IMG/VR virus record: IMGVR_UViG_3300025303_000086
Span: 1-40,202 of that record
Reading direction: 5' to 3' (one strand)
Length of the DNA: 40,202 nucleotides
Origin: a virus
Under the pieces are notes generated by a model. The model ran no database searches. It was not told the DNA's origin and worked only from the letters and a program-made list of their open reading frames with translations. Within the stretch, counting starts at the first letter, position 1, and the number at the start of each line of letters is the position of its first letter. Shown here piece by piece: positions 1 to 40,202 of the stretch. The translations under genes were made by a program, and so were the position numbers.

Positions 1-1107
1 TCAGACGGAAATCTGAACCTGGTTGGGGGTCACGATGCCCCGCCATCTCGACTTCACGTAGGTCTCGGTGGTGGTGATGGACTCGTGGCCGCACAGCACC
101 TGGATCTGCTCCAGCGGCACGCCGGCGAGCCACATGTCGGTCGCCCCCTTGCCCTTCATGTCGTAGAAGCCCCAGGGCGCCATCTCGGCCAGCGGCCCGC
201 GCTTGATGGCGTGCAGGTCGCGCACGACGTCCTCGCCGCGCTTGAGCATGCTGCACAGGCCGTCGTACGTGTAGCGGCCGCCGTCTCGGCGGTGGATCAG
301 CGTCATGCCAGTGACCGTGCGGCGCCCGGACTTGCGCGGGGTCGATTCGAACTTCAGCCGCTCCAACACCGCGGCGATCTCGGCCGTCACCTCGATGTCT
401 ACCACGCGCCCGGTCTTGCCCTGGTCGTTGCGGATGACCTTCACCACCCGGCCGCTGGCGTCGCGCCGCTCGACGATGTCGCGCAGGGTCCAGGTGATGA
501 TGTCCTCGGGCCGCTGCAGGGTACGGTACACCAGGTGGGCCAGGCCCCAGACCTGCACCGGCACCTTCCCCAGCGTCTCGGCCATCTCGTCGTTCTCAAC
601 GTACCTGTCGCGCTTCGTTTCCTTGTTGCGCTTCACGCCGATGCAGGGGTTCGACTTGATGCCGGCGTGGCCCTTGCGGATCAGCCACGTGAACATGGCC
701 GACAGCGCCGACTTCTCGCGGTTCGCGCGCACGGCGCGGTCCAGCTCGACGCCCTTGTCGAGGTAGTCGCCCACGTGGTGCGGCTCGATGCCGAGTGGGT
801 AGAAGTCGGCGAACCAGACCTTCAGCTTGTCGGCCGCGTCGGTGTAGTCGTCGAGGGTGCGCTGCGCCAGGCTCTTGTCGGCCACGCGCTGCTTGCAGTG
901 GGCGAGAAACTCGCCGAGCCAGTATGGGACCTTGCCGAAGCCGTCGGCCAGGTTATTCCGGATCTCCGAGGCGCGACGCTTCGCTTCCTCGACGTCGGTG
1001 CCGATGCGCTCCCATTTCCCGCCGGGGTGGTGGTAGTAGAACGCGCCGTGCTTCGCATATACCCGAGGCGGCAGGTTAAGCGGATTGCTTTTTCTGGGTC
1101 GCCCCAT
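1..1107 (-). CDS. int: Tyrosine-recombinase phage integrase
   Basis: Site-specific recombinase expected to integrate and excise the phage genome. The 368-residue protein has an N-terminal arm- and core-binding half (about 1-165) and a C-terminal catalytic domain. Visible catalytic positions are Arg199 (in LQRPEDI), the beta-hairpin Lys231 (QGKTG), His341 (CGHES) and the nucleophile Tyr350 (TTTETY). Box II reads YDMKGKGATDM. Relatives of this type usually have an Arg where Lys318 stands, so the second catalytic arginine appears to be replaced. The gene is the last of the leftward early operon and overlaps the DUF4224 gene by 32 bp, as is common for phage integrases. Its stop codon is the first base of the window, so attP/attL would lie just outside. 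Confidence 0.93.
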   Translation of the reverse strand: MGRPRKSNPLNLPPRVYAKHGAFYYHHPGGKWERIGTDVEEAKRRASEIRNNLADGFGKVPYWLGEFLAHCKQRVADKSLAQRTLDDYTDAADKLKVWFADFYPLGIEPHHVGDYLDKGVELDRAVRANREKSALSAMFTWLIRKGHAGIKSNPCIGVKRNKETKRDRYVENDEMAETLGKVPVQVWGLAHLVYRTLQRPEDIITWTLRDIVERRDASGRVVKVIRNDQGKTGRVVDIEVTAEIAAVLERLKFESTPRKSGRRTVTGMTLIHRRDGGRYTYDGLCSMLKRGEDVVRDLHAIKRGPLAEMAPWGFYDMKGKGATDMWLAGVPLEQIQVLCGHESITTTETYVKSRWRGIVTPNQVQISV

Positions 1108-1381
1108 TTTTCTTGCCCCCCTGGATCAGCGTCATGAAACCCTCGACGTTCGGCCTGGCCGCGGGCACTTCCGCTTTTTCGACCGGAGTCGAGGGCGCCG
1201 ACGGCGGCAGGCCAGACAGCGCGGCCTCGGCGTGGGAGCGTACAACGACCGCCCGGCCGTTCGGCTTCGTGGCCACGGCCAGCTTCAGGACGTCGCGCAG
1301 GTAGCGCACCTGGGCGGCCGGCTGGCGCAGCGGCGCGCACAGGGCGTCGATCTCGGCGTCGGTGAGGAAGAGGTCGCTCAC
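1076..1381 (-). CDS. DUF4224 domain protein preceding integrase
   Basis: A 101-residue protein whose N-terminus (MSDLFLTDAEIDALCAPLR, then QVRYLRDV) matches the DUF4224 family, small phage proteins that typically sit directly before an integrase gene. Their function is not established; a role as excisionase or recombination partner is a guess from position. The start is GTG at 1379-1381, overlapping the stop of the upstream gene in a GTGA arrangement. The C-terminus is lysine-rich and runs 32 bp into the integrase reading frame, so the two are probably translationally coupled. Confidence 0.8.
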   Translation of the reverse strand: MSDLFLTDAEIDALCAPLRQPAAQVRYLRDVLKLAVATKPNGRAVVVRSHAEAALSGLPPSAPSTPVEKAEVPAARPNVEGFMTLIQGGKKNGATQKKQSA

Positions 1382-1842
1382 GCGTCACATCCCTTCCCGA
1401 CGGCGCCCGGGTCATCCTGGGCCGTGAACTTCTCCCAGTGCACCCACCCCTTCGGGCAGTGGAAGCCCCAGGAGCGGTACCTCGGGCCGGTGACGAACAG
1501 CGTCCAGCACGGGCCGTCGTGCAGCTCGATGCGGTGGGCGAACGTGCCGGACAGGCGCAGGTGGGCGGAGCCGGCCTCGTACACCTCGGCGCAGTGGACG
1601 CCCCCTGCCTCAATGGTGTGCTCGGTGTAGGCGCCGCGCAGGATGATGGAGCAGTTCGCCCACGGGTGATCGTGCAGCGCCCGGTCGTCGTCGCTGCGCA
1701 GGAACTCGTGCAGGTAGACGTTCAGGAAGCGGTTGCGGGGGATCACCCACCAGCGGCGCAGGTAGGTGCGGTCGGCACCGCCGATGATGAAGTCGGGGGC
1801 GCGCCGGGTGACGCGGGCGATGAGGCGCTCGGCGAGGCTCAT
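1378..1842 (-). CDS. Cupin-like phage protein
   Basis: A 154-residue protein. The central segment (HDHPWANCSIILRGAYTEH, then an EAGSAHLRLSGTFAHRIEL-type strand) has the spaced His residues, Gly turns and beta-rich pattern of a small cupin barrel that could bind a metal. Similar proteins occur in early regions of many proteobacterial phages without a known reaction. ATG at 1842 is chosen because it overlaps the upstream stop as ATGA; a longer frame reading to 2058 looks like out-of-frame Arg-rich sequence. The C-terminus is Trp-rich (YRSWGFHCPKGWVHW). Confident as a gene, tentative as a cupin. Confidence 0.72.
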   Translation of the reverse strand: MSLAERLIARVTRRAPDFIIGGADRTYLRRWWVIPRNRFLNVYLHEFLRSDDDRALHDHPWANCSIILRGAYTEHTIEAGGVHCAEVYEAGSAHLRLSGTFAHRIELHDGPCWTLFVTGPRYRSWGFHCPKGWVHWEKFTAQDDPGAVGKGCDA

Positions 1843-3215
1843 GCGCCACCCCGCGGCGCTTCGTTCAGGCCCAGGTCTTCGTTCACCTCCGCCAGGCGGT
1901 CGAGGGCGCCTTCGGCGCGGGTGCGGTCGATGATGGCGTGCGCGAAGTCGAGCAGCTCGGCGGTGCGGTAGGTCGAGCCCGTGTGGAACACCTTGCCGGT
2001 CTGCATGCCGATGGGCCGCATCGACTTGCCGAGGCCGTGCTTCTCGGCGAGGTCGCACACCTCGTCATCCGTCAGCGGCGCCGCCTCCCCCTGCGCCCCT
2101 TCGGTCGCTTCCGGCGCGACAGGACGCAGGCGCGTGGTGAGGAAGTCGCGGAGCTTCGCTGTTGCCTGCTTCCAGCGCGCGGCCTCCCGCACCGCGTCGG
2201 CCTCTCGCTCGGCATCCTGTGCGGCGTGTGCTGATGCCATGCTGATCGACACCTCACGAACGAGGGACATCGCCTCTTCCAGCGCCTCCCCGTCCTGCGT
2301 GCCGGGAGCTTCCGGCGCGGCGGCGAGCATGGCGCGGAAGACCGCGGCGCGGTCCGCGCCCCACTGATCCGGCATGTACGACAGGTCGAGCTTGTGCGTG
2401 GCCTGCACCATCGCGTCGGTTGGCTCCACTGGCACGAGTTTCCACGCCCCCGGCTCGCTCGCCTGCGATGGGGCTGCGCCTCGGGGGCGGCCTTGCGTGT
2501 CGAAGTTCGCCACGCGGCCGGTTGCCATGAGGGCAGCCTTGAAGGCGTCGTTTCGGTCGCCCGCCACCGCAGCCGGCGCATGGGCTGCGGCCAGGGCTTC
2601 GCGTGCGCACTGAGACTGCCACGCGGAATCGTTGGACCACTCGATCATGCGCAGCGCATTGACCAGCGCCGCCCGGTCGGCAGGCGCAGGGGATGCCGGC
2701 GCGCCCATCACCGCGCGGAGGCACGCCATCTCGTCGACCGGCTCCCACTTCCACGAGCCGACGGCGCGGATCAGTCCGCGTTTCTCCAGGCGCGGCCAGG
2801 GCACACCGCCGTCGTGCTTGCCGCCCGGGTTCTTGACGACGTTCAGCAGGAACCGGCGTTCGTCGTCGTTGAGGTCCGAGGGTGCGGTCGCCGCGATGTT
2901 GCCCAGGTGCACCGTGAGCGTCTGGCGGTCGGCCGAGAGCGACACGAGCGGGGCGAACTCAGCGATGGAGTGGAACTGGATCAGAGTTCCGTCTGCGTTC
3001 TGGCCGCCGGCCACGCTCTTGACGGCCGTTCCGTCGTCGGGCAGGCGGGACCAGCCGTGGCCGAGGGGCACTTCCGCGAGGGCGGCGTCGACGCGCCGCA
3101 GCAGTTCCGCCGGCACGTTCACCGTCAGCAGATTGCTGGGGCGACCGGTGCGTGCCGCGTTCGGGTCGTGGCGCTTGAGGGCGGCGAACTCGGCCAGGAG
3201 GGTGGCCGTGCTCAT
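1839..3215 (-). CDS. Hypothetical phage early protein (mosaic, 458 aa)
   Basis: Not recognised as a whole. It looks like a mosaic of small phage modules. Residues about 20-45 resemble a DNA-binding-like strand (RPSNLLTVNVPAELLRRV). A middle piece (about 265-310) carries WKLVPVEPTDAMVQA followed by AMLAAAPEAP, a module found in many phage early proteins. The C-terminal part (about 390-440) has DDEVCDLAEKHGLG and TYRTAELLDFAHAIID, also typical of phage hypothetical proteins. The linkers are Ala/Pro-rich. The VEPTDAM module recurs in the HAD protein at 4666-5274. Start ATG at 3215 overlaps the upstream stop as ATGA. No catalytic motif is visible. Confidence 0.75.
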   Translation of the reverse strand: MSTATLLAEFAALKRHDPNAARTGRPSNLLTVNVPAELLRRVDAALAEVPLGHGWSRLPDDGTAVKSVAGGQNADGTLIQFHSIAEFAPLVSLSADRQTLTVHLGNIAATAPSDLNDDERRFLLNVVKNPGGKHDGGVPWPRLEKRGLIRAVGSWKWEPVDEMACLRAVMGAPASPAPADRAALVNALRMIEWSNDSAWQSQCAREALAAAHAPAAVAGDRNDAFKAALMATGRVANFDTQGRPRGAAPSQASEPGAWKLVPVEPTDAMVQATHKLDLSYMPDQWGADRAAVFRAMLAAAPEAPGTQDGEALEEAMSLVREVSISMASAHAAQDAEREADAVREAARWKQATAKLRDFLTTRLRPVAPEATEGAQGEAAPLTDDEVCDLAEKHGLGKSMRPIGMQTGKVFHTGSTYRTAELLDFAHAIIDRTRAEGALDRLAEVNEDLGLNEAPRGGA

Positions 3216-3613
3216 TGCGGATCACCCTCGCGCCCACCCTCCGCCAGCGGCGCGATGTCGCGGTCCGCGCCGGCGCCGCAGCCGCTGGTGTCGGCCTGCA
3301 CGGCCTTGAACCAGTTGCCGAGCACGGCGGCGCTGCTGACGCAGTGGTGCAGGGCCTTCGGCTTGTCGCCGGTGATCGCGGCGCGTAGCGCCTTGCCCGC
3401 GAGGTAGCCGACGAGCCAGAACCAGTTCGAGGCCGACTTGTCGCGGTCGTGGGCCTCGCCCCAGCGCTCCACCTGGTGGGCCATCTCCGCGCGCACGGCG
3501 CCGAGGAACTCGTCGGTCTGCGGGTTGTTGATGAGGGCGTCGAGGCGCTGGGCCTCGGCCGCCGCGGCGCGGAGTTGCTGCAGTTCCTCGGCACTGATCA
3601 GGTGGGTGTTCAT
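3212..3613 (-). CDS. Conserved phage protein (133 aa)
   Basis: A largely helical 133-residue protein with the phage-typical stretch EMAHQVERWGEAHDRDKSA followed by WFWLVGYLAGKAL and KALHHCVSSAAVLGNW. The pattern (E...RWG...D, then H..., then a second amphipathic helix) recalls all-alpha NTP-pyrophosphohydrolase-like phage proteins, but the full EExxE metal motif of MazG is not clear, so no reaction is assigned. The start MNTHLISAEEL at 3613 overlaps the upstream stop (ATGA); sequence upstream in this frame is Arg-rich shadow. It belongs to the leftward early operon. Confidence 0.72.
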   Translation of the reverse strand: MNTHLISAEELQQLRAAAAEAQRLDALINNPQTDEFLGAVRAEMAHQVERWGEAHDRDKSASNWFWLVGYLAGKALRAAITGDKPKALHHCVSSAAVLGNWFKAVQADTSGCGAGADRDIAPLAEGGREGDPQ

Positions 3614-3888
3614 GGGGTCTCGCTCGTGGGTGTGGTGGGGGAGAGGGCAGCGATCTCGGCGCGCTCGCGCTCGATCTCGCGCCGGATGCTGCTGATGCGC
3701 AGGAGCAGCTCGTCGTGGGCCTGTTGGCCCATGGCCTTGAGCTCCGGCGGTCGGCCGTCGAGCTCCAGCTCGCAGGCGTACTCGGCGCACACCCAGTCGG
3801 GCGCGTCGCGGAAGATGAACCAGCGGCCGCGGAGGAACCTCCAGCTGAGCAGTAGCGCCCAGTACCAGCGGGAGAAGTAGCGCGCCAT
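3610..3888 (-). CDS. Small hypothetical protein with N-terminal hydrophobic segment
   Basis: A 92-residue protein. Residues 1-28 (MARYFSRWYWALLLSWRFLR, then GRWFIF) are aromatic and hydrophobic with interspersed Arg, possibly a membrane-associated helix. The C-terminal half (HDELLLRISSIRREIERERAEIAAL) is a predicted coiled coil. ATG at 3888 is preceded by a strong GAGGAGG ribosome-binding site lying inside the end of the upstream gene, which supports this start. Function unknown. Confidence 0.65.
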   Translation of the reverse strand: MARYFSRWYWALLLSWRFLRGRWFIFRDAPDWVCAEYACELELDGRPPELKAMGQQAHDELLLRISSIRREIERERAEIAALSPTTPTSETP

Positions 3889-3890
3889 GG

Positions 3891-4049
3891 TCAGGCCTCC
3901 TCGTCGACCTGGTCGACCACGTCGCGCACCGCCTCGAAGGGGATGCACAGCGCGGCGGCCGTGGCGTGCATGGCGGCCTCGCGGTCGGGGTGGAGGGACA
4001 GCGCGCGCTCGAAGGCGGCGCGGACGGAGGTGTGGGTCACGATGGTCAC
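3891..4049 (-). CDS. Small hypothetical protein (52 aa)
   Basis: A 52-residue, mainly helical protein ending in VVDQVDEEA. The start is taken as GTG at 4049 because it overlaps the stop of the J-domain gene as GTGA, the same coupling used throughout this operon. It stops two bases before the next ATG. The sequence contains HPDREAAMHATAAALCIPFE, which resembles small phage proteins with a weak helix-turn-helix shape, but no function can be given. Confidence 0.55.
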   Translation of the reverse strand: MTIVTHTSVRAAFERALSLHPDREAAMHATAAALCIPFEAVRDVVDQVDEEA

Positions 4050-4669
4050 GGGATGGCCTTTCGGTAGGCGTCGTTGATCTCGGCCATGCGGGTGGAATCG
4101 CCACCGCGGTCCGGGTGATGCTGCGAGGCGAGCGCGCGGAAGGCGGCTTTGATCTCGCTCGGCGAGGCGGACGGTTGCACGCCGAGCACCTCCCACCACT
4201 CGCGGGCCGCGCCGGGCGCCGGCAGCGCGGTGAAGCCGGTGAACGCGCGGTCGAGGATCGCGGCGCCACCGTGGCGCTCGATCGCGTGCATGGCGTCCAG
4301 GGTGGCGGCCACCGCGGCCAGGTTGTCGGCCACGCGCCGGTACCGGTCGATCGCCATCACCTTGCGGGCGCCTTTGCGGGTCTGCCAGTACACGGCGACG
4401 CCCGGGTCGTTCGGTGCGCGCTGGTCGGAGCGCGGCAGGCCGTCCATGCGCAGCACGAGGTTCGTGCTGATCACGACGTCGTCGCGGCCCAGGCCCATGC
4501 GCTGAAGTTCGGCCAGCACGCGGGCCACGCCTTCGGCGACGGTCAGCTCCTCGGTCCGGGTCCAGCTGCTGCCCGCGCGCTGCACCTTCTTCCCGAACTT
4601 CGCGTCCTCGTGCACCGAGGTGCGCTTCCAGCCGGTGGGCCAGCTGAGCGGGTAGGCGTTGATGGTCAT
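4046..4669 (-). CDS. J-domain (DnaJ-like) phage protein
   Basis: A 207-residue protein whose C-terminus (about 157-205) is a J domain: WWEVLGVQPSASPSEIKAAF, then the HPD tripeptide at 185-187 within HHPDRGGD and a last helix MAEINDAYRKA. J domains stimulate Hsp70 ATPase activity, so this protein could recruit host DnaK to a phage complex. The N-terminal 150 residues (starting PLSWPTGWKRT) are specific to phage proteins of this type and hold an ordered alpha/beta region of unknown role. Start ATG overlaps the HAD gene's context as ATGA at 4666-4669. Confidence 0.85.
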   Translation of the reverse strand: MTINAYPLSWPTGWKRTSVHEDAKFGKKVQRAGSSWTRTEELTVAEGVARVLAELQRMGLGRDDVVISTNLVLRMDGLPRSDQRAPNDPGVAVYWQTRKGARKVMAIDRYRRVADNLAAVAATLDAMHAIERHGGAAILDRAFTGFTALPAPGAAREWWEVLGVQPSASPSEIKAAFRALASQHHPDRGGDSTRMAEINDAYRKAIP

Positions 4670-5274
4670 GCCGGGGTGCCCTCCGTGTTCTTGCCCGCCA
4701 CCGAGGCGCGCAGCATCGCGGTCCAGGCGTCGTGCACCGGGCCCTCGAGGTCATCGCACACCGACTGCTCGTGCGCCAACGTGCCGGCCTCGAGCATCGC
4801 GTCGGTCGGCTCGATCGGCACGAGGATGGAGAGCTGCTGGTCGACCAGGGGCTCGCGCGTGCTGTACCCCACGAGCCGGCCGGTGTTCTTCTCGACCTGC
4901 ACCGCCCGGTCGTCGTACAGCTCGTGCATCGCGAAATCCTTGACGCACGTGATCGTCAGCACCTGGCCGATGTGCTCCTGGCACCACGAGCGGATGGCCA
5001 GCGCGGCGGCGATCGCCTGCACCCCGCGGTCGGTAGGTGCGAGGTCCGCGTCGAGGAACAGCTCGGGAGTGATCGGCTCGATCAGCGGCCAGATGCGGGC
5101 GGTGAAGATGCGCACCTCGCGGCCTTCGGCCAGCCAGCGCTTCACGCGCTCGACCATCGGGGCGATGGGCCGGCCCACGTGCGTGGGCGACACCCAGCAG
5201 GTGTATTCGGCCAGCGTCCCGTCGAAGTCGACCCCGGTCCAGCCCCGGCGGTTGTTGTCATGTTCGTGCGTCAT
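4666..5274 (-). CDS. HAD-superfamily phosphatase-like phage protein
   Basis: A 202-residue protein. HAD motif I is GVDFDGTLAEY (Asp16 nucleophile, Asp18), motif II is in VRIFTAR, and a late acidic motif is LYDDRAVQVEKNTGR. Such proteins are predicted Mg-dependent phosphohydrolases; polynucleotide or nucleotide phosphatase activity is possible, but the substrate is unknown. After about residue 150 it carries the ILVPIEPTDAMLEAG module also seen in the 458-residue protein at 1839-3215, so it looks like a fusion. The start MTHEHDNN at 5274 is chosen over an upstream ATG because of the AAGGGGA ribosome-binding site and the ATGA overlap with the upstream stop. Confidence 0.82.
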   Translation of the reverse strand: MTHEHDNNRRGWTGVDFDGTLAEYTCWVSPTHVGRPIAPMVERVKRWLAEGREVRIFTARIWPLIEPITPELFLDADLAPTDRGVQAIAAALAIRSWCQEHIGQVLTITCVKDFAMHELYDDRAVQVEKNTGRLVGYSTREPLVDQQLSILVPIEPTDAMLEAGTLAHEQSVCDDLEGPVHDAWTAMLRASVAGKNTEGTPA

Positions 5275-5639
5275 GTTGGTTCCCCTTTCCATGGCCACAC
5301 ACGCGACTTGATCAGCCGCATGCGCAGCGACATGCGTTGTTGTGATGCCCACGAGGGCAGCGGAATGGCAGCCAGCGCGTAGGCCTGCCTGATGAGGTCA
5401 TCGGCCGGTAGCCGCGCGGCGCGGCTCCCCCTGATGGCCGATAGCCGCATGAAGTGGTAGGGCCCCAGCGCGATGTCGCAGGGGAAGGGCCACGCCGGCG
5501 GCGTGCACCGCGCGACTAGCTCGAGCTCGTCGGCCGAGGCCTGGAAGCGCAGGAAGTGGAAGTGCCAGCCGTCCAGCCGGCCGCCCCGCACCAGGCCGAA
5601 GGCGGCCACGGTGACGCGGACGGCGCGGAGGGTGGCCAC
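5271..5639 (-). CDS. Hypothetical phage protein (122 aa)
   Basis: Not recognised. A 122-residue basic protein with an N-terminal beta-like stretch (LRAVRVTVAAFGLVRGG), a central WHFHFLRFQASADELELVA segment and a C-terminal Arg/Trp-rich tail. The start is GTG at 5637-5639, nine bases after the stop of the upstream gene. Its end overlaps the HAD gene start by four bases, supporting it as a coupled member of the operon. Confidence 0.6.
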   Translation of the reverse strand: MATLRAVRVTVAAFGLVRGGRLDGWHFHFLRFQASADELELVARCTPPAWPFPCDIALGPYHFMRLSAIRGSRAARLPADDLIRQAYALAAIPLPSWASQQRMSLRMRLIKSRVWPWKGEPT

Positions 5640-5648
5640 GGCTCACGC

Positions 5649-6275
5649 TCAATGCGTGTTGCGCTCGATGAACGCGTCGGTGGCGGACTGGCGGCCACGC
5701 TTCACCGCCGCCGGGGCCGGCGCCGGCGCTTCGTCCTCGAGGTCGCGCTGGTCGATCTCGGGCGGCGTCAGCAGGATGTTGATCTCGCGCGACTTCAGCT
5801 TGGCCAGCTTGCCGAAGCCGGCCTCGCTGATGTTGGCCGACTCGATGTTGACCTTCACCAGCACCGAGCCGCCTTCCTTCGGCGTGATCTTCCAGCCTGA
5901 CAGCACGCAGTCGGCGATTTCCAGGTTCGAGCGCTTCGTGCCCGTGCCCAGGTCGACGACCAGGTCGAAGCCCGTGAGCTCGTGGTGCCACTTCAGCGCG
6001 CCGATCTTGGCGCCCGCGGCCGACAGGTTCGGCATGTCGCTCACCACCTCGACGCCTTCGAGCGTTTCCTGCTTGGCCTTCGGCGACTGGCCGCCGTTCT
6101 TCGTGAAGAGGAACGCCTTCAGATGGCCGTCGAAGTACGCGAGCGCGTGGTTGGGCAGCGCGATCTCGACCGTGAGCTTGGCGCCCGGGTTCTCGTCCGG
6201 CTGGCGGTTCTTCTGCGAGAGCACGACGACGTCGAGCAGTTTCGCCTTGGTGATGGTTTCGAGCTGGAAGGTCAT
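5649..6275 (-). CDS. Conserved phage protein in recombination cluster
   Basis: A 208-residue protein with a beta-rich body (about 1-165: KLLDVVVLSQKNRQPDENPG, then LTVEIALPNHALAYFDGHL) and a disordered Pro/Ala-rich, acidic-then-basic tail (DLEDEAPAPAPAAVKRGR). A beta-rich core with a flexible tail next to RecT, an SMC-like ATPase and two exonucleases would fit a single-strand DNA-binding or accessory role, but this is inference from context; no OB-fold signature can be proven by eye. A palindromic operator-like site lies 30 bp upstream (6305-6321), so this gene may be the first of a separately controlled sub-operon. Confidence 0.72.
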   Translation of the reverse strand: MTFQLETITKAKLLDVVVLSQKNRQPDENPGAKLTVEIALPNHALAYFDGHLKAFLFTKNGGQSPKAKQETLEGVEVVSDMPNLSAAGAKIGALKWHHELTGFDLVVDLGTGTKRSNLEIADCVLSGWKITPKEGGSVLVKVNIESANISEAGFGKLAKLKSREINILLTPPEIDQRDLEDEAPAPAPAAVKRGRQSATDAFIERNTH

Positions 6276-6304
6276 CGTGGGCTCCTGGCCTTGGTGGTGA
6301 AATC

Positions 6305-6321
6305 GATCAGTCAGACTTATC
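6305..6321. promoter_or_regulatory. Operator-like palindrome
   Basis: A 17-bp dyad GATCAGTC-A-GACTTATC in the 63-bp gap between the exonuclease gene and the 5649-6275 gene. It is the most symmetric copy of the motif found at both early promoters (consensus GATNAGTC-N-GACTNATC). No clear -35/-10 pair is seen around it. It could be a roadblock-type operator inside the leftward operon. Confidence 0.5.
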
Positions 6322-6338
6322 GGTGCGGGCGTGCGAGA

Positions 6339-6968
6339 TCACGCGGCGGCGCGCACCGAGTCACCTCGCTGGATGCAGCGGAACACCTCGATGCAGCCCT
6401 GCACGTCGACCATCGCGCGGTGGGCGCCTTCGAGCTGCTTGCCGGTGAAGAATTCGTACGCCTCGGAGAGCTTCGCGCTCTTGTGCTTCGTGAAGCCGGC
6501 CTTCTTCATCTTGTCGGTCGGCGGCAGCTTCACGATCGGGGTGGACATCGTCTGGGTGCACATCGCGGTGCCGGTCTTCCAGCTGGTGTGCACCGCGGCG
6601 TCAGGGTCCTTGTCGACGTGGCGCAGCAGGCCGATGCGCACCAGGCGCGCGTCGAAGCTTTCGTTGTGGCCGATGCGCACCGAGGAGCGCATCCACAGGT
6701 CGAGCAGCATCTCGTAGGCGATCGGGGCGCGCACGCCGACGTCGTGGGCCAGCTCGGTGGTGATGCCGTGGATCGCGGCCACGTCGTCCGGGATGGTCCA
6801 GCCGTCGGGGCGGATCATGATGTCGATGCTGGCGAGCTGCTCGAAGGTCTCGAGGTTCACCAGCGCGGCACCGATCTGCACCACGTGCGGCTGGTGCGGT
6901 GCTTCGCTCGGGGCGCTCCAGTCCGGCAGGCCGGTGGTCTCGGTGTCGTAGAAGAGGGCGGGTTTCAT
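6339..6968 (-). CDS. DEDDh-family 3'-5' exonuclease
   Basis: A 209-residue RNase T/DnaQ-like exonuclease. The four acidic ligands are visible: Asp8 and Glu10 in FYDTETTG, Asp106 in GHNESFDARL, and the His183/Asp188 pair in HRAMVD, giving the DEDDh subtype. It would degrade single strands from the 3' end using two metal ions. Its place in the recombination module suggests processing of phage DNA ends. ATG at 6968 begins right at the first conserved strand; an upstream ATG at 7034 adds only Pro/Gly-rich residues. Confidence 0.9.
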   Translation of the reverse strand: MKPALFYDTETTGLPDWSAPSEAPHQPHVVQIGAALVNLETFEQLASIDIMIRPDGWTIPDDVAAIHGITTELAHDVGVRAPIAYEMLLDLWMRSSVRIGHNESFDARLVRIGLLRHVDKDPDAAVHTSWKTGTAMCTQTMSTPIVKLPPTDKMKKAGFTKHKSAKLSEAYEFFTGKQLEGAHRAMVDVQGCIEVFRCIQRGDSVRAAA

Positions 6969-7190
6969 GCGGGTGGCTTTCCTGGTGGTGGGGAAGAGGG
7001 ATGGGCGGGCCCCCCATGGGCCGCCGGGCGGCAATCACTGCTCGGGTGTTGGGGAGGGAGAGAGGTGAGCAGCTGGCCGACCGACTGGTGTCGCCCGTAA
7101 AGGGTGGGGACCCCCAGCGGGCGTCGCCCTTGGCCAGCGCTTTCGCGCAAAGCCGGCGCCACCCATCTGCTGGAGGTCCCCGTTGCTCGG
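6969..7190. other. Gap in the early operon, no convincing gene
   Basis: A 222-bp stretch between the ATPase and exonuclease genes. A minus-strand frame across it is Pro/Arg/Gly-rich and looks like noise. Short inverted repeats are present (for example GCTTT-cgcgc-AAAGC near 7138-7152 and TGGGG-A-CCCCA near 7112), so it may form RNA structure. No promoter or terminator with a T-run is seen. Confidence 0.4.
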
Positions 7191-8984
7191 TTAGGCGGCC
7201 TCCTGCAACTGCTGGCCGGCGTGGCCGTTCTCGATCCAGTGCACGCCGACCTGGTCGCCGAGCGCCGGGGGCGCCTTCAACGTGCCGAAGAGCAGCGCGC
7301 TCGAGATCTCGCCGTTCTCGGCCAGGATGTCCAGCCACTCCAGCAGTTGGGCCCGGCCTTCGAGGTCGAGCACGTCGAAGCGGTCGAGCAGCAGCAGCCC
7401 GGCGTTCGACAGGCTGGAGATGGCCTCGGCCAGCATCGCGTCGGTGCGCCACTGCTCGGACTCGCTCAGCAGCCGGTACTCGCGGCCGCCGGCGGTGATG
7501 CTCATGTCGCTGTGCACCTTGACCTGCGCCCAGGTGGTGTCATCGCCGGACGAGACCAGGCGCTCGTTGAGCGGGCCCAGCGCGGCGGCCAGCATCTCGC
7601 CCGGGATGCCGTCGGGAGACAGCGCCTCGGCGATCGCGTCCCACGCGGCGACGTCGGCGGCGTGCTTCCCGGCCTCGGCGGTCTTCTTCTCGGCGGCGTC
7701 GGCCTGCTGCTTGGCGGTGTGCAGGGCGTCGTTCTTCGCCACGATCTCGGCGCGCTCGGCCTTCAGCGTCACGAGCTCGGCCGCGGCCGCGTCGCCGGCG
7801 GCCTGGTCGAACTCGGCGGCCAGTTCCTGCTCGATGCTCTCGACGTGGGCCTGCGCTTGGCGGGCGGTGTCGATGTCGCGGCGGTCGTTGGCGATGGCGC
7901 TGGCGCAGGTGGCGCGAGCGTTGCGCAGCGGGCCGAGGCGAGCCGCGGCTTCAGCATCTGCCGACTCGGACAGCTTCACCGGGCCGTGTTCCTTCTCGTA
8001 CGCAGCCATGGCCGCCAGCACGCGGGCGTCGTCCGGCTTGTCGTCGTCGAGCTGGTCGCCGTAGAAGATCATGTTGTGCAGCGCCCAGCCCAGTTCATGC
8101 ACCAGGCCCACGCGGGGGGCGCCGCCGGCGGCCGCCTCGTTCTTCGCGATCTCGCCGTCCAGGCGCTTCAGCTCGGCCTCGTCGACCTCGAGCTTTCGCT
8201 CGGCGCGGTCGATGCGCAGCGCCTGCTCCTGCAGGCTCGGCAGCTTCGCCTTCAGCCCGGCGCGGCGCTGCTCCTCGGCCTGCACGCGCCCGAGCGACGT
8301 CTGCCACGACTCGATCGCGGCGTCGCAGTGCTTCAGCAGCATGGCCTGCTCCTGCAGCGCCTTGGCGTCGTACTTCGGCACAGGGGCTTCCCAGGTCTTC
8401 GCCTTCTCGCTGCCGTAGTTCTCGCCGGTGACAGCGCGCCACGCGCCCTTCGCCTCGGTGGCCTTCGCCTTGGCGTCGTCATGCGCACCGGCGAAGCCCG
8501 CGCGCAGCAGCGGCGCGATGCGCTCGACCTTCGCCGCCTCGAGGCCCCGGTCGGTCATGCGCTTGACGATCGCCTTCGCGTCCGCCTTCAGGCCCATCAG
8601 CCCGAAGAGGAACGCGCGGCGGTCCTTCTCATCGAGCTGGGCGAACCGCTGGGCGTCCAGCACGTACGGCAGCACCGCGTCGGGCTCGCGGCCCTTCTGG
8701 CTGTCCGTGATCTTGCCGCTGCCGGTGAGCGTCACCCGGTAGGTGTCGCCGTCGGCCACCAGCTCGCACACTGCCGAGCCGGCGCCCTCGCGGATGAGCG
8801 CGGGCGATTCCTTCTTCTGCCGCACGCGGCCGAGGTCGGAGGTCAGCGCGAGCGCGATCGCGTCGCGCAGGCTGGACTTGCCCGCGCCGTTCTTCCCGGC
8901 GAACAGGTGCACGCGCTGCGGCGTGGCCAGCTCGATCAGGTCGATGCCCAGGAAGCCGGAGACGTAGAGGCTGTCGATCTTCAT
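7191..8984 (-). CDS. SMC/RecF-like AAA ATPase of the recombination module
   Basis: A 597-residue ABC-type ATPase. It has an N-terminal strand MKIDSLYVSGFLGID, Walker A GKNGAGKSS (30-38), a long coiled-coil middle (about 230-440, rich in Glu/Lys/Ala heptads), a signature-like LSESEQWR, and a C-terminal Walker B LLLLDRFD (530-537) in which the usual Glu after Asp534 is replaced by Arg. Such proteins lie beside RecT and exonuclease genes in many phages and probably help load or coordinate DNA-end processing. ATG at 8984 is chosen since everything before it in frame is Arg/Pro noise. It starts 7 bp after the RecT stop. Confidence 0.85.
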   Translation of the reverse strand: MKIDSLYVSGFLGIDLIELATPQRVHLFAGKNGAGKSSLRDAIALALTSDLGRVRQKKESPALIREGAGSAVCELVADGDTYRVTLTGSGKITDSQKGREPDAVLPYVLDAQRFAQLDEKDRRAFLFGLMGLKADAKAIVKRMTDRGLEAAKVERIAPLLRAGFAGAHDDAKAKATEAKGAWRAVTGENYGSEKAKTWEAPVPKYDAKALQEQAMLLKHCDAAIESWQTSLGRVQAEEQRRAGLKAKLPSLQEQALRIDRAERKLEVDEAELKRLDGEIAKNEAAAGGAPRVGLVHELGWALHNMIFYGDQLDDDKPDDARVLAAMAAYEKEHGPVKLSESADAEAAARLGPLRNARATCASAIANDRRDIDTARQAQAHVESIEQELAAEFDQAAGDAAAAELVTLKAERAEIVAKNDALHTAKQQADAAEKKTAEAGKHAADVAAWDAIAEALSPDGIPGEMLAAALGPLNERLVSSGDDTTWAQVKVHSDMSITAGGREYRLLSESEQWRTDAMLAEAISSLSNAGLLLLDRFDVLDLEGRAQLLEWLDILAENGEISSALLFGTLKAPPALGDQVGVHWIENGHAGQQLQEAA

Positions 8985-8991
8985 GGCGGGC

Positions 8992-10077
8992 TCACTCGAT
9001 GGGGTTGGGGGCGGAGTCGCGCGAGCGGCGGCGTGCGGCCGGCGCCGGCGTGGCGGCGGGCGCTTCTTCCTGCTGGGCCTCGGCCTTCTCGCGGCGCTGG
9101 ATCTCGGCCAGCTCCTCGGCGGACGGCTCCCAGTCCTGGTCGGCCGCAGCCGGGGCAGGGGCGGGCGACTGCGCGGGCGCCGCCGCCTTCTCGACCTGGG
9201 CCGGGGCGTCGAGGATCTCGCCGGTTTCCTGGTCGACCTGGCCGGCATCCTCGTCCGGCACCACGAGGAACTCGCCGTCGATGGTGTCGAGCTTCTGGTC
9301 CTTGCCCGCCTCGGCCATGCCGTCGAGCGCGGCCGCCGTCTGGAACTCGATCGACAGCGGCAGGTACTTCGACAGGCGGCGGATCACCGTCTTGCGGCCC
9401 ATCTCGACGAAGTGCACCTTCCACGGGTGACTGCCCGTCTTGTTGTACTTCTTGGCCTGCTGCCAGCCCTGCGAGCCCTCGCGGATCTCTTCGATCTGGT
9501 GGACGCTCATGAACTCGCAGCAGTGGCCGCCGTCCTTGAGCTTCGCCACGGCGTAGAAGCCGATCACGGCGCCACGCTCGCCCATCGCAGGCGTGTGGTT
9601 CAGCTTCTCGTCGATGCCATACACCAGCTCGAAGTGGTCGCGCTCGCACACCTCGTGCGCTGCGATGCTGACGATCTGGCCGCTGCGGCGCGCCAGGTCG
9701 ATCAGGCCCTTGTAGCCGACGATCACCTGCACGCTGTTCACCCAGCGCTCGTTGCCGTCGCCGTCCTTGCGCTTCGTGTTGAACGGCACGAGGTAGGCGT
9801 GGCCGAGGACCGTGTTCGGCTCCAGACCCATCTGCGCGCACTGGCCGATGGCGCCCACGAGCGACGCCACATCGCACTTCGCCAGCTGCGGCGTGGTGGT
9901 GGCCGCGATCTGCGCGACCTTCAGCAGGCGGTCGATGCTCAGCGTGCGCGGCAGCATCTTCGCCAGCTCGGCCTTCTTCTGGTTCAGCAGGTGGGCGATC
10001 TGCTCCTTCGGCTTCATGTCCGCGAGGGGGCGGACGGCCTGGGAGGTGCGCATCTCGGCAAGGGTGGCGGTGGCCAT
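8992..10077 (-). CDS. recT: RecT-family single-strand annealing recombinase
   Basis: A 361-residue protein. Residues about 25-270 carry the RecT-type core: the sequence around LPRTLSIDRLLKVAQIA, then TPQLAKCDVASLVGAIGQCA, QMGLEPNTVLGHAYLVPF, VQVIVGYKGLIDLARRSGQI and WKVHFVEMGRKTVIRRLSKY. It anneals complementary single strands exposed by the partner exonuclease. The C-terminal 100 residues are Ala/Pro/Glu-rich and likely disordered, longer than in classical RecT. Flanked by a PD-(D/E)XK exonuclease upstream and an ATPase downstream, forming a phage recombination operon. Confidence 0.93.
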   Translation of the reverse strand: MATATLAEMRTSQAVRPLADMKPKEQIAHLLNQKKAELAKMLPRTLSIDRLLKVAQIAATTTPQLAKCDVASLVGAIGQCAQMGLEPNTVLGHAYLVPFNTKRKDGDGNERWVNSVQVIVGYKGLIDLARRSGQIVSIAAHEVCERDHFELVYGIDEKLNHTPAMGERGAVIGFYAVAKLKDGGHCCEFMSVHQIEEIREGSQGWQQAKKYNKTGSHPWKVHFVEMGRKTVIRRLSKYLPLSIEFQTAAALDGMAEAGKDQKLDTIDGEFLVVPDEDAGQVDQETGEILDAPAQVEKAAAPAQSPAPAPAAADQDWEPSAEELAEIQRREKAEAQQEEAPAATPAPAARRRSRDSAPNPIE

Positions 10078-10109
10078 GTGGTGGTTCCTCTCTCGTGGGT
10101 GGGTGGTGA

Positions 10110-10925
10110 TCAGGCGCGGAAGGTGCACGTCGCGTGGCGCGGGCAGTACTTCGCCGAGCACAGGTAGCTGCTCGGGTTGCCGAAGAAGTTGCCGCTCTTG
10201 AGCAGGCGCGAGGCGTTCTCGAGGAAGCCGGGCTCGCCGTCCTTGCCGAGCAGCAGCTGGCGGGCGTTCTTCACCTCGCCCGTGCCGATGCGCTGCGACG
10301 CCGGCGTCTTGCCGGTGTTCATGCCGACGACCTGCGCCGGCGCGTTGATCGGGATGCCCATCGCGTGGTCGGCGAGCAGCTCGTACACGCCGAGCTGCAG
10401 CGCGTGCTTCTTCACCTCGGCCTTCCCGTCGGCGCCGACGGCGCGCCCGCCGGTCTTCAGGTCGGTGATGCCCAGGCGCGTGCCCACGCGGCGGATGCGA
10501 TCGTTCGTGCCGGTCAGGGCGATGCCCAGCTCCGGCAGCTCCAGCTTCTCGCACCGCACCTCCACGCCCACGTAGTCCTGGTGCGGCGCGATGTCGTTGC
10601 AGTACTTCGTGTGCAGGGCCAGCGCGATCTTCTCGGCCTGGTTGGGCGAAGTGTCGGCCCAGTCGACCTCCTCCTCGGGGTGGTTGATCTCCTTCACCAC
10701 CGCGTCGGCCGCGTCCATGGCGCTCACCGGCGTGCCGCCCGGCAGGCGGCCGGCGTCGAACACGGCCGTGCCGGCGTGCACTGCGGTGCCCAGCTGAGCC
10801 GGGCCCGAGCGCGGGCCGCGCATGCCCAGCAGGTGCTTCGCCTCCCAGCGCGCCGGGCAGTCGAAGAGTTCGGCCAGGGAGCTGGCGCGGATGAAGATCA
10901 GGGGTTTCTCGGCGACTTCGCTCAT
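10110..10925 (-). CDS. PD-(D/E)XK exonuclease, Cas4/RecB-like with Fe-S cysteines
   Basis: A 271-residue nuclease. Motifs: GTAVHAG with His50, Asp142 in LTGTND, the catalytic pair Asp155-x-Lys157 in GITDLKTGG, and QxxxY (Gln177, Tyr181). Four cysteines are placed as in Cas4/AddB-type iron-sulfur nucleases: Cys23 near the N-terminus and Cys256, Cys261, Cys267 at the C-terminus. It would resect double-stranded ends to supply substrate for RecT, replacing lambda Exo. It overlaps the next upstream gene's stop by four bases (ATGA at 10922). Confidence 0.87.
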   Translation of the reverse strand: MSEVAEKPLIFIRASSLAELFDCPARWEAKHLLGMRGPRSGPAQLGTAVHAGTAVFDAGRLPGGTPVSAMDAADAVVKEINHPEEEVDWADTSPNQAEKIALALHTKYCNDIAPHQDYVGVEVRCEKLELPELGIALTGTNDRIRRVGTRLGITDLKTGGRAVGADGKAEVKKHALQLGVYELLADHAMGIPINAPAQVVGMNTGKTPASQRIGTGEVKNARQLLLGKDGEPGFLENASRLLKSGNFFGNPSSYLCSAKYCPRHATCTFRA

Positions 10926-11188
10926 CGCGGGCTCCGGTTCAGGTTGAGGTCGCGCACCACGGTGCGACGGGCACGGCCGAACGCGACCAGGCGCGTGCAG
11001 CCGCTCTTGCGGTGGAAGGTGAAGAGGCGGCGCAGGGCGAGCGCGGCGTCGAGGTAGCGCACCACGACATTCGGGCGCGGCAGCGGCGTCGGGCGGTAGC
11101 CGACGGCGTGCAGGCGGTAGGGCGACTCGCTCGGGTGCACCAGCTCGAGCCCGGTGTGGCGGGCGAACTTGAAGCGGCGGGCGCTCAT
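10922..11188 (-). CDS. Small basic hypothetical protein (88 aa)
   Basis: An 88-residue basic protein beginning MSARRFKFARHTGLELVHPS and ending in an Arg-rich tail. It is not recognised. ATG at 11188 overlaps the upstream stop (ATGA) and its own stop overlaps the nuclease start, so both ends support a coupled gene. The high Arg content suggests nucleic-acid contact, but that is inference only. Confidence 0.6.
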   Translation of the reverse strand: MSARRFKFARHTGLELVHPSESPYRLHAVGYRPTPLPRPNVVVRYLDAALALRRLFTFHRKSGCTRLVAFGRARRTVVRDLNLNRSPR

Positions 11189-11538
11189 GACGCGCTCCCG
11201 GTGACTTTGGCGATGACGTCGTCGATGCGTCCGAGGATCTGGTCGAGGTCGGTGATCGTGGCGCGGGCCTCGGGGTGGTACTCGGGGATCTTGCCGGTAC
11301 GCGGATCGACGTGGCTCTCGAAGACCGAGCCGCGCGTGTCGGCGATCTCCTCGCGGGTTTCCTGCAACGCTTCGAGCAGTTCCGGCGCGGCGGCGATGAG
11401 GCGCGCGTTGGCGTCCCAGTTCCAGACCTTCGAGTGGTTCGGTCGCAGGCAAACCCGGCCGTGATCTTGGCCGGCCCAGATGGCCGCGCCGCCGGACACG
11501 ATGTGCCACGGCCCCGGCGTGTGCTTCGGGGCGCTCAC
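11185..11538 (-). CDS. HTPGPW-type conserved phage protein
   Basis: A 117-residue protein with the widespread phage signature KHTPGPWHIVSGGAAIW near the N-terminus and NARLIAAAPELLEALQE in the middle, followed by a helical tail. The family is very common in early regions of phages infecting proteobacteria; no function is established. The start is GTG at 11536-11538, giving VSAPKHTPGPW and a GTGA overlap with the lipoprotein gene upstream. Confidence 0.82.
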   Translation of the reverse strand: MSAPKHTPGPWHIVSGGAAIWAGQDHGRVCLRPNHSKVWNWDANARLIAAAPELLEALQETREEIADTRGSVFESHVDPRTGKIPEYHPEARATITDLDQILGRIDDVIAKVTGSAS

Positions 11539-11735
11539 CGGCACACCTCCGGACGCTCCGCGCACAGCGGGTGCGGCGGGGTCGTGCGGTCGGTCGCCGC
11601 GGCATCGGGCTCGTCATCCGAGCCGCCGCCGCAGCCGGCCAGCACAAGGGCGCAGCCCAGGGCGGCCACGCCGAACTTGATCCGCTGACGCTCGTTGTGG
11701 ACCTGCTCGAGCCAGGCCTTCGTGTCGTTGTCCAT
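11535..11735 (-). CDS. Small predicted lipoprotein, first gene of leftward operon
   Basis: A 66-residue protein. A 20-residue polar N-region is followed by a hydrophobic segment ending in the lipobox LVLAGC (Cys at about residue 35), then a Gly/Ser/Asp-rich mature part with two further cysteines (CAERPEVC). It is predicted to be a membrane-anchored lipoprotein, though the N-region is longer than usual. A GGAGAGAGAG ribosome-binding site precedes ATG 11735. As the first gene after the early promoter it would be made immediately after infection or induction; a superinfection-exclusion role is possible but unproven. Confidence 0.65.
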   Translation of the reverse strand: MDNDTKAWLEQVHNERQRIKFGVAALGCALVLAGCGGGSDDEPDAAATDRTTPPHPLCAERPEVCR

Positions 11736-11773
11736 CTCTCTCTCCGGTCTGCGCGGTAGCAGCGCGATGGGGA

Positions 11774-11803
11774 ATTATTAGATGGACCAATCGCCGCTGT
11801 CAA
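11774..11803 (-). promoter_or_regulatory. Leftward early promoter (pL-like)
   Basis: On the minus strand: -35 TTGACA (11798-11803, perfect consensus), an 18-bp spacer and -10 AATAAT (11774-11779, 5 of 6). The predicted start is near 11767, about 32 nt before the lipoprotein ATG. Its shape matches the rightward promoter at 13813-13842. Operator-like sites overlap the -10/spacer (11776-11792) and lie just upstream of the -35 (11801-11817). Confidence 0.82.
11776..11792. promoter_or_regulatory. Operator-like site overlapping pL
   Basis: TATTAGAT-G-GACCAATC, a 17-bp imperfect match to GATNAGTC-N-GACTNATC, sitting in the spacer and -10 of the leftward promoter. A repressor bound here would block polymerase. 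Confidence 0.5.
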
Positions 11804-11817
11804 CAGTCGGACTAATC
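11801..11817. promoter_or_regulatory. Operator-like site upstream of pL
   Basis: CAACAGTC-G-GACTAATC. The right half GTCGGACTAAT (11806-11816) is identical over 11 bp to 13829-13839 at the rightward promoter. It is centred 25 bp from the 11776-11792 site, a spacing that would allow neighbouring repressor dimers. Confidence 0.6.
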
Positions 11818-11825
11818 TATTGGCA

Positions 11826-11853
11826 CAAAAAGATGCCCAACTCGCAGTTGGGC
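11826..11853 (-). terminator. Intrinsic terminator of the repressor operon
   Basis: On the minus strand: a 7-bp perfect stem (GCCCAAC/GTTGGGC, 11835-11853, 5-nt loop) followed by ATCTTTTTG. It lies about 20 bp after the stop of the 11873-12304 gene and before the early promoter, insulating the two leftward operons. Confidence 0.82.
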
Positions 11854-11872
11854 CTCGGGGGCGGCGTCTGGC

Positions 11873-12304
11873 TCAGTCAGCCACGCATCGATTTCCCTGC
11901 GCCGACCAGGCGCGCACCACGCCGGCTTTGTCGATCGTGAAGTTCACCGTGCACCCCAGGTGCACCACCGTGGGCGCGGCCTGCTGCTCGACGTTCGTGG
12001 TGGAGGTCTGGCTGTAGGTGCCCGTCGTCTGGCGCAGGCCCTGGTTCAGCGTGACGTTACCGTTCGTGGTGGTGGTGACCGGCGTGGTGGTGGTCGCGCC
12101 CGGCATGACCATCTGGCTGCGGCGGGTGTACTGCAGCACCTTCGAGCCGTCGGTGAGCTGGTAGCTGCTCTGCGGCGGCCCGTACGTGCCCACCACCACC
12201 GCCTCGGGTTGCCCCACGAACCCCTCCATCTTGGTCTGGAACTTGGCGTTCGTGGCGCAGCCGACGAGGAGGGCGGCCACGGCCGCGGCGAGGATGGTCT
12301 TCAC
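11873..12304 (-). CDS. Predicted lipoprotein co-transcribed with the repressor
   Basis: A 143-residue protein with a classical lipoprotein signal: VKTILAAAVAALLVGCATN (lipobox LLVGC, Cys16). The mature part includes VGTYGPPQSSYQLTDGSKVL, Thr-rich repeats (TTTTPVTTTTNG) and two later cysteines. Its first half resembles bacterial outer-membrane small-lipoprotein domains of the 'GPPxxxxxxxDG' type. The start is GTG at 12302-12304 in a GTGA overlap with the preceding gene. Being in the repressor operon it should be expressed in the lysogen, making it a candidate lysogenic-conversion or exclusion factor. Confidence 0.78.
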   Translation of the reverse strand: MKTILAAAVAALLVGCATNAKFQTKMEGFVGQPEAVVVGTYGPPQSSYQLTDGSKVLQYTRRSQMVMPGATTTTPVTTTTNGNVTLNQGLRQTTGTYSQTSTTNVEQQAAPTVVHLGCTVNFTIDKAGVVRAWSAQGNRCVAD

Positions 12305-12546
12305 AGCATCTGTCCTTTCACCTTCTCGCCCAGTTGGTCGTCGAGTGCGGCCAGCATTCCCCGGGCGAAGGTTGGGTTGCGATGGGCCTCGCCGGCGGTG
12401 TTCACGATGTACTCGCGGCGCTTCATCATCGCGGCGTACGCCAGGCCGAGGACCTGCCCCTTGCGCGCCGCGGCCAGCAGCTGCTCGAGGCACTCGACCG
12501 TGTCTTTCGAGATGGTGTCCGGCACCAGGGAGTAGGGCGCTCTCAT
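12301..12546 (-). CDS. Conserved phage protein downstream of repressor (81 aa)
   Basis: An 81-residue protein with SKDTVECLEQLLAAARKG, LGLAYAAMMKRREYIVNTAG and RNPTFARGMLAALDDQL. This pattern is widespread in prophages of proteobacteria, often near the immunity region, without an assigned function. ATG 12546 overlaps the repressor stop as ATGA, and the stop overlaps the lipoprotein start as GTGA, so the three are a coupled operon likely on during lysogeny. Confidence 0.8.
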   Translation of the reverse strand: MRAPYSLVPDTISKDTVECLEQLLAAARKGQVLGLAYAAMMKRREYIVNTAGEAHRNPTFARGMLAALDDQLGEKVKGQML

Positions 12547-13754
12547 TTCTTCTCGGCCCGAATGACGCCCGGGATCGCCACCGGGTGCCCTGGCTCGGCC
12601 TCCGCCCGGATCAGCTTGGCGGACTGGCGCTTGACCACCGAGACGCCCGGCAAAGAGAGAGTGACTCCGACAGCCTCCGACGTGCTGCTCTTGCGGATCC
12701 GTGCCGGAGGGATGGTGTGTGCCACGTACAGCAGCCGTGCCACGTCGGCCTCCTGGTAGGTCAGCGATTCGTGGAGGTTGTAGGCCCCGAGCCGAATGCC
12801 GCTGCGGCGCCCGTCCAGGCGTTTGAGCATCCGCGTCCCGTTCTTCAGCTGCACCAGCACGTCGTCTTCGACCTGCGGGACGGTGTTCGGCTCGATCAGC
12901 ACGTACTCGCCGGGCATGTACCGCGGCACCATGCTGTCGCCCACCACGCGGCATGCGAACGCTTCCGGGTCGTCCGAATGCACCTCGGCGTACTCGGTGG
13001 CCAGCTGCGCCGGATCGTCGAGGGCGTACTCGGGCTGGCTGCCGTAGGTGGTCCCGCGCACCCAGACGCGCCGCGGTGGCGCCCCGTAGCTCGCCTGCGG
13101 CTCTGCCACACGCAGGTGTGCGCCGAGCTCTACCGGCTCCCCGCCGACGCGGCGCGCCAGCCACCCGTCGATGATCCGCGGCATGTCCGGCGGCTCAGCC
13201 ATCAGCAGCAGGAAGTCGACCGGGTGATGTGCCTGGGCCAGCACGTAGCTCTGCGCCCGCGGCGAGATAGCGTGCGGGGTCTTCACTTCGACCCAGGCCA
13301 CGCTGCCGTCATCGAAGTCGAGCCGCAGGTCGGGGGTGTAGTTCGGCAGGTACTCGGCGAACCACACCTGCAGGTCCTTGCGGTCGTCCCGGTTCGTGTG
13401 CCGGGCCCGCACGCCGGCGGCGATGAACAGGTCGAGCGCCAGCTGCTCAAGCGCATTCTCGGTCGGCGACCAGGTGCGCGCGCGCTGCATCTCCTCGGCC
13501 GAGATGGTGGGGCTGATGGTTTCCGGCTTCACCCCGAGCAGCTCGGAGAACTTGGCGAGCACCTTCGCATTGAGAGGAATCTGCCCGTTCAGGTACTGGT
13601 TCAGGGCGCTCTGTCCGAAGTCCAACCGGCTGGCGGCCTCCATCTGGGAAGCGGGGGCCTTCTTCACCTTCTGGGCGTGCTGCCATTCGACGAACGCGGC
13701 CTTGAGCCGTGCGGCGTCTTCCTTCTGTTCTTGGGTGAGCGGTTTCGCGGGCAT
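12543..13754 (-). CDS. CI-like repressor with PD-(D/E)XK-like insert and S24 domain
   Basis: A 403-residue repressor. An N-terminal helix-turn-helix (about 35-80: QMEAASRLDFGQSALNQYL, ending VLAKFSELLGVKPETI) resembles lambda CI. The C-terminal S24/LexA-type domain (about 255-350) shows Ser274 in VVGDSMVPRYMPGEYV and Lys311 in TRMLKRL, 37 residues apart as in LexA. Between them, residues about 105-200 hold YTPDLRLDFDDGSVAWVEVK: Asp142, Glu156 and Lys158 match a PD-(D/E)XK core of the TnsA-N/VRR-NUC style. CI proteins are usually 210-240 residues. No clear Ala-Gly cleavage bond lies 34-38 residues before Ser274; Tyr237-Gly238 is at that place, and an Ala113-Gly114 precedes the insert. AGGTG precedes ATG 13754. 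The repressor call is firm; the nuclease-like fold is motif-based. Confidence 0.87.
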   Translation of the reverse strand: MPAKPLTQEQKEDAARLKAAFVEWQHAQKVKKAPASQMEAASRLDFGQSALNQYLNGQIPLNAKVLAKFSELLGVKPETISPTISAEEMQRARTWSPTENALEQLALDLFIAAGVRARHTNRDDRKDLQVWFAEYLPNYTPDLRLDFDDGSVAWVEVKTPHAISPRAQSYVLAQAHHPVDFLLLMAEPPDMPRIIDGWLARRVGGEPVELGAHLRVAEPQASYGAPPRRVWVRGTTYGSQPEYALDDPAQLATEYAEVHSDDPEAFACRVVGDSMVPRYMPGEYVLIEPNTVPQVEDDVLVQLKNGTRMLKRLDGRRSGIRLGAYNLHESLTYQEADVARLLYVAHTIPPARIRKSSTSEAVGVTLSLPGVSVVKRQSAKLIRAEAEPGHPVAIPGVIRAEKK

Positions 13755-13765
13755 GGTTCGCACCT

Positions 13766-13782
13766 TATCGGTCGGAGTGATC
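13766..13782. promoter_or_regulatory. Operator-like site before the repressor gene
   Basis: TATCGGTC-G-GAGTGATC, fitting GATNAGTC-N-GACTNATC at most positions, 12 bp upstream of the repressor ATG (13754). A weak minus-strand -10 (GATAAG, 13762-13767) overlaps it, so this may be the autoregulatory site of the repressor's own promoter. Confidence 0.45.
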
Positions 13783-13788
13783 CCAAAC

Positions 13789-13831
13789 AACCAGCGGGGC
13801 TGGTTTCTGGGCTGGACAGATCCAATCTGTC
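13789..13831. repeat. Two 17-bp palindromes in the repressor-cro intergenic region
   Basis: AACCAGC-GGG-GCTGGTT (13789-13805) and GACAGAT-CCA-ATCTGTC (13815-13831) are both perfect 7-3-7 inverted repeats, centred 26 bp apart. The second lies in the spacer of the rightward promoter. They differ in sequence from each other and from the GATNAGTC-type sites, so they may bind another regulator such as the Cro-like protein. Confidence 0.5.
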
Positions 13832-13842
13832 GGACTAATAAT
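13813..13842 (+). promoter_or_regulatory. Rightward early promoter (pR-like)
   Basis: -35 TGGACA (13813-13818), an 18-bp spacer and -10 AATAAT (13837-13842), the same geometry as the leftward promoter; the two share TAATAATT and scattered spacer bases. The expected transcription start (about 13848-13850) coincides with the ATG of the Cro-like gene. Confidence 0.78.
13824..13840. promoter_or_regulatory. Operator-like site overlapping pR
   Basis: AATCTGTC-G-GACTAATA, carrying the 11-bp GTCGGACTAAT shared with the site upstream of pL. It overlaps the -10 hexamer of the rightward promoter, the expected place for repression. Confidence 0.6.
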
Positions 13843-13847
13843 TGCGC

Positions 13848-14093
13848 ATGAGCACCTTCAAAGCCATCCGCAAGCTGCTGGGCGTGACGCAGCAGGAGAT
13901 CGCCCGCGGCATCGAGATGAGCCAATCGAACGTGGCTTTCATCGAGCGCGGCCAGACACTGACCCCCGACGCCGCCCGCAAGCTGATCGCCTACGCCGCC
14001 AGCCTCGGCGTGGCGCTGAGCTACGACCAGATCTACGGGACCGCGGCGTTGCCGCCGCCGCGCGTCGTCGAGGCCTCGAATAAGGCGGCGTGA
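13848..14093 (+). CDS. cro: Cro-like helix-turn-helix regulator
   Basis: An 81-residue protein divergent from the repressor. Residues 4-50 form a helix-turn-helix: FKAIRKLLGVTQQEIARGIE, then MSQSNVAFIERGQTLT. A short Pro-rich tail follows. By position it is the Cro-type antirepressor of the lysogeny switch. ATG 13848 lacks any ribosome-binding site and lies at the predicted start of transcription of the pR-like promoter, so the mRNA is probably leaderless; a TTG two codons upstream is less likely. The gene ends before a 520-bp region without plus-strand genes. Confidence 0.82.
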   Translation: MSTFKAIRKLLGVTQQEIARGIEMSQSNVAFIERGQTLTPDAARKLIAYAASLGVALSYDQIYGTAALPPPRVVEASNKAA

Positions 14094-14119
14094 GCCATGG
14101 CCACGTCGTCGCGGGCTCA

Positions 14120-14221
14120 TCAGGGCTCCGTTCCGAGGCTGATGTTGATGCGCAGCTGGGTGATGAGGTCGCGCACCTTGCGCCAGGCCCACCAGGCGAG
14201 CTCGTCGTCGGGATCGTTCAT
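14120..14221 (-). CDS. Very small minus-strand protein (33 aa), convergent with cro
   Basis: A 33-residue frame starting MNDPDDELAWWAWRKV and ending ISLGTEP. It is preceded by GGAGATGAGCG, a good ribosome-binding site, and follows the 46-residue frame by three bases. The amphipathic Trp/Arg pattern looks like a real peptide rather than noise. It would be translated from leftward transcripts running toward cro and the repressor. No function known. Confidence 0.42.
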   Translation of the reverse strand: MNDPDDELAWWAWRKVRDLITQLRINISLGTEP

Positions 14222-14224
14222 CGC

Positions 14225-14365
14225 TCATCTCCAGGGACGGCGCACTCGGTCTGCATTCAGCAGCAGCGCGCTCGCCTCTCGTTCGTACGTCCGGGCCACG
14301 CGCTCCGCGCAGCGCCGAAGCATCAGTGTCACCGCGGCGCATGCCCACGCCTCGTCGTCGTTCAT
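14225..14365 (-). CDS. Very small minus-strand protein (46 aa)
   Basis: A 46-residue frame starting MNDDEAWACAAVTLMLRRCA and ending VRRPWR, mainly helical, with ACGGAGAA as ribosome-binding site before ATG 14365. Together with the 33-residue frame downstream it forms a two-gene leftward unit between the CII-type sites and cro. It resembles short phage proteins encoded near regulators, but no homologue can be named. Confidence 0.45.
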   Translation of the reverse strand: MNDDEAWACAAVTLMLRRCAERVARTYEREASALLLNADRVRRPWR

Positions 14366-14546
14366 CTCGTTCTCCGTCAGTCGGTTTGTTGGACCGTCCG
14401 TCACCGCCCATTCGGCCCAGTCCGAAACCTCCCATCACCTGGGTGGGATGGGCGGCCGGGCGGTCCACCAAGCCTGATTTCTTCAACCCGACCACAGTGA
14501 TGGGAGTCTTTGTGTTCACGACCTGCAGTACATCCCCTGCCGATAG
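14366..14546. other. Gap between the small minus-strand genes and the CII-type array
   Basis: No convincing gene on either strand. It contains a weak operator-like CGTCAGTC-G-GTTTGTTG (14375-14391), an imperfect inverted repeat around 14426-14446 (CATC...GATG), and the -10-like hexamer of the leftward CII-dependent promoter candidate (14527-14532). In lambda this interval holds tR1 and pRE. Confidence 0.4.
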
Positions 14547-14580
14547 GCAACCGCAAGCAACCACTGGCAATCGCTCGCAA
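14547..14580 (-). promoter_or_regulatory. Tandem CII-type binding array (TTGC-N6 repeats)
   Basis: On the minus strand TTGC occurs at 14577-14580, 14567-14570, 14557-14560 and 14547-14550, each exactly 10 bp apart, giving three overlapping TTGC-N6-TTGC units, the recognition pattern of lambda CII. The last N6 is TTGCGG (14551-14556), a possible -35, with a weak -10 TGTACT at 14527-14532 (18-bp spacing). Transcription from here would run leftward, antisense to cro, into the repressor, as from lambda pRE. Confidence 0.65.
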
Positions 14581-14613
14581 GCCGAGATGCCGATCCTTGC
14601 CAAAGTGGCAACG

Positions 14614-14943
14614 ATGCACACGCTCGACGAGTGCGTCATCGAACAGGCCACCTTCAGCGGTTGCCTCGTCGCAGCCGCCCACCACAGCGGCAAGGACGAC
14701 GCCGAGATCGCCGCCGAGATCCACATCTGTGCCGGCTACATGTCGCGCTTCATGCGCGGCGTGGCCCAGCAGTGGGCCCGGCGCCTGGTCGGCTTCATGC
14801 GCACCACGCAGAGCCTCGCGCCGCTGCAGTGGATGGCGCACCAGATGGGCTGCGACATCGTCGTGCGCAACCGCCTGTCGGCCGAGCTGGCCGCGGCGCG
14901 CGCGCGGGTTCGTGAGCTGGAGCGGGGAGGGCTCGCAGCATGA
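14614..14943 (+). CDS. CII-like transcriptional regulator
   Basis: A 109-residue helical protein from MHTLDECVIEQATFSG. A helix-turn-helix is likely at about 28-60 (DDAEIAAEIHICAGYMSRFM), followed by a helix SLAPLQWMAHQMGCDIVV that matches phage CII/CP76-like regulators, and a C-terminal coiled coil (SAELAAARARVRELERGG). Its place after cro and next to four TTGC half-sites makes it a strong functional candidate for a CII activator of lysogeny. An upstream in-frame ATG at 14587 is an alternative start; neither has a strong ribosome-binding site. Its stop overlaps the HNH gene start. Confidence 0.72.
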   Translation: MHTLDECVIEQATFSGCLVAAAHHSGKDDAEIAAEIHICAGYMSRFMRGVAQQWARRLVGFMRTTQSLAPLQWMAHQMGCDIVVRNRLSAELAAARARVRELERGGLAA

Positions 14944-15614
14944 CGAAGAGCCGCGGAATCCTCGCACCGCGCCGGGCGTTCTCTGCCGAGGAGATCGCCT
15001 ACCTGCGCGATCACTTCCCCAACACCCAGACGCGCCTGGTCGCCGCCGCGCTCGGTCGCAGCGAGCCCACGGTCAATGGCAAGGCCTACAAGCTGGGGCT
15101 CAAGAAGACGGATGAATACCTCGCGTCACCCGCCGCGTGCCGGCTGGATGGCGTCCGTGGTGGCTCCTCGCGGTTCGTGAAGGGGCAGGCCGCTTGGAAC
15201 CACGGCAAGAAGCTGCCGGGCCACGGCAACCCCGCCACGTTCTTCCAGGCCGGCCACAAGGGCGGCAGCCGCGCGATCCCCGTCGGTGGTCATCGCATCA
15301 ATCCCGACGGCTACGTCGAGGTGAAGCTCAACGACAACCCGGGCCCGTACACGGTCCGCTGGAAGCCCGTGCATCGCCTCGTATGGGAGCAGGCCCACGG
15401 CCCGATCCCCGACGGCCATGTCGTGGTGTTCCGCCCGGGCATGCACACGACCGACCCGGCGGCGATCTCGATCGCCAGCGTCGAGTGCATCTCGAACGCC
15501 GACCTCATGCGGCGCAACACCTACCACCGCCACGGCCCAGAGATCGCAAAGGTCGTGCAACTGCGCGGCGCCATCACGCGCCAGATCAACAAACGCGCCA
15601 AGGAAACCCCATGA
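14940..15614 (+). CDS. HNH endonuclease with N-terminal helix-turn-helix
   Basis: A 224-residue protein. Residues about 13-58 (FSAEEIAYLRDHFPNTQTRL, then LGRSEPTVNGKAYKLGLK) are a helix-turn-helix or SANT-like domain. Residues about 78-105 are a DNA-contact-type segment (RFVKGQAAWNHGKK), and 120-195 an HNH_3-type core: HRINPDGYVEVKL, WKPVHRLVWEQAHGPIPDGH (His145, His160) and the late CISNADLMRRN. This is the make-up of a phage homing-type endonuclease inserted between regulator and replication genes. It overlaps its neighbours by four bases at both ends, unusual for a recent insertion. Confidence 0.85.
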   Translation: MTKSRGILAPRRAFSAEEIAYLRDHFPNTQTRLVAAALGRSEPTVNGKAYKLGLKKTDEYLASPAACRLDGVRGGSSRFVKGQAAWNHGKKLPGHGNPATFFQAGHKGGSRAIPVGGHRINPDGYVEVKLNDNPGPYTVRWKPVHRLVWEQAHGPIPDGHVVVFRPGMHTTDPAAISIASVECISNADLMRRNTYHRHGPEIAKVVQLRGAITRQINKRAKETP

Positions 15615-15865
15615 GCAAGACCATCACCGACCTGCGCGAGACCCTCTTCGCGACCCTGGCCGCCGTCAAGGACGGAACCATGGACCTCGATCGCGCCCGC
15701 GCCATCAACGAGCTGGGCAAGACCATCACCGACACGGCGAAGGTCGAGGTCGACTTCATCCGCGCTACGGACGGCTCGTCGAGCGGCTTCCTCGAGAGCG
15801 CGAGCGCCGAAGGTCAGCCGCTCCCGAACGGCATCTCGTCGATCACCCGCCACATCACCCGCTGA
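15611..15865 (+). CDS. Small conserved phage protein (84 aa)
   Basis: An 84-residue protein with MSKTITDLRETLFATLAAVK and ELGKTITDTAKVEVDFIRAT, helices typical of small phage proteins found beside replication genes; some relatives are annotated as hypothetical. ATG overlaps the HNH stop as ATGA. It ends five bases before the replication protein, so it is probably co-translated with it. Confidence 0.75.
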   Translation: MSKTITDLRETLFATLAAVKDGTMDLDRARAINELGKTITDTAKVEVDFIRATDGSSSGFLESASAEGQPLPNGISSITRHITR

Positions 15866-15869
15866 GCCA

Positions 15870-16837
<968 letters not shown>

Positions 16838-16841
<4 letters not shown>

Positions 16842-17095
16842 AACGCGCCGCCTTCGACCAGGCCGAGGCCGACACCGTCGTCGCCAACACGCCCAACCTG
16901 CACCCGTGCCGCACCTGCCGCGAGGCCACGCGCCGGCACTTCCTCGCCGACCACGGTGGCCTGTGCCCGCGTTGCTTCGACGCCTACTGCGCCGGCGCCG
17001 GCTCCGGCCCGCTCGGCAAGCGCGAGGCCGGCCGCAAGTTCCTCGCGGAGATGAACGCCCGCGTCGACCAGCGAGGTGCACATGAGCCGCAATGA
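16838..17095 (+). CDS. Small zinc-finger-like phage protein (85 aa)
   Basis: An 85-residue protein with two CxxC pairs, CRTC (about 24-27) and CPRC (about 43-46), forming a likely Cys4 zinc ribbon, then a basic helical tail KREAGRKFLAEMNARVDQRG. ATG overlaps the stop of the replication gene as ATGA. Its role may be nucleic-acid or protein contact in the replication region, but that is not shown. Its end overlaps the next gene by 14 bp. Confidence 0.7.
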
Positions 17096-17699
17096 AGTTC
17101 CCTCAGAAAACCGGAAGCAGCCCGGTGTGCCCAAGGGATCCGACATGGGCGGCGTGCGCGACCTCGAGCGACTGCGCTGCCGCTGCCGCATCGACGAGGA
17201 CACCGGCTGCTGGCTGTGGGGCATGTGCGTCGACGGGAACCTGTCTCGCGTCGCTGTGGCCCACGGTGACAGCACGCACACCGTGATGAACGGCCGCCGA
17301 GCGGCGCTGATCCTGGCCGGTGTGAAGTTCAAGCCGGGCGAGGTCGGCTTCGCCGCCGCGCACTGCCCGTCGACGAACTGCGTCAACCCGGCGCACGCCC
17401 GAAAGGGCACCACGGCCGAGGCCGGCCGGGCCCGCGCGGCATCCGGCCGGGCGAAGGCGAACCTCGGCGTCCTCATCGGCGCGGAGAACAGCGCGCAGCG
17501 CAGCCGAAAGCTCACGCCCGAGCAGGTGCACGAGGCGCGCACGAGCAACGAGTCCGGCGCGTCGCTGTCCCGCCGCTGGGGCGTATCGCGTTCGGCGATC
17601 TCCTACGCCCGCCGCGGGCTCACCTACCGACCGAAGGGTTTCAGCGTGTTCTCGCTGCCGCTCGCCAGCAACGACACCGAAGGGAGAAAAGCCGCATGA
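17082..17699 (+). CDS. HNH-like endonuclease with C-terminal helix-turn-helix
   Basis: A 205-residue protein. Residues about 30-110 contain CRCRIDEDTGCWLWGMCVDG, a central strand region, and AAHCPSTNCVNPAHARKGTT, the His/Cys-Asn-Pro-x-His end of an HNH-like fold found in phage homing-type proteins. Residues about 145-185 (LTPEQVHEARTSNESGASLS, then WGVSRSAISYARRGLTY) are a helix-turn-helix for DNA recognition. ATG 17082 has a GAGGTG site five bases upstream. It is the second HNH-type gene in 3 kb. It overlaps the following gene by four bases. Confidence 0.75.
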   Translation: MSRNEVPSENRKQPGVPKGSDMGGVRDLERLRCRCRIDEDTGCWLWGMCVDGNLSRVAVAHGDSTHTVMNGRRAALILAGVKFKPGEVGFAAAHCPSTNCVNPAHARKGTTAEAGRARAASGRAKANLGVLIGAENSAQRSRKLTPEQVHEARTSNESGASLSRRWGVSRSAISYARRGLTYRPKGFSVFSLPLASNDTEGRKAA

Positions 17700-17965
17700 G
17701 CTTCGCCAACCTCACCCCCACGCCGCCGCGCGGATGCTGCGGCAACTGCCAGCAGGGCCGCCGCCAGTGCGACTGCCGCTACGACGGCACCTCGCGGTCC
17801 ACGCAGCCGGGCGAGCTGCTGCCCAACCCGCCGGACCCGGCCGAGGGACAGAGCCTGCGCAGCGCGTTCCGCAAGGCGCTGCCCGACCTGGCGCTCGCCG
17901 CCTCCGCCGTGCTGCTGGCCGTGGCCTCGGCGCTGTTCCTGGCGAACTCGGTGGGCGCGCTGTGA
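17696..17965 (+). CDS. Small membrane protein with N-terminal Cys motif
   Basis: An 89-residue protein. The N-terminus has GCCGNCQQGRRQCDC, a cysteine cluster seen in many short phage early proteins, and the C-terminus has one clear transmembrane helix (LALAASAVLLAVASALFLAN). It is predicted to sit in the inner membrane with the Cys-rich part in the cytoplasm, where it may bind a metal. Start and stop both overlap neighbours by four bases. Confidence 0.72.
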   Translation: MSFANLTPTPPRGCCGNCQQGRRQCDCRYDGTSRSTQPGELLPNPPDPAEGQSLRSAFRKALPDLALAASAVLLAVASALFLANSVGAL

Positions 17966-18429
17966 TCGAGCTGACCCTCCCGTACCCGATCTCGGCGAAC
18001 CGCTACTGGCGCTCGTTCGTGCCTCGCGGCCACACGCGCGCCATCGTCACGCTCAGCGACGAGGCCAAGGCCTACAAGCAGCAGGTGGGCTGGCTCGTGA
18101 AGCAGGCCGGCGTCGTGCAGCCGCTCGACTGCCGCCTGCAGGTCGATCTGGCGCTCTACCCGAAGCGCCCGCAGGACTGGGCCCGCCGCGCTCGCAAGGA
18201 TCCGCTGTGCTGGGACGACGACGTGCAGTCGATCGACCTCGACAACGCGCAGAAGGTGCTGCTCGACTCGCTCAAGGGCATCGCCTTCGTCGACGACAGC
18301 CGCCGTTACGTGCGCCGCCTGGTCGCCGAGCACATGGAGCCCGACGGCGACGCCCGCGTCGTCGTGCGCATCACGCCCCTCGCGCTGCCCGCCAGCCCGC
18401 AGGGCGATCTGCTGGGGGCTGCAGCGTGA
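17962..18429 (+). CDS. rusA: RusA-family Holliday-junction resolvase
   Basis: A 155-residue protein with the RusA hallmarks: N-terminal LPYPISANRYWRSF, and the acidic catalytic stretch DDDVQSIDLDNAQKVLLDSL followed by IAFVDDSRRY, where Asp residues bind metal. RusA dimers cut four-way junctions, here likely resolving recombination or replication intermediates before packaging. The start is GTG at 17962 in a GTGA overlap with the previous stop. The C-terminus is Ala/Pro-rich and short. Confidence 0.93.
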   Translation: MIELTLPYPISANRYWRSFVPRGHTRAIVTLSDEAKAYKQQVGWLVKQAGVVQPLDCRLQVDLALYPKRPQDWARRARKDPLCWDDDVQSIDLDNAQKVLLDSLKGIAFVDDSRRYVRRLVAEHMEPDGDARVVVRITPLALPASPQGDLLGAAA

Positions 18430-18662
18430 TCCCCTCCCGCTTCCACGGCCGCGACAGCCTCCCCGTCGACGCCGACAACCTGCCCGTCGTCCACATCGAG
18501 GGCCAGAAGATCAAGCCGCGCCTCCGCGTCGGCCCGATTGGCCACGGCTGGCACTGCATCGGCATCGGCTACACCGGCGCCGGCAGTTCGCCCCGCGAGG
18601 CCTACCGCAATTGGGCCGCGGGGATCCTGAACCGTTTCCGCCTGACCCTAGGCACAACCTGA
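18426..18662 (+). CDS. Small conserved phage protein (78 aa)
   Basis: A 78-residue protein with RFHGRDSLPVDADNLPVVH, then HGWHCIGIGYTGAGSSPREA and YRNWAAGIL. The W-C-G-x-G ... G-S-S-P-x-E-A-Y pattern occurs in short phage proteins next to resolvase genes; function unknown. GTG start at 18426 in a GTGA overlap with rusA. Confidence 0.7.
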   Translation: MIPSRFHGRDSLPVDADNLPVVHIEGQKIKPRLRVGPIGHGWHCIGIGYTGAGSSPREAYRNWAAGILNRFRLTLGTT

Positions 18663-18670
18663 GGAAGACC

Positions 18671-19072
18671 ATGCGACAACTGACCGACCACGAAGTGAAC
18701 CCCGTCAACCGCGAGCTGAAGATCGTCGTGCTCGACGAGCCCGGCAACGGCGGCGCAAACCACCGCTACGCCATCGACTGGAAGGCCCACGTCGACGGCA
18801 TGGGGTTCCGAGATGCTGAGACGGGCGAGTGGCGCGACGCTACGCTCATCCGCTTCCAGAACGGACCGATCGGCGAGGTGGGCGTCAACGGCGTGACGCA
18901 CGAGGCGCTGCTCGCCATCGTGGCCGACCGACTGCGCAGCTTCCAGTCGGGCCCGTACGCGTGCAAGGCCAACGCCTGCGCGCTGACCCACATCGAGGAG
19001 GCGATGCACTGGTTGCACCAGCGGACCATCGAACGCATGCGCCGCGGTGTCGAAGGCACGCACGCCGTCTGA
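18671..19072 (+). CDS. Phage protein with Acb2/Tad1-like C-terminal hairpin
   Basis: A 133-residue protein. The N-terminal half is beta-rich and begins NPVNRELKIVVLDEPGNGGA; the second half has FQNGPIGEVGVNGVTHEALL, DRLRSFQSGPYACKANACAL and EEAMHWLHQRTIERMRRGVE, ending GTHAV. From memory, phage proteins with this helical hairpin (LL.IV.DRL..FQ.GP.a...N..AL...EEA..WL..R...R..RGVEGTH) belong to or resemble the Acb2/Tad1 hairpin group, whose best-known members bind cyclic-nucleotide signals of CBASS and Thoeris. That activity is not shown for this longer subtype. GAGGAAG precedes ATG 18671. Confidence 0.65.
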   Translation: MRQLTDHEVNPVNRELKIVVLDEPGNGGANHRYAIDWKAHVDGMGFRDAETGEWRDATLIRFQNGPIGEVGVNGVTHEALLAIVADRLRSFQSGPYACKANACALTHIEEAMHWLHQRTIERMRRGVEGTHAV

Positions 19073-19293
19073 TGACCGACTGCCCCGACTGCAAGCAAGC
19101 CGCCACCACGTGGCACTGGGGCGGCGTCCGGGCGGACTGCGCGGGATGCGCGATCCGCTCGGTGGCCATCTGCCCGCCGCACATCCGCCGGGCCGAGTAC
19201 GCCCTGGTGGCGGCCGACGAGCGCGAGGCCTTCGTCGACCAGGTCAACGCGGAGCGGCGGCGCATCCGCGAGCTGCGGGGAGGGCCGACATGA
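19072..19293 (+). CDS. Small zinc-ribbon phage protein (73 aa)
   Basis: A 73-residue protein with CPDC (4-7) and CAGC (about 23-26), a Cys4 zinc ribbon, and a further Cys-Pro-Pro-His. The C-terminal half is a charged helix (EYALVAADEREAFVDQVNAE). It overlaps the preceding stop by one base (TGATG) and the next start by four. Function unknown. Confidence 0.65.
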   Translation: MTDCPDCKQAATTWHWGGVRADCAGCAIRSVAICPPHIRRAEYALVAADEREAFVDQVNAERRRIRELRGGPT

Positions 19294-19694
19294 TCTGGTT
19301 GGCCCAGTTCGTCGCATGGCTCTGGCTCACCTGGGTGTTCTGGAACGTGCTGCAGATGGTCTTCGGCCCGCTGCTCATGGACGCGCCGTGCACGAACGGC
19401 CTGTGGGTCCACATGCCGAAGGCCTTCCGGGCCCGGCTCACCGACGAGGAAGCAGCGGCGGTGGTGGCGCACGAGCGCGGGCACATCGTGCGCCTGCACG
19501 TGCCGCGCAACCTCGTGATGCGCTGCCTATTTCTGCCCGAGAGCCGGGAGCGCTACGAGCGCTTCGAGCTCGAGGCCGACGACTACGCGGCCGCGCACGG
19601 CCACGGCTTGGCGCTGTACCACGTGCTGACACGCTTCGCCCGCACGCCCTTCGACCAGGCCCGAGCACGCCGCCTGCTGGCCCGCAGCGCATGA
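19290..19694 (+). CDS. Membrane-anchored HExxH metalloprotease-like protein
   Basis: A 134-residue protein. Residues 1-30 are a Trp-rich transmembrane helix (MIWLAQFVAWLWLTWVFWNV). The zinc motif is HERGH (61-65) in AAVVAHERGHIVRLH, and a likely third ligand is Glu95 in FELEADDYAAAHG, the M48-like ELEAD arrangement. It is far shorter than cellular M48 proteases (about 290 residues), so it is a minimal version. The substrate is unknown; the membrane anchor suggests action at the inner membrane. A strong GGGGAGGG site precedes the ATG, which overlaps the previous stop. Confidence 0.75.
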   Translation: MIWLAQFVAWLWLTWVFWNVLQMVFGPLLMDAPCTNGLWVHMPKAFRARLTDEEAAAVVAHERGHIVRLHVPRNLVMRCLFLPESRERYERFELEADDYAAAHGHGLALYHVLTRFARTPFDQARARRLLARSA

Positions 19695-19894
19695 CCGAGA
19701 CCCACGTCGTCGGCTGCACCGGCAAGTCCCGCTTCACGCGCTTCGGCCAGGCCGAGCACGCCGCCCGGCGCCGCAACCGCAAGGACGGCGGCTCCCACCT
19801 CGAGGCCTACCACTGCCGGCACTGCCACGGCTTTCACATCGGCGAGGCGCGCGACTACCGACCGCGCCGGCGCAAACCCAAGGAACCTGCATGA
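19691..19894 (+). CDS. Small CxxC-HIG phage protein (67 aa)
   Basis: A 67-residue basic protein: TGKSRFTRFGQAEHAARRRN, then the knuckle YHCRHCHGFHIG, ending in an Arg/Lys-rich tail. The 'CxxC-x2-(F/W)HIG' end is common to short phage proteins of this region and may form a small zinc site that binds nucleic acid. ATG overlaps the preceding stop (ATGA), and its stop overlaps the next ATG. Confidence 0.72.
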   Translation: MTETHVVGCTGKSRFTRFGQAEHAARRRNRKDGGSHLEAYHCRHCHGFHIGEARDYRPRRRKPKEPA

Positions 19895-20277
19895 AACCGA
19901 CGTGGCTCGCCCGCCGCATCTCCGCGCCCGGCCCATACCTGACCCTGTGCCTCTCGGAGGCCGAGTTCCGCGCCGCGATCGCGCCGCTCAAGCCGCCCGA
20001 GGTGCCGGCCTGGATCAGCACCCCGCGGGCCCACGCGACCACGCACTTCTTCGTCCACAAGGACCACAGCACGTGCGCGGTCGTGTGTCTCGGGCCCGGC
20101 TACCAGGACCGCAACGCCATCGAGGTGGCCGGCCTGCTCGTGCACGAGGCCGTGCACGTCTGGCAGTCCTACTGCGACGACATCGGCGAGCGCCGCCCTG
20201 GCGACGAGCAGGAGGCCTACGGCATCCAGGCGATCGCGCAGGAGTTGCTCGCGGAGTTCGCACGGCGACAATCCTGA
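19891..20277 (+). CDS. HExxH zincin-like phage protein (128 aa)
   Basis: A 128-residue protein with HEAVH (85-89) in GLLVHEAVHVWQSY and an acidic residue downstream in DEQEAYGIQAIAQ that could be the third zinc ligand. Proteins of this exact shape lie just before terminase genes in many beta-proteobacterial phages; they are annotated as hypothetical or putative metallopeptidases. It has no membrane segment, unlike the HERGH protein two genes upstream. Two bases separate it from the terminase small subunit. Confidence 0.78.
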   Translation: MKPTWLARRISAPGPYLTLCLSEAEFRAAIAPLKPPEVPAWISTPRAHATTHFFVHKDHSTCAVVCLGPGYQDRNAIEVAGLLVHEAVHVWQSYCDDIGERRPGDEQEAYGIQAIAQELLAEFARRQS

Positions 20278-20279
20278 CC

Positions 20280-20702
20280 ATGCCCGCAATAAAGCCCGGA
20301 ACCCTCACCGCCAAGCAGGCACGATTCGTCGCTGAGTATCTGGTCGACGGGAACGGCACGCGCGCTGCGATCGCTGCCGGCTACAGCCCGAAGTCGGCGT
20401 ACAAGATCGCCAGCGAGCTGCTCCAAAACTCCAACGTGAAGGCGGCGATCGCAAAGGCGCTGAAGGCCCAGGAGAAGCGCACCCTCATCACGGCCGACGC
20501 GAATCTGCGCGAGATCGAGCAGCTGGCGCGTGACGCGCGGGCCGCGGGCCAGTTCGGTGCCGCGGTGCGGGCCCGCGAGCTGATCGGCAAGCACTACCGC
20601 AGCTTCGTCGACAAGGTGGAGCTCACGGGCAAGAACGACGGGCCGGTCGAGTTCACGGAGATCCGCCGCACCATCGTACGGCCGGAGAAGACGCAGCCGT
20701 GA
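20280..20702 (+). CDS. terS: Terminase small subunit
   Basis: A 140-residue protein of the terminase_2/XtmA type: LTAKQARFVAEYLVDGNGTR, AAIAAGYSPKSAYKIASELL and NVKAAIAKALKAQEKRTLI, a DNA-binding helix-turn-helix followed by an oligomerisation region. It recognises the packaging site and hands DNA to the large subunit. It overlaps the large-subunit gene by four bases (GTGA). Confidence 0.9.
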   Translation: MPAIKPGTLTAKQARFVAEYLVDGNGTRAAIAAGYSPKSAYKIASELLQNSNVKAAIAKALKAQEKRTLITADANLREIEQLARDARAAGQFGAAVRARELIGKHYRSFVDKVELTGKNDGPVEFTEIRRTIVRPEKTQP

Positions 20703-21952
20703 GCGTCCTCGACATCGCCACCCCTGAGGTCTTCGAGCCGCTGCTCGCGCCGGCGCGGTACAAGGGCGCCCACGGCGGCCGGGCCAGCGCGAAATCGCAC
20801 TTCTTCGCGGGCATGTGGCTCGAAGAGAACGTCGCCACCAGGCTCGACACGGTGTGCCTGCGCGAGGTGCAGAAGTCGCTCGACTTCTCGGTGCGCAAGC
20901 TGCTCGTCTCGAAGGTGGTGCAGCACAACGCCGGCGCGTACTTCGACGTGTACGACAAGCGCATCGCCAGCAAGCACGGCGGCACGACGATCTTCCAGGG
21001 CCTGCAGGACCACAGCGCCGACAGCATCAAGTCGCTGGAGGGCTTTGACCGCGCGTGGATCGAGGAGGCGCAGAACGTCGGGCAGCGCTCGCTCGAACTG
21101 CTGCGGCCCACCATCCGCAAGCCCGGAAGCCAGATCTGGGCTTCCTGGAACCCGAAGCTGCCCACCGACCCCATCGACGCCTTCCTGCGCGACACCCCCC
21201 ACGATGGCGCCGGCGTGCCGAAGAACGCGATCGTGGTGCAGGCCAACTGGCGCGACAACCCGTACTTCTCGGACGAGTCCCGCGCCGACATGGAGTACGA
21301 CCGGGGCCACGACCCCGAGAAGTACCAGTGGATCTGGGAGGGCGCCTACCTCACGAACAACGAGGCCCGCGTCTTCAAGCGCTGGCGCATCGAGGAGTTC
21401 GAGGAGGACCCGAGCTGGACGCTGCGCCAGGGCGCGGACTGGGGTTTCAGCGTCGACCCGTCGGTGCTGGTGCGCTGCGCGATCGTGGGCCGCCGGCTCT
21501 ACATCTCGCACGAGGCCTACATGGTGGGCTGCGAGATCGTCGACCTGCCGCACCTCTTCGACGGCGTGCCTGACTCGCGGATGTGGTGGACCGTGGCCGA
21601 CAGCGCGCGGCCCGAGACCATCAGCCACATGCGCAAGCACTGGTCCGAGAAGATCGGCCCGGCCATCAAGGGCAAGCGGTCGCTGGAGGAGGGCGTCGAG
21701 TTCCTCCAGTCCTTCGAGATCGTCGTGCACCCGCGGTGCGTGCGGACCATCGCCGAGCTCGCGGCGTACAGCTACAAGGTCGACGCGCTGACCGACGTGG
21801 TGCTGCCGGTGCTGGCCGACAAGGACAACCACGTCATCGACGCGCTGCGGTACGCGTGCGAGGCCGCGCGGCGGGCCGAGCGGGCCAAAGCTGCGGAGCT
21901 GCCGCCGGCGCTGCCTCCCATGCCCATGGTGAACCACTTCGCTCGCCGTTAG
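20699..21952 (+). CDS. terL: Terminase large subunit (XtmB/terminase_3 type)
   Basis: A 417-residue packaging motor. The ATPase half shows a Walker-A-like GGRASAKS (26-33), then a Walker B with catalytic Glu in FDRAWIEEAQ (about 116-125) and a coupling motif in SQIWASWNPK. The nuclease half begins near GADWGFSVDPSVLVR (an RNase H-like first Asp) and ends with Asp-rich NHVIDALRYACE. It powers DNA entry through the portal and cuts the concatemer; headful versus cos packaging cannot be told from the sequence alone. GTG start. Confidence 0.95.
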   Translation: MSVLDIATPEVFEPLLAPARYKGAHGGRASAKSHFFAGMWLEENVATRLDTVCLREVQKSLDFSVRKLLVSKVVQHNAGAYFDVYDKRIASKHGGTTIFQGLQDHSADSIKSLEGFDRAWIEEAQNVGQRSLELLRPTIRKPGSQIWASWNPKLPTDPIDAFLRDTPHDGAGVPKNAIVVQANWRDNPYFSDESRADMEYDRGHDPEKYQWIWEGAYLTNNEARVFKRWRIEEFEEDPSWTLRQGADWGFSVDPSVLVRCAIVGRRLYISHEAYMVGCEIVDLPHLFDGVPDSRMWWTVADSARPETISHMRKHWSEKIGPAIKGKRSLEEGVEFLQSFEIVVHPRCVRTIAELAAYSYKVDALTDVVLPVLADKDNHVIDALRYACEAARRAERAKAAELPPALPPMPMVNHFARR

Positions 21953-21998
21953 ACTCCCGCCTGTGACGACCGGCCCGCCGGCCAGCTGAGTAGTCGAG

Positions 21999-22034
21999 CC
22001 GCCAGCAGCTCATCAACCCCCACGGGGACGATGA
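21999..22034 (+). promoter_or_regulatory. Portal leader with a possible start-sequestering hairpin
   Basis: GCCGCCAGCAGCTCA (21999-22013) is repeated exactly at 30367-30381. It runs into a nested hairpin: TCATC (22010-22014) can pair with GATGA (22030-22034), and CCCC (22017-22020) with GGGG (22024-22027). The GGGG site and the ATG at 22031 would both be in the stem. Confidence 0.4.
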
Positions 22035-24127
22035 CCATGGCCCGCCAGACCACCCAGGAACGCCTCGACAAGATCCACCGCGACGCCCTTCGCGAGTTCG
22101 ACTCCATCCAGGGCGCAGTGCAGGACGAGCGGTACCAGTGCCTCGAAGATCGCCGCTTCTACTCGCTCGCGGGCGCGCAGTGGGAGGGGCCGCTCGGCCA
22201 GCAGTTCGAGAACAAGCCCCGCTTCGAGTTCAACAAGGTGCACCTGGCCGTGGTGCGCGTGGTCAACGAGTACCGCAACAACCGGGTGACGGTCGACTTC
22301 CAGCCGAAGGACGGCGCGACGAACGACAAGCTCGCCGACGCCTGCGACGGCCTGTACCGCGCCGACGAGAAGTCCTGCACGGCCGAGGAGGCCTACGACA
22401 ACGCCTTCGAGGATGCCGTCGCCGGCGGCATGGGCGCCTGGCGCTACCGCGCCTGCTACGAGGACGAGGAAGACGACGAGAACGACAAGCAGCGCATCGT
22501 CATCGAGCCCATCCACGACCCCGAGAGCTGCCTGTTCTTCGACCTGGGCGCGCGGCGCCAGGACAAGGCGGACGCGAAACGCTGCTATCTGCTGACGGCC
22601 TACACGCACGACGAGTACCGGGAGGAGTTCAACGACGACCCCGAGAGCTGGCCGAAGACCATCACGCGCACGGCGTTCGACTGGTGCACCCCGGACTTCG
22701 TGTGGGTGTGCGAGCTGTACCGCGTCGAGGAGGAGACGGCCACGGTGCGCTACTTCCGAGGCCTCGACGAAGAAGCCGAGGACATGCGCGTCACCGACGA
22801 GGACGTCGAGCGCGATCCCGAGCTGCTCGACGAGCTGGCCTCCACCGGCTTCCGCCTGGTGCGCGAGAAGAAGGTGAAGCGCCGCAAGGTGGTGAAGTAC
22901 TTCATGACCGGCGGCCGCATCTTCAGCGGCAAGGAACACGGCCCGCAGCAGATCCCCGGCCGCTGCATCCCCATCGTGGTGGTGTACGGCGAGCGCCGCG
23001 TGATCGACGGCGTCGAGCGCTGCGCGGGCCTCGTGCGCTACGCCAAGGACGCCCAGCGCCTCATCAACATGCTGATGAGCTGGCTCGCCGTGATGGCCGC
23101 CCGCTTCGACCTCGAGAAGCCCATCTTCGACCCCCGCCAGGTCGCGCGCCATGCGTACATGTGGGCCGAGGACAACGTCAAGCAGTACCCGTATCTGCTG
23201 GCCGACGCGCTCAACGACACCGAGGGCAACCCCATCCCCGGCAGCGGCGCGCCGCAGGGCTACACCCGCGCGCCGAACGTGCCTCCCGCCATGGCCGCGC
23301 TCGCGCAGATCGCGCAGCAGGCGCTCGAAGACCTGCTCGGCAACCAGCAGCGCGGCGAGGACATGCAGCCCAACCTGTCGGGCAAGGCCGTCGAGCTCAT
23401 CCAGACGCGCCTGGACATGCAGAGCTTCATCTACACCAGCAACTTCCGCCGCGGCATGAAGCGCGGCGGGGAGATCTGGCTGTCGATGATGAAGGCCATC
23501 GTGGTGGAGACCGGCCGCCGCATGAAGACCGTCGGCATGAACGGCGAGGTGGGCAGCGTGATGCTGAACCAGCCCGCCTACGACAAGGACAAGGCCCGCT
23601 CGTACTTCCTCAACGACATCAACAAGGCGAACTTCGAGGTGGACGTCGACGTGGGCCCGAGCAGCACGAGCCGCCGCGCGGCCACGGTGCGCGCGATCGT
23701 GGGGGTGATGCAGTTCACCCAGGATCCGGAGACGCTGCAGGTGCTGACGGGCATGGTGCTGATGAACCTCGAGGGCGAGGGCATGGACGACGTGCGCACG
23801 TGGGCGCGCGACAAGCTCGTGAAGATGGGCGTGGTGCCGCCGACCGAGGAAGAGGCCGCCGAGCTGGCGCAGGCCCAGGCCAACGCCAAGCCCGACCCGC
23901 AGTCGCAGTACCTGCTGGCCGCCGCGGCGAAGCAGCAGGCCGAGGCCGACCAGGCGGTGGCGAAGACCGTCAACACGCACGCCGACACCGAGCTGAAGCA
24001 GGCCCAGACCGTCAAGACGCTGGCCGAGGCCGGCAGCACCGACACGCGCAGCCAGATCGACGTGGCGCACGCGGTGCAGCAGGCCGCGACACCTCCGGCA
24101 GCGCCCAATCCGGCGCCGGCGGCTTGA
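22031..24127 (+). CDS. Portal protein, P22 type
   Basis: A 698-residue protein, close to P22 gp1 (725). Features: N-terminal DEFDS-like helix region (ALREFDSIQGAVQDERYQCL), EDRRFYSLAGAQWEG, FEFNKVHLAVVRVVNEYRNN, and CAGLVRYAKDAQRLINMLMS, which is the core of P22-like portals. The C-terminal 120 residues (EEAAELAQAQANAKPDPQSQ onward) form a long Ala/Gln-rich helix like the P22 portal barrel. Twelve copies form the DNA-entry vertex bound by terminase and later by the gp4-like adaptor. ATG 22031 is used; ATG 22037, with better spacing to GGGG, is an alternative. Confidence 0.93.
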   Translation: MTMARQTTQERLDKIHRDALREFDSIQGAVQDERYQCLEDRRFYSLAGAQWEGPLGQQFENKPRFEFNKVHLAVVRVVNEYRNNRVTVDFQPKDGATNDKLADACDGLYRADEKSCTAEEAYDNAFEDAVAGGMGAWRYRACYEDEEDDENDKQRIVIEPIHDPESCLFFDLGARRQDKADAKRCYLLTAYTHDEYREEFNDDPESWPKTITRTAFDWCTPDFVWVCELYRVEEETATVRYFRGLDEEAEDMRVTDEDVERDPELLDELASTGFRLVREKKVKRRKVVKYFMTGGRIFSGKEHGPQQIPGRCIPIVVVYGERRVIDGVERCAGLVRYAKDAQRLINMLMSWLAVMAARFDLEKPIFDPRQVARHAYMWAEDNVKQYPYLLADALNDTEGNPIPGSGAPQGYTRAPNVPPAMAALAQIAQQALEDLLGNQQRGEDMQPNLSGKAVELIQTRLDMQSFIYTSNFRRGMKRGGEIWLSMMKAIVVETGRRMKTVGMNGEVGSVMLNQPAYDKDKARSYFLNDINKANFEVDVDVGPSSTSRRAATVRAIVGVMQFTQDPETLQVLTGMVLMNLEGEGMDDVRTWARDKLVKMGVVPPTEEEAAELAQAQANAKPDPQSQYLLAAAAKQQAEADQAVAKTVNTHADTELKQAQTVKTLAEAGSTDTRSQIDVAHAVQQAATPPAAPNPAPAA

Positions 24128-24145
24128 TAAGCCGCGCTGATGTGT

Positions 24146-24186
24146 TTGCGGTAAGCGATTAAGTGGGCCTATCATTCCGACTTATC
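24146..24186 (+). promoter_or_regulatory. Promoter with operator-like site in the structural operon
   Basis: -35 TTGCGG (24146-24151), 18-bp spacer, -10 TATCAT (24170-24175, 5 of 6). The operator-like TATCATTC-C-GACTTATC (24170-24186) covers the -10 and start region. A further partial match, GATAAGCC-G-CGCTGATG, is at 24126-24142. The 60-bp gap is the first non-coupled junction after the portal. Predicted start is near 24182, just before the scaffold ATG. Confidence 0.6.
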
Positions 24187-24187
24187 G

Positions 24188-25195
24188 ATGCCGCCGGACC
24201 ACACGATGAACCCCTCCCGCCTCCTCCGATTCCTGCTCTCCCGCGTGCTCTGCCTGGGCGTGGTGGAGGAGGGCGACGGCGGCGAGCCCGAGGATGACGT
24301 CGACGGCGCCGACGACGCGGAAGAGGGTGGCGACACCGATTCCGAGGGCGGCGAGACCGACGAGGCCGAGGACGACGAGGGCGACGACCCGGACGCGGCC
24401 AACGATGACGACGCCGAGGAAGGCGACGACGACGGCGGCCTGGTCGTCTCGCTCGGCGGCGAGGAAACCCCGGCCGACGCCGACGAAAAGGGCGCCCCCG
24501 AGTGGGTGCGCGACCTGCGCAGGACGAACCGCGAGCTCGTGCGCAAGCAGCGCGAGAACGAAGCCGAGATCGCCCGCCTGAAGGGCGCGCCCGCGCAGCC
24601 GGCCGCCATCGTCGTGGGCGAGAAGCCGACGCTCGAAGGCTGCGGCTGGGACGGCGACGAGTACGCGAAGAAGCTCGATGCGTGGCACGAGCGCAAGCGC
24701 CAGGCCGACGAGCAGAAGCGGGCGACCGACGACGCGCAGAAGCAGCAGCAGGACGCCTGGCAGAAGACCCAGGACGCCTACACCACCGCCAAGGGCGCGC
24801 TCAAGCTCAAGGACTTCCAGGACGCCGAGGAGACCGTCAAGGACTCGCTCAGCGTGCCGCAGCAGGGCATGCTCATCGACGCCCTGGCGCCGAAGCAGGC
24901 CGCCCTCATGGTCTACGCCCTCGGCAAGAACCCCGCCAAGCTGAAGGAACTGGCCGCCATCACGAGCCCCGTGAAGTTCGTGGTGGCGGTCGCACGACTG
25001 GAGTCGCAATTGAAGGTCACCCCCAAGAAATCCGCCCCGGCGCCCGAGCGCACCGCTCGCTCGTCGGTGCCCAGCGCCTCGGCCGTCGACAACCAGATGG
25101 AACGCCTGCGCAAGGAAGCACGTATCTCCGGCGACTACAGCAAGGTCGCCGACATGCGCCGTGCGCAGGACGCGAAGAAGAAAAAGAGCGCCTGA
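24188..25195 (+). CDS. Scaffolding protein (P22 gp8-like)
   Basis: A 335-residue protein with the make-up of a P22-type scaffold. It has a very acidic disordered N-terminal third (about 25-95, almost only Asp/Glu/Gly/Ala), a Gln/Lys-rich coiled coil (about 105-200, e.g. EYAKKLDAWHERKRQADEQK), and a basic C-terminal end (KVADMRRAQDAKKKKSA) that would bind the coat. P22 gp8 has 303 residues. It directs coat assembly and then leaves the head. Start choice is uncertain: ATG 24188 has no ribosome-binding site and ATG 24206 only a weak one; the predicted transcript start at 24182 leaves almost no leader. Confidence 0.85.
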   Translation: MPPDHTMNPSRLLRFLLSRVLCLGVVEEGDGGEPEDDVDGADDAEEGGDTDSEGGETDEAEDDEGDDPDAANDDDAEEGDDDGGLVVSLGGEETPADADEKGAPEWVRDLRRTNRELVRKQRENEAEIARLKGAPAQPAAIVVGEKPTLEGCGWDGDEYAKKLDAWHERKRQADEQKRATDDAQKQQQDAWQKTQDAYTTAKGALKLKDFQDAEETVKDSLSVPQQGMLIDALAPKQAALMVYALGKNPAKLKELAAITSPVKFVVAVARLESQLKVTPKKSAPAPERTARSSVPSASAVDNQMERLRKEARISGDYSKVADMRRAQDAKKKKSA

Positions 25196-25222
25196 CACAA
25201 GGCTCTCGCCCCACGGATTCGC

Positions 25223-25317
25223 CCACCTCACGGGCAGTCAGGTGGCCACCGTCCGGCCCTCAACGGATGAGTCAAGCAGCGCGGCCCTCGCCGCATCAGC
25301 CAACTCATCCCGTAGGA
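25223..25317 (+). promoter_or_regulatory. Structured leader of the coat gene
   Basis: A 130-bp gap with two strong hairpins: CCACCT (25223-25228)/AGGTGG (25240-25245), and GGATGAGT (25265-25272)/ACTCATCC (25303-25310) enclosing GCGGC/GCCGC (25281-25294). The second ends three bases before the AGGAG ribosome-binding site (25314-25318). It may tune coat translation or protect the mRNA end. Confidence 0.5.
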
Positions 25318-25325
25318 GCCCCACC

Positions 25326-26687
25326 GTGGACCTCAAGTACCGCAAGCCCCGCTCGTCCATCCGCGCCGTCCAGGTCGCGGTTCTGGCCCTGGCCTTCCAG
25401 ACGAAGGAAGCCCTCGCCGCCCACCTCGCTCGCCAGGGCCTCGCGCTGGGCGTCAACTCGCTCACCCGCGACCTCGAGATCCTCTTCGAGAACTTCATCG
25501 TCGGCTTCGACGCCGCCTGCGTGATCTCGCAGGAGGCCTCGTTCATGTACCCCGACCAGCAGTCCATGCAGCGTGCCGGCGACACGGTGTACCGACCGCA
25601 GGACTACCACATGGACACGGTGACCGGCCTCGACATCTCGGCGGCCACGCCCACCGACCTGATCCAGCGCCAGGTGCCCGCGACCTACAAGTCGCCGGAG
25701 AACATCCTCTACACCCTGGATGCGAAGGAAATGCGCGACCCGGCGCACAAGGAAAACGCCGGCCGCGCCGCGGGCCTGCGCCTGTCGGCCAAGATCGACT
25801 CCGACCTCTACTCGGCCGTGGCGCTGCAGGGCACGAACGTCATCAAGAAGGTGGGCGCGCTCAGCTGGGACGACGGCGCCCTGGCCGAGGCCGTGATGCT
25901 CGCCAAGGGCATGCCGCTGGGCATCGCGCGCAAGCTGTTCATGAACCCGTTCGACTACAAGGACGTGGCGAAGGACCTCGGCAACCGCGCGTACCTGGGC
26001 CAGACCAACCTCGACGCCTACGAGCGGTCGCGCGTGCCGGACATCGCGACCTTCCGCACGTTCCGCACGGACAACCTCTACAACCTGGCCGCCGTGGGCA
26101 CGGTGACGGGTACCACGCTCGGCGCGCCCGCGTCGTTCACCCCGTCGGCCATGACCGGCGACCTGCCGACCGACAACCGCCGCATGACCATCACGGTCGC
26201 CGGCGCGAACATCGCCAACATCAAGAACGGCGACGCGTTCACGATCGGCGCGGCCGGCACCGCGGTGAACTCGGTGCACAACATCTCCAAGGACGACACC
26301 GGCCAGCAGCAGACCTTCCGCGTCATCAGCGGTGGCGGCACGGCGTCCCTCGTGATCAGCCCCGCGATCATCGCCACGGGCCCGTACAAGAACGTGACGC
26401 AGGCCGGCGCGAACGGCGCGGCCATCACGTTCCTGAACACGGCCTCGAAGCCGGTGAACCCGTTCTGGGTCGAAGGCGCGGTCGAGCTGATGGCCGGCAA
26501 GCTGGCCTTCCCGGAAGGGCAGGGCGCGCAGGTGATGACGGCGACCTCGAAGAACAAGATCCCGCTGATCATGTCCTACCAGTTCGACCACCTGAAGGCG
26601 AAGACCACCTGCCGCTTCACCTCGCTGTACGCCGTGACGGTGCTGCAGCCCGAGCTGGCCGGCATCGTGCTGCCGAACCAGACCTGA
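25326..26687 (+). CDS. Major coat protein, P22 gp5-like
   Basis: A 453-residue coat protein. Similarity to P22 gp5 (430) by eye: SMQRAGDTVYRP near the N-terminus, ADDLRD-like ENILYTLDAKEMRDPAHKEN, AAGLRLSAKIDSDLYSAVAL, FMNPFDYKDVAKDLGNRAYL, the inserted beta domain (about 260-370: NRRMTITVAGANIANIKNGD) and the C-terminal VLQPELAGIVLPNQT, matching GVGLPGQTA of P22. It has the HK97 fold with an inserted domain. The GTG start at 25326, eight bases after AGGAG, gives about 40 extra N-terminal residues relative to P22. Confidence 0.92.
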   Translation: MDLKYRKPRSSIRAVQVAVLALAFQTKEALAAHLARQGLALGVNSLTRDLEILFENFIVGFDAACVISQEASFMYPDQQSMQRAGDTVYRPQDYHMDTVTGLDISAATPTDLIQRQVPATYKSPENILYTLDAKEMRDPAHKENAGRAAGLRLSAKIDSDLYSAVALQGTNVIKKVGALSWDDGALAEAVMLAKGMPLGIARKLFMNPFDYKDVAKDLGNRAYLGQTNLDAYERSRVPDIATFRTFRTDNLYNLAAVGTVTGTTLGAPASFTPSAMTGDLPTDNRRMTITVAGANIANIKNGDAFTIGAAGTAVNSVHNISKDDTGQQQTFRVISGGGTASLVISPAIIATGPYKNVTQAGANGAAITFLNTASKPVNPFWVEGAVELMAGKLAFPEGQGAQVMTATSKNKIPLIMSYQFDHLKAKTTCRFTSLYAVTVLQPELAGIVLPNQT

Positions 26688-26708
26688 TCGTCGACCTGAC
26701 GTGACCCC

Positions 26709-26732
26709 GGGGCCGCGCGATGCGGCCCCTTT
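26709..26732 (+). terminator. Terminator or attenuator after the coat gene
   Basis: Perfect 8-bp stem GGGGCCGC (26709-26716)/GCGGCCCC (26722-26729), 5-nt loop, followed by TTTCC. A short U-run on a GC-rich stem suggests partial termination, which would keep coat expression above later genes, or mRNA 3'-end protection. Confidence 0.6.
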
Positions 26733-26751
26733 CCTCCCACAGGAGAACCCC

Positions 26752-27093
26752 ATGGACTACCCCCTTGCCCTGTTCCGCTACGGCGGCTCCGAAGACGTCG
26801 ACGGCGTGCCCGTCACCTCGTGCGTGGTGCTCAACGTCGAGCAGCTCGAGGCCGCCCAGGCCGACGGCTGGCACCGCAGCGCGCCCGAGGCCCTGGCCGC
26901 CCACGAGGCGAAGCTGGCCGAGGACGAAGCCGAGGCCACGGCGAAGCGTGAAACGGCGGAAGATTCCAAGCCCCCGACCCGCCCCGAGCTCGAGGCCAAG
27001 GCGAAGGAGCTCGGCATCGCGTTCAAGCCTCAGACCTCCAGCAAGCAGCTGCTCGCCGCCATCGAGGCGAAGCTGGCCGAGAAGACGGAGTGA
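26752..27093 (+). CDS. Small head-region protein with HeH/LEM-like C-terminus
   Basis: A 113-residue protein. The N-terminal part is MDYPLALFRYGGSEDVDGVP; the C-terminal 40 residues (PTRPELEAKAKELGIAFKPQ, then SKQLLAAIEAKLAEK) form the helix-extended-helix (HeH/LEM) fold seen in phage head proteins that follow the coat gene. AGGAG precedes ATG 26752. A role in head completion or DNA binding is inferred from position. Confidence 0.75.
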   Translation: MDYPLALFRYGGSEDVDGVPVTSCVVLNVEQLEAAQADGWHRSAPEALAAHEAKLAEDEAEATAKRETAEDSKPPTRPELEAKAKELGIAFKPQTSSKQLLAAIEAKLAEKTE

Positions 27094-27100
27094 GGTCGTC

Positions 27101-27595
27101 ATGGGCTGGACGAAGCGGCAGCTGATCGACGAGGCCTACGCCGAGCTCGCGCTCGCGGGCTACGTGTTCGACATCACCCCGGAGGAGCAGCAGACCGCGC
27201 TGCGCCGCTTGGACACGATGTGGGCCACGTGGGACCAGCGTGGCATCCGCGCCGGCTACCTGTTCCCGGCCAGCCCTGACCTCTCGGACCTCGACCACGA
27301 TTCGGGCTTGCCCGATTTCGCCGTGGAGACCACCTACCTGAACCTCGCAATCCGCCTGGCGCCCGGCAACGGCAAGCAGATCAGCCCGGACACGCGCAAG
27401 GCCGCGGTGGATGGGCTGAGCCTGCTGCTCGCCAACGCGGCGATGCCCCGGCAGCAGCAGCTGCCCGGCACGCTGCCCCGCGGCGCCGGCAACCGCTGCT
27501 ACCCCGCCAACGTGCGCGGCCCCTTCTTCCGGCCGCCCACGGACAACCCCCTCGCGGTCGGCCAGGGCGGCGACCTCGACGTCTCCACGGAGTGA
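27101..27595 (+). CDS. Head-completion/tail-accessory protein, P22 gp4-like
   Basis: A 164-residue protein (P22 gp4 has 166). Signature stretches: MGWTKRQLIDEAYAELALAG, PEEQQTALRRLDTMWATWDQ, then SGLPDFAVETTYLNLAIRLA and RGAGNR near the end. It would bind beneath the portal to close the filled head and take up the next tail parts. P22 gp4 also has a muramidase activity that is not apparent from the motifs here. GAGG precedes ATG 27101. Confidence 0.88.
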   Translation: MGWTKRQLIDEAYAELALAGYVFDITPEEQQTALRRLDTMWATWDQRGIRAGYLFPASPDLSDLDHDSGLPDFAVETTYLNLAIRLAPGNGKQISPDTRKAAVDGLSLLLANAAMPRQQQLPGTLPRGAGNRCYPANVRGPFFRPPTDNPLAVGQGGDLDVSTE

Positions 27596-27598
27596 TCA

Positions 27599-28048
27599 AT
27601 GTCGTCCATCCAACGCCTGCCCACCGCCACGCCCACCTCGGCCGCGCAGATCCCCTTCAACGACCCGCAGAACGGCCGGGATGCGAAGGCGTCGCTCTCG
27701 GACATCGCCGTCGTGCTGCAGCAGCAGCTCAGCACGCCCCCCGGTGGCTTCGTGATCCAGTCGGAGGCGCCGAACGCCACCGGCTTCACGGTCTACATCG
27801 AGCCCCCGGTCCCGGGCGCGAGCGTGTGGCTCAAGCTCATCCCGGGCGGCGCGTACGCGGCCGGCACGGTGGTGCTCCCGATGCCGGCTGACGACGGCCA
27901 GGAGGTTCTCATCACCTCCCGCCAGGCCGTGACCGCGCTGACGCTGAACGACGGCACCGTGTACGGCGCGCCCGCGGGCATCTCGCCCACCACGCCGTTC
28001 CGCCTGCGCTTCGACGGCGTCGACAACACCTGGAACCGCGTTGCCTGA
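27599..28048 (+). CDS. Structural phage protein of unknown role (149 aa)
   Basis: A 149-residue protein beginning with an extended region (QRLPTATPTSAAQIPFNDPQ) and a beta-rich second half with Gly-Asp turns. The start, TATPTSAAQIPFND..NGRDAKAS, resembles short virion or decoration proteins of podophages. It has no counterpart in P22 at this place (between gp4 and gp10). It starts three bases after the gp4-like stop. Confidence 0.65.
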   Translation: MSSIQRLPTATPTSAAQIPFNDPQNGRDAKASLSDIAVVLQQQLSTPPGGFVIQSEAPNATGFTVYIEPPVPGASVWLKLIPGGAYAAGTVVLPMPADDGQEVLITSRQAVTALTLNDGTVYGAPAGISPTTPFRLRFDGVDNTWNRVA

Positions 28049-28063
28049 CCGGCGGCCGTCGCA

Positions 28064-29518
28064 ATGAAAATCCCCATCGTCAACGGCATCTTCACGGACG
28101 ACGCGGCGGACTTCCGCACGTCGTACCCGCTGAACCTCATCCCCGTGCCGAAGCAGACCGGCATCAACGAGGGCTACCTGCGCACGGCCGAGGGGATGGT
28201 CCTGTTCTGCAACAACCAGGTGCCCGGCGACGATCCGTTCGACCGCGGCGCGATGGCCTGGGACGGGATCTGCTACCGCGTGATCGGGAAGTACCTGGTT
28301 CGCGTCAACGAGAATGGCCTCGTGGACCTTCTCGGCGAGGTCGGCACCGACGGGAAGCCGGTAACGATGGACAACGGCTTCGACTACCTGTCCGTCAGCT
28401 CGGCGGGAGACCTCTACTACTGCTCGAAGCTCGGCGTCGTCACGAAAGTGACCGACCCCGACGCCGGCCTCGTCATCGACCACATCTGGATCTCCGGGTA
28501 CACGATGATCACGGACGGGGCCACCATCGCCGTGACGGAGCTCAACGACCCGTTCGAGGTCAACCCGCTGAAGTACGGGTCGAGCGAGGCCTCTCCCGAC
28601 CCGATCAAGCGCCTCTTCAACATCGACAACCAAGCCGTCGCGCTGAACCGCCTGACCACCGAGTTCTTCGCCAACGTCGGCGGATCCGGCTTCCCCTTCC
28701 GCCGCGTCGAGGGCGCGATGATCCCGAAGGGCTGCGTGGGCACTTTCGCCGCATGCGAGTTCCAGGAGACGTTCGCCTTCGTGGGAGGCGGCAAGAAGGA
28801 ATCGACCTCGGTGTGGATCGGGGCCCAGGGGCAGGCCGCGAAGATCGCGACGCGCGAGATCGAGACGATCCTGGGGGAGCTCACCGAGGCCCAGCAGGAG
28901 GACATCGTGCTCGAATCGCGCAGCGAGAAGATGCACGAGTTCCTCTACATGCACCTGCCGGACCGGACGATGGTGTACGACGCGGCCGGCTCTCGCGTGC
29001 TGGGCGAACCGGTGTGGTTCACGCTGCAGTCGGCCCTGCTGGGAGAGACCAATCTGCCGTACCGGGCACGCTACTTCGTCAACTGCTACGGGAAGTGGTT
29101 GTTCGGTGACACGCTCGCGCCGCAGGTGGGCTACCTGACCTCGAAGGACGCACGCCAGTTCGGGCAGTACGTCGCGTGGCAGTTCGACACCCCGTTGCTC
29201 TACAACGAGAGCCGGGGGGCGATCGTGCATGGCCTGGAGCTGGTGCGGCTCCCTGGGCGCCGCGCTGTGAATCCCACGCTGCTCTACGAGGAGACGCGCA
29301 AAGCGGCGATCTACCACTCGTACACCGAGGACGGCCTCAACTGGAGCGAGCCGCGCCCGTGCGGCGCCACGCGGCCGGGTACCACCGCGGCGCGCACGAC
29401 CTGGCGCCATCTGGGCCGCATGCGCAACTACCGCGGCATGCGCTTCCGGGGCATGAACAACCCGTACCCCGACGCGTTCGCCCGCCTTGAGGCCAACCTC
29501 GAGGCGCTGGCAGCCTGA
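28064..29518 (+). CDS. DNA-stabilisation tail-hub protein, P22 gp10-like
   Basis: A 484-residue protein (P22 gp10 has 472). Typical features are DFRTSYPLNLIPVPKQTGIN and EGYLRTAEGM near the N-terminus, WDGICYRVIGKYLVRV, and a beta-propeller-like series, with the late strands YHSYTEDGLNWSEPRP and WRHLGRMRNYRGMRFRG. It forms the hexameric tail hub that carries the tailspikes and needle. ATG 28064 follows an unusual 15-bp gap. Confidence 0.9.
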   Translation: MKIPIVNGIFTDDAADFRTSYPLNLIPVPKQTGINEGYLRTAEGMVLFCNNQVPGDDPFDRGAMAWDGICYRVIGKYLVRVNENGLVDLLGEVGTDGKPVTMDNGFDYLSVSSAGDLYYCSKLGVVTKVTDPDAGLVIDHIWISGYTMITDGATIAVTELNDPFEVNPLKYGSSEASPDPIKRLFNIDNQAVALNRLTTEFFANVGGSGFPFRRVEGAMIPKGCVGTFAACEFQETFAFVGGGKKESTSVWIGAQGQAAKIATREIETILGELTEAQQEDIVLESRSEKMHEFLYMHLPDRTMVYDAAGSRVLGEPVWFTLQSALLGETNLPYRARYFVNCYGKWLFGDTLAPQVGYLTSKDARQFGQYVAWQFDTPLLYNESRGAIVHGLELVRLPGRRAVNPTLLYEETRKAAIYHSYTEDGLNWSEPRPCGATRPGTTAARTTWRHLGRMRNYRGMRFRGMNNPYPDAFARLEANLEALAA

Positions 29519-30303
29519 TGGCGAGCGAGTTCATCCCGAAGCCCACGCGCGCGCAGCTGGCGCTCGCCGCGCGGGGCGACGCCGCGCTGATCCGTGCGTT
29601 CGAGGCGCTGTTCGCCGGCGTGCAGTTCGCCCCCGAGGACATCCAGGCCGCGGTGGATGCGGCCGCAGTCGCCACCGCCGCTGCCGCTGCTGCAGCTGCG
29701 GCCGCCGGCGCCGCGCAGGCCGACGTCGACGCGCTCGAGGCACTCCCGTTCGTGCTGGTGGCCGCCTCCGGAACGGTGCCTAACGAGCGGGTGCTGGCCG
29801 TGGATCCACTCGGCCTCAAGCTGACCGACGGCGGTGTCGGTGGCGCGCTGACGATCGCGCGCGCCGACCTGGCGGCCGTGCTCGGGGCCGACGTGGCCGA
29901 CAGCACCGGCGCATTCGTCAACGCCGGGGCGCTCACGCTCGGCCTGGTCGCGAACGCCACCTACCTCGTCGACGCGCTCGTGACCTTCCAGGCCGCGGCC
30001 ACCACCACGGGCCTGGCGCTCGGCTTCACCCTTCCGGCCGGCGCCACGATCAGCGGGCTCTTCCAGCACAACACCTCGGCGCTCGCCCTGGAGGGCTCCT
30101 ACAACATCGCAGCCGGCGCCGTGAAGGGCAACACCACCGGCGTGCTGGTGGCCTCCGAGAATGTTCCGCTGCAGGGCCGCTGGCTCATCAAGACCGACGC
30201 CACCGCGGGCGCGGCGCAGCTGCAGTTCCGCACCGAGGTCGCCGCGTCGGCGGTGACGCTGAAGGCGGGGCTCTCCGCGCTGATCGCTCGCCGCCTCGCC
30301 TGA
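29518..30303 (+). CDS. Virion protein with poly-Ala helix, possible tail needle or fibre
   Basis: A 261-residue protein: N-terminal FIPKPTRAQLALAARGDAAL helix, an almost pure Ala helix (about 45-68), then VPNERVLAVDPLGLKLTDGG, a motif common at the start of phage tail-fibre repeats, and a C-terminal beta domain. In P22 the needle gp26 follows gp10, so by position it may be the needle or a collar fibre; the sequence does not resemble gp26. ATG overlaps the gp10-like stop by one base (TGATG). Confidence 0.65.
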   Translation: MASEFIPKPTRAQLALAARGDAALIRAFEALFAGVQFAPEDIQAAVDAAAVATAAAAAAAAAAGAAQADVDALEALPFVLVAASGTVPNERVLAVDPLGLKLTDGGVGGALTIARADLAAVLGADVADSTGAFVNAGALTLGLVANATYLVDALVTFQAAATTTGLALGFTLPAGATISGLFQHNTSALALEGSYNIAAGAVKGNTTGVLVASENVPLQGRWLIKTDATAGAAQLQFRTEVAASAVTLKAGLSALIARRLA

Positions 30304-30370
30304 ACGCGCCTCAGGGCCCATAATCGCGCCATTCGACGGGTCACGCCCGTCCGCTGTGTCTCCGGGCCGC

Positions 30371-30415
30371 CAGCAGCTCACCTTCCCCGCAACGCGGGAG
30401 ACGTGAGGACTGCTG
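30371..30415 (+). promoter_or_regulatory. Hairpin leader before the hydroxylase-like gene
   Basis: Outer stem CAGCAG (30371-30376)/CTGCTG (30410-30415), next CTCAC (30377-30381)/GTGAG (30403-30407), inner CCCGC (30386-30390)/GCGGG (30394-30398). The candidate ribosome-binding sequences GGGAG and GTGAGG lie in the 3' arm. The upstream GACGGG/CCCGTC hairpin (30335-30351) adds structure. Confidence 0.45.
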
Positions 30416-30417
30416 AG

Positions 30418-31008
30418 ATGCGCAACTTCCTGCGGATCGCCACCGGCGTGAATGTCACGCCCTTGATGCTGGCGATCGCCCGCCGCCCCGAGCTCTGGAC
30501 CGAGGACACCTACCTCCGGCACTACCCGCAGGGCCCCTTCGGCATGGTCGATTCGATCATGCTGCGCTTCCCCGAGAAGGTGGTGGTCAACGGCAAGAAC
30601 GCCGAGAAGAAGATCGCCCTCTACAAGGCGAACAAGCTCGCGGGCTACGACCAGCACGAGTCGATCGACTACCCTGCGTACGCGTCGCTGCCCGAGGCCC
30701 GCCTGCTCGTCATGCAGGTGTTCGCGGCCGTGGCTGGCACCCGGCTGGGTCGCGTGATGATCAACCGCATCGCCCCGGGCGGCTCGATCTTCCCGCACGA
30801 GGACTCGCCCGAGCACGTCAGCTACTACTCGCGGTTCCACGTGGTGCTGCAGAGCGCCGAAGGCGTGAAGTTCCGCGCCGGCGACGAGACGCCGTACTGG
30901 GAGACGGGCTCCGTCTTCTGGTTCAACAACGCGCTTGAGCACGAGGTCGTCAACGACAGCCCGATCGACCGCATCCACATGGTGATCGACGCGAGGTGCC
31001 CGCGATGA
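30418..31008 (+). CDS. Aspartyl/asparaginyl beta-hydroxylase-like dioxygenase
   Basis: A 196-residue protein. The C-terminal half matches the 2-oxoglutarate/Fe(II) beta-hydroxylase fold: INRIAPGGSIFPHEDSPEHV, SRFHVVLQSAEGVKFRAGDE and GSVFWFNNALEHEVVNDSPI, then DRIHMVIDA. The His-x-Asp (HED) and distal His in LEHEV are plausible iron ligands, and the Arg in DRIH could bind the co-substrate. The target is unknown; a virion or host protein is possible. It sits inside the structural operon, next to an acetyltransferase gene, behind its own hairpin leader. Confidence 0.8.
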   Translation: MRNFLRIATGVNVTPLMLAIARRPELWTEDTYLRHYPQGPFGMVDSIMLRFPEKVVVNGKNAEKKIALYKANKLAGYDQHESIDYPAYASLPEARLLVMQVFAAVAGTRLGRVMINRIAPGGSIFPHEDSPEHVSYYSRFHVVLQSAEGVKFRAGDETPYWETGSVFWFNNALEHEVVNDSPIDRIHMVIDARCPR

Positions 31009-31511
31009 TCGACGCGTCGGGAACCCTCATCGCGGCGGCCATGGAGGGCGTCATGCGCCCGGGCACCTTCTACCGCGTCGAGCGCTGGAAGCACCTGCGC
31101 GCCGAGATGCTGCCGCTGCTCGTGCGCCACTGGCGCGAGGTCGCACTCAACCACGCAGACGTGCCGCTCGACATCGACGAGGCGAAGTACGCCGACCTCG
31201 ACGAGAAGGGCCAGCTGCACATCGTCACGGCGCGGCGCCATGGCCTGCTCATCGGCTACCACGTGACGATCGTCGCCACGCACCTGCACTACCAGTCGAC
31301 CCTGCACGGCATCACCGACGTGTACTGGGTCGCGCCCGAGTGCCGCCACGGGGTGACCGCCATGCGCCTCTTCCAGGCCGTCGAGCGCGAGCTGAAGGCG
31401 CTCGGCGTCCGCAAGCTTTTCACCGCCACCAAGCTGCATATCGACCAGGGCCCGCTCTTCGAGCGCCTGGGCTACAAACCTGTGGAGCGCGTCTATGCGA
31501 AGCTCATCTGA
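31005..31511 (+). CDS. GNAT-family acetyltransferase-like protein
   Basis: A 168-residue protein with GNAT features: MLPLLVRHWREVALNHADVP, a strand HIVTARRHGLLIGYHVTIV, then VYWVAPECRHGVTAMRLFQA (motif A, R-x-x-G-type acetyl-CoA loop) and FERLGYKPVERVYAKLI. The loop reads CRHGVTAM rather than the classical QxxGxG/A, as in several phage GNATs. ATG 31005 overlaps the hydroxylase stop (ATGA), so the two are coupled and may modify a shared target. Substrate unknown. Confidence 0.8.
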   Translation: MIDASGTLIAAAMEGVMRPGTFYRVERWKHLRAEMLPLLVRHWREVALNHADVPLDIDEAKYADLDEKGQLHIVTARRHGLLIGYHVTIVATHLHYQSTLHGITDVYWVAPECRHGVTAMRLFQAVERELKALGVRKLFTATKLHIDQGPLFERLGYKPVERVYAKLI

Positions 31512-31551
31512 CACCCGGCGCTGGCCGGAACGGGAGGGCCTCGCGGCCCGC

Positions 31552-32190
31552 ATGACCACCGTCGCGGCGATCGTCGCCGGCGCCGCCATCGTGGGCGGTG
31601 TGGCGTCCTCGATGACGCAGGCCGACGCGGCCGAGGACGCGGCCTATCAGCAGAGCCAAGCTGCTCAGGCCGGCATGTCCGAGCAGATGCGGCAGTTCAA
31701 CGCCACGCAGGCGCTGCTGAAGCCGTGGGTGACTTCGGGCACCGGCGCCCTGACTGCGCAGCAGAACCTCGCGGGCCTGAACGGCAACGAGGCGCAGGCG
31801 AGCGCGATCAGCGCGCTGCAGTCGTCGCCGCAGTTCACCTCGATGCTGCAGCAGGGCGAGAACTCCATCCTGCAGAACGCCTCGGCCACGGGCGGCCTGC
31901 GCGGCGGCAACACGCAGGCGGCGCTCGCGCAGTACAGCCCGGCGCTGCTCGCGGCCACGATCAACGACCAGTACAACCGCCTGGGCGGCCTGTCCTCGAT
32001 GGGGCTGGGCGCCGCGACTCAGACCGGCGCGTTCGGCCAGGCCGCCACGAACAACGTCACGAACCTGCTGCAGCAGCAGGGCGCGGCGCTCGCCGGCAAC
32101 GAGCTGGCGCAGGGCAAGGCGCAGGCCGGCATGTGGAACTCGGTCGCCAACGGTATCGGCTCCTACTTCGGTGGCGGAGGGAAGTTCTGA
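31552..32190 (+). CDS. DNA-ejection protein, P22 gp7-like position
   Basis: A 212-residue protein. The N-terminus is hydrophobic (VAAIVAGAAIVGGVASSMTQ), followed by Gln/Ala-rich helices (QSQAAQAGMSEQMRQFNATQ) and the phage-typical SALQSSPQFTSMLQQGENSI, LQNASATGGLRGGNTQAALA. P22 gp7 has 229 residues. Such proteins are packed in the head and leave with the DNA, forming part of a channel across the envelope. Start ATG 31552, about 12 bases after GGGAGGG. Confidence 0.82.
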   Translation: MTTVAAIVAGAAIVGGVASSMTQADAAEDAAYQQSQAAQAGMSEQMRQFNATQALLKPWVTSGTGALTAQQNLAGLNGNEAQASAISALQSSPQFTSMLQQGENSILQNASATGGLRGGNTQAALAQYSPALLAATINDQYNRLGGLSSMGLGAATQTGAFGQAATNNVTNLLQQQGAALAGNELAQGKAQAGMWNSVANGIGSYFGGGGKF

Positions 32191-33590
32191 TGGGCCCGAT
32201 CGACTACAGCATCGACGTGGCCACGCCGTTCCAGTCGGCGATGCAGGGCTACCAGGCGGGCGCGGCGATCCGCAACGACCAGCTGCAGCAGCAACAGCAG
32301 CAGGCCGCGCTCGCTCAGCAGCAGCAGATGCAGAAGGACATCGCCGCCGTCTACAGCAACCCGAACGCGAGTGCTCGGGACTACGCCGGGCTGACCCTGA
32401 AGTACCCGGCCCTGAAGGACCAGTTCAAACAGGGCTGGGACATGATCGGCCAGGAGCAGCAGGCCGGGAAGCTGGACCTGATGTCGCGCGCCTACGCCGC
32501 ACTGTCGTCGGGCCGTGCCGACATGGCCGAGAAGCTCATGCGCGACACCGCCGAGGCCATGCGCAACAGCGGCGCCAGCGAGCGCGAGGTGAAGGCTCAG
32601 GAGACCTGGGCCGACCTCATCAAGCAATCCCCGGAGCAGGCGCGCCACATCGGCGGCCTCATGCTCTCCAGCGTGATGGGCGACAAGTTCGCCACCACCT
32701 TCCAGACCGTGGGCGACCAGGGGCGCGCCGCGGACAAGGCGCCCGCCGAGCTGGCGAAGGCCGAGGCCGAGGCCCGCATCGCCGGTGTCACCGCCGAAAA
32801 CGCGCCCACCGCCGCGGCGCTCACGAACGCCAACGTGCGCAGCCAGATCGCCGAGCGCGCCGACCGCCTGGCGCTCGACCGCGACAAGCTGACCAGCGAC
32901 ATGGAGCTGGAGCTCTACAAGCTGAAGCAGACCCAGACGAACCTCGATGGCGACGCGAAGAAGCTGCTGAATGAAGCCACGCTCGCGTCGTTGGCGGCCG
33001 ACCATTCGGCCACGGCGACCATCGCTCTGGCCGACCAGTTCGACAAGCTCGGCGGCGGCAACGGCGGCCTGGGCACCACAGCAGAAGCGTGGGCGAAGCT
33101 CACCGGCACCCAGGATGCGATGAGCCGCGCCCGTGCCGAGTACACCCGGCTGCGCAACTCCCAGGCGATCAAGAATCTCCCGCAGGGCAGCGCTTCGGAC
33201 GCCGACGTGAAGATGGCTCTCGAAGGCTTCCCGCCTGAGACGGCCGACTCGAAGTACCTCGCCCAGTTCCTGCGCGGCATGGGCAAGCTGCAGCAGCTCG
33301 ATGCCGCGTCCCAGAAGGCCCGCGCCGAGTGGGTCAACGCGGTGGGCCACCTCGGCAAGCCGAAGTCGGACATCGAGGTTGACGGCATCAAGGTGCCGGC
33401 CGGCTCATCCTTCGTCGACTTCAGCAACCAGTTCATCCAGCGCAAGGCGGATGAGCGCGCCGCGGCGAAGGGCCTGCAGAGCGTGCAGGGCCGCAGCTAC
33501 ATGCGGTACGCCCAGCCCGCGGCCGCACCCGCCGCAGCGCCCGCGGCGTCGCCGCTGTCCACCGTGCTGCCGGCCACCGGGGGCCTGTGA
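32190..33590 (+). CDS. DNA-ejection protein, P22 gp20-like
   Basis: A 466-residue protein (P22 gp20 has 471). The N-terminus has a Gln-rich run (about 28-47), the middle has coiled-coil segments (ERADRLALDRDKLTSDMELE), and the C-terminus is Ala/Pro-rich. By length, composition and position between the gp7-like and transglycosylase proteins it fits the second ejection protein; sequence identity to P22 gp20 is not evident by eye. ATG overlaps the preceding stop (TGATG). Confidence 0.75.
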   Translation: MGPIDYSIDVATPFQSAMQGYQAGAAIRNDQLQQQQQQAALAQQQQMQKDIAAVYSNPNASARDYAGLTLKYPALKDQFKQGWDMIGQEQQAGKLDLMSRAYAALSSGRADMAEKLMRDTAEAMRNSGASEREVKAQETWADLIKQSPEQARHIGGLMLSSVMGDKFATTFQTVGDQGRAADKAPAELAKAEAEARIAGVTAENAPTAAALTNANVRSQIAERADRLALDRDKLTSDMELELYKLKQTQTNLDGDAKKLLNEATLASLAADHSATATIALADQFDKLGGGNGGLGTTAEAWAKLTGTQDAMSRARAEYTRLRNSQAIKNLPQGSASDADVKMALEGFPPETADSKYLAQFLRGMGKLQQLDAASQKARAEWVNAVGHLGKPKSDIEVDGIKVPAGSSFVDFSNQFIQRKADERAAAKGLQSVQGRSYMRYAQPAAAPAAAPAASPLSTVLPATGGL

Positions 33591-36283
33591 TGGCCGCCGA
33601 CACCCCGAACAGCTACAAGGACCCGTTCTGGTCCGACCTGGCCGCTGGCGTCGAGCAGAAGCTGCAGCTGCCGAAGGGCCTACTGGTGGGCGTGCTCACG
33701 CGCGGCGAGCGCAGCAACGCCGACCAGGTCAGCGAGGCGGGTGCGAAGACGCCGTTCCAGATCATCGAGCCCACGCGCAAGGCGGCCATCGACAAGTGGG
33801 GCATCGACCCGTATCTGTCGCCGCAGAACGCCGCCGAGGTGGCCGGGCGCCTGCTGCAGGACTCCCTCAAGCGCAACGACGGCAACCCGGCGCTGGCCGT
33901 GGCCGAGTACCACGGCGGCACGAACCGCGCGAACTGGGGCCCGCGCACGAAGGCGTACGTCGCACGGGTGGTGGGCAGCGCGAACGCGGAGGCGCCCGCA
34001 GAGGCTCCGGCACCTGCCGCCGCCCCTCAGGCCTCCGGGAGCACCTTCCAGCGCGCCCTGGCGGCTCAGCAGGCCCCAGCGGCCTCCACCAGCATCGCCA
34101 ACGTGTTCAAGGCCTACGAGAGCGGCCAGATGAGCGCGGAGGAGGCGGCCGACTTCGAGGCTGACGTGCAGGCCGGCCGCATGATGCTGCCGCGCGGCGC
34201 CGCGCTGAAGACGCCCGCGGCCGCGCAGACGGCGCAGTCGCAGGCCTTCGAGCTGCCTCAGGCCGTGGCCGACGCCTACCGCCTCGGCAAGATGCCGCAG
34301 GACGAGCGCGCCGAGCTGGACCGAGATCTCGCCGCGGGCCTCGTGAAGTGGCCCGGGGGCACGGAGCAGCCCCAGGGCGTCGCGCTGCCGGCCGCCGTGC
34401 CCGCGGGAACCCAGACGCCGGCCGCCACCGCGCCGATGGTTCCGAACACGCCCACGGGCGTCATCGACAACATCATCGGCGCCGGCGAGACGGGGCTGAC
34501 GCTTGCCACCGGAGCCGTGGGCGGCACGCTGGGCACGATCGGCGGCGCGGCCGGTGCCGGCGCGGCCGCAGTCCTCAACGGCGACTTCGGCACGAAGCAG
34601 GCCGCCGACATGATCGAGCAGGCTGCGGCCGCGGGTGGCCAGGCCCTCACGTACCAGCCGCGCACCGCGGCGGGCCAGCAGCAGGCCCAGGTGGTTGGCG
34701 AGGTGATGCAGAACGCCATTCCCCTGACGGGCCTCACTGGCGAGCTGCAGGCGCTGTCGACCGCCGCGCGGCCCGTCACCCAGGCGCCGCGTGCAGCCGC
34801 CGCCCGGGTGGGCCAGCAGGTGGCCGAAGCCGTGCCCGCGCCGGTGGCGACTGCTGCGCAGCAGGCCGCAGCGGTGGTGGCCGCCCCAATCTCGTCCGTC
34901 ACCGGCCGCGTGCGCAAGGCCCTGGCTCCCCGCGCCGAGCGTACGCCCACCCCGGGCACGGGCGGCAGCGCCGGCGCCGCGGGCACCGACGTCGCGACGA
35001 TGCGCCGCGCGAACGCGCAGGACCTGCCGGTCCCCATGGACCTGACCGAGGGCATGGCGACCCGCGACTACGCCCAGCAGCAGTTCGAGCGCGAGACCGC
35101 GAAGAACCCGACGCTCGGTGCGCCGCTCCGCGAGCGAACGATGGACCTGAACGAGTCGCTGCTCCAGAACATGGAGCACTTCATCGACCACACCGGCGCC
35201 CGCGCGCCCGACCTGCGCGCCGTGGGAGCCACCGTCGACGAGGCGCTCGTCAAGCAGTACCGGGCCGACAAGGCGAAGGTCACGACCGCGTACAAGGCGG
35301 CGCGCAGCTCGGAAGAGGCGGCGGCCGCGGTCGACCAGGCCGCGCCGGTGACCATCGGCGAGGGCGAGATGGCGATGACCACGACGCCCATCGGATTCCT
35401 CAACGACCAGCCCACGGGCCTGCCCAGCACCGGCGTGGCCGACTCGGCGCGGCAGTTCGCGGTGAAGCTCGGCCTCGCCGAGATGCAGGACGGCCAGCTC
35501 GTGCCCAAGCCCGCAACGGTCGGCAAGCTCGAGGAGTGGCGCAAGGCCATCGGCGAGTCGGCCGGCTACGAGCCCACCGACATCCGCACGGCCACGGTCA
35601 TGAAGAAGCTGATCGACGGCCAGACCGAGCCCGTGGCCGGGCCGCTCTTCCGCCAGGCGCGCGCCATGCGCCAGCGCCTCGCCCAGAACTACGAGGACCG
35701 GGCGGTCATCAACAAGCTGCTGACGAACAAGCGCGGCACGGCCGACCGCGCCGTGGCCCTCGAGGACGTCTTCAGCCACGCGGTGCTCGACGGCTCGCTC
35801 GACGACGTGCGCAACGTGCGCCGGGTGCTGCAGCGCGGCGGCGAGGACGGCCAGCAGGCCTGGAAGGAACTGCAGGGCGCGACCCTCGGCTACATCCGCG
35901 ACGAGATGACGAAGAACGTGGCGCGCGACAGCCGCGGCAACCAGGTCGTCAGCGCCGCGGCGATGAAGAAGGCCGTCAACAAGCTCGACGTCGACGGCAA
36001 GCTCGACTTCGTCTTCGGCAAGAAGGGTGCCGAGCAGCTGCGCGTGCTCAACGAAGTCGCCCAGGACGTGCTGGTCGCGCCGCCTGGCGCCGTGAACACC
36101 TCCAACACCGCGAGCGTGATCCTCGCGGCCCTCGACATGGGCATGAGCGGCGCCCTCGGCGCCCCGCTGCCCATCGCCTCTGGCCTGCGGCTGCTGTCGA
36201 ACCACATCAAGGACCAGCGGCTCGCCAAGCGCGTGCAGGCCGCCCTCGGCGCGCAAGAGGCGCGCGAGTCGACCAAGTTCTGA
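33590..36283 (+). CDS. Internal virion protein with N-terminal lytic transglycosylase (gp16 position)
   Basis: An 897-residue ejection protein. The first 130 residues are a soluble lytic transglycosylase domain: VGVLTRGERSNADQVSEAGA, with catalytic Glu40, then KTPFQIIEPT and NPALAVAEYHGGTNRANWGP. It would cut peptidoglycan so that the DNA channel can cross. Next come Ala/Pro/Gln-rich linkers, a Gly/Ala-rich likely membrane segment (about 300-330: TGAVGGTLGTIGGAAGAGAA), and a long helical C-terminal half. P22 gp16 has 609 residues and lacks this domain. ATG 33590 (TGATG overlap) is used; GTG 33587 is possible. Confidence 0.85.
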   Translation: MAADTPNSYKDPFWSDLAAGVEQKLQLPKGLLVGVLTRGERSNADQVSEAGAKTPFQIIEPTRKAAIDKWGIDPYLSPQNAAEVAGRLLQDSLKRNDGNPALAVAEYHGGTNRANWGPRTKAYVARVVGSANAEAPAEAPAPAAAPQASGSTFQRALAAQQAPAASTSIANVFKAYESGQMSAEEAADFEADVQAGRMMLPRGAALKTPAAAQTAQSQAFELPQAVADAYRLGKMPQDERAELDRDLAAGLVKWPGGTEQPQGVALPAAVPAGTQTPAATAPMVPNTPTGVIDNIIGAGETGLTLATGAVGGTLGTIGGAAGAGAAAVLNGDFGTKQAADMIEQAAAAGGQALTYQPRTAAGQQQAQVVGEVMQNAIPLTGLTGELQALSTAARPVTQAPRAAAARVGQQVAEAVPAPVATAAQQAAAVVAAPISSVTGRVRKALAPRAERTPTPGTGGSAGAAGTDVATMRRANAQDLPVPMDLTEGMATRDYAQQQFERETAKNPTLGAPLRERTMDLNESLLQNMEHFIDHTGARAPDLRAVGATVDEALVKQYRADKAKVTTAYKAARSSEEAAAAVDQAAPVTIGEGEMAMTTTPIGFLNDQPTGLPSTGVADSARQFAVKLGLAEMQDGQLVPKPATVGKLEEWRKAIGESAGYEPTDIRTATVMKKLIDGQTEPVAGPLFRQARAMRQRLAQNYEDRAVINKLLTNKRGTADRAVALEDVFSHAVLDGSLDDVRNVRRVLQRGGEDGQQAWKELQGATLGYIRDEMTKNVARDSRGNQVVSAAAMKKAVNKLDVDGKLDFVFGKKGAEQLRVLNEVAQDVLVAPPGAVNTSNTASVILAALDMGMSGALGAPLPIASGLRLLSNHIKDQRLAKRVQAALGAQEARESTKF

Positions 36284-36308
36284 CCCCACACCCCCCGAGA
36301 CGACGACC

Positions 36309-38363
36309 ATGACCTCACTCGCCGTACTGAACCCGCACCCGTTCTGGCCCGACACGGACGGCAACCCGCTCGACGACGGGCGCGTCTACTTCGGGACGCC
36401 CGGGGCTGATCCGATGATTTCGCCGAAGGAGGCGTACTGGGAGGCGCCCGGTGGCGGGGCGTCGAACAACCCCGTGGCGCAGCCGGCTCGCACCCTGAAC
36501 GGCTTCATCGTGCGCGGCAACCGGCCGACGCTCGTCTACATCGATGGCAACTTCTCGCTGCTGGTCGTCAACCGGCGCGGCGAGCGGGTCTTCTTCGCCA
36601 AGAACTCCGCCGACTTCGGCAACGCGGCCGCCGTGCTGGCTCAGGTCGTGGCCTCGCTCGCCGGGGAGGGAGGCTCCAGCCAAATCGGCTTCACGCAGGT
36701 CGACGGCATCCTCACCACGGTGCAGAAGAAGCTGCGCGAGAACCCCTCGGCGGCCGACTACGGCGCCACAGGCGGCAACGTCGGGGTCGACAGCGCAGCG
36801 ATCGTCGCCGGCGCGACGGTCTCCGCGGGCCTGAACGGGACACGGCGCCTCTACATCAACCCCTTCGTCGCCACGAGCATCAATCTGAGCGCGTTGGGCC
36901 TGCCCGACAACGTGCTGTTCGAGGACGACCGCTACACGTACGCCGGCTGGAAGTCCTGGCACTCCGAGGGGACCGATGCACAGCTGCTGCTGCGTGCGCG
37001 CGCCACCCCGTTCGGCGAAGGGGGCGCGCTGACGCTGCAGAACCTGGACACCGGCGGCAACCGCAACAGCAGCATCGTCGCGTGGTGGGGGCCGTCGAAC
37101 AACCCGACGGTCGCGTCCTTCGAGCACTGGGGCTACAACAGCCCGACGGCCGCGAGCGTCACGTTCACGGCATCGGTGGGCGGCGCCTCGAGCGGCACGC
37201 TCACCGCGCCGATTCCGAACGGCGTCTACTCATTCGCGTTCGGCAACACCGAGCAGCGCAAGGTCACGGTGACGGGTGGCACGTCGTGCGCCTGGTCGCC
37301 GGCCCTGGCCATCGGCCCGGTGACCACCGCCCAGCCGTCCATGTGGCACGCGGGCCGCGAGTGGCTGGGCCGCGGTTCACTCGACAACGGGTTCCGGGCC
37401 CGGCATCGCCTCGGCGCCGACGGCGGCATGGTGTTCAACCCCACGGGCGCCCCGCTCTCGTTCCTGGACAACCCGACCATCGGCTTCGCCCAGGAGTACA
37501 TCGCCGTCTTCAACGCGCCGGTGCAGACCGGATACGGGTTCAGCGGCAAGAACCTCTTCAACATCCGTGCGCAGGCCGTCGAGTGCGCGGTCGACCACGT
37601 CATCTTCGGCGCCAACGCCGCGACGCGGTATCAGAACCTCGCGCGGGCGAACGTCTTCTCGTGGCTCTGCGACTTCCCGAGCGCGAACCAGTTCGTCCTG
37701 TACGACCACGGCATCTCCAACGACAAGATGAGCTTCGTGAGCGGAGGGGACATCACCTTCCGCGGCGGCTTCAAGCCGGTGGTCGACAACCTTTACGCGA
37801 TCGGCTCGGCGACGAATCGGCCGACGGTCCTGTGGGCCGTCAGCGGCACCATCAACACCTCGGACGAGCGCGAGAAGCAGGACATCGAGGGCATCCCGGT
37901 GGAGTGGCTGGAGGCCTGGGGGACCGTTCAGTGGGTCCGGTACAAGTGGCGCGACTCAGTGGAGAAAAAGGGGGACGGCGCCCGCTGGCACGTCGGCGTG
38001 ATCGCCCAGCGCGTGCGCGACGCGTTCGAGGCCCGCGGCGTTGACCCGTTCGAGATCGGCATCCTCTGCTACGACGAGTGGGACGAGATCGTGACGGAGA
38101 ACACGGAGCAGGTCACCCAGCACCCGCCCGAGGTGATCTTCCACCCGGAGGTCGTCGAGTACAGCGACATCCTCGGGCCCGACGGCAGTCCGATCGTCAC
38201 TCGTCACGAGGCGGCGTGGGTCGAAGAGACGAAGCCGGGGTGGACCGAGGTCATCGTGCCCGCGCGACGGGAAGTCATGCCGGCCGGCAATCGCTACGGC
38301 ATCCGGTACGAGCAGGCGCTGGCGATGGAGTGCGCGTTCCTGCGCTGGAAAGCGGGCGTGTGA
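36309..38363 (+). CDS. Tailspike with P22-like head-binding domain and S74 chaperone
   Basis: A 684-residue receptor-binding protein. Residues 1-110 resemble the P22 tailspike head-binding domain (LNPHPFWPDTDGNPLDDGRV, then YFGTPGADPM and VAQPARTLNGFIVRG). The middle (about 148-510), starting DYGATGGNVGVDSAAI, is beta-rich with no recognisable glycosidase motif. The C-terminal part is an intramolecular chaperone of the peptidase S74 type: TSDEREKQDIEG with Ser518-Asp519 as self-cleavage dyad, WHVGVIAQRVRDAFEARG, and the end NRYGIRYEQALAMECAF. A longer insert (about 595-660) separates the last two. Cleavage before Ser518 would leave a 517-residue mature spike. Confidence 0.85.
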   Translation: MTSLAVLNPHPFWPDTDGNPLDDGRVYFGTPGADPMISPKEAYWEAPGGGASNNPVAQPARTLNGFIVRGNRPTLVYIDGNFSLLVVNRRGERVFFAKNSADFGNAAAVLAQVVASLAGEGGSSQIGFTQVDGILTTVQKKLRENPSAADYGATGGNVGVDSAAIVAGATVSAGLNGTRRLYINPFVATSINLSALGLPDNVLFEDDRYTYAGWKSWHSEGTDAQLLLRARATPFGEGGALTLQNLDTGGNRNSSIVAWWGPSNNPTVASFEHWGYNSPTAASVTFTASVGGASSGTLTAPIPNGVYSFAFGNTEQRKVTVTGGTSCAWSPALAIGPVTTAQPSMWHAGREWLGRGSLDNGFRARHRLGADGGMVFNPTGAPLSFLDNPTIGFAQEYIAVFNAPVQTGYGFSGKNLFNIRAQAVECAVDHVIFGANAATRYQNLARANVFSWLCDFPSANQFVLYDHGISNDKMSFVSGGDITFRGGFKPVVDNLYAIGSATNRPTVLWAVSGTINTSDEREKQDIEGIPVEWLEAWGTVQWVRYKWRDSVEKKGDGARWHVGVIAQRVRDAFEARGVDPFEIGILCYDEWDEIVTENTEQVTQHPPEVIFHPEVVEYSDILGPDGSPIVTRHEAAWVEETKPGWTEVIVPARREVMPAGNRYGIRYEQALAMECAFLRWKAGV

Positions 38364-38372
38364 GGGCAGGGC

Positions 38373-38744
38373 ATGGCTGACTTGACCACCTCCACGAGTC
38401 TCGCCGCGACGGGCGCGGGTGCGGCGCTGCTGACCGCCCTGGGCCTGGAGCCCGGCCCGCTGTTCTGGTCCCTGGTGGGCGCCACGCTCGGGCTCACCTT
38501 CGCCGCCGCGATGTCCCGGCCCCGGGCCGTCGTGGTGTTCGCTGCCGTCGTTCTGTCCTGCTCGCTGTTCGGCGCGTGGCTGGCGCAGCGGTACTTCGGG
38601 GGCGAGCAGCTGTCGCGCAACGCGATGGCGTGCGGGCTCGCCATGTTCTTCCACCCGCTGGTCAGCCTGGCGCTGACCAAGCTACCGGCCCTCTGGGATG
38701 CAATCGTGATTCGGTGGGTCGGCCCTGGAGCCGAGAAGCCATGA
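38373..38744 (+). CDS. Membrane protein, holin candidate
   Basis: A 123-residue protein with three hydrophobic segments: about 8-45 (Ala/Gly/Leu-rich), 50-72 (RAVVVFAAVVLSCSLFGAWL) and 85-105 (ACGLAMFFHPLVSLALTKL), and a short charged tail. Size, membrane topology and position at the start of the lysis cassette fit a class I holin. AGGGCAGG precedes ATG 38373. It overlaps the second membrane protein by four bases. Confidence 0.72.
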   Translation: MADLTTSTSLAATGAGAALLTALGLEPGPLFWSLVGATLGLTFAAAMSRPRAVVVFAAVVLSCSLFGAWLAQRYFGGEQLSRNAMACGLAMFFHPLVSLALTKLPALWDAIVIRWVGPGAEKP

Positions 38745-39046
38745 ACGCTGCCGCATTCCTCGTGTCCGTGCTGGTCCTGCTCCTGGCCTGGGACCGCCAG
38801 CGCTCCATCAACTGGAGGACTGCCCGGGCCTACGCGAACGTGCAGCTGCTGCTGCTCGCGGCGGTGGGCCTGTGGGGGATCTGGGGGGCGTGCACGGGCG
38901 ACGTTCCCACGCTGCTGTGGATCCTGCTGGGCGGCTCGGCCCTGTGGCTCCTGTGGACCCTGCACCACTGGACGCGCGGCGTCCCCCGGCACATCCAGAC
39001 CCGTCCCGCCGATCTCGGCCCACCCGAACTGGAACGCTTCAAATGA
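38741..39046 (+). CDS. Second small membrane protein of the lysis cassette
   Basis: A 101-residue protein with three hydrophobic segments: residues 3-17 (AAAFLVSVLVLLLAW), about 33-51 (VQLLLLAAVGLWGIWGAC) and 56-73 (PTLLWILLGGSALWLLWT), with a charged loop (RQRSINWRTAR) between the first two and a basic tail. It may be a second holin or antiholin partner of the preceding gene. Overlaps at both ends (ATGA) support translation as part of the cassette. Confidence 0.65.
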   Translation: MNAAAFLVSVLVLLLAWDRQRSINWRTARAYANVQLLLLAAVGLWGIWGACTGDVPTLLWILLGGSALWLLWTLHHWTRGVPRHIQTRPADLGPPELERFK

Positions 39047-39441
39047 AGATGCACCTCGAGCGCCTGCAGCGCGACCCGGACGTGACCATCGGCGCTCTCT
39101 CCGTCGATGGCGATTTCGAGTGCTGGGTCTGCGAGGACACCGTGCGCACCGGTCCGAAGGTCCATGGACAGACCGCCATCCCGGCTGGTACATACGAGGT
39201 CGACGTCACCATGTCGGCCCGGTTCAAGAAGCCGCTGCCGCTGCTGCTGAACGTGCCGGGGTTCTCGGGCATTCGCATCCACCCGGGCAACACCGCGGCT
39301 GACACCGAGGGGTGCCTGCTGCCCGGGCTGGACCGCCTGGCCAAGTCCGTCGGCCGCTCCCGCCTCGCCTTCGACGCCCTGTTCACGAAGATCAAGGACG
39401 CGAAGGCCAAGGGTGAGCGCGTGACGATCGAGGTCGCATGA
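39043..39441 (+). CDS. DUF5675 protein in the lysis cassette
   Basis: A 132-residue protein of the DUF5675 family: LERLQRDPDVTIGALSVDGD, FECWVCEDTVRTGPKVHGQT, IPAGTYEVDVTMS and the key IRIHPGNTAADTEGCLLPG. The His and Cys in IHPGN...EGCLLPG recall the His/Cys pair of L,D-transpeptidase-type enzymes, but the fold is not proven to be the same. No lysozyme, amidase or transglycosylase gene is present between the membrane proteins and Rz, where an endolysin is expected, so this protein is the positional endolysin candidate. Confidence 0.82.
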   Translation: MKMHLERLQRDPDVTIGALSVDGDFECWVCEDTVRTGPKVHGQTAIPAGTYEVDVTMSARFKKPLPLLLNVPGFSGIRIHPGNTAADTEGCLLPGLDRLAKSVGRSRLAFDALFTKIKDAKAKGERVTIEVA

Positions 39442-39788
39442 ATCCCTGGGTCATCCTCTGCTGGGTCGGGAGCCTCGCCTACGCCGCCTTCATGGGGTAC
39501 GGCTGGGGCCAGGACGCCGAGATCGCCGACCAGTCCCGCGTGACCGCCGCGGTGGCCGCCGCCGGCCAGGAAGCCGCCAACGCCGCGGCCGGCCAGATCG
39601 CGAAGATCACCGTCAAGAACACCACCATCCGGCAGACGCTGGAGAAGGAAGTCCATGAACGTCCGGTCTACCGCGACTGCGTCGCTGATCCTGCTGCTCG
39701 CCGCCTGCTCAACGACACCATCGGCGCCGCCCCCGCCGGCTCAGCCCCTGGTGACGGCGGCGTGCCCGCCGCTGGCCCCGCTCGCTGA
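39438..39788 (+). CDS. Rz: Rz-like inner-membrane spanin
   Basis: A 116-residue protein with an N-terminal signal-anchor (NPWVILCWVGSLAYAAFMGY), an Ala/Gln-rich periplasmic coiled coil (VTAAVAAAGQEAANAAAGQI) and a C-terminal CVADPAARRLLNDTIG end typical of Rz proteins. With Rz1 it would join the inner and outer membranes and cause the last step of lysis. Starts by ATGA overlap with the DUF5675 gene. Confidence 0.85.
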   Translation: MNPWVILCWVGSLAYAAFMGYGWGQDAEIADQSRVTAAVAAAGQEAANAAAGQIAKITVKNTTIRQTLEKEVHERPVYRDCVADPAARRLLNDTIGAAPAGSAPGDGGVPAAGPAR

Positions 39789-39873
39789 CGACACGTTCGG
39801 GGCGTGGGTGCTGTGGGCCCAGTACGCCGGCGGCCAGTACAAGGTGTGCCGCGCGGCCTGCGTCAGGGAGTAG
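39655..39873 (+). CDS. Rz1: Rz1-like outer-membrane spanin lipoprotein, embedded in Rz
   Basis: A 72-residue lipoprotein starting MNVRSTATASLILLLAACST (lipobox LLAAC, Cys18), followed by the Pro-rich APPPPAQP segment of Rz1 proteins and three more cysteines. It begins inside Rz in another frame and extends 85 bp past it, the classic overlapping spanin arrangement. After maturation it would be anchored in the outer membrane. Confidence 0.87.
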   Translation: MNVRSTATASLILLLAACSTTPSAPPPPAQPLVTAACPPLAPLADDTFGAWVLWAQYAGGQYKVCRAACVRE

Positions 39874-39875
39874 GG

Positions 39876-40202
39876 CTACCAGCGTCCGAGCTGGGCGCCG
39901 GCCGATGGCTCGGGAGGGCCGTCGATCGGGTAGCAGGCCCAGGCCTGCGGGTTGCCCTTGATGGACCGGAGGTAGTCGATCGGCTGGTTGCCGTAGATCA
40001 GGACGTAGCCTCGGAAGATCCTCTTCACGATCGCGCTGTTCAACGGCGTCAGGATGTGTTCCCGGCCCGGGTCGCTTCCCCGGTGGAGGTAGGCCCCGCC
40101 GTTGTAGAAGGCCAGGTTGCCACGGTGGCGCGGAGCCACGCGAATCTCTTCCGCCGTGAGCTTCACCCCCTTGGCGCGCAGCTGGATCACCTCTACAAGC
40201 AT
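39876..40202 (-). CDS. Minus-strand hypothetical protein at the right edge
   Basis: A 108-residue frame, convergent with the lysis genes and separated from Rz1 by only two bases. It begins with ATG at the last base of the window (MLVEVIQLRAKGVKLTAEEI) and includes HRGNLAFYNGGAYLHRGSDP and YVLIYGNQPIDYLRSIKGNP. It could be complete or lack an N-terminal part outside the window. The middle part suggests a small alpha/beta protein; not recognised. As an opposite-strand gene at the prophage end it may be a lysogeny-expressed extra gene. Confidence 0.6.
   Translation of the reverse strand: MLVEVIQLRAKGVKLTAEEIRVAPRHRGNLAFYNGGAYLHRGSDPGREHILTPLNSAIVKRIFRGYVLIYGNQPIDYLRSIKGNPQAWACYPIDGPPEPSAGAQLGRW

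Follow-up and report, generated by a model that had tools for sequence, protein, structure and literature searches.

The window, meaning the whole stretch of DNA that was analysed, is a virus record of 40,202 bases. By its gene content it is a temperate phage, since it carries an integrase-like ORF, a leftward operon (SbcC-like, RecT and exonuclease genes, assigned by PHROG matches), a gene in the cI position, a divergent Cro-like gene and, to the right of the immunity region, replication genes. The features of the locus are as follows:

1-1107, (-) strand: integrase-like ORF, from a reading of the sequence
12301..12546, (-) strand: ORF of 81 amino acids that overlaps the stop codon of cI (ATGA) and is found behind cI in the two other phages examined; it belongs to no known family
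12543..13754, (-) strand: cI-position gene for a 403-amino-acid HTH, PD-(D/E)XK and S24 repressor, from translation, Pfam, phmmer and comparison with a sister phage
13789..13805, no strand: perfect 7-3-7 palindrome AACCAGC/GCTGGTT, operator-like, from sequence
13813..13842, (+) strand: sigma70-like promoter towards cro (TGGACA-18-AATAAT), with 0.0 expected by chance in the search
13815..13831, no strand: perfect 7-3-7 palindrome GACAGAT/ATCTGTC, operator-like and inside the cro promoter, from sequence
13848..14093, (+) strand: divergent Cro-like HTH gene, from PHROG transcription-regulation matches

The two palindromes between cI and cro differ in sequence, and unlike copies are unusual for operators of one repressor. 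An HNH endonuclease gene (14940-15614, (+) strand; phrog_1891 match at 2e-39) adjoins the immunity region on the right, and a helicase-loader-like protein encoded at 15870-16841 on the (+) strand contains a long internal Gln-Glu repeat (EQEQEQ...). The 81-residue ORF gave no PHROG match. It is 87% identical in amino acid sequence in the sister phage and is a conserved partner of cI proteins of this kind.

The cI-position gene is divergent from cro, with the operator-like palindromes between them, and its product has both an N-terminal HTH and an S24 domain with a Ser/Lys dyad. Pfam placed HTH_3 at residues 36–78 (2.4e-5) and Peptidase_S24 at residues 256–327 (1.8e-10). The parts shared with ordinary CI-type repressors are:

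13491..13748, (-) strand: lambda-CI-like HTH domain, residues 3-88, from phmmer to lambda CI (1.9e-8) and Pfam HTH_3
12720..13067, (-) strand: S24 (LexA-like) domain, residues 230-345, from Pfam and alignment with relatives
12933..12935, (-) strand: Ser274 of the dyad, from alignment with S24 relatives
12822..12824, (-) strand: Lys311 of the dyad, from the same alignment

The original prediction had described a 403-residue protein in the CI position with an N-terminal HTH and an S24 Ser274/Lys311 dyad, and Pfam, phmmer and alignment bore this out; D142, E156, K158, S274, K311 and Y237-G238 all lie where it had placed them. Judged from sequence and setting, the protein is the repressor that would maintain the phage's dormancy.

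Between the HTH and S24 domains lie ~115 extra residues, which very probably form a PD-(D/E)XK nuclease domain, as modelling described below indicates. The domain and its putative active site are:

13143..13484, (-) strand: inserted PD-(D/E)XK / VRR-Nuc-like domain, residues 91-204, from AlphaFold2, Foldseek and hhalign with shuffles
13446..13448, (-) strand: Glu103 in the first helix, a putative active-site residue, from the model (helix 97-112) and a by-eye alignment with the LE of FRSKLEAxW nucleases; identical in the sister
13329..13331, (-) strand: Asp142 (PD), from alignments with the sister and nuclease families
13281..13289, (-) strand: Glu156-Val157-Lys158 (ExK), from the sister, nuclease-family alignments and the model
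13251..13253, (-) strand: Gln168, at the position of the conserved VRR-Nuc Gln in a profile alignment

The active-site set (Glu103, Asp142, Glu156, Lys158 and Gln168) is thus complete in the window repressor. The bare string PD-x(9,16)-(D/E)xK is weak evidence, as it occurred in 1452 of 20000 shuffles of the protein (7%). The fuller motif [FY]xPD[LFIV]x[LIVF]..[VIL]E[VIL]K occurred in none of 20000. Searches of Pfam, PHROGs, NCBIfam and PADLOC, the last including defence families, gave no significant match to the middle domain. VRR_NUC (PF08774) was not matched at the Pfam cut-off; Tn7_TnsA-like_N (PF08722) scored below its cut-off in one scan (E 0.27; 12.2 of 26.5 bits) and was not matched in another; and tblastn against phages and plasmids returned chance matches only. 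Those weak, sub-threshold matches that have a described function were all nucleases (phrog_93, E 0.03–0.09; phrog_37023, ~0.1; TnsA-N, 0.27).

Motif pattern scans led to a family of phage nucleases with a helix 'RSKLEAQW' followed by 'YxPDF' and 'WVEIKGP'. Aligned by hhalign with a profile of these FRSKLEAxW nucleases, the middle domain scored 31.0 (probability 65%), a value reached by none of 400 column shuffles, and the HTH and S24 parts of the repressor fell short of it. When the two rows picked by pattern were left out of the profile, the score was the same and the alignment now covered the next helix and strand. Against a phage VRR-NUC profile the middle domain scored 30.4 (0 of 300 shuffles as high), with PD, ExK and Gln168 matched to conserved positions; the FRSKLEAxW family itself scored 25.4 against that profile, below the middle domain.

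A full-length AlphaFold2 prediction from two sequences was uninformative (pLDDT 33). Residues 89–205 were modelled from an alignment of the window and sister sequences plus seven remote nuclease fragments starting at YxPD, and gave a confident model (pLDDT 87.9, pTM 0.84) with an alpha-beta-beta-beta-alpha-beta core. In protein numbering, its layout is helix 97–112, strand 116–119, two short helices, strand 143–146, strand 152–158, helix 165–176, strand 181–185 and helix 188–204. Asp142 is predicted to lie at the start of strand 2 and Glu156 and Lys158 at the end of strand 3; the hairpin register of the predicted secondary structure would set Asp142 opposite Glu156, which speaks against the refuting condition named by the original prediction, that the catalytic residues are not near one another. 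Foldseek against solved structures, the comparison it had proposed, ranked a VRR_NUC domain first (4qbn; probability 1.00, E 5e-3, the PDB E-values being modest). Most of the matches ranked below it were other PD-(D/E)XK folds, Hjc and I-Ssp6803I among them. Against BFVD there were 8 matches at E<=1e-3, and the named ones comprised VRR-NUC proteins, nucleases and a single phage protein that carries no annotation. The structural part of the original prediction, a PD-(D/E)XK-like domain in this linker, thus came through every refuting check that was run.

This fold evidence is partly circular, because remote nuclease rows covered the core in the alignment. We therefore weighed a reading in which the middle domain has no nuclease fold, the motif having arisen by chance and the model having been pushed by those rows. 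The unmet family cut-offs, the frequency of the bare motif in shuffles and the assembly of the fold alignment by the analyst all speak for it. However, no shuffle reached the profile score against either of two families, the model is confident over helix 1 and strand 1 although only the two native sequences cover them, and VRR-NUC is the best solved match even though the alignment contained no VRR-NUC row. This reading is already disfavoured, and we consider it highly improbable.

A sister phage, IMGVR_UViG_3300027111_000242, is collinear with the window over most of its length and encodes the same three-domain protein at 67% identity. An assembly artefact or chimera was rejected, since this second contig has the same domain order and junctions. 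Within the repressor, the nuclease core (residues 139–200) is 92% identical in amino acids between the two phages, with a dS of 0.26, which falls within the phage-wide early-gene background of 0.24–0.36, and a dN/dS of 0.23, which argues that the core is under purifying selection. The HTH (dS 0.65), the S24 domain (0.78) and cro (0.59) are more diverged, as are the linker and tail of cI. Neither palindrome of the window is found in the sister. The two phages therefore look heteroimmune, given that HTH, S24 and cro have diverged and that they share no operators, while both retain the nuclease module. The catalytic residues are identical in the only homologue; natural members of the architecture number two, so 'conserved' here means n = 2.

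The completeness and conservation of the catalytic residues make a dead nuclease fold less likely. We nevertheless take seriously, while doubting it, a PD-(D/E)XK fold without catalysis, an internal module through which the repressor would dimerise, bind DNA or sense a ligand. Such a module would occupy the same location as the internal interaction region of other LexA-like regulators; in IrvR of Streptococcus mutans, residues 81–122 mediate dimerisation and RecA-independent autocleavage (PMC7101444). Cutting close to its own operators would also be costly to a repressor. Against this, a dead fold does not need Glu103, Asp142, Glu156, Lys158 and Gln168, all of which are retained in both members, and no part of the protein is better conserved than the nuclease core.

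The distribution of the domain is narrow. The HTH-nuclease-S24 order recurs in other phages to the extent of the one sister; no further case came from scans of IMG/VR and GTDB, which were seeded on short near-exact peptides or patterns, so that they may have passed over remote members, and the negatives from GTDB carry little weight. None of ~36 other S24 relatives has this domain. We found no description of such a repressor in the literature, so that, as far as these searches reach, the arrangement appears undescribed and is present in one other virus. In a third phage (L010), the lambda-like HTH and a similar S24 domain are joined by a short linker in place of the nuclease domain, and a homologous small ORF of 74 residues lies behind cI. 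This domain-free version of the same cI/small-ORF operon shows that the nuclease domain was cleanly inserted into, or lost from, the linker. Two further proteins were noticed in other phages. In L003, a stand-alone protein (1632-2132, (-) strand) with a nuclease-like stretch (WRADFAWPDRMVMVEVEGGHW) is encoded near that phage's domain-free S24 repressor. In Gordonia phage SCentae (L069), a protein annotated as an endonuclease (5-718, + strand) begins with an HTH-like stretch and continues into the same RSNWE...YxWPDF...WVEVKG nuclease core, and it is possibly another pairing of HTH and PD-(D/E)XK.

The S24 domain departs from its relatives at one site:

13041..13046, (-) strand: Tyr237-Gly238 at the position of the self-cleavage bond, where relatives have a small residue and Gly, from alignment of S24 relatives

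In LexA the P1 residue is small, and Asp at P1' (lexA3, G85D) blocks cleavage. In nearly all of ~20 aligned relatives the bond joins a small residue to Gly (GG, AG, LG). The original prediction that Ala-Gly is missing held in that Tyr237-Gly238 occupies the site; its assumption that Ala-Gly is the norm did not, as close relatives have Gly-Gly (QGG, NGG, KGG), and the oddity is thus the aromatic P1 and not a missing Ala. The bond position is Tyr-Gly in the window and Phe-Asp in the sister, so the small residue-Gly pair that lies ~35–38 residues before Ser in RecA-inducible repressors is lacking in the window protein, while the Ser/Lys dyad is intact in both. Because P1 is aromatic in both nuclease-bearing repressors and the sister also lacks the Gly, induction off the RecA route is plausible, and RecA-independent LexA-like regulators exist, IrvR being one (PMC7101444). 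Given the intact dyad, self-cleavage elsewhere or in trans is possible. That dyad, together with the dispensability of the domain in the related L010 operon, would also suit an ordinary CI that is cleaved with RecA and that gained the extra domain by recombination, as a neutral passenger. Purifying selection on the core (dN/dS 0.23) and the alteration of the cleavage bond in both carriers speak against this, and we give it very little credence.

The protein can be set beside four known kinds of system. Like lambda CI and other HTH-S24 phage repressors, it has an N-terminal HTH, a C-terminal S24 domain with a Ser/Lys dyad, and a divergent cro with palindromic operators between; unlike them, it holds a nuclease domain of ~115 residues in the linker and an aromatic P1 instead of a small one. 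With VRR-Nuc nucleases (PF08774; phage VRR-NUC proteins, FAN1, TseV) the middle domain shares its predicted fold and the PD, ExK and Gln positions, but it fails the Pfam model, has extra helices between strands 1 and 2, and is fused to a repressor, whereas they are encoded near helicase and polymerase genes. TnsA and T7 endonuclease I-like nucleases, the Bce1019 branch of the VRR-Nuc family (PMC9635880), and the phage FRSKLEAxW resolvase-like nucleases share with it the order of LE helix, YxPD, WVEVK, helix and strand, whereas the middle domain falls below the Pfam TnsA-N cut-off, has ~8 more residues before PD and is not stand-alone. IrvR resembles it in being a LexA-like repressor, in having a functional region that separates its HTH and S24 domains and in departing from RecA control, but no nuclease fold is reported for IrvR, which autocleaves constitutively (PMC7101444).

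The explanation that we favour, tentatively and without calling it probable, is a lysogeny repressor with an inserted, competent VRR-Nuc/TnsA-like nuclease that couples DNA state to repression, replacing or supplementing RecA cleavage. The computations show the order of the three domains, the nuclease fold by prediction, a full set of catalytic residues and the keeping of the module in a sister phage whose immunity differs. Beyond that, the HTH would bind the two 17-bp palindromic operators between cI and cro, and the S24 domain would form dimers as in lambda CI. As in its closest fold relatives, the nuclease domain would be able to cut DNA and would be specific for its structure, and it would encounter DNA with branches, nicks or free ends at forks that are damaged or replicating. 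Contact with such DNA, through cutting or through merely holding the repressor there, could couple DNA state to the repressor in place of, or in addition to, RecA-driven self-cleavage, for which the bond seems poorly suited. Flaps and splayed arms are substrates of VRR-Nuc enzymes (PMC9635880), which favours recognition of DNA structure over sequence-directed cutting of operators; the latter would endanger the prophage, which might also suffer from a nuclease anchored at its operators. A use in exclusion, in which DNA of related phages entering the cell is cut by the repressor, either on its operators or after release by induction or infection, so that destruction is added to repression, strikes us as improbable. 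It would fit the nuclease module being kept in two sisters that appear heteroimmune and whose HTH and operators have diverged, the intact catalytic residues, and the precedent of VRR-Nuc effectors such as TseV3, which are toxic structure-specific nucleases (PMC9635880). However, a prophage with the same operators would also be struck unless activity were limited to certain DNA structures, and the middle domain has no defence-family match.

The CI-type repressor is the textbook example of a genetic switch, and its induction is assumed to proceed through RecA-stimulated self-cleavage. If a nuclease coupling DNA state to repression is the correct reading, the linker nuclease and the altered cleavage bond would provide a different link from DNA damage or foreign DNA to the switch, and the domain-free L010 repressor offers a natural comparison for the nuclease-bearing one. 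In its strongest form, which we think rather unlikely, the master repressor would itself be an active structure-specific DNase: a single polypeptide, lacking the usual RecA-cleaved bond, would read operators, recognise or cut DNA that is aberrant or invading, and set the lysis-lysogeny state.
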